The notes beneath the pieces were generated by a model, which made no database searches, had not been told where the DNA came from, and saw only the letters and a list, made by a program, of their open reading frames with translations. A stretch of 42,810 nucleotides of DNA, taken from the IMG/VR virus record IMGVR_UViG_3300047550_004400, positions 1-42,810 of that record. One strand, given 5' to 3'. Below, in pieces: positions 1-42,810 of the stretch. The stretch is from a virus. A program made the position numbers and the translations under genes. The number at the start of each line of letters is the position of its first letter. Within the stretch, counting starts at the first letter, position 1.

Positions 1-2
1 GT

Positions 3-89
3 GTTTCTTCAAAAGTTTTTGAATTATATTCAAGGATAAATGATACTGAAAAATTAAAAACTGAAATTTTAAAATTATATGGACAGTAA
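3..89 (+). CDS. C-terminal end of a gene cut by the window edge
   Basis: An open frame enters from the left edge and ends in TAA at 87-89, giving 28 residues that finish in LKLYGQ. It overlaps the ATG of the next gene at 79 by 11 bases, the tight packing seen throughout the window, which supports it being coding. The tail is charged and looks helical. Too little is present to assign a family; the alternative is chance openness over only 29 codons. Confidence 0.5.
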   Translation, partial: VSSKVFELYSRINDTEKLKTEILKLYGQ

Positions 90-276
90 AATTGAAAAAT
101 TACTTTTATCAAAGTTAAGACAACCGATTCATATAAGTTATATCGCAAGATATATCCTTAAAGAAACTGAAGAAAAAACACAAGAAATTATTGAAAGTTT
201 AATCAGTAAAGACATACTTGAAGAAAGTAAATACGCGAAAAATTACTACGTAATAAAACAAGAAAACAAAAATTAA
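79..276 (+). CDS. Small winged-helix-like protein, 65 aa
   Basis: A 65-residue protein with no recognised family. A helical N-terminus (residues 1-15) is followed by a PIHISYIARYI segment, a second helix rich in E and Q (about 30-42), then a LISKDILEES turn and a YYVIK strand. That order (helix, helix, recognition-like helix, strand) resembles a minimal winged helix-turn-helix, so a DNA-binding role is possible but is inference only. It ends 3 bases before the glutamine synthetase start and probably shares its transcript. Confidence 0.6.
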   Translation: MDSKIEKLLLSKLRQPIHISYIARYILKETEEKTQEIIESLISKDILEESKYAKNYYVIKQENKN

Positions 277-279
277 AAC

Positions 280-1401
280 ATGAAATATAAATTAGAGTAC
301 GTTTGGTTGGACGGATATAAAGAAGAGCCAAACCTAAGAAGTAAAGTTAAAATAGCCGATTTACCTGAGACTATAGAATTGAAAGATATTCCTGAGTGGA
401 GTTTCGATGGTAGTTCAACAAAACAAGCGGAAGGTGATTCTTCTGACTGTATATTGAAACCTATTAAAATGTATAGAAATATTAATACACCTTTATCATT
501 GCAAACAATTTTCGTTTTATGTGAAGTTTATGATAAAGATAACAAACCACACGAAACAAATTATAGAGCGTTATTGGGAGAGGAAGATGAAAATATTTGG
601 GTCGGATTCGAACAAGAATATTTTATAAGAGATAACTCAGGAAATATTTTAGGTATGAATATACCAAATATAGTTGAACCACAGGGAAAATATTATTGTG
701 GTGTTGGAGCTCAAGTTAAAGGAAGAGAATTGTCTAATGACCATCTTATTTTTTGTTTAGGATATGGATTGGAGATTGAAGGTACAAATGCGGAAGTGGC
801 GATAGGTCAGTGGGAATATCAACTTTTTGCTAAAGGAAAAAAGAAAGCTGCGGATGATTTATGGATGTCAAGATACTTTTTGTATAAATTAGCCGAGTTA
901 AGAGGGTACGGTATTGAGTTCAATCCTAAACCATATAGAGGTGAACAATGGAACGGTTCTGGTTTACATACAAACTTCTCTAATGCTCGTATGAGAAACG
1001 AAGGCGGAGAAGATTATTTTAATTCTATATTCAAAGTATTAGAAAGTCGAGCAAATAAACATTTAGAAGTTTATGGTTTCGACAATGAACATAGGTTAAC
1101 AGGAAAAAATGAAACTCAATCAATGGATAAATTCAGTTGGGGTATATCCGATAGAGGAGCATCAATTAGAGTTCCATTATCAGTATCAAAAGATTGGAAA
1201 GGATATCTCGAAGATAGAAGACCAGGTTCTAATGCTGACCCATATAAAGTAATGAGTGTTATTTGTGAATCTTTAAAGGCGGTTGAAACGTTGGATGAAA
1301 CTCTTAAGGTTATGTACCATGAACCAAAAATGAAAAACCTCAAAATGAAAAATCTTGTAGATGATGAAAAATTATTTCAAGAATATAGAAAGGAGGACTA
1401 A
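280..1401 (+). CDS. glnII: Glutamine synthetase, class II (GSII/GlnII type)
   Basis: Makes glutamine from glutamate, ammonia and ATP in the cytoplasm. The 373 residues carry the GSII signatures in order: DGSST (43-47), the metal-binding FEQEY (110-114), YYCGVGA (138-144), GTNAEVAIGQWEYQ (168-181), NGSGLHTNFS (225-234), RLTGKNET (272-279), RGASIRVP (292-299) and EDRRPGSNADPY (311-322). Length matches the eukaryote-like GSII class (about 340-370) and not the 470-residue GSI or 700-residue GSIII; it appears full-length with catalytic motifs intact. A complete glutamine synthetase is unusual phage cargo; it could keep nitrogen flowing into nucleotide synthesis during infection. It lies between two small genes with almost no spacing. 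Family assignment is very secure; the role in infection is inferred. Confidence 0.95.
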   Translation: MKYKLEYVWLDGYKEEPNLRSKVKIADLPETIELKDIPEWSFDGSSTKQAEGDSSDCILKPIKMYRNINTPLSLQTIFVLCEVYDKDNKPHETNYRALLGEEDENIWVGFEQEYFIRDNSGNILGMNIPNIVEPQGKYYCGVGAQVKGRELSNDHLIFCLGYGLEIEGTNAEVAIGQWEYQLFAKGKKKAADDLWMSRYFLYKLAELRGYGIEFNPKPYRGEQWNGSGLHTNFSNARMRNEGGEDYFNSIFKVLESRANKHLEVYGFDNEHRLTGKNETQSMDKFSWGISDRGASIRVPLSVSKDWKGYLEDRRPGSNADPYKVMSVICESLKAVETLDETLKVMYHEPKMKNLKMKNLVDDEKLFQEYRKED

Positions 1402-1403
1402 AG

Positions 1404-1781
1404 ATGGAAGCAATTGATTTTTTAAAAACCAATAGATTCATAATTAATTTTTCTGGAGAAGGATTACGAAATGTTCCAAATTATCTATTTGAAAGTTATT
1501 TTGTAATGGTTAATGAAAAAGAAATCACATTGATTATTGAAATGTTACAAACACAACATTATATTTTCAATATATCAGATTTAAAACTTGTGAATCAGGT
1601 TAATATTCAATATTTGGATAACCTTGCTAACATTACCGAAGAACATCAATTTGAAATCAACGAGAGAGAATTAATAAAAAAAGGAAAATACAGTTCATAT
1701 GAACCTCAGAGATTGAGATTCATTTTTAAATGTGAGTTAGACAAAGTAAAAGTAATATATACTGATGAAAGAACAAGTTAA
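1404..1781 (+). CDS. Conserved-looking hypothetical protein, 125 aa
   Basis: No family recognised. The 125-residue protein alternates hydrophobic and charged residues in a pattern suggesting mostly beta structure (for example NFSGEGLRNVPNYLF and FVMVNEKEITLIIEML). The start is well supported: AAAGGAGGAC lies about 5 bases upstream of the ATG, one of very few clear Shine-Dalgarno sequences in this window, and it falls inside the end of the glutamine synthetase gene. Its 3' end overlaps the DUF3310 gene by 17 bases. This suggests a shared transcript, with SD-driven translation of this gene. Confidence 0.7.
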   Translation: MEAIDFLKTNRFIINFSGEGLRNVPNYLFESYFVMVNEKEITLIIEMLQTQHYIFNISDLKLVNQVNIQYLDNLANITEEHQFEINERELIKKGKYSSYEPQRLRFIFKCELDKVKVIYTDERTS

Positions 1782-1983
1782 TCATCCTGACCATTATAAG
1801 TTTGGTCAGGATAATCAATATGAAGTAATAAAAGTAATTGAAGCCTGGGAATTGGATTTTCATTTGGGTAATGCGGTGAAATATATTTCAAGAGCAGGAA
1901 AAAAAGAACCCGATAAAGAAATTCAAGATTTGGAAAAGGCTCTATGGTATATCCAAAGAAAAATTCAAAATCTTAAAAAATGA
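1765..1983 (+). CDS. DUF3310 family small phage protein
   Basis: A 72-residue protein matching DUF3310, a phage family often annotated vaguely as nucleotide kinase-like but of unproven function. Visible family features are the N-terminal VNHPDHY, a central VIKVIEAWELDFHLGNAVKY and the ISRAGKK-(x)-DLEKALWYIQRKI C-terminal half. It overlaps the preceding gene by 17 bases and its TGA stop overlaps the ATG of the following small gene, so translational coupling is likely. Family call is confident from the HPDHY and NAVKYISRAGKK motifs; function remains unknown. Confidence 0.88.
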   Translation: MKEQVNHPDHYKFGQDNQYEVIKVIEAWELDFHLGNAVKYISRAGKKEPDKEIQDLEKALWYIQRKIQNLKK

Positions 1984-2159
1984 ACGTACTCGAACAATTA
2001 ATAAAAAAAATATTAGGTAAAAAAAATAAATTTAAATTCGGAGATAAATCTCTTTCTGAAATTATTGAAGATTCGTTGGACAAAAGAAAAAACCAACTAT
2101 CGAAAATAGTAAGAAAGAATGATTCGGATACAATCAATGAAGTGGAACTAGATGACTGA
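1980..2159 (+). CDS. Small basic hypothetical protein, 59 aa
   Basis: A 59-residue ORF starting at an ATG that overlaps the preceding stop as ATGA and running 8 bases into the methyltransferase gene. It is lysine-rich in its first half (LIKKILGKKNKFKFG) and acidic at the end (INEVELDD). No family recognised. The precise junctions on both sides are the main support for it being a real gene bridging DUF3310 and the methyltransferase, although AT-rich DNA can yield such ORFs by chance. Confidence 0.55.
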   Translation: MNVLEQLIKKILGKKNKFKFGDKSLSEIIEDSLDKRKNQLSKIVRKNDSDTINEVELDD

Positions 2160-3021
2160 ACAAAATAATGAATTGAAAACAAATAGAATTATCAATGGGA
2201 ATTGTATTGATGTTATGAAAACATTTCCCGAATCATCGATAGATTTAATAGTTACATCGCCACCATATAATTGCTCAATTGATTATGATGTATATAAAGA
2301 TGACCTACCAATGGAAGATTATTGGGAATGGACGAAACAATGGTTAACTGAAGCTTATAGAGTTTTAAAAGTTGGTGGAAGAATAAGTGTAAACATACCA
2401 TATGAAGTTAATGTTCAGGAAAGAGGTGGTAGGGTATTATTCATGGCCGAATTTTATTCTATATTAAAGTCAGTAGGATTCAAATTCTTCGGATTGGTTG
2501 ATTTGGATGAGCAATCACCACACAGGAGTAAAACAACTGCTTGGGGTTCTTGGATGAGTCCTAGTTCACCTTACATTTATAATCCGAAAGAATGTATAAT
2601 CTTGAGTTATAAAGAAAATTCTAAGAAACAACAAAAAGGAGAACCGCAATGGATGGGTCAGATACTTGAGGTTGAACAGGAAGACGGTTCCATTAAGAAA
2701 AAGATGATATATACTGAAGAAGATAAAAAAGAATTCATGAGTTTGGTATACGGACAATGGGAATATTTTGCTGATACCAAACAAATGACAAAGGCAACTT
2801 TTTCTATGGATATACCAACTAAGGCGATTAAGATTTTAACCTATAAAAATGACGTTGTTTTAGACCCCTTCACTGGTTCAGGTACAAGTATGGTTGCGGC
2901 TGAGATATTGGATAGAAGGTGGTTAGGAATCGAATTATCACCAACTTATGCTGAAGTGGCAAGAAAGAGAGTTGAAAGTTTTGTTGAAAAAAGAAAACAA
3001 CTTTCTATAGAGGGATTGTAA
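2152..3021 (+). CDS. Site-specific DNA methyltransferase (beta class, N4-C or N6-A)
   Basis: Transfers a methyl group from S-adenosylmethionine to an exocyclic amino group in DNA. The 289 residues carry the catalytic motif TSPPYN (35-40) near the N-terminus and the SAM-binding motif DPFTGSGTSM (238-247) near the C-terminus; that order (IV before I) defines the beta class. TSPPY fits N4-cytosine or some N6-adenine enzymes, so the base cannot be fixed by eye. The region between (about 110-225) should contain the target-recognition part. No restriction nuclease partner lies nearby, so this is an orphan enzyme, commonly used by phages to protect their DNA or alter regulation. Confidence 0.92.
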   Translation: MTEQNNELKTNRIINGNCIDVMKTFPESSIDLIVTSPPYNCSIDYDVYKDDLPMEDYWEWTKQWLTEAYRVLKVGGRISVNIPYEVNVQERGGRVLFMAEFYSILKSVGFKFFGLVDLDEQSPHRSKTTAWGSWMSPSSPYIYNPKECIILSYKENSKKQQKGEPQWMGQILEVEQEDGSIKKKMIYTEEDKKEFMSLVYGQWEYFADTKQMTKATFSMDIPTKAIKILTYKNDVVLDPFTGSGTSMVAAEILDRRWLGIELSPTYAEVARKRVESFVEKRKQLSIEGL

Positions 3022-3036
3022 TTTCCATTCATGAAT

Positions 3037-3052
3037 GATATTTATTATTAAA
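3037..3052 (+). promoter_or_regulatory. AT-rich start-proximal element (GATATTTATTATTAAA)
   Basis: GATATTTATTATTAAA ends 7 bases before the ATG at 3060. Very similar elements (core ATATTTAT or CTATTTAT) precede at least ten starts in this window, on both strands. It may be a phage-specific promoter or a translation element; no experimental support is available. Confidence 0.5.
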
Positions 3053-3059
3053 CGAAAAA

Positions 3060-3395
3060 ATGAGTATTAGATTCACAATAACTGAAGAAGAAAAAAATGA
3101 TATTAAATCTAAATATGGTATAATATCGGAACAAAGTTCGAAAGGATTTACAATAAGTTCTATAAAAAAATCAACTTTCCCTGAAGCAACTAGCAAAACC
3201 TATAAGGTGGCTATGTCAGGTAAAAATGTCAGTATCAATGGTAAAAGACCATATAAAGATATGGTGGTTACACCAAAAGACGTTATTATTATGGGAGAAG
3301 GAGAAGAAATTCTATTCCAACCAATACCAGGGTTTGGTCAGTCAAGTGTTCGTTTTCTTGGTGGAGTACCTGAAATGATAGTATTTACAGATTAA
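3060..3395 (+). CDS. Hypothetical protein with putative capsid-targeting leader, 111 aa
   Basis: The 111-residue protein begins with a leader (FTITEEEKNDIK, then GIISE at about 20-24) resembling those of several unrelated proteins in the window; it would be cleaved after I-S-E if a T4-like prohead protease acts on it. The remainder is basic and beta-rich, with AMSGKNVSINGKRPYKDMVV and a C-terminal GQSSVRFLGGVPEMIVFTD. No family recognised. It is preceded by the AT-rich element at 3037 and followed by a strong terminator, so it looks like its own transcription unit. A virion-internal role is inference. Confidence 0.65.
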   Translation: MSIRFTITEEEKNDIKSKYGIISEQSSKGFTISSIKKSTFPEATSKTYKVAMSGKNVSINGKRPYKDMVVTPKDVIIMGEGEEILFQPIPGFGQSSVRFLGGVPEMIVFTD

Positions 3396-3400
3396 TCAAA

Positions 3401-3427
3401 AACCTCTCAACCGAGAGGTTTTTTTTT
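3401..3427. terminator. Intrinsic terminator, probably bidirectional
   Basis: An 8-bp stem AACCTCTC (3401-3408) and GAGAGGTT (3413-3420) with a 4-base loop is followed by seven T. It sits between convergent genes ending at 3395 and 3427, and the A-run on the other side lets it serve both strands. Confidence 0.9.
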
Positions 3428-3978
3428 CAGAAGTTAATCCAATTCTTTTTATATTTTTTATTTGTTGAACAAAATATTGCGTAAGAATTTTTTATTGGTT
3501 TACCCGTATTATAACATCCACAAGCACTTGCCCAATCACCATACGTTTTATGTAATTGTTTAAGAAGCTTAACCGATGTTGATATATTAAGTTCCAAATT
3601 ATTCTTTAGTGTTTTCCTTTTTACATCTTTTGAATTTATATTGTTAGCTGTTGATAAAGTAATTTGCATTGCGCCAACAGCTCCCGAACCTGAAGATTGG
3701 TATGGGTTATAATCCCAATCAAACGGACCTCGATATCTCGTTTCTTTGAATGCTACGTTATATACAATGTATCTCGGTACTTTAAAAGAATCACAATACT
3801 TTTCTATTAAGTAATATGTTTGTAAAGAAGGGGGAGAATTAGGTGATAGTGATGCCTTTTTTAAATTTTTATCCCATTCAGATAACCTAGTATTTTTTTT
3901 GAACATTATAAAATCAATGCAAAACGATACTATTAATATCAGTGATAATGTAAAAATATATTTTGAACCTAATCTCAT
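3427..3978 (-). CDS. Membrane-anchored lytic transglycosylase (SLT domain)
   Basis: Likely cleaves the glycan strands of peptidoglycan. The 183 residues start with a membrane segment (about 7-25, YIFTLSLILIVSFCIDFIMF), then a linker and an SLT-type lysozyme fold: catalytic glutamate in VAFKETRYRG (E79), the GAVGAMQI motif (99-106), a helix LELNISTSVKLLKQL and the ASACGCYNTG tail where family members usually have A-YN-G. This matches the minimal SLT core. The N-terminal anchor would hold it in the inner membrane facing the periplasm, for lysis or virion egress. Its start overlaps the end of the next upstream minus-strand gene by 4 bases, suggesting one transcript. Confidence 0.85.
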   Translation of the reverse strand: MRLGSKYIFTLSLILIVSFCIDFIMFKKNTRLSEWDKNLKKASLSPNSPPSLQTYYLIEKYCDSFKVPRYIVYNVAFKETRYRGPFDWDYNPYQSSGSGAVGAMQITLSTANNINSKDVKRKTLKNNLELNISTSVKLLKQLHKTYGDWASACGCYNTGKPIKNSYAIFCSTNKKYKKNWINF

Positions 3979-4286
3979 TCTAAAACATTAGAGGGATAAA
4001 AAAGATAATCATTATTAGAATTGTAGGTTGTATCTGTGGTTATTTTCCATCCGTTAACCTCATATTTAGATTTCCAAATTTTGATGATAACCTCTTTTCG
4101 TCTGAAGCCAACCTCATTTAAAAGATTGTTTACTTTAACATATGGAACAGATATTTGTCGATTATCACGGAATTGATTATCTATACATTCATCTGTCAAA
4201 CTTTCTATTAAGGATAATAGTTCCGTTTCTTTTTCAGAAAGTTCTTTTTTGTTGTACTTTTCATACATTTCCTTATAAGTTCTCAT
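3975..4286 (-). CDS. Hypothetical protein, 103 aa
   Basis: No family recognised. The first half is highly charged and helical (YEKYNKKELSEKETELLSLIESL), the second half has NEVGFRRKEVIIKIWKSKYEVNGWKI, which could be a small winged-helix-like or beta-rich fold. I chose the ATG at 4286 over the one at 4304 because a good promoter -7 box (TAATTTTG, 4305-4312) abuts 4304; starting at 4286 leaves a short leader of about 14 bases. It overlaps the transglycosylase gene by 4 bases. Confidence 0.65.
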   Translation of the reverse strand: MRTYKEMYEKYNKKELSEKETELLSLIESLTDECIDNQFRDNRQISVPYVKVNNLLNEVGFRRKEVIIKIWKSKYEVNGWKITTDTTYNSNNDYLFYPSNVLE

Positions 4287-4304
4287 TTTAAAAAAATTGA
4301 ACAT

Positions 4305-4335
4305 CAAAATTAAGGATTAAAAAACAAATTCCAAA
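4305..4335 (-). promoter_or_regulatory. Bacteroidota-type promoter
   Basis: On the minus strand TTTG (4335-4332), 19 bases, then TAATTTTG (4312-4305) match the Bacteroidota consensus TTTG-N19/20-TAnnTTTG. It would drive the 4286 gene and the transglycosylase. It lies mostly inside the 3' end of the DUF192 gene. Confidence 0.65.
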
Positions 4336-4664
4336 ATATTTTTTTCTTCGATATTTAATTTTTTACAAGTTCCACCCTGAAGTTCTAAAACCATTTCACC
4401 ATTACCACAATAATTTTTACATGGTTCTTTGGTACACGGAGGACAATTATGATGAATTTTTGTTATTTGATTATCTTTAATGAAAATAATATCAAGAGGT
4501 ATTATACAATTCATCATCCAAAAACAATGGTCTCCTTTTCCCTGAAGAAAAAGCATTCCGTTATAATTTTCATCGAATCTTTTCTTCATCATACCAATTT
4601 GTTTTTCTTTTTCCGAAATTGCTAACTTGATTTTGAAGAGATGTTCATTTATTTTTATGACCAT
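4317..4664 (-). CDS. DUF192 family protein
   Basis: A 115-residue member of DUF192, a small beta-rich family of unknown function found in bacteria and many large phages. The family pattern is visible: EKEKQIGMMKKRFDENYNGM, the hydrophobic MLFLQGKGDHCFWMMN (family: F-W-M-N/K-N-T), PLDIIFI, a strand-turn with a cysteine cluster CPPCTKEPCKNYCGNG, and the VLELQGG motif near the end. The four-plus cysteines between 74 and 88 are additional to the usual core and might bind metal. An ATATTTAT element lies just upstream (4665-4680). Confidence 0.85.
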   Translation of the reverse strand: MVIKINEHLFKIKLAISEKEKQIGMMKKRFDENYNGMLFLQGKGDHCFWMMNCIIPLDIIFIKDNQITKIHHNCPPCTKEPCKNYCGNGEMVLELQGGTCKKLNIEEKNILEFVF

Positions 4665-4680
4665 AGTAATTATAAATATA
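4665..4680 (-). promoter_or_regulatory. AT-rich start-proximal element
   Basis: Read on the minus strand this is TATATTTATAATTACT, directly abutting the DUF192 start codon. It matches the elements at 10358 and 14098 closely (ATATTTATAATTA shared by all three). Confidence 0.5.
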
Positions 4681-4694
4681 AAAAAAATACAAAG

Positions 4695-5108
4695 ATGAGC
4701 GGAAAAAGATACTCAGGAGTAATTGTACAATCAAAAGATAAGGTTTTGTTATGTAAAAGAAATAATAATGGAGCATTACCAGGTGAATGGTCAATCCCTT
4801 CAGGAAAGATAGAAGACAATGAAACACCAATTGATGGTGCGGTAAGAGAATTCTATGAAGAAACAAATTTAAAAGTAACATCACCACTTAGTTTATGTGG
4901 ATTAATTAAAAGACATACAAGAGATGGTAAAAATGTAAAAGGTTTGATGTATACCTTTCAAATGCATTCGGATACTGAAATCCAACCTGATTTAAAAAAT
5001 GCAAAAGATGGTGAAGAACATACTGAATGTGGTTATTTTGATATGGATAACTTACCTGAACCTATTGGTGAACAGTTGAAAAATTTAATTATATCACTTT
5101 TGTCTTAA
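4695..5108 (+). CDS. Nudix hydrolase
   Basis: Hydrolyses a nucleoside diphosphate linked to another moiety; substrate unknown. The 137 residues contain a perfect Nudix box (GX5EX7REUXEEXGU): G37 to L59, written GKIEDNETPIDGAVREFYEE and onward. The N-terminus (SGVIVQSKDKVLLCKRNN) is the usual first strands with LCKR, like MutT-type and NUDIX enzymes acting on oxidised or surplus nucleotides. I take the ATG at 4695 (MSGKRY) because translation upstream of it has no family similarity. In a genome with a Prs/NAMPT module, an ADP-ribose or NAD-related substrate is possible, but nothing here proves it. Confidence 0.92.
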   Translation: MSGKRYSGVIVQSKDKVLLCKRNNNGALPGEWSIPSGKIEDNETPIDGAVREFYEETNLKVTSPLSLCGLIKRHTRDGKNVKGLMYTFQMHSDTEIQPDLKNAKDGEEHTECGYFDMDNLPEPIGEQLKNLIISLLS

Positions 5109-5114
5109 AAAAGA

Positions 5115-5146
5115 TTTGACAAATCGAAAAACATGTTTTATCTTTG
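5115..5146 (+). promoter_or_regulatory. Bacteroidota-type promoter, copy 1
   Basis: TTTG (5115-5118), exactly 20 bases, TATCTTTG (5139-5146): a full match to TTTG-N20-TAnnTTTG. First of three in a row reading toward the large RNA. Confidence 0.85.
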
Positions 5147-5184
5147 TACAACTTTCGGAAACGAAAAAAAATTTTAAAAAAAGA

Positions 5185-5216
5185 TTTGACAAATCGAAAA
5201 ACATGTTTTATCTTTG
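5185..5216 (+). promoter_or_regulatory. Bacteroidota-type promoter, copy 2
   Basis: TTTG (5185-5188), 20 bases, TATCTTTG (5209-5216). Identical in sequence to copy 1 and 70 bases downstream of it. Confidence 0.85.
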
Positions 5217-5254
5217 TACAACTTTCGGAAACGAAAAAAAATTTTAAAAAAAGA

Positions 5255-5286
5255 TTTGACAAATCGAAAAACATGTCTTATCTTTG
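5255..5286 (+). promoter_or_regulatory. Bacteroidota-type promoter, copy 3 (proximal)
   Basis: TTTG (5255-5258), 20 bases, TATCTTTG (5279-5286). The unit diverges soon after the -7 box, so the transcript from this copy should begin at about 5290-5293, which sets the likely 5' end of the large RNA. Confidence 0.85.
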
Positions 5287-5291
5287 TAAAC

Positions 5292-6221
5292 CGAAAGGGA
5301 AAGTTCTTTAAATATTGGTTTATCCATTCACAAAATAATTTTTAGTCTTAGGACTTTGAATTATGAGTGATAAAGATAATTGGGCGGTCTATAGTCCATA
5401 AAATAAACTACGAAAGTAGTGTAAAGTGACCGAAATTGATTAGATTCGGTTGCGGCTTCCGAGAGGAAGCTCGAGTAGACAAGCGGAATATCATTTAACC
5501 TTTGTAATCGAGGGTAACACTGTAGATGAAGTGGTTGAATGACTTGGCGATGTGGGTCGTCAGGTTGAGTTCGGAAGAACAATAAGAATAATCCGTAGAG
5601 TCGTTGCAAAAAGTACGGTCATCCAACTGTATCATTGCGGGATTCAATATAAACGTTAACTTAAAGCTGAAAGGCATGATGTTGTACAGGTGGTGCTGTT
5701 AATGTCCTTCTGTATGGTCTACCAAGATTATATGGTCGAAGTAAACGAGAAGTATGGGAGTAGGGATATTCCAGAGAGTTGTTCAATATTCTGTCGTTCA
5801 AAAGATGACAGAGTTGGTGGTCGACCACAACTTTCATCATCCACAATCAATCTTTTAACAATTTCATTCTGAGAAATCAAAGTTAAATTTAAAAGGACAA
5901 GTGTCGACCAGTCATCAATTAAAGGTGACTACATAGTAATGAGTGTTCATTGCCACAGGCGGTCCCAAACCAAATGTGATTTTTATGAAAGTTCTCTAGT
6001 CCCGCAAGGACTAATTGGGGAGGCATCCTCGAAGAGTAATCAGTAGTAAGAGAGTAGTTGATGACTTAAGGAGTGATTGGTCTAACCAATCGTCACTGAG
6101 GAATACCATTCAAAAGATGGTGGATATGAGTAGAACCCATAATGACTCTAAAGTTTCTCAACCAAACGTGTAATCTCAGCGTTTCATTTTAAAATTAAAC
6201 TTCTTTTTAGAAGTTTTTTTT
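5292..6221 (+). ncRNA. Giant structured non-coding RNA, GOLLD/ROOL-like
   Basis: About 930 bases without a credible gene, less AT-rich than the coding DNA, starting at a triple promoter and ending in an intrinsic terminator. Many hairpins can be read: AATTAT/ATAATT (5359/5376) closed by GGACT/AGTCC (5351/5393); ACTAC-GAAA-GTAGT (5407-5420); ACCGAA/TTCGGT (5429/5445); GCTTCC-GAGA-GGAAGC (5455-5470); TCTGTC/GACAGA (5790/5807); GTGG-TCGA-CCAC (near 5817); TAGTCC/GGACTA (5997/6008); a 26-base hairpin at 6072-6097; ACCAT/ATGGT (6105/6117). Two are GNRA tetraloops. The 11-mer TTCAAAAGATG recurs in the loops at 5797 and 6109. Length, phage setting and ornate folding fit GOLLD or ROOL RNAs, which assemble into large homo-oligomers; class membership is not proven. 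I see no tmRNA tag or acceptor end, no group II domain V and no tRNA. Confidence 0.75.
6197..6221 (+). terminator. Intrinsic terminator of the large RNA
   Basis: AAACTTC (6197-6203), loop TTTTTA, GAAGTTT (6210-6216) and a run of T through 6221. The end of the T-run also supplies the TTTG box of the smpB promoter, so termination and re-initiation are abutting. Confidence 0.85.
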
Positions 6222-6250
6222 GTTTATACCAATTTATATTCATAACTTTG
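6219..6250 (+). promoter_or_regulatory. Bacteroidota-type promoter of smpB
   Basis: TTTG (6219-6222), 20 bases, TAACTTTG (6243-6250). The -7 box ends only 7 bases before the smpB ATG, so the mRNA would have almost no leader. Confidence 0.85.
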
Positions 6251-6257
6251 TTCCATC

Positions 6258-6686
6258 ATGAATATAATCAATCGCAAGGCAAGATTCGAGTATGAGTTTT
6301 TGAGAACAGAAGTGGCTGGTATTCAGTTATTAGGTTCGGAAGTAAAATCGATTAAGTCGGGTAAAATTTCTATAACAGAATCCTATTGTGTTTTTATTAA
6401 TGGTGAATTGATTCTTAAGAATGCTAATATTACTGAAGTAGATTCACGAACAACACACGAACCTACCCGAGATAGAAAATTATTATTGAAAAAGGTTGAA
6501 CTTAAACGACTTCAGAAAGAGTTAATTAAAGGATTAACCATTATTCCTCATAGGATTTTTATTAATGAAAAAGGATTGATTAAAGTGGAAATTGTGTTAG
6601 CGAAAGGTAAGAAAATTTATGATAAGAGAGAAACCATCAAGGCAAGAGATATACAAAAACAAATACAGAGAAAATTAAAAATGTAA
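6258..6686 (+). CDS. smpB: SsrA-binding protein SmpB
   Basis: Partner of tmRNA in trans-translation: it delivers tmRNA to stalled ribosomes. The 142 residues follow the family along their whole length: NRKARFEYEF at the start, AGIQLLGSEVKSIKSGK, SYCVFINGELIL, HEPTRDRKLLL (69-79 region), GLTIIPHRIFINEKG, and the C-terminal GKKIYDKRETIKARD tail that reads the empty mRNA channel. The tail is complete, so it should be functional. It is in the same direction as and immediately downstream of the giant RNA, with its own promoter. No tmRNA gene was found in this window; either it is elsewhere, the host's is used, or SmpB serves another RNA. Confidence 0.95.
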   Translation: MNIINRKARFEYEFLRTEVAGIQLLGSEVKSIKSGKISITESYCVFINGELILKNANITEVDSRTTHEPTRDRKLLLKKVELKRLQKELIKGLTIIPHRIFINEKGLIKVEIVLAKGKKIYDKRETIKARDIQKQIQRKLKM

Positions 6687-6689
6687 TAT

Positions 6690-7565
6690 ATGTCAAAAGT
6701 TTTAGAGATTAGGGCAAAGTATCCTAATATTACCGAATCAACTTTCAACAAAATGGTTGAGGGTGACCAAACAAAGACCAAGAAATATTTGGAATATATG
6801 TGTTGGGTTTGGAATGATAAGTTCACCTCTGGTTATCCCCTTAAAAGTAGTACCAAACTTATAGAGTTTGTTAACAAGTTCGAAAATTTCTTACCTTACA
6901 TACAGGAAAAAGATATTTACAATCCATTGTATCGAAATTACCCAAGATTGGTCGAGATTGTAAATAAAGCTGAAGAGGTGAGAGAAAGTAAAACTTTCGT
7001 TAGGGAAGAACATATAACAGTTCTACTTGAAAATGATGATTATCTTTTATTATACCCTAAAACATTTAAGGGGTCACTTAAATATGGTTCAGGTACAAGA
7101 TGGTGTACCGCATCGAAAAATTCACCAACGCATTTTAGAGATTATCAAAAAAGTGGTTGTTTGGTGTATTTAGTTTCCAAAAAAGAAAATAAAAATACCA
7201 ACTATAATAAAGTGGCTTTTTATATCAACAATAATAATCCATTAAGTGGTAATATAAGTGTATATAATTCATATGATACTGGTGTTCAAGAAACAACATT
7301 AGAAAAAAATGGATGGGATTCTGAGGAATTAATGAAGATTATTCTTACAGTAAGGATATATGCTAAACAATGGTATACGATAAAAGATTCGGTATCTCAT
7401 GTTTCAAGAGTTATGAGTGTATTGAAAGACATTGATTTGGGTGACTTTGAAAAACACTTGAAAATAGTACAAAGTTTTGATAACTCTAAATTTGGGGATG
7501 CTCAAGAACAACTTGATAAATTTATCACTAAAATTAATCAGTATAATTTAAATTTGGCGGATTAA
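6690..7565 (+). CDS. Phage hypothetical protein with WCTASK motif, 291 aa
   Basis: The central segment KYGSGTRWCTASKNSPTHF (about 131-149) followed by YQKSGCLVYLVSKK and a KVAFYI strand is a block I associate with a family widespread in large tailed phages and of unknown function. The N-terminal 60 residues and the C-terminal 80 are helical. An enzymatic role around the conserved W-C-T is conceivable but unproven. It begins 4 bases after smpB stops and probably shares its transcript. The next promoter lies inside its last codons. Confidence 0.7.
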   Translation: MSKVLEIRAKYPNITESTFNKMVEGDQTKTKKYLEYMCWVWNDKFTSGYPLKSSTKLIEFVNKFENFLPYIQEKDIYNPLYRNYPRLVEIVNKAEEVRESKTFVREEHITVLLENDDYLLLYPKTFKGSLKYGSGTRWCTASKNSPTHFRDYQKSGCLVYLVSKKENKNTNYNKVAFYINNNNPLSGNISVYNSYDTGVQETTLEKNGWDSEELMKIILTVRIYAKQWYTIKDSVSHVSRVMSVLKDIDLGDFEKHLKIVQSFDNSKFGDAQEQLDKFITKINQYNLNLAD

Positions 7566-7584
7566 AAAAAACTTGTTAAATTTG
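7553..7584 (+). promoter_or_regulatory. Bacteroidota-type promoter
   Basis: TTTG (7553-7556), 20 bases, TAAATTTG (7577-7584), a full consensus match. It ends 4 bases before the ATG at 7589, so the transcript should be leaderless or nearly so. Confidence 0.8.
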
Positions 7585-7588
7585 TCAA

Positions 7589-7864
7589 ATGAATACAACA
7601 ACACATACAATAAAGATAATTCATGAACAACTTGGTGTTCTATTAAATGAATCATTCATTGATGCAACACAGTTCAAATTGTTCTTGAAAATGGTAAACG
7701 GTTGTTTAACCCTTAAAGAGTCTCTTACATTTTTCAATGGTCAAGATTTTTTAATAAACATTCCAACAAAGATTTTATCTGAGTGTGTAGTTGTTACGAA
7801 TGTTGAACCTTATACTTTGGCGGAACATTTGAGACATAAATCAAAAATAGAGCAACCTGCTTAA
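7589..7864 (+). CDS. Hypothetical protein, 91 aa
   Basis: No family recognised. A helical N-terminal half (TIKIIHEQLGVLLNESF, then TQFKLFLKMVNGCL) is followed by IPTKILSECVVVTNVEP, likely a strand, and a basic tail. It has its own promoter with practically no leader and is followed by a hairpin region and terminator, making it a single-gene unit. Single-gene units from strong promoters in phages often encode early host-takeover proteins; that is only a contextual guess. Confidence 0.65.
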   Translation: MNTTTHTIKIIHEQLGVLLNESFIDATQFKLFLKMVNGCLTLKESLTFFNGQDFLINIPTKILSECVVVTNVEPYTLAEHLRHKSKIEQPA

Positions 7865-7875
7865 GATATAGTTTT

Positions 7876-7932
7876 CTCATTTTCTCAAAATGAGATGGTG
7901 GAGCATCGCAAAAACCATGCGGTCCTAAAAAG
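7876..7932 (+). other. Hairpin-rich 3' region or small RNA
   Basis: Between the stop at 7864 and the terminator is a perfect 8-bp stem CTCATTTT/AAAATGAG (7876-7894, 3-base loop) and a second region with a possible ATGGT/ACCAT pairing and a GC-richer GAGCATCGC...CATGCGGTCC stretch. This could be a stable 3' UTR or a small non-coding RNA released from the mRNA. No known class recognised. Confidence 0.35.
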
Positions 7933-7956
7933 GGTGAAGTTATCTTCACCTTTTTT
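7933..7956 (+). terminator. Intrinsic terminator
   Basis: GGTGAAG (7933-7939), loop TTAT, CTTCACC (7944-7950), then six T. Flanking A and T runs extend the stem. Confidence 0.9.
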
Positions 7957-7966
7957 CTTTTGTTAA

Positions 7967-7980
7967 CTATTTATTGTAAA
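7967..7980 (+). promoter_or_regulatory. AT-rich start-proximal element (CTATTTATTGTAAA)
   Basis: CTATTTATTGTAAA lies 6 bases before the ATG at 7987 and right after a terminator, so transcription of the next gene must start here or very close by. This is the best contextual argument that the ATATTTAT-type element is a promoter. Confidence 0.55.
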
Positions 7981-7986
7981 AGAATC

Positions 7987-8310
7987 ATGTCAAAAAATAT
8001 AGTTATAACTAAAGAGCAATTTGAAAAAATTATTAATAATGCACCATCATTGAATGAACAAGAAATGTCCGAGGGTTCTGATGGTAATTACATGACAAAA
8101 CAACACTTATTTACCATCGCAACTTTATCATATAAGATGTGGGAGATGTTGGAAGAAGGGCAAGAAATAGAGGATTGGATGGAATCAAAAATTGCTCAGT
8201 GCGAATCATCGATTGTTTCTGTCATCAAAGCGTTTGTTTATAATGAAAACATTGATGATATCAAAGGAATGGACAAATTGAACTACGAAGACTTAGTTAT
8301 TGGCCGTTAA
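7987..8310 (+). CDS. Putative virion-internal small protein with capsid-targeting leader, 107 aa
   Basis: The leader IVITKEQFEKIINNAPSLNE (residues 5-24) closely parallels those of the proteins at 30950 and 38228 and ends in L-N-E, the type of site cut by T4-like prohead proteases. The rest is acidic and helical (LSYKMWEMLEEGQEIEDWM, then a helix ESSIVSVIKAFVY), a layout I associate with small head proteins of marine T4-like phages that have a W-x-x-x-K-I-A-Q-like middle. I chose ATG 7987 over the upstream TTG because the leader motif begins there. Function is inferred. Confidence 0.6.
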   Translation: MSKNIVITKEQFEKIINNAPSLNEQEMSEGSDGNYMTKQHLFTIATLSYKMWEMLEEGQEIEDWMESKIAQCESSIVSVIKAFVYNENIDDIKGMDKLNYEDLVIGR

Positions 8311-8370
8311 TATTTTGAAATTATTTTACTTAGTGAACCTTTTTTCTATTTTTAGATTAAAGGTTTTTTT

Positions 8371-8736
8371 ATGCCAAACTTAAAATTAAATTTGAACACA
8401 TCCGATATGATATTGTATCACTTACTTCAAAGGTTTGTATACCAATATCATTCTTTATTTTCTAACCGAAAAACTCACGCGGCTTTAGAAGATTTAACGC
8501 AATTATGGTTCATAAAAATTTTTACTGATAACCCATATTTTCATTCTATGTCTCAGTCGGTGTTAGTTAACTATGAAATCCAAGAAAATAAAGATTTATT
8601 AATTGTTGTGAGAGCCCCTTTATATTATCTGTCTTTTTTAATATCTTTAGATAAAGATATAAAAACCTGTACAACAATAACAACAAACGAAGGTTCAGTA
8701 TCTGATATGAATTTATTTACAATCGAATTTGAATAA
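8371..8736 (+). CDS. Hypothetical protein, 121 aa
   Basis: No family recognised. The sequence is aromatic and hydrophobic (LLQRFVYQYHSLFSNR, then VVRAPLYYLSFLISLDK) without a clear signal peptide or full membrane segment, and ends acidic. Upstream is a weak promoter-like TATTTTTA (8347-8354) without a good distal box. It ends 1 base before the next small gene starts. Confidence 0.6.
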   Translation: MPNLKLNLNTSDMILYHLLQRFVYQYHSLFSNRKTHAALEDLTQLWFIKIFTDNPYFHSMSQSVLVNYEIQENKDLLIVVRAPLYYLSFLISLDKDIKTCTTITTNEGSVSDMNLFTIEFE

Positions 8737-8737
8737 C

Positions 8738-8920
8738 ATGAAATGGTTTACGGGGAAATCCTTATATAGAGTTAGAAAAAGTTTTTACTTACTCCCAACG
8801 ATAGTTTTTTCTTTTAATAAAAGTGAATTCTTAGAAACAGGAGTATTTACACCTGCGTTTAGTTTAAAAATTGTTTTCCTTAAATGGGCAATTTATTTTT
8901 GGGCTCAAAAGGCTTATTAA
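8738..8920 (+). CDS. Small hydrophobic protein, 60 aa
   Basis: A 60-residue ORF starting at MKWFTGKSLYRVRKS, basic at the N-terminus and hydrophobic afterwards (YLLPTIVFSF and SLKIVFLKWAIYFWA). It could be a small inner-membrane protein with two weak membrane segments. The ATG immediately following the previous stop and the clean gap to the next gene support it. No family recognised. Confidence 0.5.
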   Translation: MKWFTGKSLYRVRKSFYLLPTIVFSFNKSEFLETGVFTPAFSLKIVFLKWAIYFWAQKAY

Positions 8921-8934
8921 AAAAATATTGAAAA

Positions 8935-9216
8935 ATGAGAGATAAAGATATATTAATTTGTGATTGTAATTCGACTGAACACCAGTTTATTTTCTTGTAT
9001 GAGGAAGATGAGAATAATGGTGAAAAACATCCTATGTGTTTTGTTCATACCCATTTAAATAAAAGACCGTTTTGGGAAAGAGTGAAATACGGAATCAAAT
9101 ATATTTTTGGTTATCGATGTAGATTCGGTGCTTTCGATGAATTCATTTTGAATCCTGATGATGCGGATAAACTACAAAAATTAGTTGATTATTTAAGAAC
9201 AAAAGACCTACAATAA
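8935..9216 (+). CDS. Conserved phage hypothetical protein, 93 aa
   Basis: A 93-residue protein of a type recurring in large phages: a CDCNSTEHQ start (7-ish onward), an acidic loop, a CFVHTHLNKRPFWERVKYGI block and the YIFGYRCRFGAFDEFIL block. Two cysteines near the N-terminus plus histidines could bind a metal. Function unknown. It lies directly before the ferritin-like gene, separated only by the AT-rich element. Confidence 0.7.
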   Translation: MRDKDILICDCNSTEHQFIFLYEEDENNGEKHPMCFVHTHLNKRPFWERVKYGIKYIFGYRCRFGAFDEFILNPDDADKLQKLVDYLRTKDLQ

Positions 9217-9232
9217 TATATTTATAGTAAAC
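9217..9232 (+). promoter_or_regulatory. AT-rich start-proximal element
   Basis: TATATTTATAGTAAAC, followed by GTGTAAA and the ATG at 9240. The same family as the elements at 3037, 10358 and 30932. Confidence 0.5.
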
Positions 9233-9239
9233 GTGTAAA

Positions 9240-9848
9240 ATGGAAATCACAAAAAAACAAATATTGAATGGTGAGATACCTAAATTAATTAAAGAAACTG
9301 AAAAGAATAAAGAAAATGTTGTGGTTGAGGCTAGTAACAGTCTTTCTAAAGTTTCTGATATAAGGTTATATAAAATACCTAGTAAATCTATTGATATATT
9401 AACTGATAGAATTAAAGACGAATATACCGCACACTATTATTACAGAGCGGCGGCTAACTGGTGTCAGGATATGAATTATAAAAAAGCGGCAGAGTTTTTC
9501 ACTAAGGAAGCTGAAAGTGAATTGGAACATGCTCAGAAAATTCAAGAGTATATGGTTGACTTCAACATTCAACCTGAAATACCACAAGCTGATATCAAAC
9601 ATACGTTTGACAATCTTATTGATATTATCAATGGTGCGTATAAAATGGAATTGGCTCTTATGAAACAATATAACAAAGATTCACAAGAACTATTTAGTGA
9701 AGATATTACAACATTTGATTTCTTAACGAAATATAGAAAGATTCAAAAAGAAGCGGTTGTTGAATACAATGATTTAATAAACGCATCTAACTTAGTTGAT
9801 AAAAAAGATAAATTCCAAGTGTTATATTTTGAACAAACTTATTTCTAA
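9240..9848 (+). CDS. Ferritin-like diiron protein with putative capsid-targeting leader
   Basis: A four-helix ferritin-like protein, 202 residues. Helix A contains the ligand E61 (KDEYTAHYYY), helix B the E-x-x-H pair E94/H97 in ESELEHAQ, helix C E137 (YKMELAL), helix D Q169/E171/E175 (QKEAVVEY), the order of ferroxidase ligands in ferritins and bacterioferritins. Unlike those, it has about 50 extra N-terminal residues beginning ITKKQILNGEIPKLIKE and then a polar linker; the leader ends in I-K-E and resembles leaders of putative capsid-internal proteins here. It may store iron or protect DNA from oxidants. Packing inside the virion is inference; the ferritin fold is well supported. Confidence 0.85.
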   Translation: MEITKKQILNGEIPKLIKETEKNKENVVVEASNSLSKVSDIRLYKIPSKSIDILTDRIKDEYTAHYYYRAAANWCQDMNYKKAAEFFTKEAESELEHAQKIQEYMVDFNIQPEIPQADIKHTFDNLIDIINGAYKMELALMKQYNKDSQELFSEDITTFDFLTKYRKIQKEAVVEYNDLINASNLVDKKDKFQVLYFEQTYF

Positions 9849-10347
9849 ATTAATTAGTTTTATTTCTAGCATACAAACAAACATAAAAAAACTCCATCTG
9901 CAAGTGGGGTTTTTTATTTTAGTAATGTTTTTATCTATTCAAACAAATGGTCAGATAAAGATTGATGATGTTGGTGATGGATGGAAAGATAAAGTTATAA
10001 AATCAATTGAAAACATACATAAACATGATACATTAAGATATCATACCTTAATGAATGTTTGTGATTTAATTACATTTTGGAACGGTCAGTTCTCAACTAC
10101 CCAAGATTCTTCAGTAATCATGTTGAGTCATATAGACATGGAATCAAACTCGATTGATGATATATCTGCAGCAATTATCCATGAGATGTATCATCTTTCA
10201 ATAAAAAGGAAACATTTAAAGATGGATGAGAATCTTGAAGAATATTATGCCTATGAATATGAATTAGATTTTTTACTTCGAATACCTTATGTTGAGAATT
10301 ATCTAATAAAACATTGTTTAGAAATGATGTACCAATATCGAAATTAA
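9796..10347 (+). CDS. Secreted HExxH metallopeptidase-like protein
   Basis: Contains AAIIHEMYHLS, an HEXXH zinc-binding motif, followed about 20 residues on by an EEYYAYEYELDFL helix that can supply the third ligand, as in gluzincin-type proteases. Before it lies a hydrophobic stretch VGFFILVMFLSIQTNGQ with a plausible signal peptidase site after NGQ, so export is likely. The start is uncertain: the ATG at 9796 overlaps the ferritin gene by 53 bases; GTG 9904 or ATG 9925 are alternatives, the last losing most of the signal. A terminator-like hairpin falls inside the upstream part, which speaks for a later start. Small size argues for a specialised peptidase. Confidence 0.6.
   Translation: MIKKINSKCYILNKLISKLISFISSIQTNIKKLHLQVGFFILVMFLSIQTNGQIKIDDVGDGWKDKVIKSIENIHKHDTLRYHTLMNVCDLITFWNGQFSTTQDSSVIMLSHIDMESNSIDDISAAIIHEMYHLSIKRKHLKMDENLEEYYAYEYELDFLLRIPYVENYLIKHCLEMMYQYRN
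9888..9915. terminator. Terminator-like hairpin downstream of the ferritin-like gene
   Basis: AAAACTCCA (9888-9896) pairs with TGGGGTTTT (9905-9913, one G-U) around an 8-base loop and runs into T. It looks like a real terminator for the ferritin-like gene but lies within the longest version of the metallopeptidase frame, so one of the two readings must be adjusted. Confidence 0.6.
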
Positions 10348-10357
10348 ATAATTACAA

Positions 10358-10372
10358 GATATTTATAATTAA
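10358..10372 (+). promoter_or_regulatory. AT-rich start-proximal element
   Basis: GATATTTATAATTAA runs into the ATG at 10372. Same 13 bases ATATTTATAATTA as before the minus-strand starts at 4664 and 14097. Confidence 0.5.
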
Positions 10373-11391
10373 TGAAAAAACTTAGTTTGATTTTAGAGAG
10401 TATTGATGTTAATAAAACTAATCTTGATAAAAGAGAAATTGCGTTATTTAAATTTTTAAACAAAAATAAAAATCTAATCAAATCAAGAAAAGAGTTAGAG
10501 AAATATCTTAAAGATTATTTGAAGATATTTGGTTATCAGTCAAATTTGTATCGTTATTATTCTGAACTTTATCTATTAAATTATCGTGAGGATGGTGATT
10601 ATGAAAAAATAACACCAGAAGAATTTGTAGGTCCGAAAGAGTTTAGAAAAAGAAAAATAACGAATAGAGAATCGGATTCATTTACCGCTGGATTAATGCC
10701 GTTTCAAGGTTCTAATTTAGAAGGATATTGGGATAAAGATTTAAATAATGTTAGATATTTTATCGTAAAATCATATAACTGGTATCCTGTTTATTTATAT
10801 AAGGATGGTAAATGGTATGAAAATTATGACCAATATTCACCAACAACCAAAAAACAAATGTCCCAAGCAAATCCTATTAGGTATAATGAAGGTCTAAAGG
10901 AGAGAACAATTCTTGTTACAAGAGAAGAAATGGACATGTTACAAAGGAGTGCTGACTACGAAAAAATCATGAAACATAAAGTGGAAGAACTTCTTAAGAA
11001 TAAAGAAGAGTTTATTTCAAAAAGAGTAAAATCCGCAACTAGATGGATACCATCTGATGAACAGACAAGACAATATAGAGTTAAATTTAAAGTATTAGAT
11101 GTTAAAAGAGTTGGTGAGCAAGTAGTTTTGGATGTTTTGATTGATGATGCGGGTATGAAAGAGAGAGGAAAAACAAATTTATCTAAAGGGTCTTATTTAA
11201 TAGGAAAAGTTCCAGGTATAAATAAAGAACAAGTTGAAGAAACGGTCAAGAACAACATTTTATCAGATTTGAAAAAATATACAGGTATGCAACCCTACTG
11301 GTCATGGGATAAAAAAGAAGACCCAAAAGATATTAAATTTAATTTTATACACAAATCAGAAAAAAAATTTGGTAATGTCGAGAAACCTTAA
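10372..11391 (+). CDS. Hypothetical protein, 339 aa, possible virion protein
   Basis: No known family. The N-terminus KKLSLILESIDVNK is a short version of the leaders found on other proteins here and ends in I-L-E. The body is lysine-rich, with a YYSELYLLNYREDGDYE region, a WYPVYLYKDGKWYENYDQY block (about 139-157) and a beta-rich region RVKFKVLDVKRVGEQVVLDV (about 234-253). The C-terminus is basic. A start-proximal AT-rich element precedes it. The gene is comparatively long and single; structural or injected protein is a guess from leader and context. Confidence 0.6.
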   Translation: MKKLSLILESIDVNKTNLDKREIALFKFLNKNKNLIKSRKELEKYLKDYLKIFGYQSNLYRYYSELYLLNYREDGDYEKITPEEFVGPKEFRKRKITNRESDSFTAGLMPFQGSNLEGYWDKDLNNVRYFIVKSYNWYPVYLYKDGKWYENYDQYSPTTKKQMSQANPIRYNEGLKERTILVTREEMDMLQRSADYEKIMKHKVEELLKNKEEFISKRVKSATRWIPSDEQTRQYRVKFKVLDVKRVGEQVVLDVLIDDAGMKERGKTNLSKGSYLIGKVPGINKEQVEETVKNNILSDLKKYTGMQPYWSWDKKEDPKDIKFNFIHKSEKKFGNVEKP

Positions 11392-11399
11392 TATTTTTG
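11368..11399 (+). promoter_or_regulatory. Bacteroidota-type promoter inside the end of the previous gene
   Basis: TTTG (11368-11371), 20 bases, TATTTTTG (11392-11399), a full match. It reads to the ATG at 11421 and gives a leader of roughly 15 bases. Confidence 0.8.
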
Positions 11400-11420
11400 G
11401 GTTACAAAAACATTACAGGT

Positions 11421-12155
11421 ATGTCTACAACAACAATTTCGAAAGTTCAAAATTACCAAGGTGGTAATAATTTCATTAATCAAATGAAAGAAGTAATCAG
11501 GAAGTGGGGACAATTAACACCCAAACAAGCTGAGGCTGCAGAAAAAATCCTTGCTAATGTTGTCACAGTAAATGTTGAAACATTACCTGAAAATCTTAAA
11601 AGAATAGCAACCTATGATGGTCTCAATTTTTATTTAAGGGATGTAAAATCAAAGTTACTTACATACGGTACATTATCAGAAAAACAAGTTGATGTGGCAA
11701 CAAAACAATTGGAAAAAGAGTTTGATAAAGAGAAAACTTTCAAACTGAATATTCCTACAGTCGGTGAAACAATTAAGATTGGCCGAGCAATAGGTCAAAA
11801 CCTAAAAGAAAAATATAATCTTAAATTTAATCCGATTTTGTTAGATATTACAAAAGTTTTGGCTATCTCACCAAAAGCGGTTAAGTTTTCGGCAAAACTC
11901 ACAATAAAAAGAGGTGATGTTTGTATGTGTTGTGCAAGAACCTTAACTGATGAATTTTCCATGTTAACCAAAATGGGAAAGATATGTGCTGAACATATAG
12001 GAATGGAATATATTACAGATGCTTCTCAGGCGGAACGTTTCCGAAATGAATATCTGAAAAGAGTTGATGAAATAGGTGAGATGGAATTATGGGTACCAAA
12101 ACGAAAGATAATACTTTGGAATGGTCGAACCGAGGCAATCCTAAAAATGATATAA
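11421..12155 (+). CDS. Zinc-finger protein (DUF6011-like C-terminal finger), 244 aa
   Basis: The C-terminal third holds CMCCARTLTDEFSML...GKICAEH, a C-x-x-C...C-x-x-H finger with the L-T-D-x-x-S core typical of DUF6011-type zinc ribbons that are often appended to phage or plasmid DNA-handling proteins. The N-terminal 150 residues contain repeated helical segments such as WGQLTPKQAEAAEKILA and YGTLSEKQVDVATKQLEKE, which look like two related helix-turn-helix units. I choose ATG 11421 (MSTTT) because the upstream TTG lies within a full promoter. A nucleic-acid-binding role is likely but unproven. Confidence 0.7.
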   Translation: MSTTTISKVQNYQGGNNFINQMKEVIRKWGQLTPKQAEAAEKILANVVTVNVETLPENLKRIATYDGLNFYLRDVKSKLLTYGTLSEKQVDVATKQLEKEFDKEKTFKLNIPTVGETIKIGRAIGQNLKEKYNLKFNPILLDITKVLAISPKAVKFSAKLTIKRGDVCMCCARTLTDEFSMLTKMGKICAEHIGMEYITDASQAERFRNEYLKRVDEIGEMELWVPKRKIILWNGRTEAILKMI

Positions 12156-12160
12156 ACATC

Positions 12161-12191
12161 AATCCCCAACTAAAAATTGGGGATTTTTTTT
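12161..12191 (+). terminator. Intrinsic terminator
   Basis: AATCCCCAA (12161-12169), 7-base loop, TTGGGGATT (12177-12185) and a T-run to 12191. Ends the zinc-finger gene. Confidence 0.92.
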
Positions 12192-12199
12192 GCAAAAAA

Positions 12200-12231
12200 T
12201 TTGACTCAACCATTTTCTTGTACTATATTTT
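12200..12231 (+). promoter_or_regulatory. Bacteroidota-type promoter
   Basis: TTTG (12200-12203), 20 bases, TATATTTT (12224-12231; last base differs from consensus). It follows directly on the terminator and reads into the gene at 12254. Confidence 0.75.
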
Positions 12232-12253
12232 TAAAAAAACACGGAGGAAAACT

Positions 12254-12478
12254 ATGAAGTGTATCAAAGCAATTAAACCACAAAAAAATGTAGAAGTGGG
12301 AGACATCCAAAGAATTAATGATGTGGATGCGGAATACAAAGTAAAAACAGGTTATTGGGAATATGTCTCAAAAACTGAATGGAGAAAATGGAAAACACCA
12401 CCACAGGAAGAAAAAACTGAGGTCGAGAAAACTCCTAAGATGAATGCTAAACCAAAAAAAGACAAACAAAAGAAATAA
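12254..12478 (+). CDS. Small hypothetical protein with basic tail, 74 aa
   Basis: Start at ATG 12254 is fixed by a Shine-Dalgarno ACGGAGGAAA 6 bases upstream and a promoter at 12200. Residues 1-50 (KCIKAIKPQKNVEVGDIQRI and TGYWEYVSKTEWRKW) look like a small beta domain resembling short phage proteins that describe a value plus a display; residues 50-74 are a lysine-rich, disordered tail. It may bind nucleic acid. No family recognised. Confidence 0.75.
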   Translation: MKCIKAIKPQKNVEVGDIQRINDVDAEYKVKTGYWEYVSKTEWRKWKTPPQEEKTEVEKTPKMNAKPKKDKQKK

Positions 12479-12481
12479 ACT

Positions 12482-12751
12482 ATGACGGAACAATGGCTTC
12501 TTAATTCAGAGGGTGTAATACTAACAGCTTTGAAAGTTGAAAATGGTTTGTATGAAATAATTGATGAGTATAAAAAGTTATCAGCGGTTCTAACTGAAGA
12601 GCAGATTCAAGAATTTATACACGGTGATTTGGAGATAGAGAATTCTAAGGGTAAAAAGTTCCGTTATGGTCAATTTCCTGGTACTATGAAACCCAATTTA
12701 AAAAAACTTGATGAGTTTATAGGTATTGACACTACAAACAAAATTTACTAA
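12482..12751 (+). CDS. Hypothetical protein, 89 aa
   Basis: No family recognised. Acidic, with strands (GVILTALKVENGLYEIIDEY) then a helix (LTEEQIQEFIHGDLEI) and a C-terminal KKFRYGQFPGTMKPNLKKL region. It starts 3 bases after the preceding gene and is followed closely by another small gene, consistent with one transcript from 12200. Confidence 0.65.
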   Translation: MTEQWLLNSEGVILTALKVENGLYEIIDEYKKLSAVLTEEQIQEFIHGDLEIENSKGKKFRYGQFPGTMKPNLKKLDEFIGIDTTNKIY

Positions 12752-12763
12752 AATTATTGAACT

Positions 12764-13195
12764 ATGAATATTAAAAAAGCACTTAAAGAAAAAAACCGTA
12801 AGGTTAAATTGGCTAACGAGTTTTACAGTAAATGTAATCGTTACAATTCAATGGAAGATGGGGTGGAAAAGCCATATTCTTCTAGAGAAATGTTAGATAA
12901 GTGGATAACCACAACTAACGAATTAGTTCAGTTGAAGACTAAGATTCATTTGGCTAATGCTGTAGTCTACGAAAAGATTTTTAGACTTTCTGAGTTGAAA
13001 TCGATGATTTCTAAACTACAGGGTCTTAATGTCCAAAGCGGAAAAATTTCGCATAGGTATGGTAGTGAGGAAAGGTTGACTATGGTTGCCGAGATTGGTG
13101 AAGTTGAAAAAGATGAGATTATTAAAAAACTCGAATCTGAAATCGAACAGATACAAGACGAGTTGGACGCTCATAACGCAACCACGGTGATTTAG
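12764..13195 (+). CDS. Coiled-coil protein, DIP1984/septicolysin-like
   Basis: A 143-residue, almost entirely helical protein: N-terminal NIKKALKEKNRKVKLANEF, a middle WITTTNELVQLKTKIHLANA, and a C-terminal coil VEKDEIIKKLESEIEQIQDE ending in NATTVI. The arrangement (helix, loop, N-x-L-x-x-L-x-x-K-I, AVVYEKIFRLSELKSMI) resembles the DIP1984 family of small bacterial and phage proteins of unknown role. Identification is tentative. It probably closes the 12254-13195 operon. Confidence 0.6.
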   Translation: MNIKKALKEKNRKVKLANEFYSKCNRYNSMEDGVEKPYSSREMLDKWITTTNELVQLKTKIHLANAVVYEKIFRLSELKSMISKLQGLNVQSGKISHRYGSEERLTMVAEIGEVEKDEIIKKLESEIEQIQDELDAHNATTVI

Positions 13196-13388
13196 CCCCC
13201 AATTACTAGGTGAAAAGTATTGTGAGTTATCATTCGGATAAAACCGAAATTACAACATGTAATCTGATGGATTTTGATAAAAAGATGGCGAATTAGTATA
13301 GTCCCTTAGTCAAACCTTTTTAGGTCAACCTTCATTTGTCAAAACTTAAAACTCCTTCTAAAATAATTTATAATCTGAGTAGCCTAGT
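13196..13388 (+). other. Intergenic region with hairpins, possible small RNA
   Basis: About 190 bases without a gene. Readable hairpins are TTCGG/CCGAA (13233-13248) and ATTAC/GTAAT (13249-13263), and the region is less AT-rich than the DNA around it. It ends in the strong terminator at 13389. It may be a structured 3' UTR or a small RNA; no tRNA or known class was recognised and no own promoter was seen. Confidence 0.35.
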
Positions 13389-13418
13389 AACCTCCCTGTT
13401 TTTACAGGGAGGTTTTTT
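13389..13418. terminator. Intrinsic terminator, probably bidirectional
   Basis: AACCTCCCTG (13389-13398), 6-base loop, CAGGGAGGTT (13405-13414) and a T-run. It lies between the plus-strand operon and the convergent gene ending at 13417. Confidence 0.92.
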
Positions 13419-14097
13419 AATATGTGAATTGTGTATCGATTTTAATTTCTTTGTAATCGTCAAAATTTTCTTCCCACTCCAAAGTTATTTTGTTTTCAGG
13501 TATTTTAATATAAAAATTACCTTGTCCACCCTCATTGTCGTACCAATTATAAAAAGAAAGTTTCTCTATAAAATAATCTTCGATGGAATTTGTAACTTCA
13601 GTTTCATCACCATCATCCCATAAAATAAAATCTTCTAAATAACCATCATCACCACCACCTTCATAATGGAGAGTTCCGTATTCATATCCTTCATTTTTTA
13701 AGTTGTTGAACCATTTATAAATTTCTTCACCTTCGTCTTGAGTAATTTCAAATTCTTGGATATCACCCTTAGAACGGAGATAAGGTATTTCAGCAAAAAA
13801 TGTAACCGTTCTTTCATTTGTGTTTACAACAACATTCAAATACCAATTATCATCAGAATAACGTTTATCCAAAATATTTGATTCCTTAACTAATTTTTCA
13901 ATTAAATCATCAATTATATCATAAGAATCTATTGGTAAAGATGTTGTATCTCCAATCCATTTGAAATCCTGTCGATAAAAATCTTTATCCCAGTCGATAT
14001 CAAATACTGTTTTTGCGACTTTTGACCCCCAACTTCTTATATATTTTGAGAATGTATCTAATTTTTTCTTATCCTTTTCTGATAATTCCATCTTCAT
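13417..14097 (-). CDS. Acidic hypothetical protein, 226 aa
   Basis: No family recognised. The start ATG at 14097 (MKMELSEKDKK) is preferred over the in-frame TTG because the start-proximal AT-rich element ends right before it. The N-terminus is basic and helical; the rest is very acidic and aromatic (for example LEDFILWDDGDETEVTNSI), with a GTLHYEGGGDDGY turn. It seems to alternate beta strands with acidic loops. It is transcribed toward the terminator at 13389. Confidence 0.65.
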   Translation of the reverse strand: MKMELSEKDKKKLDTFSKYIRSWGSKVAKTVFDIDWDKDFYRQDFKWIGDTTSLPIDSYDIIDDLIEKLVKESNILDKRYSDDNWYLNVVVNTNERTVTFFAEIPYLRSKGDIQEFEITQDEGEEIYKWFNNLKNEGYEYGTLHYEGGGDDGYLEDFILWDDGDETEVTNSIEDYFIEKLSFYNWYDNEGGQGNFYIKIPENKITLEWEENFDDYKEIKIDTQFTY

Positions 14098-14113
14098 TTT
14101 AATTATAAATATC
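14098..14113 (-). promoter_or_regulatory. AT-rich start-proximal element
   Basis: GATATTTATAATTAAA read on the minus strand, immediately before the ATG at 14097 and overlapping the stop of the upstream minus-strand gene. Confidence 0.5.
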
Positions 14114-14465
14114 AATCATCTATTTCGATGTCTAAAGTTCTTAACATCCATATAGGTTTTTCTTTCATTTCTAATGCCAATATCCATTCTTTGGCACAAG
14201 GAATATGATTATAACAATCTTCTTTAACATGTTGTTCACCTACATATCTTGTATAAACTAATTTGTCGTCACTATTTTTGAAGGTCATACCGAATATTTT
14301 TTCACATTCAAAAATACCTTCTGAGTGGTGTCTGAATAATCTATGAATGGAATGACCATACCAAGATTTGGTCTCATCAAACCAATTATGGATATGGATA
14401 TAATCTTCCCATTTACCACCAAACTTTTTGGCGGAACTTTTTGCATGTATTATTGGATGTGCCAT
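14112..14465 (-). CDS. DUF6915 family protein
   Basis: A 117-residue protein matching DUF6915: MAHPIIHAKSSAKKFGG start, then IHNWFDETKSWYGHSIHRL, RHHSEGIFECEKIFG and the YVGEQHVKED block. The many conserved histidines suggest a metal site but the function of the family is unknown; it is common in phages and mobile DNA. I use ATG 14465 because the family begins with M-A-H-P; the open frame extends further upstream without similarity. It lies back to back with the 14514 promoter. Confidence 0.85.
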   Translation of the reverse strand: MAHPIIHAKSSAKKFGGKWEDYIHIHNWFDETKSWYGHSIHRLFRHHSEGIFECEKIFGMTFKNSDDKLVYTRYVGEQHVKEDCYNHIPCAKEWILALEMKEKPIWMLRTLDIEIDD

Positions 14466-14513
14466 ATTATAAAATTTAATATAAAAATAAGAAAAAAAAT
14501 CTTTGAGTGAATG

Positions 14514-14545
14514 TTTGTTTATTAACAAAACTTGAGTTAACTTTG
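14514..14545 (+). promoter_or_regulatory. Bacteroidota-type promoter
   Basis: TTTG (14514-14517), 20 bases, TAACTTTG (14538-14545): a full match. It opens the long plus-strand run from 14583 onward. Confidence 0.85.
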
Positions 14546-14582
14546 TATAAACATCAAGGGGATTTTATTAAAAACACAATAT

Positions 14583-14798
14583 ATGCAAACATTAGTTTTC
14601 AACACAACAACTAAAACAGTTAAACTTTATAAAGGTGAGGCCGAGAAGACCGAACTCCTTTATAATTTGGATAATATTCCAACAGTAAAACCAGGAAGTG
14701 ACGGGTATTATGAGGTGATGCAAAAGACATCAGATGAAAAAACTATTCCCGTACTCAGACTTCCAGTGGCATCGACAAATATGTCAATCGTAAAATAA
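14583..14798 (+). CDS. Small hypothetical protein, 71 aa
   Basis: First gene of a plus-strand cluster after the 14514 promoter. The 71 residues alternate strands (TLVFNTTTKTVKLYKGE) and turns, with a VKPGSDGYYEVMQK segment and a C-terminal PVLRLPVASTNMSIV. It looks like a compact all-beta protein. No family recognised. A promoter-proximal position and a leader of about 30 bases suggest substantial expression. Confidence 0.7.
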   Translation: MQTLVFNTTTKTVKLYKGEAEKTELLYNLDNIPTVKPGSDGYYEVMQKTSDEKTIPVLRLPVASTNMSIVK

Positions 14799-14805
14799 AC
14801 AACCA

Positions 14806-15387
14806 ATGGTAAACAATTTTGATATAGTACGACATTTTTTGGATTTCAGCAATCCCGATACGTATTATTTTCTCCAAATACTTAAACGCAGGAAAGACAA
14901 TCCTGATTTGGAGAAAGATATGATTGTGATTTCAGATATCTTCATCTATAGTTTGGAGCAATTCAACCGTATGGAAAGTGAGATTATTGAAACTTGTAAA
15001 ATCAACAATGCTCGTGCTTATTTCAGATTGAACAAAAGAAGTTTGAAGAAAAGTGCTCTTCAGATGTTAAAGAAAGTTACATCATTGGTTATTGACGAAA
15101 ACTACAAAGCGGTTAAAAATGCTTATAGTTCGGTGAGTGGAGAATTCTCAGCTGACCCTGATAAGAAATGGATTGTTGATATTGATGAAAAGGATGAACA
15201 ACTCGATAGAGAAATTCAAGAATACATCAATACTTTGCAACCTGAAGGAATGAAAATCTATGCAAATATCCCAACAAAAAACGGGAATCATTTGATAACA
15301 AAACCATTCAGAGTTGATGAGTTTAAAAAGAAATATCCTCAAGTGGATATTCATAAAGATAATCCCACAATTTTGTTCATACCGTAA
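14806..15387 (+). CDS. Hypothetical protein, 193 aa
   Basis: A mostly helical N-terminal part (NFDIVRHFLDFSNPDTYYFL, RRKDNPDLEKDM) contains RAYFRLNKRSLKKSALQML, and the C-terminal part EYINTLQPEGMKIYANIPTK then NGNHLITKPFRVDEF looks like a separate small alpha/beta domain reminiscent of the primase or RNA-ligase style N-G-x-H-L-I-T-K-P-F turn. I cannot name the family with confidence. Follows the 71-aa gene by 7 bases. Confidence 0.65.
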   Translation: MVNNFDIVRHFLDFSNPDTYYFLQILKRRKDNPDLEKDMIVISDIFIYSLEQFNRMESEIIETCKINNARAYFRLNKRSLKKSALQMLKKVTSLVIDENYKAVKNAYSSVSGEFSADPDKKWIVDIDEKDEQLDREIQEYINTLQPEGMKIYANIPTKNGNHLITKPFRVDEFKKKYPQVDIHKDNPTILFIP

Positions 15388-15400
15388 ATTAAACATTTTT

Positions 15401-15949
15401 ATGATGTTAAATAAAGAAAAGTTATTTGAATTTGTTGTTAAAAAATTGGCGGAATGGTATCAAGAACAAAACCAAAATCAGGATATCAACGATAATAACT
15501 TTGGGACTTTAAAAGTTCTTAAGTTATTATTTTTTGTTTGTTCATGTAGGGCACATTTGGATTCTTCTTTGATTGATATATTTGATGATTTTTATGCAAT
15601 GCCTTTTGGTCATATTGAAAAAGACATCTTGAGTTTATTAAAACAAAATAACGGAAAATTTGAAAATATTGAAATTACAGATTCGAAAACAATTTTCAAT
15701 AATCTGTTTACGGAATGTCCTGATGATAAAGAGATTTTAAAATCTATCGATGATTCAATAGATTATCTCAAAGAAAAAAATCCTATATTGATTAATTACT
15801 CAGCACTTTCGTTGGTTGATTTGTCAAGGATTTTTTACTCTTGGAATCGTTATTATAGGTTAGCGAAAAAAGATAATACATATTCTATGAAAATCCCTAA
15901 AGAATTTATTATATCTGAAGACAAAATTTTTTCACTCCAATCGTATTAA
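15401..15949 (+). CDS. Hypothetical protein, 182 aa
   Basis: Start taken at ATG 15401 (MMLNKEK), just after the preceding gene. The protein is helical with a cysteine pair in LLFFVCSCRAHLDSS, a DFYAMPFGHIEKDILSLL block (about 60-77) and acidic helices after it. The F-x-A-M-P-F-G-x-x-E-x-D-I pattern resembles the DUF4065/GepA (Panacea) family associated with toxin neutralisation and phage proteins, but similarity is partial. Function unknown. Confidence 0.6.
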   Translation: MMLNKEKLFEFVVKKLAEWYQEQNQNQDINDNNFGTLKVLKLLFFVCSCRAHLDSSLIDIFDDFYAMPFGHIEKDILSLLKQNNGKFENIEITDSKTIFNNLFTECPDDKEILKSIDDSIDYLKEKNPILINYSALSLVDLSRIFYSWNRYYRLAKKDNTYSMKIPKEFIISEDKIFSLQSY

Positions 15950-15951
15950 TA

Positions 15952-16500
15952 ATGGGAAATGTAAATCTTGAACATTCGATTAACACTATAATTAAAAAGA
16001 TAGTGGGTCCCAATGTAAATATGGGAATCAATAATTCTTTGTTAATTGACATTAGTTATCGGTCAACCTATGATGGTGGGGAGTTTACATTCTTCATGGG
16101 GGGAACATATAAAAACTTATATAATCTTGGGGACGATGTTATGAAGACCATCAATGAAATTATGACTTGGTGTGATTTAACGGAAATAATTAAAGATTTC
16201 ACAATAAAAATTGAAACACCTCACCGTAATTTTTCATTTACATATTTTGAATATTTGAATTCTAAATATCGACACAAAGGTAATGGTAGAGGTCATTATA
16301 CTAACAAATGGTTTTGTTTTGTGGAATTCCAAAAATTAGAGAACTTTGAAAATAACTACGGGGCTTTTCAAAATACGAATTTTAACCTTTTTTCGTTATC
16401 GCATAACAAAACATCAATTAATATAGAAATTGGGTTCAATAAAAAAGAAGAACGATTTTTGGATAAGTTAAGAAAAAAAATAGTATCTTTGTTCAAATAG
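15952..16500 (+). CDS. Hypothetical protein, 182 aa
   Basis: No family recognised. N-terminal helix and strands (SINTIIKKIVGPNVNMGI), a glycine-rich TYDGGEFTFFMGGTY, and an aromatic middle with histidines in RHKGNGRGHYTNKWF. The C-terminal helix is lysine-rich. It starts 2 bases after the preceding stop, within the same operon. Confidence 0.6.
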   Translation: MGNVNLEHSINTIIKKIVGPNVNMGINNSLLIDISYRSTYDGGEFTFFMGGTYKNLYNLGDDVMKTINEIMTWCDLTEIIKDFTIKIETPHRNFSFTYFEYLNSKYRHKGNGRGHYTNKWFCFVEFQKLENFENNYGAFQNTNFNLFSLSHNKTSINIEIGFNKKEERFLDKLRKKIVSLFK

Positions 16501-16506
16501 TACAAT

Positions 16507-17241
16507 ATGTTTAAATTTTACCTTGTTGGAGGAACAGTTAGAGATGAAATCCTTGGACTTAAATCTAAGGATATTGATTATGCTGTTGTACCTAGTGATG
16601 AATTATTAGGTAGAATTAAGAGTGCTCAAGATATGTTTACCATGTTGGTTGATTATTTAAAAAACCAAGGGTTTACTATTTTCCTCATAACACCTGACTG
16701 TTATACAATCAGAGCAAAGTATCCAGTGGGTCACGCCATTGAAGGAATGGTTGCTGATTTTGTCATGTCACGTAAAGAGGTTGGGTATATTGAAAATACT
16801 CGAACACCAATAATCGAGCCTGGTACATTATATGATGATTTATTGCGTCGAGATTTTACGGTGAATGCATTGGCAAAAGATGATGAAGGTAACATTATTG
16901 ATTATTTCAATGGTTTAAAAGACCTTGAGAACAAAGAATTGAGAACACCAATGGATTGTAATATAACATTCAATGATGACCCATTACGAATATTAAGGGC
17001 TATAAGGTTTCATATAACAAAAGGTTTCAGAATACCTGATGAAATGTTTTGGAAAATATATGTCTATCCATATGACACAAAAATGCACGTGGTATCAACT
17101 GAGAGAATCAGAGAAGAACTTTATAAGTGTTTCAAGTTTGACACACTAAAAACTCTTGAAGTTTTAGATGGGTTTGTAATTTTAAGAAACTATGTATTCA
17201 GGAATAATATATTATGGTTAAAACCTACAAATGAACAATAA
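16507..17241 (+). CDS. tRNA nucleotidyltransferase / poly(A) polymerase-like head domain
   Basis: Class II nucleotidyltransferase of the CCA-adding/poly(A) polymerase group. Motifs in order: LVGGTVRDEILGL (6-18) with catalytic D22/D24 in KDIDYAV, DLLRRDFTVNALA (111-123), DDPLRILRAIRF (157-168) and ERIREELYK (199-207). These are motifs A to E of the head and neck, so it is likely active. At 244 residues it lacks the body and tail domains that bring normal CCA enzymes to about 400, so substrate binding may differ. It could repair tRNA 3' ends during infection. I see no tRNA gene in the window. Confidence 0.85.
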   Translation: MFKFYLVGGTVRDEILGLKSKDIDYAVVPSDELLGRIKSAQDMFTMLVDYLKNQGFTIFLITPDCYTIRAKYPVGHAIEGMVADFVMSRKEVGYIENTRTPIIEPGTLYDDLLRRDFTVNALAKDDEGNIIDYFNGLKDLENKELRTPMDCNITFNDDPLRILRAIRFHITKGFRIPDEMFWKIYVYPYDTKMHVVSTERIREELYKCFKFDTLKTLEVLDGFVILRNYVFRNNILWLKPTNEQ

Positions 17242-17244
17242 ATT

Positions 17245-17724
17245 ATGAGAACATTTGAAATACACATAACAGGTGAAGAATCAATAAACTCTGAGTTAGA
17301 CGATATGAAGATAAAAAATATCATCATAAAACTACTCAGACCCGATAAAACTCATTTCAGAACGGAATATATGAGTTCTTTCATTTCCAAATTCAAAACA
17401 TACGAAGAATGTAAAACTTATGTTGATGATTTGGTGTCCAAACTTAAATCAAAAATAATCAGAGTTAAGATAGAATGTCCTATCTACCATGATTATATTT
17501 TAAGAAGCGTGTATGTTGAATCTCATTTTGTTCCGAATGAAAAGTATGTTGGGAGTTATCCGATGAGTCAGAATCAAAAGTCGGGAAAAATAATGTGTAC
17601 CGATAGAGAATATGACAAAACAAAATATAATTCATTCATAGATAAATGGAAGAATGAGGATGTCGAGTTATGTCTTTATGATGATTATATTCGTGAAGAT
17701 TTTGATTGGTTTAAATTATATTAA
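17245..17724 (+). CDS. Hypothetical protein, 159 aa
   Basis: No family recognised, but the first strand RTFEIHITGEES and YRTEYMSSFISKFKTYEEC-like middle suggest an alpha/beta ferredoxin-like fold; RVKIECPIYHDYILRSVYVESHFVP contains conserved-looking H and Y residues. A nearly identical layout (strand, E-x-H-I-T-G) occurs in phage proteins next to nucleotidyltransferases. It starts 3 bases after the preceding gene. Confidence 0.6.
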   Translation: MRTFEIHITGEESINSELDDMKIKNIIIKLLRPDKTHFRTEYMSSFISKFKTYEECKTYVDDLVSKLKSKIIRVKIECPIYHDYILRSVYVESHFVPNEKYVGSYPMSQNQKSGKIMCTDREYDKTKYNSFIDKWKNEDVELCLYDDYIREDFDWFKLY

Positions 17725-17726
17725 TT

Positions 17727-18080
17727 ATGAAAGACTTAAGATTTTATAAAGATGAGTGGGGATGGTTTGTAGATTTACCTGAATGGGAAGGTGATGTGAT
17801 GGATTTACAGATGGTTTCTGGTGCGGATGTTTTGTGTGAAATTATTGCTCAGGGTGAAAGTGAATTTAAAATTATGATGTCCGATGTTAGTTTCCCTGGG
17901 TCGAATATTTTAAAATTTAAGCAATTAGGACGACTTGAAGGTTTTGAGATGGGTACTGGTGCTTGGTACATTCTCGAAAAATATAATGGAGTTGAATATA
18001 ATCTTCCAATGTGGTTATGTGATGTTACAAAACATCCACTAGTGTTTGGTGAGTTTCCTGTTGAAATATATTTTCTATAG
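17727..18080 (+). CDS. Conserved-looking hypothetical protein, 117 aa (DUF6717-like)
   Basis: Starts KDLRFYKDEWGWFVDLPEW and contains MWLCDVTKHPLVFGEFPVEI at the end, a pattern of small phage and plasmid proteins with a W-x-W-x-V-D-L-P motif (similar to DUF6717). About 117 residues, beta-rich. Function unknown. Its stop codon is directly followed by the promoter for the MGCDIH gene. Confidence 0.6.
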   Translation: MKDLRFYKDEWGWFVDLPEWEGDVMDLQMVSGADVLCEIIAQGESEFKIMMSDVSFPGSNILKFKQLGRLEGFEMGTGAWYILEKYNGVEYNLPMWLCDVTKHPLVFGEFPVEIYFL

Positions 18081-18112
18081 TTTGACGATATCGATTTGGT
18101 TTCTTATATTTC
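18081..18112 (+). promoter_or_regulatory. Bacteroidota-type promoter
   Basis: TTTG (18081-18084), 20 bases, TATATTTC (18105-18112; last base off consensus). Ends 4 bases before the ATG at 18117, again predicting a leaderless mRNA. Confidence 0.7.
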
Positions 18113-18116
18113 TTGA

Positions 18117-18725
18117 ATGGGATGTGATATACATTGTTATTTAGAAAGATATAGGTCAATTAATGATGAAAAAAAATGGGTCAACATTGATAATTGGAAA
18201 CTTAATCCGTATTATGATGGTATTGACAAATATGAGGATAAATATCAACATAAACAATTTTACCGAGGTCAAGATTATGAGTTATTTGATATTTTAGCGG
18301 GTGTTAGAACTAATTTTGAAAATGGTTTGATTTGTAAACCCAAAGGTCTTCCTGAGGATTGTTCTGAAGTTGTAAAAGAACAAAGTGAAATATGGAATAG
18401 TGATGGTCATAATCATAGTTATTTTACTTTGAAAGAATTACGAGATTGGTTAAGAATGTATCCAACTATAAAAAGGTCAGGTATGATTTCCCAAGAAGCG
18501 GCCAAACTTTTGGATTTAAATGTTGAAACACCAAACTTTTGGACGGGATGGGCACACGAAATGTTAGATTTTGTTTATAGAGAATGGGAAGATATTTCAC
18601 CTTTGAAATATTTTGTCGATAAAATGGAAAATTTTTTATCTGATGAATGGAGAGTGACTAAAAACGAAGAAAACTTACAACAATTTGAAAATGACATGAG
18701 AGTCATTTTTTGGTTTGATAATTAA
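18117..18725 (+). CDS. MGCDIH-type conserved phage protein, 202 aa
   Basis: Belongs to a family in tailed phages and some bacteria that begins with MGCDIHCYLE and contains WVNIDNWKLN, a DYELFDILAGVRT block, GLPEDCS and a HNHSYFTLKEL block (about 98-108). The conserved C, D and H residues at the N-terminus and in the H-x-H-S motif suggest a metal-dependent enzyme, but no activity is established. Length is typical. It starts an operon with the two genes after it. Confidence 0.8.
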   Translation: MGCDIHCYLERYRSINDEKKWVNIDNWKLNPYYDGIDKYEDKYQHKQFYRGQDYELFDILAGVRTNFENGLICKPKGLPEDCSEVVKEQSEIWNSDGHNHSYFTLKELRDWLRMYPTIKRSGMISQEAAKLLDLNVETPNFWTGWAHEMLDFVYREWEDISPLKYFVDKMENFLSDEWRVTKNEENLQQFENDMRVIFWFDN

Positions 18726-18731
18726 AAAAAT

Positions 18732-18998
18732 ATGACAGCACAAGAATTTGAAAAAAAATACGAACAATATCTTGAGGAAAATTACATTGGGTTAGAAATT
18801 AATGATGAGAATGTTATTAATTTTTTGGACAACGTATTTACTGACTTAATAAAAATACCAGGATTCAAGTACCATCAGATTAAACTAAAATTCGGTATGC
18901 CAAGATTCTATACAAATCTTGATGAAGTGTTTCCCAAGTTTTCAATAATGATGGAATCTGAAATTGAAAAACAAATCGAAAAACTTTTAAAAAAATAA
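18732..18998 (+). CDS. Small hypothetical protein, 88 aa
   Basis: An acidic N-terminal helix (TAQEFEKKYEQYLEENYIGL), a helix IINFLD-like region and basic C-terminal end IEKQIEKLLKK. No family recognised. It lies 6 bases after the MGCDIH gene and 3 bases before the next, so co-expression is likely. Confidence 0.6.
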   Translation: MTAQEFEKKYEQYLEENYIGLEINDENVINFLDNVFTDLIKIPGFKYHQIKLKFGMPRFYTNLDEVFPKFSIMMESEIEKQIEKLLKK

Positions 18999-19001
18999 AT
19001 T

Positions 19002-19238
19002 ATGGATGTAAATTTTGATGGTCTTAGATGGCAATTAATACGTAGTTATAATCGTCTCACAAAAAAATTGAATTCCAATATGACTGATGGTAATGTTAGA
19101 ATATCAGTGGAAGAAATTTCAGATGAAATGGAATATATTCGTGATTGTATTGTGACGTTAGCTTTCATGTATGATGAAGGAAATTTCGATTGTTTGGAGA
19201 ATCCGCAATTTGAAAGATTAGAAACCAATGAAAATTAA
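19002..19238 (+). CDS. Small hypothetical protein, 78 aa
   Basis: No family recognised. Predicted helices LRWQLIRSYNRLTKKLN and ISVEEISDEMEYIRDC separated by a short polar turn, then an acidic C-terminal tail. The 3' end overlaps the HNH gene start by 11 bases, indicating coupled translation. Confidence 0.6.
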   Translation: MDVNFDGLRWQLIRSYNRLTKKLNSNMTDGNVRISVEEISDEMEYIRDCIVTLAFMYDEGNFDCLENPQFERLETNEN

Positions 19239-19587
19239 TAGGGAAGACGTTTACAATAAATGTAACGGGCATTGTGCATATTGTGGAAAAGAAATAACTT
19301 TCAAACAAATGCAAGTTGACCATGTTATTAGTAAAAGTAGATTTTATAATCAAAACCCATTACCCGATTATCATCATAATGAATTGAAAAATCTTTTACC
19401 GTCTTGTGCGAGATGTAACAAATGGAAAGATACATTTACTATTGATGGTTTCAGAACTCAAATAGAACTTCAATTAGAAAGATTAAGAAGAGATAGTCCC
19501 AATTATCGTATAGCGTTAGATTATAATTTAATTGAAGAATGTCCAAAAAATATTATATTTTACTTCGAGAAAAATTTGGAAAACTAA
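19228..19587 (+). CDS. HNH endonuclease
   Basis: Small DNA endonuclease with a complete HNH core in 119 residues: first knuckle C16-x-x-C19 (CAYCG), catalytic DH at 31-32 (QVDHVISKS), N55 in ELKNLLP, second knuckle C60-x-x-C63-N64 (CARCN). This is the free-standing zinc-stabilised HNH of phages, which may act as a homing nuclease or in DNA packaging. No intron or terminase gene is next to it, so homing as a free-standing nuclease or another role is possible. Overlaps its upstream neighbour. Confidence 0.9.
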   Translation: MKINREDVYNKCNGHCAYCGKEITFKQMQVDHVISKSRFYNQNPLPDYHHNELKNLLPSCARCNKWKDTFTIDGFRTQIELQLERLRRDSPNYRIALDYNLIEECPKNIIFYFEKNLEN

Positions 19588-19606
19588 AAGATAAGTTCTA
19601 TTTTTG
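19575..19606 (+). promoter_or_regulatory. Bacteroidota-type promoter
   Basis: TTTG (19575-19578), 20 bases, TATTTTTG (19599-19606), full match. Begins in the last codons of the HNH gene and reads into the YqhA-like gene. Confidence 0.85.
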
Positions 19607-19632
19607 TGGTACATTAACTTAATTTTATAAAA

Positions 19633-20118
19633 ATGAAAAAATTTATCGAGACACTTATCTTCCAATCTAAATGGTTACTAATACCGTTCTACATCGTTTT
19701 GATTCTTACCTTAGGTGTTTATACCTATTTTGATGTTAAATCGTTCATTGAGTACATCGGTGAGTTACATTCAATCAATAAAGAAGGTGCCATGTTAACC
19801 TTTATTGAACTTATAGACATTACAATGATTGCGAACTTAGGTAAGATGATTATTACAGGTTCTTATAATAGCTTTGTTTCAAAGACTCATGGTAATGATG
19901 GTGAAAATGTCAGTAGCGGTATGTTAAAAGTAAAAATGGCAACATCATTAGTGGGTATTACATCAATCGGAATTTTAGAAAAGTCAGTAAACATAGTTAA
20001 TGTTCCTTGGGACACATTATATAAATTGGCATTTGTTCATGGATTATTTTTATTTTCAGCGTTAGTTTTAGAGATTGTTGATTATCTCCATGAAAAATGC
20101 TCAAGTCATTCACACTAA
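19633..20118 (+). CDS. YqhA/UPF0114 family membrane protein
   Basis: Inner-membrane protein of the UPF0114 (YqhA) family. It starts KKFIETLIFQSKWLL, has a first membrane segment (about 14-33, LIPFYIVLILTLGVYTYF), the family core LIDITMIANLGKMIITGSY (about 62-80), a cytoplasmic KVKMATSLVGITSI region and a final membrane helix KLAFVHGLFLFSALVLEIVDYL. Related proteins are known in large phages; function unknown, ion or lipid-related roles have been guessed for the family. The gene overlaps by frame the region before the adhesin gene. Confidence 0.82.
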   Translation: MKKFIETLIFQSKWLLIPFYIVLILTLGVYTYFDVKSFIEYIGELHSINKEGAMLTFIELIDITMIANLGKMIITGSYNSFVSKTHGNDGENVSSGMLKVKMATSLVGITSIGILEKSVNIVNVPWDTLYKLAFVHGLFLFSALVLEIVDYLHEKCSSHSH

Positions 20119-20138
20119 AAAAAACAAACAATATAAAA

Positions 20139-21935
20139 ATGAAAAAACTATTATCATTTATTTTCCTTATGTTATCTTTGAGCTCTTTAGCCCAAACAAC
20201 ATTTACGGAGTCCTTTGACGGAACAACTTTTGTACCAACGGGTTGGTCTTTAGTTACAACATCAACAAGTGCAACATGGGCAAGAGTTACAACAAGTGCT
20301 CACCCAACTGGTATATCACCTCACTCAGGAGTTGGTATGGTAAGATTTAACTCTTGGACGTATTCTTCGGGAATACAATCCATGATAACACCATCATTTG
20401 ATTTATCAGGTAGAGGTACTACAACACCGATTGTTAGAATTTGGATTTATCGTGAAAGTGGATTCTCAACATCGGCTGATAAAGTTGATATTATGATTAA
20501 TACAACACCTACACCAACAGGTGCTACCCTTTTAGGTACAGTGAATAGGTCAAGAACATTAACACCAGCGGTTTCAGCAAATGGATGGTATCAATATTCA
20601 TACAGTGTCCCAACAATTTATAATGGAACTACCAATTATTTGATTATACGAGGTACGTCAGCTTTCGGTAATGATATTCATGTTGATGATATTCAATGGA
20701 CAGAATATAAAAAACCTTGTACAGGCATTCCGAATGCGGGTGTTATCCAAGGACCTTCAAGTGTATGTATGACTACATCATTCACTCTGTCTTTATTTGG
20801 TAATACAACTGACCCTGGTATAACATATCAATGGCAATCAAAACCAACATCAACTACAATTTGGAGTAATATTTTAGGTGCAACATCTTCATCATTAACA
20901 ACATCAATAACATCATATACTGATTACCGATGTATAGTTACATGTACAAACAGTAATCAAACATCTTATACTGCGTCTTATACGGTTATGATATCGAATA
21001 CTGCTAATTTACCGTTGGTTATGAATGATTCGGTATGTTATGGTCAAACCGCTTTAGTTTACTGTTATTGGAAAGACACTACATCATCACATAAATGGTA
21101 TAGCTCATTTTCGAGTACAACTCCATTTTTTACGGGTGATTCGTTATATATCCCAAACATAATGAATGATACAACAATTTATGTTAATTCGGTGAATAAA
21201 AACACATCGGTTTGTGCTAGTCCTAAAGTACCTGTAAAAGTTTTCGTAGGATATCCTCCTGTAGTTAATTTAGGTTCGGATATAGAAATATGTTTAACTC
21301 CAATTATATTAGATGCTGGTCAATATGGTGCTAGTAGTTATCTTTGGAATACTGGCGAATCATCACAAACAATAACAGTTAAAAATTCAGGAACATATTG
21401 GGTTGAGGTTGACAGATATTGTAAAGGTTCTGACACGGTTAATATTGTTTTTGATTTACCTGCAACTTGTAGTGGTATTTCTTACATAAGAATAGGTGAC
21501 GACTTTGTATTTTCAGTGGCGGGACCTAATTTGGTAACACAATATACTTGGGCTTTTAGTGATGGTACAACACAATATGGTGCATCGGTTACTAAAAAAA
21601 TCACATCACCTATGAAAGTTGAACTTTATGTTTCTAATGATTGCGGAGGAATGATGACATTTTTAATTCTTTATCCGACAGATATTAAGAAAATTCAAAG
21701 TGATAATGATGTGTCAATAATACCAAATCCAACAAAAGGTAAACTTAATTTAGTTTATTCTCAAAATAAGTACGATTATGTAATTTATATAACTGATGTT
21801 ACTGGTAAAATTATAATTAAAGAACAAAACAATCCAAATGAGATTGATTTGTCAGAGCAACCAAACGGAACATATAACTTACACATTAAAAACAAAAATA
21901 TTTCTTATATTAAACGAATAGTTAAAAATAATTAA
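20139..21935 (+). CDS. Secreted multidomain surface protein with T9SS type A sorting domain
   Basis: 598 residues. A signal peptide KKLLSFIFLMLSLSSLAQ (cut after Q) leads to a choice-of-anchor J (MAM/jelly-roll) domain (about 20-187) opening with FTESFDGTTFVPTGW and closing with IHVDDIQW. An Ig-like domain follows (about 192-285, YQWQSKPTSTTIW, YRCIVTC), then a second Ig-like or PKD-like part and LGSDIEICLTPIILDAG. The C-terminal 75 residues (VSIIPNPTKGKLNLVY, ITDVTGKIII, NGTYNLHI) are the Por-type sorting domain of cargo exported by the type IX system. The host machinery would display it at the cell surface. Such a cargo gene in a phage-like context is odd; host receptor masking, adhesion or lysogenic conversion are possible. 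Start at 20139 is set by the signal peptide. Confidence 0.9.
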   Translation: MKKLLSFIFLMLSLSSLAQTTFTESFDGTTFVPTGWSLVTTSTSATWARVTTSAHPTGISPHSGVGMVRFNSWTYSSGIQSMITPSFDLSGRGTTTPIVRIWIYRESGFSTSADKVDIMINTTPTPTGATLLGTVNRSRTLTPAVSANGWYQYSYSVPTIYNGTTNYLIIRGTSAFGNDIHVDDIQWTEYKKPCTGIPNAGVIQGPSSVCMTTSFTLSLFGNTTDPGITYQWQSKPTSTTIWSNILGATSSSLTTSITSYTDYRCIVTCTNSNQTSYTASYTVMISNTANLPLVMNDSVCYGQTALVYCYWKDTTSSHKWYSSFSSTTPFFTGDSLYIPNIMNDTTIYVNSVNKNTSVCASPKVPVKVFVGYPPVVNLGSDIEICLTPIILDAGQYGASSYLWNTGESSQTITVKNSGTYWVEVDRYCKGSDTVNIVFDLPATCSGISYIRIGDDFVFSVAGPNLVTQYTWAFSDGTTQYGASVTKKITSPMKVELYVSNDCGGMMTFLILYPTDIKKIQSDNDVSIIPNPTKGKLNLVYSQNKYDYVIYITDVTGKIIIKEQNNPNEIDLSEQPNGTYNLHIKNKNISYIKRIVKNN

Positions 21936-21965
21936 TTAACTTTAAAAAAATAAAACTTAAAAATA

Positions 21966-22451
21966 ATGAAAAAAGTAATTTCAATCGTTCTACTTTTATT
22001 GAACATTTTGACATCATGTTCCAATAGTGGTAATCATAAAGTACAATCTTATCGTGAAAAGAAATACCATTCTGATGGTACTTGGGAATGGGTTTATTGG
22101 TATATGATGTACGGGGGAGGTAATAACTATTATTACTATTCATCACCGACACCTGTGAGTTCTTTCTCATCTATTGCATGGTCACAATCCAATACAAATC
22201 CAATTACAGGAAGTAATTTTGAACAAACAGAGACTATTTCAGTAAGCAATCAAGAATTATCTCCCGAGATGCAAAGTGAAGTGTCTGAGAGTAATGGTTT
22301 TGAAGGTTCTGCTAATGATGTAACAGGTAATGAGAGTAATGGTTTTGAGGGTTCGGCTAATGATGTAACAGGTAATGAAAGTGGTGGATTCAGTGATGCT
22401 GGTGGAGGTGATTCAGGTGGTGGAGATGGCGGCGGAGGCGGCGGTGAATAA
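21966..22451 (+). CDS. Lipoprotein with tandem repeats and Gly-rich tail
   Basis: Lipobox LTSC (cysteine about residue 18) after a hydrophobic KKVISIVLLLLNIL signal, so it is likely lipidated and membrane-anchored. Then a WYWYMMYGGGNNYYYYSSP aromatic stretch, a Ser/Thr-rich region, two copies of a 15-residue unit (SNGFEGSANDVTGNE) and a Gly/Asp tail ending GGDGGGGGGE. It lies directly after the adhesin gene and may be exported with it. Low complexity makes function hard to guess; the unit repeat can change copy number by slippage. Confidence 0.75.
   Translation: MKKVISIVLLLLNILTSCSNSGNHKVQSYREKKYHSDGTWEWVYWYMMYGGGNNYYYYSSPTPVSSFSSIAWSQSNTNPITGSNFEQTETISVSNQELSPEMQSEVSESNGFEGSANDVTGNESNGFEGSANDVTGNESGGFSDAGGGDSGGGDGGGGGGE
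22287..22376 (+). repeat. 45-bp tandem repeat (2 copies) within the lipoprotein gene
   Basis: Units at 22287-22331 and 22332-22376 encode ESNGFEGSANDVTGN twice and differ at only a few bases. The unit length is a multiple of three, so copy-number change would keep the frame. Confidence 0.9.
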
Positions 22452-22472
22452 ACTTAGAAAAAAACTTATATT

Positions 22473-22688
22473 ATGCAACAATTTACGGCTGTTCAAATAA
22501 CAGGAAAAAATTTAGACCCAATGTACAAAGGTTGTCTTGGAATTATTTTAGAAGATAATATTACAAGTAGCACTGTTGGGATATACTATCCTGAAGTTTC
22601 AGGAAAAAACGCATACGTTAAAAAAGTAGACTTTAACGATGTTGACCTTACACCAATAGGTGAAGTTATATTAAAACCAAAACTTTAA
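22473..22688 (+). CDS. Small hypothetical protein, 71 aa (KOW-like)
   Basis: Beta-rich 71 residues: QFTAVQITGKNLDPMYKG, then GIILEDNITSSTVGIYYP and a C-terminal VDLTPIGEVILKP. The G-x-x-G-I-I-x-E pattern resembles small KOW/SH3-like domains that accompany phage operons. No function known. Located between the lipoprotein and the UVR protein genes with short gaps. Confidence 0.6.
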   Translation: MQQFTAVQITGKNLDPMYKGCLGIILEDNITSSTVGIYYPEVSGKNAYVKKVDFNDVDLTPIGEVILKPKL

Positions 22689-22692
22689 GAAA

Positions 22693-23202
22693 ATGCAAAC
22701 TATAGTATCAGAAATCGTTTTATTTTTAGTATCTTCTGTCGTTCTATATTATTTGATAAAGCAATTAATCTATTTCAGCAGAAAAAGTATTTCAAAGACG
22801 TGGAAATTAGATGATAAATTTGTTATGTCGAAAAAAAAATATCGTGATTTTCTTATAAAGAATAAAACTGATTATGCCACTTTGCATGGTTGGAATAAAA
22901 AACATATTTTTTTGTCTTTTGGTGACGATGTGGTTTGGGAATGCTGTTGGAGTGATATAGATGTTAATAAATCAGATAAGTGGAGAAAAAACTATAATTC
23001 CTGTTTGGAATTTATGGGTAATACACCAAAATTTCGTGCTATAGTTGAAAATTCTCAAACACCTGATAACAAAGATAGTAAAATTAAACCTGTTGAAACC
23101 ATGAATGAAACTGAATGTGAAATTTATTTGAAAAAAGCATTAGAAAAAGAAGACTATAAATTAGCGGAAGAAATAAGAAAACGACTTGAACGATTTAGAT
23201 AA
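22693..23202 (+). CDS. Membrane-anchored protein with C-terminal UVR motif
   Basis: 169 residues. An N-terminal membrane helix (about 5-25, IVSEIVLFLVSSVVLYYLI) is followed by a soluble region with many aromatic residues (KKHIFLSFGDDVVWECCWSD). The last 33 residues, MNETECEIYLKKALEKEDYK onward to EIRKRLERF, match the UVR motif by which UvrB and UvrC interact, also found in ClpC-type partners and McsA. The combination of anchor and UVR hairpin is unusual; it might recruit a UVR-bearing or Clp partner to the membrane. Confidence 0.65.
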   Translation: MQTIVSEIVLFLVSSVVLYYLIKQLIYFSRKSISKTWKLDDKFVMSKKKYRDFLIKNKTDYATLHGWNKKHIFLSFGDDVVWECCWSDIDVNKSDKWRKNYNSCLEFMGNTPKFRAIVENSQTPDNKDSKIKPVETMNETECEIYLKKALEKEDYKLAEEIRKRLERFR

Positions 23203-23215
23203 TACTTTTTAATAT

Positions 23216-23794
23216 ATGGGTTATAATTTGCAAAATTGGTGTATCGACCAACACAGAAAAACAAATCACTTTTATGATTCATTTCTTCCTTATGAATTTC
23301 ATTTGAGAATGGTGAATCAAGTGTTTGAAGATTTTAAATATCTTCTTGATGATGTATTTGATTATTTTACAGGTAAGAAAATATATCCGATGAACCGAGA
23401 TAAACACATCAGTTTACGAAATGTTTGTTCCATAGCCGTTTGGGGTCATGATTTAATTGAAGATTGTCGTGTTTCTTATAACGATGTGAGCAATAATTTA
23501 GGTCAGGAAGTAGCAGAAATTATATATGCTGTCACCAACGAAAAAGGAAAGAATCGTTCCGAAAGAGCCAATGACAAATACTATGAAGGTATACGTAATG
23601 TGAAAGGTGCTGTATTTGTAAAATTATGTGACCGTATTGCTAACGTTCAATACTCTAAATTAACTAAGAGTCGTATGTTTGAAGTATACAAAAAAGAAAA
23701 TCCTCACTTTATACAACAATTGGGTTATGTTGAATCTGAGAATCATGAGTATAAAGATATGTTTGACTATCTAAACAATCTTTTTAACAGTTAA
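23216..23794 (+). CDS. HD-domain hydrolase, RSH/(p)ppGpp-hydrolase-like
   Basis: HD superfamily metal-dependent phosphohydrolase, 192 residues. H29 (YEFHLRMV), the H78-D79 pair with following E82-D83 in WGHDLIEDC, and D139 in KLCDRIANV supply the metal and catalytic set of RelA/SpoT hydrolase and MESH1-type small enzymes; the AEIIYAVTNEKGKNRSER stretch also fits that group (A-V-T-x-E-x-x-x-x-R). It may remove (p)ppGpp or another nucleotide signal. Substrate is inferred; no synthetase domain is present. It is followed by a tiny basic ORF. Confidence 0.82.
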   Translation: MGYNLQNWCIDQHRKTNHFYDSFLPYEFHLRMVNQVFEDFKYLLDDVFDYFTGKKIYPMNRDKHISLRNVCSIAVWGHDLIEDCRVSYNDVSNNLGQEVAEIIYAVTNEKGKNRSERANDKYYEGIRNVKGAVFVKLCDRIANVQYSKLTKSRMFEVYKKENPHFIQQLGYVESENHEYKDMFDYLNNLFNS

Positions 23795-23795
23795 C

Positions 23796-23942
23796 ATGAA
23801 ATTCATTTCCGACATTATCATAAACGCAAAAAAACAGGCCATCAAATCGGCTTATTTCCCAAAACAAATTAGGGAAAAATTTACTATTACAGTAGATAAT
23901 GAAGGTTCTATTCTGATTAAAAGAAAAAAGAAAAAAAATTAG
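23796..23942 (+). CDS. Small basic protein, 48 aa
   Basis: A 48-residue ORF, start ATG 1 base after the HD gene stops. It has KFISDIIINAKKQAIKSAYF, a beta-like EKFTITVDNEGSILI and a poly-lysine end. Tight linkage to the HD gene supports it; no family recognised. Possibly a small nucleic-acid-binding protein. Confidence 0.5.
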   Translation: MKFISDIIINAKKQAIKSAYFPKQIREKFTITVDNEGSILIKRKKKKN

Positions 23943-23950
23943 AAAAAAAG

Positions 23951-23982
23951 TTTTTTTTATTGAAAATTAAGTTTTAACTTTG
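23951..23982 (+). promoter_or_regulatory. Bacteroidota-type promoter, weak distal box
   Basis: The -7 box TAACTTTG (23975-23982) is perfect; the distal position 23951-23954 is TTTT where TTTG is expected, with the right 20-base gap. It should drive the SPFH gene starting at 24006. Confidence 0.55.
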
Positions 23983-24005
23983 TATCTCACAAAAAACAAT
24001 TAAAT

Positions 24006-25859
24006 ATGATTAGTTTATTGAATTACAGTTGGGTTATTATCCCACTTCTTATGATTGTTGGTTACAAATGGACTCTACGAGTTCTTTGTGGAATGGTAAT
24101 TATTCCCGAAGACAAGATTGGTCTTGTAACCAAAAAGTTCGTTTTGGTAGGTTCTAACAGAACACTTCCTGATGGTAAAATTATCGCTTTGAATGGTGAA
24201 GCGGGTTACCAAGCAGACACATTGGCTCCTGGTCTTTATTGGGGTTATTGGCCTTGGCAATACACCATTGACCACGCATCATTGACGGTAATACCAAAAG
24301 GTAAAATCGGTTTGGTAACGGCAAAAGATGGTGTACCTCTTCCTACAGGTTCGATTCTTGCACGACATGTTGAAAGTGATAACTTCCAAGATGCTCGAAA
24401 ATTCTTAAACAACAAAGGTAATCGTGGTAAACAAGTTGGTTATTTGAATAACGGTGTTTATCGTATCAATACTTTGTTATTTGAAGTGTTCGCTGCTGAT
24501 ATCACTTACATTGAAGATGGTCAGGTTGGTGTTGTTACCACATTGGATGGTCAACCACTTGATAAAAGTTCTATCGCGGGTAAAGAAGTCGATGGTCACA
24601 ATAACTTCCAAGATTTTGATAAGTTCTTGGATAATGGTGGTCAACGTGGTCTTCAAACTCAGGTAATCCAAGCGGGTTCATACGCATTAAACCCTTGGGC
24701 TGTTGAAATTGAAAAAGTACCGATGACACAAATTCCAATCGGTCACGTAGGTGTTGTTATCTCATATGTGGGTAACGAAGGTAAAGACCTTACAGGTGAA
24801 ACGTTCAAACACGGTAACATCGTTGAAAAAGGTGATAAAGGTGTATGGATAACACCATTAGACCCAGGTAAGTACGCAATTAATCCTTATACACATAAGG
24901 TTGAAACAGTACCAACAACAAACCTTGTATTGAACTGGGCTACAGGTCGTAACGAATCACACAAATTAGATGCTGGTTTGAGTACAATCACAGTACGTTC
25001 TAAAGACGGTTTCCCGTTCAATCTTGACGTATCTCAGATTATCCACATCCCATCCATCGAAGCTCCAAAAGTAATTGCACGTTTCGGTTCAATGGCTAAC
25101 CTTGTATCTCAGGTGTTAGAACCGACAATCGGTAACTATTTCCGTAACTCGGCTCAGAACAATGATGTGATTTCGTTCTTAAACGCACGTCAGGAACGTC
25201 AAAACGCCGCTAAATTGGAAATCAAAAAAGTATTGGACGAATATAACGTTCATGCGGTTGACACTTTGATAGGTGACATTACACCTCCTGAGTCTTTAAT
25301 GAAGACTTTGACTGACCGTAAGATAGCGGCAGAAGAAAGGGAGACCTTTAAAGTTCAACAAGAAGCTCAAGACCAACGTAAAACTCTTGAATCGGCTAAA
25401 TCGTTAGCGGATATACAAGGTAAGATGGTAGCGGCTCAACAATCAGTTGAAATCTCTCAACGTCAAGCGGAAGCTGCGGTGAAACAATCTGAGGGTGAGG
25501 CAAAGGCAACGGAATTGAAAGCCGCTGCTCAATCAAAGGCGAAAATATTGATGGCGGAAGCGGAAGCTAAAAACATCGAACTTACAGGTAAGGCTGAAGC
25601 CGCTAAGATTGAAGCGATTGGTAAATCAACAGCGGAAGCGTATGAGTTACAGGTTAAAGCAATGGGTGCTGATAACTTCGCGAAATTCAAAGTAACCGAA
25701 GAAATCGGTAAGAGTGGTATCAAAGTTATACCTGAAGTTCTTATCTCAGGTGGTAACGGTACAGACGGTTCTTTGAACGGTTTGATGGGTATGAAACTCA
25801 TGGAAATGATGAGTGGAAAACCAAAAGACACAACCTCAAAAGAGGATGAAACAAACTAA
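24006..25859 (+). CDS. SPFH/flotillin-like membrane-associated protein, 617 aa
   Basis: The N-terminus has a hydrophobic anchor (about 6-22, NYSWVIIPLLMIVGYKW). Residues about 33-270 contain repeated units with G-K-I-G-L-V-T, F-x-D-x-x-K-F-L, G-x-R-G and G-x-Y-x-I-N elements, then an SPFH/band-7 domain about 290-430 and a long coiled coil rich in Ala, Glu, Lys and Gln (about 440-550, for example EAQDQRKTLESAKSLAD). A Gly-rich end follows. SPFH proteins form rings at the membrane, such as flotillin and HflKC. The codon usage is noticeably richer in C and G at third positions than its neighbours, which could mean high expression or separate origin. Function in the phage is unknown. Confidence 0.9.
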   Translation: MISLLNYSWVIIPLLMIVGYKWTLRVLCGMVIIPEDKIGLVTKKFVLVGSNRTLPDGKIIALNGEAGYQADTLAPGLYWGYWPWQYTIDHASLTVIPKGKIGLVTAKDGVPLPTGSILARHVESDNFQDARKFLNNKGNRGKQVGYLNNGVYRINTLLFEVFAADITYIEDGQVGVVTTLDGQPLDKSSIAGKEVDGHNNFQDFDKFLDNGGQRGLQTQVIQAGSYALNPWAVEIEKVPMTQIPIGHVGVVISYVGNEGKDLTGETFKHGNIVEKGDKGVWITPLDPGKYAINPYTHKVETVPTTNLVLNWATGRNESHKLDAGLSTITVRSKDGFPFNLDVSQIIHIPSIEAPKVIARFGSMANLVSQVLEPTIGNYFRNSAQNNDVISFLNARQERQNAAKLEIKKVLDEYNVHAVDTLIGDITPPESLMKTLTDRKIAAEERETFKVQQEAQDQRKTLESAKSLADIQGKMVAAQQSVEISQRQAEAAVKQSEGEAKATELKAAAQSKAKILMAEAEAKNIELTGKAEAAKIEAIGKSTAEAYELQVKAMGADNFAKFKVTEEIGKSGIKVIPEVLISGGNGTDGSLNGLMGMKLMEMMSGKPKDTTSKEDETN

Positions 25860-25958
25860 TCTCAATCCCATTCCAAAGGTGGGAGGTTCGTAAGAACTAA
25901 GATTTGATGGATAATTGGTGGCGAAAATCACCAATTATTAAAAACCAAACGAGATATT
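25860..25958 (+). promoter_or_regulatory. Structured leader before the Prs/Adps-like gene
   Basis: Hairpins: GTTC-GTAA-GAAC with GNRA loop (25886-25897), a 10-bp stem ATAATTGGTG/CACCAATTAT (25911-25920/25929-25938) and a possible CCCA/TGGG pair (25867-25870/25880-25883). About 100 bases between two genes, no U-run. It may be a 5' leader that regulates the NAD module, or the 3' end of the SPFH mRNA. No riboswitch class recognised. Confidence 0.4.
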
Positions 25959-26873
25959 ATGATACTTAATTTAGTAAATCCCGAATCAACAGACATCCGA
26001 TATGAAGTAAGTAAGTTTCCTGATGGGCAACAATCACTAAAAATAAAAACTTCTGATGTACAATCATTTGGTTTCAAACCAATAACAATTTATTCAAGGA
26101 TGAACTCCTTTTTAGATTTGGAACTTATTATCTGTGCGACAAAGGCATTACGTTATGTTGATGGTGTAAAAAATATCCAATTATACATACCGTATTTCTT
26201 GGGTGGTAGAAGTGACCGTAAATTTTCAGCTGGTGGTGTAAACTACATAAAAGATGTTATCGCACCAATCATCAATAGTTTGAATTTTGATAAGGTTACT
26301 GTGATGGATTGCCATTCCGATGTTATCGAAGCGTGTATCAATAATTTAAATAAAGTCGATAATGTTGAGGTTGTTTCCAAAGCATTAAAAACTTGGGGAC
26401 TTTTAGATGAGAATAACTTACCCAAAGAAAATCTTCTATTAATCTCTCCTGATGCAGGTGCATTAAAAAAAATATACCATGTTGCAGAATTAATAGGGTA
26501 TAAAAATGACATCGTTATAGCGGCAAAACACAGAGATTTATCAACAGGTAAAATAACACATACCAGTGTTCCTATGGAACCTAATTATGTTGATAAAGAT
26601 ATGGTAATAATTGATGACGTATGTGATGGTGGTAGGACCTTTATTGAAATAGCAAAGGTTATTAAAAATTATGTGTCACCTAAGGATGAGTTTCATAATC
26701 GTAAATTATATTTGATAACAACACATGGTATTTATAGTTCAGGATTCAAAGAACTTAACAATTGGTTTGACGGGATATTCTCAACAAATAGTGTTGTTGA
26801 TATGAATAATCCTATGTTTGTTGCAAGAAATCAAGGAGACCTTGATAAATTATCACAATTAAATGTATTCTAA
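25959..26873 (+). CDS. Ribose-phosphate pyrophosphokinase family (Prs or NARP1 Adps)
   Basis: Transfers pyrophosphate from ATP to a ribose-5-phosphate-type acceptor. 304 residues with Prs motifs: FPDGQ (20-24), IPYFLGGRSDRK (77-88), VMDCHSD (115-121), ISPDAG (162-167), KHRD in the flexible loop (190-193) and the PRPP loop IIDDVCDGGRT (217-227). Variation from housekeeping Prs (IDDVCDGG in place of VDDIIDTAG, DCHSD in place of DLHA) is typical of divergent phage enzymes. It lies in one operon with a NAMPT-like gene, the layout of NARP1 where this enzyme (Adps) makes ADP-ribose pyrophosphate. Whether it uses ribose-5-phosphate or ADP-ribose cannot be told by eye. Confidence 0.9.
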   Translation: MILNLVNPESTDIRYEVSKFPDGQQSLKIKTSDVQSFGFKPITIYSRMNSFLDLELIICATKALRYVDGVKNIQLYIPYFLGGRSDRKFSAGGVNYIKDVIAPIINSLNFDKVTVMDCHSDVIEACINNLNKVDNVEVVSKALKTWGLLDENNLPKENLLLISPDAGALKKIYHVAELIGYKNDIVIAAKHRDLSTGKITHTSVPMEPNYVDKDMVIIDDVCDGGRTFIEIAKVIKNYVSPKDEFHNRKLYLITTHGIYSSGFKELNNWFDGIFSTNSVVDMNNPMFVARNQGDLDKLSQLNVF

Positions 26874-27279
26874 AATGTTAATTCCATTTTTAATAACTTT
26901 GTTTCATTTCATTTTTGATTTCATATTTCAAGATGAACAATGGGTGACAAATAAGAGTAAAAATTTCCTATCGTTATTGAGTCATACAAGTACCTATTCA
27001 TTCTTATGGGTGTTCGGTATCATGATTCCGTTGGTAATTCAAAATCCTAATTGTAGTAATAATTGGTTGATAACTCACTGTGTTCTTTTTGGTATCTTAA
27101 CCTTTATTTTTCATACAATAACTGATTTCTTCACAAGTAAGGTAGTGAAAAGATTGTTTGAAAATAAAAAATATGGTAGTTCAATACCAAATTTAGGAGC
27201 ATTCTCGATGATTGGTTTTGACCAAGTATTACATTACGCACAATTATTTTTCACCTTTCAATTTGTATTGAGTGTCTAA
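26863..27279 (+). CDS. DUF3307-like membrane protein, 138 aa
   Basis: Starts at ATG 26863, overlapping the previous gene by 11 bases; ATG 26875 (MLIPFL) is also possible. Three or four membrane segments are visible: LIPFLITLFHFIFDFIF with the H-x-x-x-D-F-x-x-Q motif at its end, SFLWVFGIMIPLVI, and THCVLFGILTFIFHTITDFF with another H-x-x-x-D. The paired H/D motifs are the DUF3307 signature. Function unknown; being inside the NAD operon may be chance or may mean substrate import or membrane signalling. Confidence 0.65.
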   Translation: MYSKMLIPFLITLFHFIFDFIFQDEQWVTNKSKNFLSLLSHTSTYSFLWVFGIMIPLVIQNPNCSNNWLITHCVLFGILTFIFHTITDFFTSKVVKRLFENKKYGSSIPNLGAFSMIGFDQVLHYAQLFFTFQFVLSV

Positions 27280-27604
27280 CCTTATTTTCATCTCATCTCC
27301 GTACTCACACCCTGATGATAATATCAGGGAACAAAACTATGAGAAAGTGTCTCAAATTGTCGCAGAATACGTTTCTAATGGTGTTATAGCGATTTCACCG
27401 ATAACTTACGGTCATACTCTTATTAAATTTAAAAATATGCCAAATGATTGGCAGTTTTGGAATAATTTTTGCTTATCTTTGCTAAAGAGATGTGATGAAT
27501 TGTGGGTTCTAAAAATGGATGGTTGGAATAATTCGAAAGGAATAGCAGAAGAAATTGAATTTGCAATTAAAAATAACATTCGCGTAAAATACATCGACAT
27601 ATGA
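27272..27604 (+). CDS. Deoxyribosyltransferase-like protein (DUF4406/DUF1937 group)
   Basis: 110 residues, GTG start at 27272 overlapping the previous gene by 8 bases. LIFISSPYSHPDDNIREQNY (3-22) is the first strand and loop of the DUF4406/DUF1937 and nucleoside 2-deoxyribosyltransferase-like Rossmann fold; LLKRCDELWVLKMDGWNNSKG and AEEIEFAIKN supply the D and E positions of the nucleoside-binding site. Substrate unknown; neighbours suggest handling of nucleosides or ADP-ribose-like molecules. Its stop overlaps the next ATG as ATGA. Confidence 0.78.
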   Translation: MSNLIFISSPYSHPDDNIREQNYEKVSQIVAEYVSNGVIAISPITYGHTLIKFKNMPNDWQFWNNFCLSLLKRCDELWVLKMDGWNNSKGIAEEIEFAIKNNIRVKYIDI

Positions 27605-28041
27605 AAGAATATTTTGAAAAAAATCCCGAATCATTACCATATCTTGAACGATTAGTTGATGAATGGAGACAATATGGTAAGATAATCATTGCGTGTGATT
27701 TTGATGATACTATTTCACCGTGGAAGATGACAAACTCAGACTTCAAACGAGTATTCAACATACTTAAAACAGCTAAAGAAACAGGTGCTTATGTGGTTAT
27801 ATTCACAGCTTGTAAAGAAGATAGGTATCCCGAAATAACGGAATATTGTTTGAAAAATGGTTTAATGATTGATGGTATTAATAAAACACCCATTGATTTA
27901 CCATATGGTAATGAGAGAAAAATATATGCGAATGTATTCATTGATGACCGAGCAGGTTTAAATGAATCGTTGGCAATCCTTGAATTCGCTATGTATAAAA
28001 TCAGGGGTAATAGAGGTAACAGTTCAAATTTTGATTTTTAA
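27601..28041 (+). CDS. HAD-like phosphatase, 146 aa
   Basis: Contains HAD motif I as IIACDFDDTISPW (about 30-42), a motif II-like VVIFTACKEDRYPEI (threonine/serine position after a hydrophobic strand) and a final motif ANVFIDDRAG with two acidic residues. At 146 residues it lacks a cap domain, as in small phage HAD enzymes that act on nucleotide monophosphates or repair ends. ATGA overlap with the previous gene shows it is part of the NAD/nucleotide operon. Confidence 0.82.
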   Translation: MKEYFEKNPESLPYLERLVDEWRQYGKIIIACDFDDTISPWKMTNSDFKRVFNILKTAKETGAYVVIFTACKEDRYPEITEYCLKNGLMIDGINKTPIDLPYGNERKIYANVFIDDRAGLNESLAILEFAMYKIRGNRGNSSNFDF

Positions 28042-28058
28042 TTTTTAAATATAATAAT

Positions 28059-29555
28059 ATGAAAATGAATCCACTTATGGGTACCGATGGGTACAAAACA
28101 GGTCACCACCTTCAATACCCACAGGGTACTAGTTTAGTTTATTCTAACTTTACTCCACGAAGTAACAAATACGCACCTAAGGGTTGCGAAGATGTGGTAT
28201 CATTCGGTCAACAAATGACTATGATGCAAATTCACGAATCGTTTCATAACGAATTCTTTTCTCGTCCTAAAGATGAGGTATGTGGTGAAATGAAAAAAGA
28301 GTTATCACTTTACCTTAACACCGATTATGATGTTTCTCATTTCGAAAAATTACACGACTTAGGATATCTTCCTATACACGTTAAGGCAATCAAAGAAGGT
28401 ACGTTAGTCCCTATGAAAGTTCCTGTTCTTACAATCTACAATACACTTCCTGAATTTTATTGGGTAACCAATTATTTGGAAACAATCTTATCTAATTTAT
28501 TGTGGAAACCAATGACATCGGCAACAATTGCTCGTCAATATCGTAAAATTCTTACCAAATGGCAAGAGAAGACTGATAAAGAACGTGCATGGTTCATCGA
28601 TTGGCAAGGTCATGATTTCTCTATGAGAGGTATGGATTCTGTCGATGCGACTATTAGTTCAGGTCTTGGACACGCGACATCATTTTTGGGTTCTGATTCG
28701 TTACCAGTAATAAGTGGGGCTCGACATTACTACGGTGCTGATTCAGTGGTAGTTGGTTCAGTAAACGCAACTGAGCACTCAGTGATGTGTTCTGGTAAAA
28801 AAGATGATGAAGTCGGCACTTTCTCTCGATTGATGAAAACATTCCCCAAAGGTATACTGTCAATAGTTTCAGATACATGGGATTTATGGAAAGTTTGTAC
28901 ACACCACATAGTAGTGTTAAAAGATGAAATCATGGCTCGTGATGGTAAAGTAGTGATTCGTCCTGATAGTGGTGACCCAGTGGATATTGTTTGTGGTACA
29001 ATACGTTGGGAAAATAAGGAAGAGTGGGAAAAAGACCATGCAACTTGTAAAGCAAATCCTGAAGAAAAAGGTGTAATAGAACTTCTTTGGGATGTGTTTG
29101 GTGGAACTATCAATGAACAAGGATATAAAGTTCTTGACCCACACATCGGAGCTATCTATGGTGATTCAATAACACTTGATAGGGCTGAAGAAATATGTAG
29201 TCGACTTGAAGCAAAAGGATTTGCGTCAACTAATATTGTATTAGGCGTGGGTAGCTTTACGTACCAATACAATACACGCGATACATTTGGATTTGCCATG
29301 AAGGCAACATATGTTGAAGTAGATGGTGAAGGACGTGATATATTCAAATCACCAGTGACTGACGATGGTACTAAGAAATCAGCAACAGGTCTTTTAGTTG
29401 TACATAAAAATCCTGAAACGGGTAAATACCAACTTCAAGACAAAGTGACTTGGGAACAAGAGGGTGAAGGTGAATTACATACAATCTACAAAGATGGTGT
29501 GTTCGAGAATGTAACAACTCTTGAAACAATTAGGGAAAATTTAAAGAAAAGTTAA
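28059..29555 (+). CDS. Nicotinamide phosphoribosyltransferase family (NAMPT or NARP1 Namat)
   Basis: 498 residues, colinear with human NAMPT. Visible are GTDGYKTGHHLQYP (8-21), DFSMRGMDSVD with R190 (cf. human R196), GSDSLPV with D213 (cf. D219), the catalytic histidine H240 in NATEHSVM, IVSDTWDLW (269-277) and IRPDSGDP with R301/D303 (300-307), then a C-terminal KDPVTDDG-like region before VHKNPETGK. All key residues are kept, so it should be active. Classic NAMPT makes NMN from nicotinamide and PRPP; in NARP1 the homologue Namat joins nicotinamide to ADP-ribose pyrophosphate to give NAD+ directly. No NMN adenylyltransferase was found in the window, which the second scheme would not need. 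TAATG overlap with the following gene. Confidence 0.95.
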   Translation: MKMNPLMGTDGYKTGHHLQYPQGTSLVYSNFTPRSNKYAPKGCEDVVSFGQQMTMMQIHESFHNEFFSRPKDEVCGEMKKELSLYLNTDYDVSHFEKLHDLGYLPIHVKAIKEGTLVPMKVPVLTIYNTLPEFYWVTNYLETILSNLLWKPMTSATIARQYRKILTKWQEKTDKERAWFIDWQGHDFSMRGMDSVDATISSGLGHATSFLGSDSLPVISGARHYYGADSVVVGSVNATEHSVMCSGKKDDEVGTFSRLMKTFPKGILSIVSDTWDLWKVCTHHIVVLKDEIMARDGKVVIRPDSGDPVDIVCGTIRWENKEEWEKDHATCKANPEEKGVIELLWDVFGGTINEQGYKVLDPHIGAIYGDSITLDRAEEICSRLEAKGFASTNIVLGVGSFTYQYNTRDTFGFAMKATYVEVDGEGRDIFKSPVTDDGTKKSATGLLVVHKNPETGKYQLQDKVTWEQEGEGELHTIYKDGVFENVTTLETIRENLKKS

Positions 29556-30040
29556 TGAAAAAAGCACAAATTATATTACCTGATTCAGAAAATCAACTCC
29601 GAGAACATAAACTCGGAGTTTTTCTGGCAGGTACAATTGAAATGGGAAAATCGATTGATTGGCAATCTGATTTAAGCGAAGTACTTTCGGAATATCCAAT
29701 AACAATTTTCAATCCGAGAAGAACTGATTGGGATTCGTCATGGGAACAATCCATTAAAAATCCTCAGTTTAATTACCAAGTGAATTGGGAGTTAGACAAA
29801 TTAAATCAATCCGATATCATATTCATGAATCTATTACCTGAGTCATTATCACCAATTTCTCTTTTGGAGTTGGGATTGCATGCAAATGATAAGTTGATTG
29901 TTTGTTGCCCTCAAGGATTTTGGAGAAAAGGAAATGTTGAAATAGTATGCGATAGATTCGATATTCCTCTTTATGAAACATATGACGAAGCACTCGAATC
30001 ATTGATATACATTATCGACAAAAGGACTAAAGGTGATTAA
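29555..30040 (+). CDS. Nucleoside 2-deoxyribosyltransferase-like protein
   Basis: 161 residues with the PF15891-type layout: LGVFLAGTIEMGKSIDWQ (21-38), ITIFNPRRTDWDS, then YQVNWELDKLNQSDIIFMN (74-92) and the SLLELGLHA active-site helix with a glutamate nucleophile-like E. Such proteins swap bases on deoxyribosides or belong to related nucleoside-processing clades. It is last in the operon and starts inside the NAMPT-like stop (TAATG), so expression is coupled. Exact substrate unknown. Confidence 0.85.
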   Translation: MKKAQIILPDSENQLREHKLGVFLAGTIEMGKSIDWQSDLSEVLSEYPITIFNPRRTDWDSSWEQSIKNPQFNYQVNWELDKLNQSDIIFMNLLPESLSPISLLELGLHANDKLIVCCPQGFWRKGNVEIVCDRFDIPLYETYDEALESLIYIIDKRTKGD

Positions 30041-30918
30041 GAATCTGATTTTTTAAATTCCTTATATTTTTCTGATGCTATTTTATGAACTCTGGGGAGA
30101 TAAATATTTTTATACCATTTCTCAATGTCTGAAAAAGTTCTAAATTCAAATGGCATGTATAAAAATTCATATTGGGAAATTTCTTCTTCTTCACCTGTGA
30201 TATCATTTTCATATATGATATCAATCGGTGTTCCATCAGAATCATCATAAAACGGTGTTGCCAAGACATAATATCGTTCATGTTTAGGAATGAATATAGG
30301 TGACCAAGTAATTACATTTACATCACCGTATTCATCCTGACTTAGATGATATCCTTTATAAACCGTATTTATTTTTGATTTTTCAATTAATTCAAAAAAT
30401 ATAGATTGAAATTCTGATTTCGATAACTCAAAAGGTTGAACAAGTTTAAATAATTCAATTACTGGTATACCTAACGTATTTGACGAATCAATCAGACCTG
30501 TTTTTTTAACATATTGATTGAGTTTTAATAATTTGTTGTTTTCATTTTCGTTTAAGTTTTCTGAAAACGTAACAACACTTTCTCCAAGTCTAACTGTGTG
30601 ATACATATAATCACTACCAAAAACAAATATTATACAATCACGAATTAATGATAACAATTTCTTATATTCATCAGTTGTTGTGATATCACCTAAAAATATT
30701 TCAGAATCGTTAGGTGGTCTAGAATTTAAATATTGATAATTTTTTATAGCCCAAGATTTGTCGACATCGATTTGCATTCTAATTCTGAATATATTATTTA
30801 AATTGGTTATCTTGTGAATAATACATTTTTTCCACCAATGAAATTTCTTGGGGGCAATTTTGTTTAATATTGATTGAAAAAGTTGTATTTGAGTGTTGTT
30901 TAATTCTCCGAATGCCAT
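30037..30918 (-). CDS. Hypothetical protein, 293 aa
   Basis: No family recognised. Starts MAFGELNNTQIQLFQS, has a basic KKFHWWKKCIIHKITN region (24-39), a long middle with acidic strands, and a region DEYGDVNVITWSPIFI then FYDDSDGTPIDIIYEND with an acidic cluster. Convergent with the NAD operon (4-base overlap at its end). Its start is opposite that of the 30950 gene, and the palindromic AT-rich element between them would serve both. Confidence 0.6.
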   Translation of the reverse strand: MAFGELNNTQIQLFQSILNKIAPKKFHWWKKCIIHKITNLNNIFRIRMQIDVDKSWAIKNYQYLNSRPPNDSEIFLGDITTTDEYKKLLSLIRDCIIFVFGSDYMYHTVRLGESVVTFSENLNENENNKLLKLNQYVKKTGLIDSSNTLGIPVIELFKLVQPFELSKSEFQSIFFELIEKSKINTVYKGYHLSQDEYGDVNVITWSPIFIPKHERYYVLATPFYDDSDGTPIDIIYENDITGEEEEISQYEFLYMPFEFRTFSDIEKWYKNIYLPRVHKIASEKYKEFKKSDS

Positions 30919-30931
30919 TATTTAATAGTGT

Positions 30932-30948
30932 GATATTTATAAATATAC
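30932..30948. promoter_or_regulatory. Palindromic AT-rich element between divergent genes
   Basis: GATATTTATAAATATAC reads as an ATATTTAT element in both directions. It lies 13 bases before the minus-strand start at 30918 and 1 base before the plus-strand start at 30950. It supports the view that this motif is a regulatory or promoter element for both strands. Confidence 0.55.
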
Positions 30949-30949
30949 G

Positions 30950-31513
30950 ATGAGAATAATAATCAAAGAAGAACAATTCAAAAATTTAAAATTATCTATT
31001 ACCGAAGATACTCATGAAGGTAAGAAAAGTTCTATTTTTAAATATTGGGACAAATATGGTCCTGAACTTGGTAGTGATTTTTATGGGTTGTTTTCTATTA
31101 ATCCATTGGATTCTGACAATCAACGTACACTTACAGAATGGCTATTTGAATGGCACGGAGGGATTTCAAATGTTTTAGAAAAATTTAAAAGCGTGGAACA
31201 TAAGATTTTTGAAATTAATTCTTGTGGTACATTTAAATTTAAATTTGAATTAGTTGACCCAGTTTTAGTTAAGTATGAACAACAGTCTGAAAGTCCACGT
31301 ATCTTTATCGAAGCTAACGTAGATGGAAAAGGAACTGTAATTTTAGATGCGTGGGAACAAAAAATTAGAAATGCTATTTTAGATGAAGATAGTGGTTGGC
31401 AGATAAAGGATGAATTGGAAAATTGTATAATGGAATTTGTAAAAAAACAATTGAAGATTAGCCCCTTGTTGTGGGTTATAGATAATATTTTCATCACACA
31501 AATATCATGGTAA
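30950..31513 (+). CDS. Hypothetical protein with putative capsid-targeting leader, 187 aa
   Basis: Leader MRIIIKEEQFKNLKLSITE (1-19) is one of the clearest members of the shared N-terminal set and ends in I-T-E; cleavage would leave a start at DTHEGKK. The mature part is mixed alpha/beta: KYWDKYGPELGSDFYGLF, RTLTEWLFEWHGG, and ESPRIFIEANVDGKGTVIL, C-terminal helix with KKQLKISPLLWVID. No family recognised. A virion-internal role is inferred from leader and promoter element. Confidence 0.65.
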   Translation: MRIIIKEEQFKNLKLSITEDTHEGKKSSIFKYWDKYGPELGSDFYGLFSINPLDSDNQRTLTEWLFEWHGGISNVLEKFKSVEHKIFEINSCGTFKFKFELVDPVLVKYEQQSESPRIFIEANVDGKGTVILDAWEQKIRNAILDEDSGWQIKDELENCIMEFVKKQLKISPLLWVIDNIFITQISW

Positions 31514-32077
31514 TCTTTTTTTCAGATTAGATATTTGTCTATCAATTGTGTCTCTCATATTCATTAATCTTTTTAATTCGTTTGTGATTTTATTTTCAGA
31601 TAAGACACCATCTACTTTATTAATTTCACTAATAGACATTTCTATGGTATCTGTTTCTATAGGGTCAGCGTCAAACTCTATACCATCCCACCATAAATCA
31701 TTATCTTCAATATAGTCACGGATGGAATTTTCAGAATATAAATTTAGAGGAAGGTTATAATATCTTATCCAAGACTCATTTGTGACAGTTTTAATTTCAA
31801 CATTGTATTTTTGAACTTTAGGAATTATTAAACTTTCAGATTCGTTGTTTTCATTTTGAAGGTACAATTCCCAAAAAAAACTATAATCTATGGGTATCAA
31901 ATCAATAAAACCAAATCGAGAAACACAAAAATGGATAAAACGATTTATCTCTTCATTTTCGAAAGGATTACCAGCAGTTGAATTATTATCCAAAAAATCG
32001 TCATATTTTTTTTTCATTTCTTTAACGATTAATTTTAGAACTTTTTGTGGGTATTTTTCGTATTTCGATTCGGCCAT
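31505..32077 (-). CDS. Hypothetical protein, 190 aa
   Basis: Start at ATG 32077 (MAESKYEKYPQK), directly after the AT-rich element; the TTG used by a longer frame lies in that element. Basic helical N-terminus (VLKLIVKEMKKKYDDFLD), mixed middle with WWDGIEFDADPIETDTI, and a C-terminal KNELKRL-like helix to IDRQISNLKKRL, likely a coiled coil. No family recognised. Convergent with the 30950 gene and overlapping it by 9 bases. Confidence 0.6.
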   Translation of the reverse strand: MAESKYEKYPQKVLKLIVKEMKKKYDDFLDNNSTAGNPFENEEINRFIHFCVSRFGFIDLIPIDYSFFWELYLQNENNESESLIIPKVQKYNVEIKTVTNESWIRYYNLPLNLYSENSIRDYIEDNDLWWDGIEFDADPIETDTIEMSISEINKVDGVLSENKITNELKRLMNMRDTIDRQISNLKKRLP

Positions 32078-32091
32078 AATCAATAAATATC
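32078..32091 (-). promoter_or_regulatory. AT-rich start-proximal element
   Basis: GATATTTATTGATT on the minus strand, abutting the ATG at 32077. Confidence 0.5.
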
Positions 32092-32731
32092 AATTAAATT
32101 TAAAACCTGTCATTTTTTCTAACTCTTCAATTCTGATTAAACATGTATTTAAATCTTTAATCTTTTCATTTGAATTATCAAAAATATAAGATTTAAACTC
32201 TTTGGTTTTTTTTATGTAAATAACTTTCCAACATTTTGATGGTACGGAAACATTATGAGAACCAAATGTTTTAACTGAACCGATAGCGCCAGCCCAAACA
32301 TGAACACTATCATTTTCAACAGCTAATTGTCTTGTGTATGTTTCCAATGTTTTCCATATCCCAGCATTTAATGTGTGAGGTTGTGGAATCATATTTGAAA
32401 AATAAAAACATTCATCTTGAACCTGAGGTGTTTGACATAAATTATCAGCCGCAGGACAAACATGACCTCTATCGTAACCAGAACCAACATAATCTTTAAT
32501 CAAATCGGTTTCCATTGGTAATTGTGGGTCGGGTTGAAAGTTATCTTTTCTTTTTAAAGGTGTAGAACAATTTACCTTATCCTTTGTTGCCCACCATTCA
32601 ACATAAACAGGGTATTCTAATTTTTTTGAGAAGATACATGTATAGTTTGTATGAATAAGTCTAACAGTATCTTGAGCAAATGACAGTAATGATAGAAGAA
32701 TAAAAATAATGAGAACAATATATTTTTTCAT
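32090..32731 (-). CDS. Secreted DNA/RNA non-specific endonuclease (DRGH type)
   Basis: NucA/NUC1-type nuclease. Signal peptide KKYIVLIIFILLSLLSFAQ (cut after residue 20), then VEWWATKDKV, the beta-beta-alpha-metal motif YDRGHVCPAAD (86-96), a metal-binding N122 in LNAGIW with E130, and FSNMIPQ (111-117). All expected active-site positions are present, so it should cut DNA and RNA without sequence preference in the periplasm or outside. It may degrade DNA released at lysis or block competing phages. It begins with an ATATTTAT element 5 bases or so upstream. Divergent partner starts at 32766. Confidence 0.9.
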   Translation of the reverse strand: MKKYIVLIIFILLSLLSFAQDTVRLIHTNYTCIFSKKLEYPVYVEWWATKDKVNCSTPLKRKDNFQPDPQLPMETDLIKDYVGSGYDRGHVCPAADNLCQTPQVQDECFYFSNMIPQPHTLNAGIWKTLETYTRQLAVENDSVHVWAGAIGSVKTFGSHNVSVPSKCWKVIYIKKTKEFKSYIFDNSNEKIKDLNTCLIRIEELEKMTGFKFN

Positions 32732-32736
32732 GGGAG

Positions 32737-32765
32737 TTTTAGTGATAAATATCTATTTATATGTA
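32737..32765. promoter_or_regulatory. Paired AT-rich elements between divergent genes
   Basis: On the minus strand GATATTTATCACTAAAA (32737-32753) lies 5 bases before the nuclease start at 32731. On the plus strand ATCTATTTATATGTA (32751-32765) ends at the ATG at 32766. Two back-to-back copies of the same motif again suggest promoter use in both directions. Confidence 0.5.
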
Positions 32766-33131
32766 ATGTTAAGTGATATACCATTAGATAAGAAAAAATT
32801 TGAAAAAATAGTTAATTCAAAAATAATTTTGAAAAACTATCCTGTTATAGACCATATTGAGATAACAAAATGGGATATGAATGATAGGAATGAAAAAATT
32901 AGATTGAAAATTATTGTTAAAGATAAAACAATGAAAGCTCTAACTATCTATGAAAAAGGATTAGATGTTCATTATTTAATTGATTATTACTTACATAATC
33001 TTTTAGCATCGTTGGGAATGCCCACTAAACTGACCGAATATATTGGTTTTGTTGTGGTTGATGAAGATAATAATGAAATATTATCTTGGGTGCATAACGG
33101 TTTTTGGTTTAATCACGTTTACCCAGAATGA
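32766..33131 (+). CDS. Hypothetical protein, 121 aa
   Basis: Start placed at ATG 32766 because the longer frame runs over the divergent nuclease start and the AT-rich element ends here. The protein has a basic helix (LDKKKFEKIVNSKIIL), strands (IDHIEITKWDMND, KIRLKIIVKDKTM) and a YLHNLLASLGMPTKLTEYIGF block. It has no recognised family. Overlaps the next gene by 4 bases. Layout resembles the following two paralogous genes only loosely. Confidence 0.6.
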   Translation: MLSDIPLDKKKFEKIVNSKIILKNYPVIDHIEITKWDMNDRNEKIRLKIIVKDKTMKALTIYEKGLDVHYLIDYYLHNLLASLGMPTKLTEYIGFVVVDEDNNEILSWVHNGFWFNHVYPE

Positions 33132-33454
33132 AAGACATAACAAAAGATACTGAGGCAATTCGAAAATACCTTAACTTTGTAAAACCTAAGGATATGAGTT
33201 TCATTGAATTCAAATTAGACCCAATCGATAAAGATAGGTATTGGATATCATTCGTTTATGTTTTTGATATCCTAAGTTACACCTTTAATAGAAAAGATTG
33301 GAGTAAGAAAGTTATAGATGATATTAGAAACTTTTTGGGGATTAGATTACTTTTGATGTCTTCACAAGAAATGACTGAAGAATATTATTATGAGTCGTAC
33401 AAGAAAGACACTCAAAACGAGGCGTTAAAGAAACTTAAAAATTTAATAGTTTAA
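33128..33454 (+). CDS. Paralogue A of a tandem pair, 108 aa
   Basis: Shares with the next gene: ITKDTEAIRKYLNFVKPK start, DDIRNFLGIRL middle and a C-terminal KDTQNEALKKLKNLIV that is nearly identical at DNA level. The pair therefore arose by duplication. Predicted alpha/beta. Function unknown. The shared T-E-A-I-x-K and F-L-G-I motifs suggest a regulator or structural adaptor but no evidence is available. Confidence 0.65.
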   Translation: MKDITKDTEAIRKYLNFVKPKDMSFIEFKLDPIDKDRYWISFVYVFDILSYTFNRKDWSKKVIDDIRNFLGIRLLLMSSQEMTEEYYYESYKKDTQNEALKKLKNLIV

Positions 33455-33467
33455 TTTAATTTTTTTT

Positions 33468-33803
33468 GTGAGAAACATAACCCAAGATACCGAGGCAATA
33501 AAAAAGTTCATTAGTTTTCTTAAACCAAAGAATGTATATCACATTTCATTTTTTTTGGAAACGAGTTATGAGGATTCTTACAATTTATATCTTAGATACA
33601 TTATCGATAGTGATACAATATTTACATTTACAACTGAAGAACAGGTAAAATGGAATGATATTATAACTAACGACATTAAAAATTTTTTAGGAATTAAAGT
33701 AAGATTAATTAGCTCATCAAGGTCAACCAAAGATTATTGGGAAGAACAAAAAAGAGACACTCAAAACGAGGCGTTAAAGAAACTTTCTAACTTAATCATT
33801 TGA
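33468..33803 (+). CDS. Paralogue B of a tandem pair, 111 aa
   Basis: GTG start at 33468. Related to the preceding protein: ITQDTEAIKKFISFLKPK at the N-terminus, NDIKNFLGIKV in the middle and RDTQNEALKKLSNLII at the end, with a diverged centre. The stretch CTCAAAACGAGGCGTTAAAG is identical in the two genes, so exchange or recent duplication is likely. Function unknown. Confidence 0.65.
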   Translation: MRNITQDTEAIKKFISFLKPKNVYHISFFLETSYEDSYNLYLRYIIDSDTIFTFTTEEQVKWNDIITNDIKNFLGIKVRLISSSRSTKDYWEEQKRDTQNEALKKLSNLII

Positions 33804-33830
33804 TTTTTCAGTTAAACTTTCATATTTTTG
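33799..33830 (+). promoter_or_regulatory. Bacteroidota-type promoter
   Basis: TTTG (33799-33802), 20 bases, TATTTTTG (33823-33830), full match, reading to the ATG at 33849. Confidence 0.85.
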
Positions 33831-33848
33831 TAATCACAATAAAATAAT

Positions 33849-34175
33849 ATGTCAACTTTAGAAACTCAATACAAAAATTATAAAGAACTTAATCCATTAT
33901 CGGAACTTAGTTTTGATGAATGGAAAAAAATGCATGGACTCCAAATAATGAATGCTTTTAAATCGGCTCAAACTGATAAAATTAGACCTGAGTTAATTAA
34001 GAAAATGAATACCCAAGAAGAATTTAATTTGAATGCCGATGAAATTTGGTACATTATTGAAAATTGGTTATCTTTGCATACAGGACATAAAATGGATTAT
34101 GTCAACTTGAAATGTGATTCCAACGACACAACGGCTGAAGTTAGGGTCAACAAAAATTCAATATTTAGAATTTAA
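33849..34175 (+). CDS. Hypothetical protein, 108 aa
   Basis: No family recognised. Helical throughout, with SFDEWKKMHGLQIMNAFKSA and EIWYIIENWLSLHTGHKMD, both potentially amphipathic. It opens a transcription unit from the full-match promoter at 33799 with a leader of about 12 bases, followed by a tiny membrane protein and a lipoprotein. Confidence 0.65.
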   Translation: MSTLETQYKNYKELNPLSELSFDEWKKMHGLQIMNAFKSAQTDKIRPELIKKMNTQEEFNLNADEIWYIIENWLSLHTGHKMDYVNLKCDSNDTTAEVRVNKNSIFRI

Positions 34176-34179
34176 ATGT

Positions 34180-34308
34180 ATGAAAACTAAATTAACTTTT
34201 GAAGAAAAACTCGATAAGTATAAAAATAGAATGGAGTTTTTACGAACTATGATAGGACTCATAGTTTTGGGTATTCAAATTGTCATTGTATTTCATTTGA
34301 AAAAATAA
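34180..34308 (+). CDS. Small single-pass membrane protein, 42 aa
   Basis: ATG 34180 gives KTKLTFEEKLDKYKNRM followed by one hydrophobic helix (MIGLIVLGIQIVIVFHL) and two lysines. Size and topology (charged N-terminus, short C-tail) fit a small inner-membrane protein, for example a regulator or holin-like peptide; no clear holin features. It lies between two co-directional genes with 3 to 4 base gaps. Confidence 0.5.
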   Translation: MKTKLTFEEKLDKYKNRMEFLRTMIGLIVLGIQIVIVFHLKK

Positions 34309-34311
34309 TAT

Positions 34312-34572
34312 ATGTGGTCAAAATTAATTTTATTGTCACTAGTGTTTCTTGTTGGTTGTAAAAATGACTTAACTGATTATGCATTACAACCGACCTCAAC
34401 CAAAAAAATTATCAGATTGTACTGTGATAAAGCTTGGACATATCTTGATAGTGCAAGAATGAAGCAGTACCAAAACAATCCTCAGAAAATAAAAGAATTT
34501 ACCGATAAAGCGGATTTCTTTTTTCGTATTTCAGATTCATTATATTATGAATCGGTAAAAAAATCTTATTAA
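34312..34572 (+). CDS. Small lipoprotein, 86 aa
   Basis: Signal MWSKLILLSLVFLVGC with lipobox LVGC (cysteine at 16), so lipidation is likely. The mature part is short and helical (SARMKQYQNNPQKIKEFTD, FFFRISDSLYYE). No family recognised. Part of the group of exported proteins in this window. It ends just before the promoter at 34577. Confidence 0.65.
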   Translation: MWSKLILLSLVFLVGCKNDLTDYALQPTSTKKIIRLYCDKAWTYLDSARMKQYQNNPQKIKEFTDKADFFFRISDSLYYESVKKSY

Positions 34573-34576
34573 TTAT

Positions 34577-34607
34577 TTTGTAGTTCAAATTTATATTCTT
34601 ACTTTTG
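34577..34607 (+). promoter_or_regulatory. Bacteroidota-type promoter
   Basis: TTTG (34577-34580), 19 bases, TACTTTTG (34600-34607), reading into the gene at 34622. One base shorter gap than the other copies. Confidence 0.7.
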
Positions 34608-34621
34608 AAAAAACCATTTTC

Positions 34622-34873
34622 ATGGAAAATTTAGTTTTTGTTTATAGTTGGGGAGACGAAGGTTGTTCAGGTACAGCAACAATTCCATTTCAATATGAAT
34701 CAAAAGATAAGTTTATTTACGACATGTTGGAAAAGTTCGATTCAAAGTATTGGAAAGAACGTCATATGTGTACAATTCTTGAATGTTGGATTAATAAAGA
34801 AGAATTTGAGTGTATAGAAAGATATATTTATACATTGGAAAATTGGTTTGAAATGTTTAAAACAGAAATTTAA
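34622..34873 (+). CDS. Hypothetical protein, 83 aa
   Basis: Small acidic aromatic protein beginning ENLVFVYSWGDEGCSGTATI, then PFQYESKDKFIYDMLEKF and a helix NWFEMFKTEI. It looks like a compact alpha/beta domain. The YSWGDEGC motif is distinctive but I cannot tie it to a named family. Has its own promoter at 34577. Confidence 0.6.
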   Translation: MENLVFVYSWGDEGCSGTATIPFQYESKDKFIYDMLEKFDSKYWKERHMCTILECWINKEEFECIERYIYTLENWFEMFKTEI

Positions 34874-34891
34874 AAAAATAAATTTAATAAT

Positions 34892-35239
34892 ATGCCAGTT
34901 TCAATAATTTTAATTATTCTAATTATTCTAATTATATTAGCACTCATTATGTTTGTTGTTGATAGTAATTTAGGACCTTTTTTAAAAAATACACAAAATA
35001 ACAGACAAATTGTTAAAAATTCCTTAGAAAACGTAAAATATTCCAAGGGTTTAATACTTGTAAACAATGACGACATTGGTTATTATTCAAAAAACATATC
35101 AGGTTTATTTCATAAATGGTATCTTAATGATAGGTTAGGTAATAAAAGAATATCGAGATGGAATTCGATAACGAAAATATTGGATGAAAAATACAGAGAG
35201 TTGGAATCTCAACAAGTTAAATTAGTAAAATGGGATTAA
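34892..35239 (+). CDS. N-terminally anchored membrane protein, 115 aa
   Basis: Residues 4-23 form an almost pure Ile/Leu membrane helix coded by an ATTCTAATT-type short tandem repeat (34915-34940). The rest is basic and soluble, with KGLILVNNDDIGYYSKN and a C-terminal helix with ILDEKYRELESQQVKL. No family recognised. The repeat in the anchor-coding part could change length by slippage. Confidence 0.6.
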   Translation: MPVSIILIILIILIILALIMFVVDSNLGPFLKNTQNNRQIVKNSLENVKYSKGLILVNNDDIGYYSKNISGLFHKWYLNDRLGNKRISRWNSITKILDEKYRELESQQVKLVKWD

Positions 35240-35247
35240 AGTAATTT

Positions 35248-35352
35248 ATGACCAAACTTTTTTTATATAAATATTTTGATGGATTTACTACCGTAAAAGT
35301 ATATCTAATCCGTAATTTCAAAAAACCTAACTACATATATGACACAAACTAA
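35248..35352 (+). CDS. Possible small protein, 34 aa
   Basis: A 34-codon ORF starts with ATG 35248 and overlaps the next gene by 14 bases. It encodes TKLFLYKYFDGFTTVKVYLI and a basic tail. It fills an otherwise gene-free 100-base gap, but its small size and AT-rich DNA leave chance as a serious alternative. Confidence 0.3.
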   Translation: MTKLFLYKYFDGFTTVKVYLIRNFKKPNYIYDTN

Positions 35353-35974
35353 AAAAGGTACTTTAGTACTAATAGAAGATAGAAGACACCCAAAACTAGG
35401 AGAGATTAGTCGGTTAGGTTTACATATCTTCTTTGCTAATGAGAAGGTAGTGGAAAGGGGACAGCGTGACTATACGGTTCTTACTCCTATTATAGTATGT
35501 GATGATGAGATAAAATATAAGGATAAATTTTATTCTAATTTTAAGCCTAATATTTTTGAAAATTATTGTGGTATATTAGATGAAAAAGATAAAAAAGTCC
35601 TAGTAGATACTCCACAAATACCTCAGAATGTATTAGATGCTATAGTATCAGGAGAACTCAAAGATGGCGATGAGGTAGAAGTTCAATTAGATATTAAATA
35701 CTTTGATGCCAGATACGTTTCTTCTGATAAAAAAGTACTTCCAATCATTAATGCTATTATAACTTGGAATAAAGAACCAATAATCACCGAAGAAAACAAA
35801 CACAATTTTACTCACGATGTCATAGCTGACATACGAAACAAATTGTCAGCACCTCTAACAGTTATACAATTGATAGGAGAAGACGTGGACGAAGAACTAT
35901 TACTGAAAAGTAAAACTGTTGCATTGGAATCTATAGATTATATAGTAAATCTATTAAACAAACTTTCAAAATAA
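35339..35974 (+). CDS. Modular protein A with shared N-terminal and DTPQIPQN blocks, 211 aa
   Basis: The N-terminus TQTKKGTLVLI, the IIVCDD block (about 50-56), and the block VLVDTPQIPQNVLDAIVSG (about 87-105) are shared, at near-identical DNA level, with the gene at 36309, while the sequences between differ. The C-terminal region (about 145-205, NFTHDVIADIRNKLSAPLTV) looks like a histidine-kinase-style dimerisation helix or a helical segment with H-D-V-x-x-D-I-R-N-K-L, resembling HisKA 'H box' patterns. That similarity is suggestive only. Codon choice differs slightly from neighbours (more CTA and GTA). Confidence 0.65.
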   Translation: MTQTKKGTLVLIEDRRHPKLGEISRLGLHIFFANEKVVERGQRDYTVLTPIIVCDDEIKYKDKFYSNFKPNIFENYCGILDEKDKKVLVDTPQIPQNVLDAIVSGELKDGDEVEVQLDIKYFDARYVSSDKKVLPIINAIITWNKEPIITEENKHNFTHDVIADIRNKLSAPLTVIQLIGEDVDEELLLKSKTVALESIDYIVNLLNKLSK

Positions 35975-36312
35975 TGGATTATAAATTAACATTAAAATAT
36001 CAACACGCGAAAAGGGATAAAAAAGGAAAGTGTAGAGATTATTATCTCTATTTCCTAAATGATGTCTTGATTCTAAAACAAAAAGTTCCTTTTAATGAGA
36101 ATTGGGATAGTGGATGGCAACACCATACTCGTTTACAAGATACTCATCTACTAAACGGAAGAATACATCAGATTAGAAAAACATCGATGCCTGGTGCTTG
36201 GTGGAGAGGTTCGCAACACTTTGAGGATAAAGTTAGAGAAGTAAAGTTCCCAATATCTAAAAAAATATTGGAGCAATTTAATATACCTAAAGATTTAAAA
36301 ATTTCTTTATGA
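35974..36312 (+). CDS. Hypothetical protein, 112 aa
   Basis: Lies between two related modular genes, overlapping both by 1 and 4 bases. Basic, aromatic: KLTLKYQHAKRDKKGKC, ENWDSGWQHHTRLQDTHLL, MPGAWWRGSQHFED. The many H and W residues and the compact size could suit a nucleic-acid- or carbohydrate-binding domain; no family recognised. Being flanked by the cassette genes, it is probably co-expressed with them. Confidence 0.6.
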   Translation: MDYKLTLKYQHAKRDKKGKCRDYYLYFLNDVLILKQKVPFNENWDSGWQHHTRLQDTHLLNGRIHQIRKTSMPGAWWRGSQHFEDKVREVKFPISKKILEQFNIPKDLKISL

Positions 36313-36980
36313 CACAAACTAAAAAAAGTACTTTAGTACTTATCAAAGGAAATAAATGTTATACTTGTGATGGTGAGGGTGGATATATACATCCTGATGG
36401 TTTATCCGCTAACTCTTGTGAGGATTGTAAAGGTGTTGGGTATTATGAATCCCGAGCTATTATAGTATGTGATGATGGTTCTAAAAAAGGGGAACTTACT
36501 TTATTTCCAAATACTATAAATGGAGTACCAAACTTTAATAATGTCACTATTAAAATGGTTCGTAAGGCTCAGTGGGATTATGCATCAAATGGGTCTGTTA
36601 ATTTTAAAGTCTTAGTAGATACTCCACAAATACCTCAAAATGTATTAGATGCTATAGTATCAGGACAACTCAAAGACGGATATTCTGTAGAAGTAAAAAT
36701 GAAACGAGAACCTCAACCTGAATTGGTCAAACAAGTTATAGAGTTAGAGAATGGTAAAGCTATTGTAGGTTGGACTATATTTGTTGGTCAACGTGCTATG
36801 TCGAGTATAACAACAGGTGATTATTCAGTACCCATAGGTTATCCCAAAGAAGAACAAAATATAGGTCAGTTAGCTGTGGATTTTCTTCAAAATAAAGGTG
36901 TTGTATTTCCTAGTAGCTCTATTCCATCTATGATGGTTTTAAAGTGGATGGAAGAATTCGCTCAAGGATTAAAAAAATAA
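36309..36980 (+). CDS. Modular protein B with DnaJ-type zinc finger, 223 aa
   Basis: Shares TQTKKSTLVLI (2-12), IIVCDD and VLVDTPQIPQNVLDAIVSG with the protein at 35339. Between the first two shared blocks it has a DnaJ-like zinc finger: CYTCDGEGGY (about 17-26) then CEDCKGVGYY (about 37-46), i.e. two CxxCxGxG repeats. The C-terminal half differs from that of the partner: a LENGKAIVGWTIFVGQRAMS stretch then a helical end. The finger indicates protein or nucleic acid interaction. Function of the cassette is unknown. Confidence 0.7.
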   Translation: MTQTKKSTLVLIKGNKCYTCDGEGGYIHPDGLSANSCEDCKGVGYYESRAIIVCDDGSKKGELTLFPNTINGVPNFNNVTIKMVRKAQWDYASNGSVNFKVLVDTPQIPQNVLDAIVSGQLKDGYSVEVKMKREPQPELVKQVIELENGKAIVGWTIFVGQRAMSSITTGDYSVPIGYPKEEQNIGQLAVDFLQNKGVVFPSSSIPSMMVLKWMEEFAQGLKK

Positions 36981-36981
36981 A

Positions 36982-37131
36982 ATGGAGTTTTTTTGTGATA
37001 ACCAAAGACACTTGGTTTGTTTACCATATTCAATTGATAATCTTCATGATATGGCTGAAAAATTGAATATTGGAAAACATTGGTTTCATAAGAATCACTA
37101 TGATATTCCAAAAAAAAATTGGAAGAAATAA
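36982..37131 (+). CDS. DUF4031-like small protein, 49 aa
   Basis: A 49-residue ORF starting 1 base after the previous stop. HLVCLPYSIDNLHDMAEKLN and IGKHWFHKNHYDIP match the core of DUF4031, a family of phage and bacterial small proteins whose usual pattern is H-L-V..L-H-x-F-A-x-x-L-G...W-F-x..H-Y-D-V. It is shorter than usual (about 80-90) and lacks the first strand. Function unknown; too short for the automatic gene list but well supported by the motif. Confidence 0.7.
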   Translation: MEFFCDNQRHLVCLPYSIDNLHDMAEKLNIGKHWFHKNHYDIPKKNWKK

Positions 37132-37143
37132 AAAAAAGTTGTA

Positions 37144-37160
37144 CCTTGGTCTCACCAAGG
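37144..37160 (+). promoter_or_regulatory. Hairpin upstream of a secreted protein gene
   Basis: CCTTGG (37144-37149), 5-base loop, CCAAGG (37155-37160), 32 bases before the ATG at 37193. There is no T-run, so it is not a typical terminator; it may be a leader element of the following mRNA. Confidence 0.3.
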
Positions 37161-37192
37161 GTGGTTCTCAAAATAATAAAAGAAGGTCAATT

Positions 37193-37597
37193 ATGAAGAA
37201 ATTATTGATAACTTTAGTTTGTGTTTTTTTAACATTAAGTTCTTACTCTCAAAGTAAAAAGATATATGGTTATGAATTGAATGTTGGAATAAAAGACGGA
37301 GGTATGTTAGTTTGGGATAGAGTTTCCGAACCAGTATATATACCAATATTAATTGAAAATAAAAAGTTAACCATATTTTCTGAGGATACCCAAGTATATA
37401 ACTTTATTACTTTGGATGTTGATTCACTTCAAAAAAAAGTATGGTATTGTACGGATTCCAAAAATAGAAATTGTTATTTGTCAATCAACAATGAAAAGGT
37501 TGAACCTACCAAATACATTATCATAATAGAATATGATGATGTTGCATGGTTTTACACTTGTACCACGAAAAAATTGAAAAACAACTTTCAAAAATAA
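37193..37597 (+). CDS. Secreted protein, 134 aa
   Basis: ATG 37193 gives a textbook signal peptide KKLLITLVCVFLTLSSYSQ (cleavage after Q, the frequent site in Bacteroidota), then a beta-rich domain with YELNVGIKDGGMLVWDRV and ITLDVDSLQKKVWYCTD. The TCTTKKLKNN tail has cysteines which may form a disulphide. No family recognised. One of several exported proteins in the window; the upstream longer frame is not credible because it lacks a start with a signal. Confidence 0.7.
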   Translation: MKKLLITLVCVFLTLSSYSQSKKIYGYELNVGIKDGGMLVWDRVSEPVYIPILIENKKLTIFSEDTQVYNFITLDVDSLQKKVWYCTDSKNRNCYLSINNEKVEPTKYIIIIEYDDVAWFYTCTTKKLKNNFQK

Positions 37598-37621
37598 ATA
37601 ATTCACAATTTATTAATATTT

Positions 37622-37918
37622 ATGAATATGACTTTAGGTGATATTTGCGAGTTCAAAACAAATTTCGAAGATGCTGACTTTTGGTTAGTTAGAAAAGGTG
37701 ATGAGATGATGATAGGTAAACCAACAAAAAAGTTTTCACCTGATAATATAGGTGTAAAAGTAATAAAAACTGATTTGGTTCTTCCTGATTTTCTTTATTA
37801 TTATTTCGAATATTTGAAATCGTCAGGTTTTTTCCTCAGAGTTGCAAAAGGTGAAACCCTCCTTAAACATATCAGCATAGCTGATTTAAAAAACGTTGGT
37901 GTTCAATTCCAACCATAA
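37622..37918 (+). CDS. HsdS-like target-recognition fragment, 98 aa
   Basis: MTLGDICEF at the start, MMIGKPTKKF, VKVIKTDLVLPDFLYYYFEY (about 56-75) and a final HISIADLKNVGVQF fit half of a type I restriction specificity subunit (HsdS): the usual G-D-I, I-S/G-K, F-L-Y-Y-Y-L and L-K-x-I-x-I positions. A full HsdS has two target-recognition halves and about 400 residues, so this is a single truncated half. It might be a decoy that disturbs the host enzyme or a remnant. No HsdM or HsdR gene is visible. Confidence 0.55.
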   Translation: MNMTLGDICEFKTNFEDADFWLVRKGDEMMIGKPTKKFSPDNIGVKVIKTDLVLPDFLYYYFEYLKSSGFFLRVAKGETLLKHISIADLKNVGVQFQP

Positions 37919-37919
37919 G

Positions 37920-38228
37920 ATGACGGAACAATATAACGAATATTTAACAGACATTTTTGGAGACCTTAGAGAAATAAAATCTAAGAAATTTCCCAATTCA
38001 AGATTTTGGAAGAATCAAAATGGTGATATTGTTTTGGAGTTAAAAGAAACAAAAAATCTTTACGTTGCACCTGAAATATGGTATTCATTTCAAGATAATT
38101 TTGAGTTGTCATTTTTTGATACAAGAAATATCATTAAAAGTTGGTTGGAAAATAACTTGAACGTAAAAGAACCCGTCCCTTTTTCTTTCAAAGATAAACA
38201 AAATAAATGGTGGAAAGACCTTAAGTAA
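37920..38228 (+). CDS. Hypothetical protein, 102 aa
   Basis: Start ATG 37920 is used because the frame upstream lies in the previous gene. Helical and acidic: TEQYNEYLTDIFGDLREI, a beta-hairpin NSRFWKNQNGDIVLELK, and EIWYSFQDNFELSFFDTRNI. The C-terminus is basic. Its stop and the next ATG overlap as TAATG. No family recognised. Confidence 0.6.
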   Translation: MTEQYNEYLTDIFGDLREIKSKKFPNSRFWKNQNGDIVLELKETKNLYVAPEIWYSFQDNFELSFFDTRNIIKSWLENNLNVKEPVPFSFKDKQNKWWKDLK

Positions 38229-38653
38229 TGAAATTCATTATTACAGAGGAACAATTTGATAATTTATATTCACCAGCAGGAAAACCAATCATACCTGAGG
38301 CAATTGTTGTTCACGTTAGCAATCCAAAAAATAGAAAGAATATCTTGACAAATGGTTTAGTACCACAAGTCGGGAGTTGTTATTCATTATATGTTGGTGA
38401 AGAAGAAATATGTATGCCAGCAATCTTTGCGACTAATAGTTTAGAAGAAGAAAGAAGATTTGAATCAACATACGATGATGACATTTGGTACATATATACT
38501 GATGTTGCAAAAGTTAAATGGTTTAAAGACAAGCATTTTGACGATTTAAGACACCCTGAGTTCGATGAGTACAAACATATTGTTACCTTCGAAAGAATCC
38601 CGCCACAAGCCTTAGAATTGCACAAAAAAGGTACTGGTAAATCTACTTACTAA
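38228..38653 (+). CDS. ADP-ribosyltransferase-fold-like protein with leader-like N-terminus, 141 aa
   Basis: The N-terminus MKFIITEEQFDNLYSP copies the capsid-leader pattern. The following part has IVVHVSNPKNRKNILTNGLVP (about 27-47), a CYSLYVGEEEICMPAIFATN and WYIYTDVAKVKWFKD; the H-x-S-N-P...I-L-x-N-G-L-x-P motif resembles phage and bacterial proteins of the KptA/ART-like fold. No catalytic E-x-E is obvious in the expected place, and the ART assignment is weak. If correct, NAD+ might be a substrate, which would be of interest beside the NAD module 8 kb upstream. Confidence 0.5.
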   Translation: MKFIITEEQFDNLYSPAGKPIIPEAIVVHVSNPKNRKNILTNGLVPQVGSCYSLYVGEEEICMPAIFATNSLEEERRFESTYDDDIWYIYTDVAKVKWFKDKHFDDLRHPEFDEYKHIVTFERIPPQALELHKKGTGKSTY

Positions 38654-38689
38654 TTTGACAATAAAGAAGTTATTTTGTATCATTTAACC

Positions 38690-39091
38690 ATGATAACAGA
38701 ATATATTACTGACTTCACCGTTTTCCCCGAACATATTAACTTTGTTGGAACTCTTTTTGGTGGTGTTCTTCTTGGAAAGATGGACATTGCTGCGGCCACA
38801 TTAGCAAGAAAAATATTATATGATACCGAAGCTGACGGTGCAGTAACCGCATCAATGGATAAGGTGGATTTTTTGGTACCAGGTTATATTGGTGACCTTA
38901 TTACAATTAAAACGTATCTCAAATCTTTAGGTCGGTCATCAATTCTGATTCAATGTAAAGTTTATAAGGAAGATAAGAAAGGTAAAGTTGAAAAGATGTG
39001 TACCGCAATGTTCACATTCGTATCAGTTAAAGAAGGAAAACCAATTAAACATAATCTTTGTTTCACTGAAGAAAAAAATACCGAAGAATAG
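38690..39091 (+). CDS. Hotdog-fold acyl-CoA thioesterase
   Basis: 133 residues with the YciA-type hotdog thioesterase layout: HINFVGTLFGGVLLGKMD (about 14-31), AAATLARKI, then VTASMDKVDFLVPGYIGDLI (about 51-70) and SLGRSSILIQCKVY. The catalytic-type D in the M-D and the T-A-S-M-D-x-V-D-F block are intact. Such enzymes release acids from acyl-CoA. A phage-encoded member is unusual and may change host lipid or CoA metabolism. Start chosen at ATG 38690 by family comparison. Confidence 0.85.
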   Translation: MITEYITDFTVFPEHINFVGTLFGGVLLGKMDIAAATLARKILYDTEADGAVTASMDKVDFLVPGYIGDLITIKTYLKSLGRSSILIQCKVYKEDKKGKVEKMCTAMFTFVSVKEGKPIKHNLCFTEEKNTEE

Positions 39092-39123
39092 ATTGAATAA
39101 CAACGTTTAAACTACTATATTTT
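39092..39123 (+). promoter_or_regulatory. Bacteroidota-type promoter, degenerate
   Basis: ATTG (39092-39095), 20 bases, TATATTTT (39116-39123), one mismatch in each box. Just before the ATG at 39128, so another nearly leaderless start. Confidence 0.5.
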
Positions 39124-39127
39124 AATC

Positions 39128-39445
39128 ATGACAAATTTAGAAAAAATGGCAGCACAAAAATCCATGAGAATGGATGGAGTGTTAAATTTCACGGGAGGAG
39201 CACCTGTAACACAAGAACAGTTGGATAAAATGACCGACAAATGTTTTCATAGTGGCCGCGAGATTCAAGTAGGTGACCATATTTTTTGGGGTTTGCTTTA
39301 TGAGAAAAGAGGAGAAGAATTGATTACAATTCTTATTAAAATTCATGAAGATGAATACGATAAACTTTACGAGTATCCTAAAGAATTCAGGGGTGATGAA
39401 AAGAATGAGAAAATGGATTGGTTGCTTTATTTACAATTAAAATAA
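39128..39445 (+). CDS. Hypothetical protein, 105 aa
   Basis: No family recognised. N-terminal helix TNLEKMAAQKSMRMDG, a CFHSGREIQVGDHIFWGLLY block with C/H residues and strands, and an acidic C-terminus. Starts right after the promoter at 39092. The G-D-H-I-F-W-G and following E-x-x-x-I segments suggest a small beta-barrel-like unit, but that is a guess. Confidence 0.6.
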   Translation: MTNLEKMAAQKSMRMDGVLNFTGGAPVTQEQLDKMTDKCFHSGREIQVGDHIFWGLLYEKRGEELITILIKIHEDEYDKLYEYPKEFRGDEKNEKMDWLLYLQLK

Positions 39446-39447
39446 CG

Positions 39448-39915
39448 ATGGGTAATACTATATTTAACATATCAGACTTAGCGGATATTACAACATCAAT
39501 ATCCGAATATCATAAATTGGCAACAATATTCACACAACTTAAAGGTGGTAAGGATGGTGAGCCGTTGAGAGAATTTTGGAATAGAAAAGTCGTTAAGAGG
39601 GAAACAAATACATGGCTTAATTCTCGTGAAGAAACAGAATGGCTTAATTTCAATTTACATTTCATACCGCAAATGTGGGGAAATACCTCAGGTGGATGGG
39701 AAGGTATTGGTGGTGCAGCGATTACAGAATCGTATTCTATAATTATTGAAAATGAAAAATTCGGATTTGCTGCAATATATTACAACGGTCAACTTGCTTA
39801 TATTTGTGAAATAGACGAAAAATATAAGGAATTAATAAAAGGTGGGTATAAAAATATGCCAGGTGTTTCATCGTGTAGTAAAGTTTTAACCGTGATATAC
39901 AAAAGAAATAATTAA
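39448..39915 (+). CDS. Hypothetical protein, 155 aa
   Basis: Start at ATG 39448, 2 bases after the preceding stop. Region NFNLHFIPQMWGNTSGGWEG (about 63-82) followed by AITESYSIIIENEKFGF and AAIYYNGQLAYICEIDEKY suggests a beta-rich fold with an immunity-type or SUFU-like look. No family assigned. Linked to neighbours by short gaps, probably one operon with the following genes to thyA. Confidence 0.6.
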   Translation: MGNTIFNISDLADITTSISEYHKLATIFTQLKGGKDGEPLREFWNRKVVKRETNTWLNSREETEWLNFNLHFIPQMWGNTSGGWEGIGGAAITESYSIIIENEKFGFAAIYYNGQLAYICEIDEKYKELIKGGYKNMPGVSSCSKVLTVIYKRNN

Positions 39916-39916
39916 A

Positions 39917-40297
39917 ATGAGAAATGATAAAAACTATATTGAAATCATTGATGAGGTGTATAGAAAATATGCCGATAGTCATTTTAAAAAACCTGAAAAT
40001 CCAAACGGTTCTTTTCTTGAACAATTAGGTAGTGTTATACCAATGGAGTATGGCAGAGCGGGATTTGAGAATGAGATTAGAAAAAATTGTTCTTTTGCGA
40101 AAAAATATGGTTTAGTAATAAGCGAACAAACAATGAGCACTGAGGATAGGAATGAATGGTTTCTCAAACATAGGTGTGGAGGTAATCGTAGAGATTGTAA
40201 AACGGATTGGAAAGATTATGAATTAGACCAACAAGCGATACCTTCAAAAATAATACAAGTTACTTATAATAACAAAACAATAGAAATTTATGAATGA
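39917..40297 (+). CDS. Hypothetical protein, 126 aa
   Basis: No family recognised. Helical N-terminus (IEIIDEVYRKYADSHFKKP), then GSVIPMEYGRAGFENEI, a cysteine pair in RCGGNRRDCKTDW and an acidic end. It overlaps the next gene by 8 bases. Four basic and two cysteine residues around 91-100 might coordinate metal or bind nucleic acid. Uncertain. Confidence 0.6.
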   Translation: MRNDKNYIEIIDEVYRKYADSHFKKPENPNGSFLEQLGSVIPMEYGRAGFENEIRKNCSFAKKYGLVISEQTMSTEDRNEWFLKHRCGGNRRDCKTDWKDYELDQQAIPSKIIQVTYNNKTIEIYE

Positions 40298-40484
40298 CAA
40301 AAAGATGGAAGAAACAAAATTTAAAAAAGGAGATAAAGCGTGGAAACCCAAAGGTTATAAATTTCCATGTACAATAGTCTCAGTATTCGAAACAGTTAAA
40401 GGTGAAATTAGAGTTGTGGCTGAAATGGATGAATACGGTTTATTACACATATTCAATGAACAACAATTAGAACATTATGAATAA
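40290..40484 (+). CDS. Small hypothetical protein, 64 aa
   Basis: 64 residues: basic KKMEETKFKKGDKAWKPKGY, then strands CTIVSVFETVKGEIRVVAEMD, and an acidic C-terminus. K-G-D-K-x-W..G..C-x-I-V-S-V matches short SH3-like phage proteins that sit before nucleotide enzymes; function unknown. Overlaps both neighbours by 8 bases, including thyA, so translation is coupled. Confidence 0.6.
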   Translation: MNDKKMEETKFKKGDKAWKPKGYKFPCTIVSVFETVKGEIRVVAEMDEYGLLHIFNEQQLEHYE

Positions 40485-41640
40485 TATCGATAAAAAATAT
40501 TTGGAACTTCTTCAAGATATTCTTGACAATGGAGTTCAGAAAGAAACGAGAAACGGTATAACATTGTCAGTTTTCGGTAGACAAATTCGACATAAAATGA
40601 GTGAGGGTTTTCCTGCTTTAACCACAAAAAAATTAGCTTTCAAAACTATGGTGACTGAGCTTCTGTGGTTCTTGCGAGGTGAAACCAATATTAAATACTT
40701 AGTGGACAATAACTGTCACATTTGGGATGGAGATGCATGGAAACATTTTTCTAATGTTAAAAAATCAATGTTAATGTTAAAACCACCAGCATCAGAAGAT
40801 AAATTACGAGAGTATATTGAGTGGTATGAGCAAATAACAACACAAGAAGAATTCATCAACAAAATTAAAACAGATGATGAGTTTGCAGAAAAATATGGAG
40901 AACTTGGTCCCATATATGGTAAACAGTGGAGAAATTGGAGTTATTTAACTAAAGAAAACAAAGAAAATATTGAGGGTATAGACGAGTATATTTGCGGTGC
41001 TGATATGTTTGACAGTTACAGGTATTACAGAACATTTGACCAAATCAAAAACCTAATCAACGACCTTAAAACAAACCCTGACTCAAGACGACTAATGGTT
41101 TCTGCTTGGAATGTAGGTGAATTAGACCAAATGGTGCTTCCACCCTGTCATTATGGATTTCAAGTTTATACAAGAGAGTTGAGTGATGATGAAAGAGCAA
41201 AGATTTACTGGGATAGACGAGGCATCAATGACCCTCTATTACCTGCTTTGAGAAAAGATATTGAGAAAGATAACATCCCAACTAGAGCAATCTCATTAAT
41301 GTGGAATCAACGTTCGTGTGATTTTCCGCTAGGAATTCCATTTAATATAGCATCTTATGGACTTTTACTTGAAATTATCGGGCGTATGGTGAATATGGTA
41401 CCTGATGAGTTAATAGGTAATTTAGGTGATTGCCATATCTATAAAAATCAGATTGAGGGGATTAAAGAACAAATAAATAGAGTACCCTTCGAACTCCCGA
41501 CCTTAGAACATATGAAGACTAATGATTTTTATACTTTATTATCTGAGGATTTTTCAATGATAACACATTTAGATGTTAATGATTTCCGATTGGTGAATTA
41601 TAATAGTCATAATAGTATTAAAATGCCGCTTTCGAATTAA
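40477..41640 (+). CDS. thyA: Thymidylate synthase
   Basis: Converts dUMP to dTMP with methylene-tetrahydrofolate. All key motifs are present: catalytic Cys224 in LPPCHYGFQ (221-229), SRRLMVSAWN (203-212) and NQRSCDFPLGIPFNIASY (277-294), GDCHIYKNQIEGIKEQ (317-332). At 387 residues it is far longer than the usual 264-290; extra segments lie at about 91-140, 156-185 and 233-270. Insertions of this kind are common in phage or Lactobacillus-type ThyA but here all three are long. It supplies thymidine for an AT-rich genome. Overlaps the small gene upstream by 8 bases. Confidence 0.97.
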   Translation: MNNIDKKYLELLQDILDNGVQKETRNGITLSVFGRQIRHKMSEGFPALTTKKLAFKTMVTELLWFLRGETNIKYLVDNNCHIWDGDAWKHFSNVKKSMLMLKPPASEDKLREYIEWYEQITTQEEFINKIKTDDEFAEKYGELGPIYGKQWRNWSYLTKENKENIEGIDEYICGADMFDSYRYYRTFDQIKNLINDLKTNPDSRRLMVSAWNVGELDQMVLPPCHYGFQVYTRELSDDERAKIYWDRRGINDPLLPALRKDIEKDNIPTRAISLMWNQRSCDFPLGIPFNIASYGLLLEIIGRMVNMVPDELIGNLGDCHIYKNQIEGIKEQINRVPFELPTLEHMKTNDFYTLLSEDFSMITHLDVNDFRLVNYNSHNSIKMPLSN

Positions 41641-41646
41641 AATAAA

Positions 41647-41814
41647 ATGAAAAATAAATTGATACTTTTAATTTTGAGTGTTATATTTTCATCCTGTGCA
41701 AATATTAAAATTGTGGAATATAATCCTCCAAAAACAGCTATAGGGCATCAACCATCGTATTATTTTCAAATTAAGAGAAATGACACTAAGAGAATTAAAA
41801 AATTGGATAAATAA
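41647..41814 (+). CDS. Small lipoprotein, 55 aa
   Basis: Starts at ATG 41647, 6 bases after thyA stops; 55 residues. A signal MKNKLILLILSVIFSSC with lipobox FSSC (cysteine 17) is clear, followed by a short mature part ending IKKLDK. It overlaps the gene at 41780 by 35 bases. No family recognised; too short for automatic calling. Fits the group of exported proteins in this window. Confidence 0.6.
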   Translation: MKNKLILLILSVIFSSCANIKIVEYNPPKTAIGHQPSYYFQIKRNDTKRIKKLDK

Positions 41815-41986
41815 ATTACCTGAAGAGTTTTTGGAATATTCCGTCATGAATGGAGAATTTGGAATGATAGATGAAGAATATCATTATCGTGTGGATAAAC
41901 CAATAACAACATTAACGGTTGACGAAGAAACTAAAGAAGTAGTGTTTTTAAACGACACATACGATGAAATAAAAAAAGATAAATAA
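41780..41986 (+). CDS. Small phage protein, TLRELKNWI type, 68 aa
   Basis: TLRELKNWINKLPEEFLEYS is the common N-terminus of small phage proteins which have an L-x-E-L-x-x-x-L-x-x-L-P pattern and unknown function. The remainder alternates strands with polar turns (PITTLTVDEETKEVVFL). It overlaps the lipoprotein ORF and its stop overlaps the next ATG. Confidence 0.7.
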   Translation: MTLRELKNWINKLPEEFLEYSVMNGEFGMIDEEYHYRVDKPITTLTVDEETKEVVFLNDTYDEIKKDK

Positions 41987-42378
41987 TGAAAACAATTACA
42001 AGAGAAATAATAGAAACATTGGAAAGAACAAGAATATTCTTGGAGGAAATGTATCACACAACACATTCCAACGAATGTTTGATAAATGCTAATAGTATTA
42101 AAACTAATATCGAAAAATTAAAATTATTAGAGGAATATAATAATGATTTGTCTATATTAGTATCACAACAAAACAAGGAAATTGAAATACCTGAAAATAT
42201 ACCAGGATATGTTTTTTGGTTAGAACAAACAGGGCAACATGATGGTGAAATTAAAATGGAAATAAAACGAAAATTTATACCTGCAAACCTTATTCAAAAA
42301 TTCAAAGTTACTTTTCCTGATGTATCTGAACTTACCGAAGCTAAAATTAATGAATTTTTAAGCGAATGCGGAGAATAA
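41986..42378 (+). CDS. Hypothetical protein, 130 aa
   Basis: N-terminal helices TITREIIETLERTRIFLEEM and KLLEEYNNDLSILVSQQNKE, then a beta-rich second half with PGYVFWLEQTGQHDGEIKME and a C-terminal LTEAKINEFLSECGE helix. No family recognised. Converges with the ParB-like gene, overlapping it by 21 bases at the 3' ends. Confidence 0.6.
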   Translation: MKTITREIIETLERTRIFLEEMYHTTHSNECLINANSIKTNIEKLKLLEEYNNDLSILVSQQNKEIEIPENIPGYVFWLEQTGQHDGEIKMEIKRKFIPANLIQKFKVTFPDVSELTEAKINEFLSECGE

Positions 42379-42798
42379 ATATTTTTGTTCTTTCGGTACT
42401 TCAATATAGGTATTAACAAATCCTAATTTTTTTAAAGCGGCCAATCTATGTCTACCATCTAAGATACCTAATTTTTTATTTGTGAATTTTACTTCAGTAG
42501 GATTATAAATTTTAAATTTGGTATCATTTGGTTCTTGGTTAAGTAAATTACTGATTATAAATTTCTCAGCGTTTTCTATTTTATTTTTATGATATTTTTC
42601 CTCAGTGAAAGGGTCAACATAAAAATTTTTAGAATCCTTTTTTAATTTAGATAAAAACTTATCGATATTAATCTTAACCAATATATTATTTTCAGAGTCT
42701 CTTAGAGTATATTTAGACTCATCAACTTTTGGAGCAAGAGTTTCTTTCAATAACATAAGACTCTTTATTCTTATAATGTCGGTTTTCAAATGTTCCAT
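42358..42798 (-). CDS. ParB-like domain protein with putative capsid-targeting leader, 146 aa
   Basis: The C-terminal half has LGILDGRHRLAALKKLGF and TYIEVPKEQKY, the core of ParB/sulfiredoxin-like domains (G-x-x-D-G-x-H-R-x-x-A). The N-terminus EHLKTDIIRIKSLMLLKE (2-19) fits the shared leader, ending L-K-E. Domains of this fold bind CTP or ATP or cut DNA; a lone copy with a leader would be unusual. The start is close to the window edge (ATG 42798), so upstream elements are only partly visible. Confidence 0.65.
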   Translation of the reverse strand: MEHLKTDIIRIKSLMLLKETLAPKVDESKYTLRDSENNILVKINIDKFLSKLKKDSKNFYVDPFTEEKYHKNKIENAEKFIISNLLNQEPNDTKFKIYNPTEVKFTNKKLGILDGRHRLAALKKLGFVNTYIEVPKEQKYLFSAFA

Positions 42799-42810
42799 AT
42801 AATTAAATAG

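Follow-up and report, generated by a model that had tools for sequence, protein, structure and literature searches.

We identified a full-length GOLLD RNA at positions 5292-6221 of a 42,810-nucleotide virus record (IMG/VR IMGVR_UViG_3300047550_004400, positions 1 to 42,810; hereafter the window), and it is close to certain that this RNA is neither ROOL nor a member of a new class. In the window phage, and in many of its relatives, GOLLD adjoins genes for ribosome rescue or translation start, giving a first concrete clue to the role of GOLLD cages. Overall, the data are best explained, with moderate confidence, by a GOLLD cage that belongs to a translation-control locus and acts on the initiation or rescue of ribosomes.

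The Rfam covariance model for GOLLD (RF02032) matched positions 5774-6182 over its whole length (model positions 1-416 of 416), at 320.9 bits (E 2.9e-91), twice the curated gathering cut-off of 150 bits. Nothing else among all 4227 Rfam families scanned against the window reached its cut-off, and the ROOL model (RF03087) had no match there. The initial annotation had read the region as a "GOLLD/ROOL-like or new" RNA, and had proposed covariance-model searches with both families; the GOLLD assignment stands, while ROOL is ruled out by the lack of a match and a new class by the RF02032 assignment, the window GOLLD being a new member of a known RNA class. The Rfam model covers only the conserved 3’ domain (5774-6182), and we recognised the 5’ domain (5292-5773), which lies outside it, by full-length homology and covariation across 33 sequences. 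The two domains give a total RNA length of about 890 nt plus terminator; its identity to the relatives found does not exceed 72%, and it forms a deep branch on the GOLLD tree. GOLLD, its promoters, terminator and structural elements, and the smpB, NUDIX and F15 genes described below, all lie on the plus strand.

The borders given in the initial annotation were correct to within a few bases, and its description of the element as gene-free and structured was likewise confirmed. Between the upstream NUDIX reading frame (4641-5108) and the next frame at 6258 there are only short, mutually overlapping frames of 60-82 aa in conflicting registers, none of them credible, and G+C content rises from about 0.29 in the flanks to 0.37-0.39 across the element. 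The single strand folds with -260.6 kcal/mol, compared with -217.3 +/- 7.1 for shuffled sequences (z -6.1, none of 20 shuffles matching it), and covariation among relatives points the same way. Immediately upstream, a 70-bp tandem repeat (5107-5288, 2.6 copies, 99% matches) carries one Bacteroidota-type promoter (-33 TTTG / -7 TAnnTTTG) in each of its three repeats, at 5115-5146, 5185-5216 and 5255-5286, so that the "triple promoter" noted previously is right as a motif; the sequence is TTTGACA-17-TATCTTTG in each copy, and a promoter scan of the repeats returned TTGACA-17-TATCTT. The RNA ends in an intrinsic-terminator-like hairpin at 6197-6221 (AAACUUC-UUUUUA-GAAGUUU plus a U run; in the DNA, AAACTTC/GAAGTTT then T8, ending at 6221), which forms part of the computed fold. 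This terminator, also previously noted, is taken from the sequence by reading, since a scan for G+C-rich terminators gives the hairpin no score.

A 23-base 5’-domain motif, used to search IMG/VR, returned at least 120 stretches, and all of those listed also match the full-length GOLLD profile. In an alignment of 33 cluster representatives, all full-length relatives, we identified 202 consensus pairs across both domains, of which 153-154 show compensatory, two-sided changes (154, compared with 104 in shuffles); the covariation score was 0.58, compared with 0.22 when shuffled and at most 0.13 with slid partners. The homologues and compensatory changes that the initial annotation had proposed to look for are thus present, and the adoption of the two-domain GOLLD architecture by the window RNA is shown at the level of covariation. 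Three covarying helices that lie outside the nested fold, recognised across 77 sequences, are conserved in the window: the long-range helix 5819-5825/5903-5909 (GGUCGAC/GUCGACC), which crosses the nested fold, as does 5924-5929/6092-6097 in the 3’ domain, and the pairing of a 5’-domain hairpin loop (5551-5557) with 5839-5845 beside the linker, in which all seven pairs are standard. A fourth (5438-5441 GAUU with 5845-5848 AAUC) appears to be kept through a compensatory change, judged by eye with a one-base shift of the alignment. The linker itself (5850-5895) is a variable, A/U-rich, gapped and unpaired stretch of the alignment. Finally, a hairpin at 5998-6012 carries the loop dinucleotide GC (6004-6005) and matches the published L21a kissing loop; by its position it is probably the L21a inter-subunit loop, and this dinucleotide is GC in 23, CG in nine and another pair in one of the 33 sequences. 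We therefore take the window RNA to be a complete GOLLD, on the strength of the RF02032 match, the 5’-domain covariation, the retained unnested helices and the GC loop.

In the solved GOLLD env-38, a 14-subunit hollow cage, the half-shell is capped by the 5’ domain, a disordered linker lies within the cage, and the L21a kissing loop makes the inter-subunit bridge B8 with a GC/CG switch (PMC12286853). Judging from its retained folds and interface loops, the window GOLLD should assemble into a 14-subunit cage as well.

The GOLLD is phage-borne, lying in a virus record, probably a genome fragment, that contains the phage families NAMPT, PRPP synthetase and thymidylate synthase. A Bacteroidota host, as first proposed, is supported by 15 promoter motifs of Bacteroidota type in the window (2.8 expected) and by the protein encoded at 20097-21935, which carries a type IX secretion tail. 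We additionally noted that the NAMPT and ribose-phosphate pyrophosphokinase-like genes (28059-29555 and 25959-26873) form an NAD salvage pair; that the thymidylate synthase (40477-41640, 387 aa) matches its 266-position family nearly end to end and carries about 120 extra residues, possibly an intein or other insert; and that a reading frame at the left end (280-1401) carries partial glutamine synthetase domains. Cultured relatives were sought by blastn with three GOLLDs, and the only hits were to two huge uncultured phages and a single Streptococcus prophage. One exact pattern, the 5’ motif, had no exact match in bacterial genomes of 84,980 species, which suggests, as far as that single pattern reaches, that GOLLD carriers are lytic phages.

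Directly downstream of GOLLD, at 6258-6686, the window encodes a full-length SmpB, the tmRNA-binding protein, of 142 aa (Pfam SmpB, E 4.2e-46; PDB 7ljp, E 1e-34 over residues 4-141), with its own Bacteroidota-type promoter motif at 6219-6250, at the GOLLD terminator; this neighbour, the one that matters most here, had been overlooked in the initial annotation. As a trans-translation locus the window is incomplete, having the conserved core and C-terminal tail of SmpB but no tmRNA; a hidden or degenerate tmRNA was rejected, as none was found in the window even at E 0.5, and tRNA genes were likewise absent from its 42.8 kb. Searching IMG/VR with the window SmpB, we identified nine contigs, six of which have GOLLD directly upstream; with L003-L006 identical over the stretch compared, these six amount to three distinct loci. 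Our forward sample consisted of 49 GOLLD records from IMG/VR, 46 found through GOLLD motifs and three (L002, L005 and L007) through SmpB. Fourteen of them contain smpB; in 13 of these it follows the Rfam match by no more than 1 kb, in the same orientation, and after clustering of GOLLDs at 90% identity smpB lies within 2 kb downstream in six of seven clusters (0.07 expected under uniform placement). Across the wider set smpB is absent from 60 of 77 GOLLD loci, and in the phages of 635-642 kb it lies more than 60 kb from GOLLD, with no tmRNA above cut-off.

The tmRNA gene shows a comparable association. It was found above the Rfam cut-off in 30 of the 49 GOLLD records, 29 times within 4 kb and nearly always downstream, and within 5 kb in 10 of 12 clusters at 90% identity (1.2 expected under uniform placement), these 12 including one whose tmRNA scores just below cut-off. 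A reverse test, starting from the tmRNA motif in 37 further records longer than 25 kb, found tmRNA in 35, of which 21 also carry GOLLD (one as a partial match below cut-off); in all 21 the two genes are convergent, with up to 3.4 kb between them in 20 and 6.7 kb in the last. Ten of these records have smpB. In nine, GOLLD lies upstream of it, at up to about 1.1 kb in eight and at 4 kb in the ninth; the tenth smpB is located at the end of a contig that lacks GOLLD. The Streptococcus prophage Javan345 has GOLLD without tmRNA, and a ROOL search of 22 related records, for ROOL as partner of tmRNA in place of a missing GOLLD, gave no match, a weak negative because the control genomes gave none either. 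The tmRNAs of the relatives are complete, with tag frames of their own ending in -VA or -AA. In L144-L160 most tags contain GL(I/V/L)R and have -VA at their end (e.g. GLVRQDELVNVA, GLIREDAAVVA) rather than the usual -LAA, and these unusual ends may alter protease choice. We rejected the idea that GOLLD and tmRNA are linked merely as members of a tRNA island, since some 5-20 kb separate GOLLD from the islands in several records.

Two gene contexts recur around GOLLD. In context A, with about 30 loci, the order is F3-F4-F5, GOLLD, smpB where present, tmRNA on the opposite strand, F1, F0 and F2; F2 is a ClpA/B/C-type unfoldase, F0 by a weak match an M20/M42-type peptidase, and RNA ligases are encoded upstream in the block. 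Context B, which includes the window, runs DUF192, NUDIX, GOLLD, F15 and F19, bordered in the window by a NUDIX hydrolase of family F23 upstream (4641-5108; Pfam NUDIX, E 5.7e-17) and, downstream, by a conserved 91-aa protein of family F15 recognised from the neighbourhood families (7589-7864); no tmRNA was found near context-B GOLLDs. In one record, G076 (L283 and L284), both typical sites are occupied, each by a different GOLLD gene.

Since the context-A loci share one syntenic block, much of the tmRNA link reflects inherited gene order, largely that of this block, and we do not treat it as fully independent evidence. The neighbours might then be no more than the gene order of one clade, with GOLLD working elsewhere, for example in lysis timing or particle formation; an increase of GOLLD expression at lysis and its dispensability in one prophage (PMC7567579) would fit such a role. 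We consider this explanation unlikely, because on a tree of 77 non-redundant GOLLDs the site switches between A and B at least nine times, yet smpB, directly 3’ of GOLLD, and the initiator tRNA adjoin it in both blocks. It also sits poorly with L158, in which the GOLLD-smpB pair is inverted inside the block and still at the site, and with a third context (L047 and L152) that shares no gene family with A but in which tmRNA lies 1.9 kb from GOLLD, in the same orientation. The placement of smpB changes at least seven times on the GOLLD tree. The window SmpB clusters with three others, of which two are encoded on contigs lacking GOLLD, and apart from the main GOLLD-smpB clade, which suggests, with the uncertainty that long branches leave, that the window smpB joined GOLLD separately. 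The links that recur in both contexts are those to smpB and the initiator tRNA.

The third linked gene is a tRNA-Met, which adjoins GOLLD in 27 of the 77 non-redundant loci, the downstream copies, at 1-15 nt, belonging mostly to block A and the upstream copies, at about 150-510 nt, mostly to block B. A 1-72 mismatch is typical of initiator tRNAs. Among distinct sequences, 35 of 45 GOLLD-adjacent tRNA-Met genes have this mismatch, compared with three of 20 located elsewhere in the same stretches (Fisher p 4e-6). The mismatch was read automatically from ARAGORN ends, so that individual calls could be wrong, and sequences that are related do not count as independent. The solved env-38 GOLLD also lies downstream of a Met-tRNA (PMC12286853).

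Further small RNA genes were observed upstream of GOLLD in some relatives. Odd tRNA-like genes (L002 3515-3590, L003 3749-3840, and upstream of GOLLD in L155 and L157) occupy the site of the initiator tRNA in other phages and have no readable normal anticodon, that of L002 having a GGAA tetraloop instead. Between the tRNA-like gene and GOLLD lies a conserved element of about 121 nt (L002 3601-3725, L003 3851-3976, L156 4746-4869; full-length copies at 94-100% identity), with a long closing helix and a fold z of -3.3; it has no Rfam match in L002 or L003, and is possibly a new small structured RNA. We additionally identified permuted tRNA-like elements (L002 3426-3512, and upstream of GOLLD in L155, L157, L294 and L003), laid out as a T-arm half, a short closed “acceptor” hairpin and a D-arm half, with a closing helix of 10-11 bp and a T run; they have a Bacteroidota-type promoter in front, fold z values of -3.3 and -2.1, and no Rfam match in L002 or L003. 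As pure speculation, these could mimic the tRNA elbow bound by SmpB.

The adjoining tRNAs could also mean that the cage is a protective store, keeping host anticodon nucleases and RNases away from the tRNAs and tmRNA of the phage while the ligases of the block repair those that are cut, with smpB and tmRNA merely further genes of a translation island. Initiator-type tRNAs touching GOLLD in two genomic contexts, RNA ligases in the same block, the inner space and linker tRNAs discussed in PMC12286853, and anti-phage defences targeting tRNA, which are the subject of PMC10264068 as far as the parts available to us go, are all in keeping with this. Nevertheless, such a store is in our view improbable: none of the GOLLD cluster representatives of this set contains a tRNA, the window has no tRNA and no RNA ligase among the proteins scanned, and in several records the main tRNA islands lie at the distance from GOLLD noted above. 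The pRNA of phage phi29 is a precedent for a multimeric phage packaging RNA. A comparable part for GOLLD, also a multimeric phage RNA, in virion assembly is very improbable, since the window proteins scanned included no recognisable terminase or capsid protein, nor did those recurring context-A families to which Pfam could give a name, and a terminase neighbour occurs only in Javan345.

We return to a role in translation control. Three tandem host-type promoters would drive transcription of full-length GOLLD in a large Bacteroidota phage, and the transcript would fold in two domains and assemble into a 14-subunit hollow cage as in env-38. Its gene would be part of a translation-control locus that, in this phage group, has adjoining genes for an initiator-type tRNA and SmpB, and in many relatives one for tmRNA. 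In the mechanism that we consider likeliest, the cage would bind or hold ribosomes, ribosomal subunits or tRNA-shaped RNAs during infection, when GOLLD is presumably expressed, and together with phage SmpB, tmRNA and initiator tRNA would take over the initiation and rescue of host ribosomes. The gene neighbourhood points to an action on translation initiation or ribosome rescue and may imply physical contact with a partner, but does not demonstrate such contact. Pull-downs in which ribosomes bind GOLLD are mentioned in PMC12286853, where the reference number given resolves to an unrelated paper, and we counted the unfoldase and RNA ligases of block A in favour of a translation role. Against it we counted the lack of tmRNA in context B, of tmRNA and tRNA in the window and of smpB at most loci, the lack of linkage in the 635-642 kb phages and Javan345, and the dispensability of GOLLD for production of a Lactobacillus brevis prophage (PMC7567579). 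Only tentatively do we propose that GOLLD cages, as the RNA part of a phage-encoded ribosome-control system, have SmpB, tmRNA, initiator tRNA or stalled ribosomes as physical binding partners; if true, they would tie translation initiation and rescue to the phage programme.

We know of no function for GOLLD cages, and their tight, orientation-specific link to smpB, tmRNA and an initiator-type tRNA, found from both directions, offers a specific hypothesis with named partners, rendering GOLLD function directly testable. No report of this link was found in a search judged mostly by title and abstract, with subscription literature, including the original GOLLD report, outside its scope; as far as the literature searched shows, the linkage of GOLLD to translation genes is undescribed. 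GOLLD cages were solved in 2025 (PMC12286853), and the window GOLLD resembles env-38 in its full 3’-domain model, a 5’ domain of similar size, a length above 800 nt, its phage setting, a variable linker at the same place and the palindromic L21a loop dinucleotide. It differs from known GOLLDs in having three tandem promoters and smpB next to it, and no tRNA in the window; proximity to tRNA genes, a common and not a defining trait of GOLLD, is seen in many relatives. ROOL is likewise a giant phage RNA forming a protein-free cage (PMC12286853), but differs in having no match in the window. Huge phages resemble ours in encoding SmpB and, as in the relatives, complete tmRNAs with tags of their own, although the passages of PMC7162821 available to us present both as translation genes and do not mention GOLLD. 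Mycobacterial tRNA arrays also place GOLLD next to translation RNA genes; in the portion of PMC6582537 available to us, however, GOLLD sits inside a cluster of 32 tRNAs, whereas the window GOLLD lies beside smpB, and those of its relatives beside tmRNA and an initiator tRNA, away from the tRNA islands.
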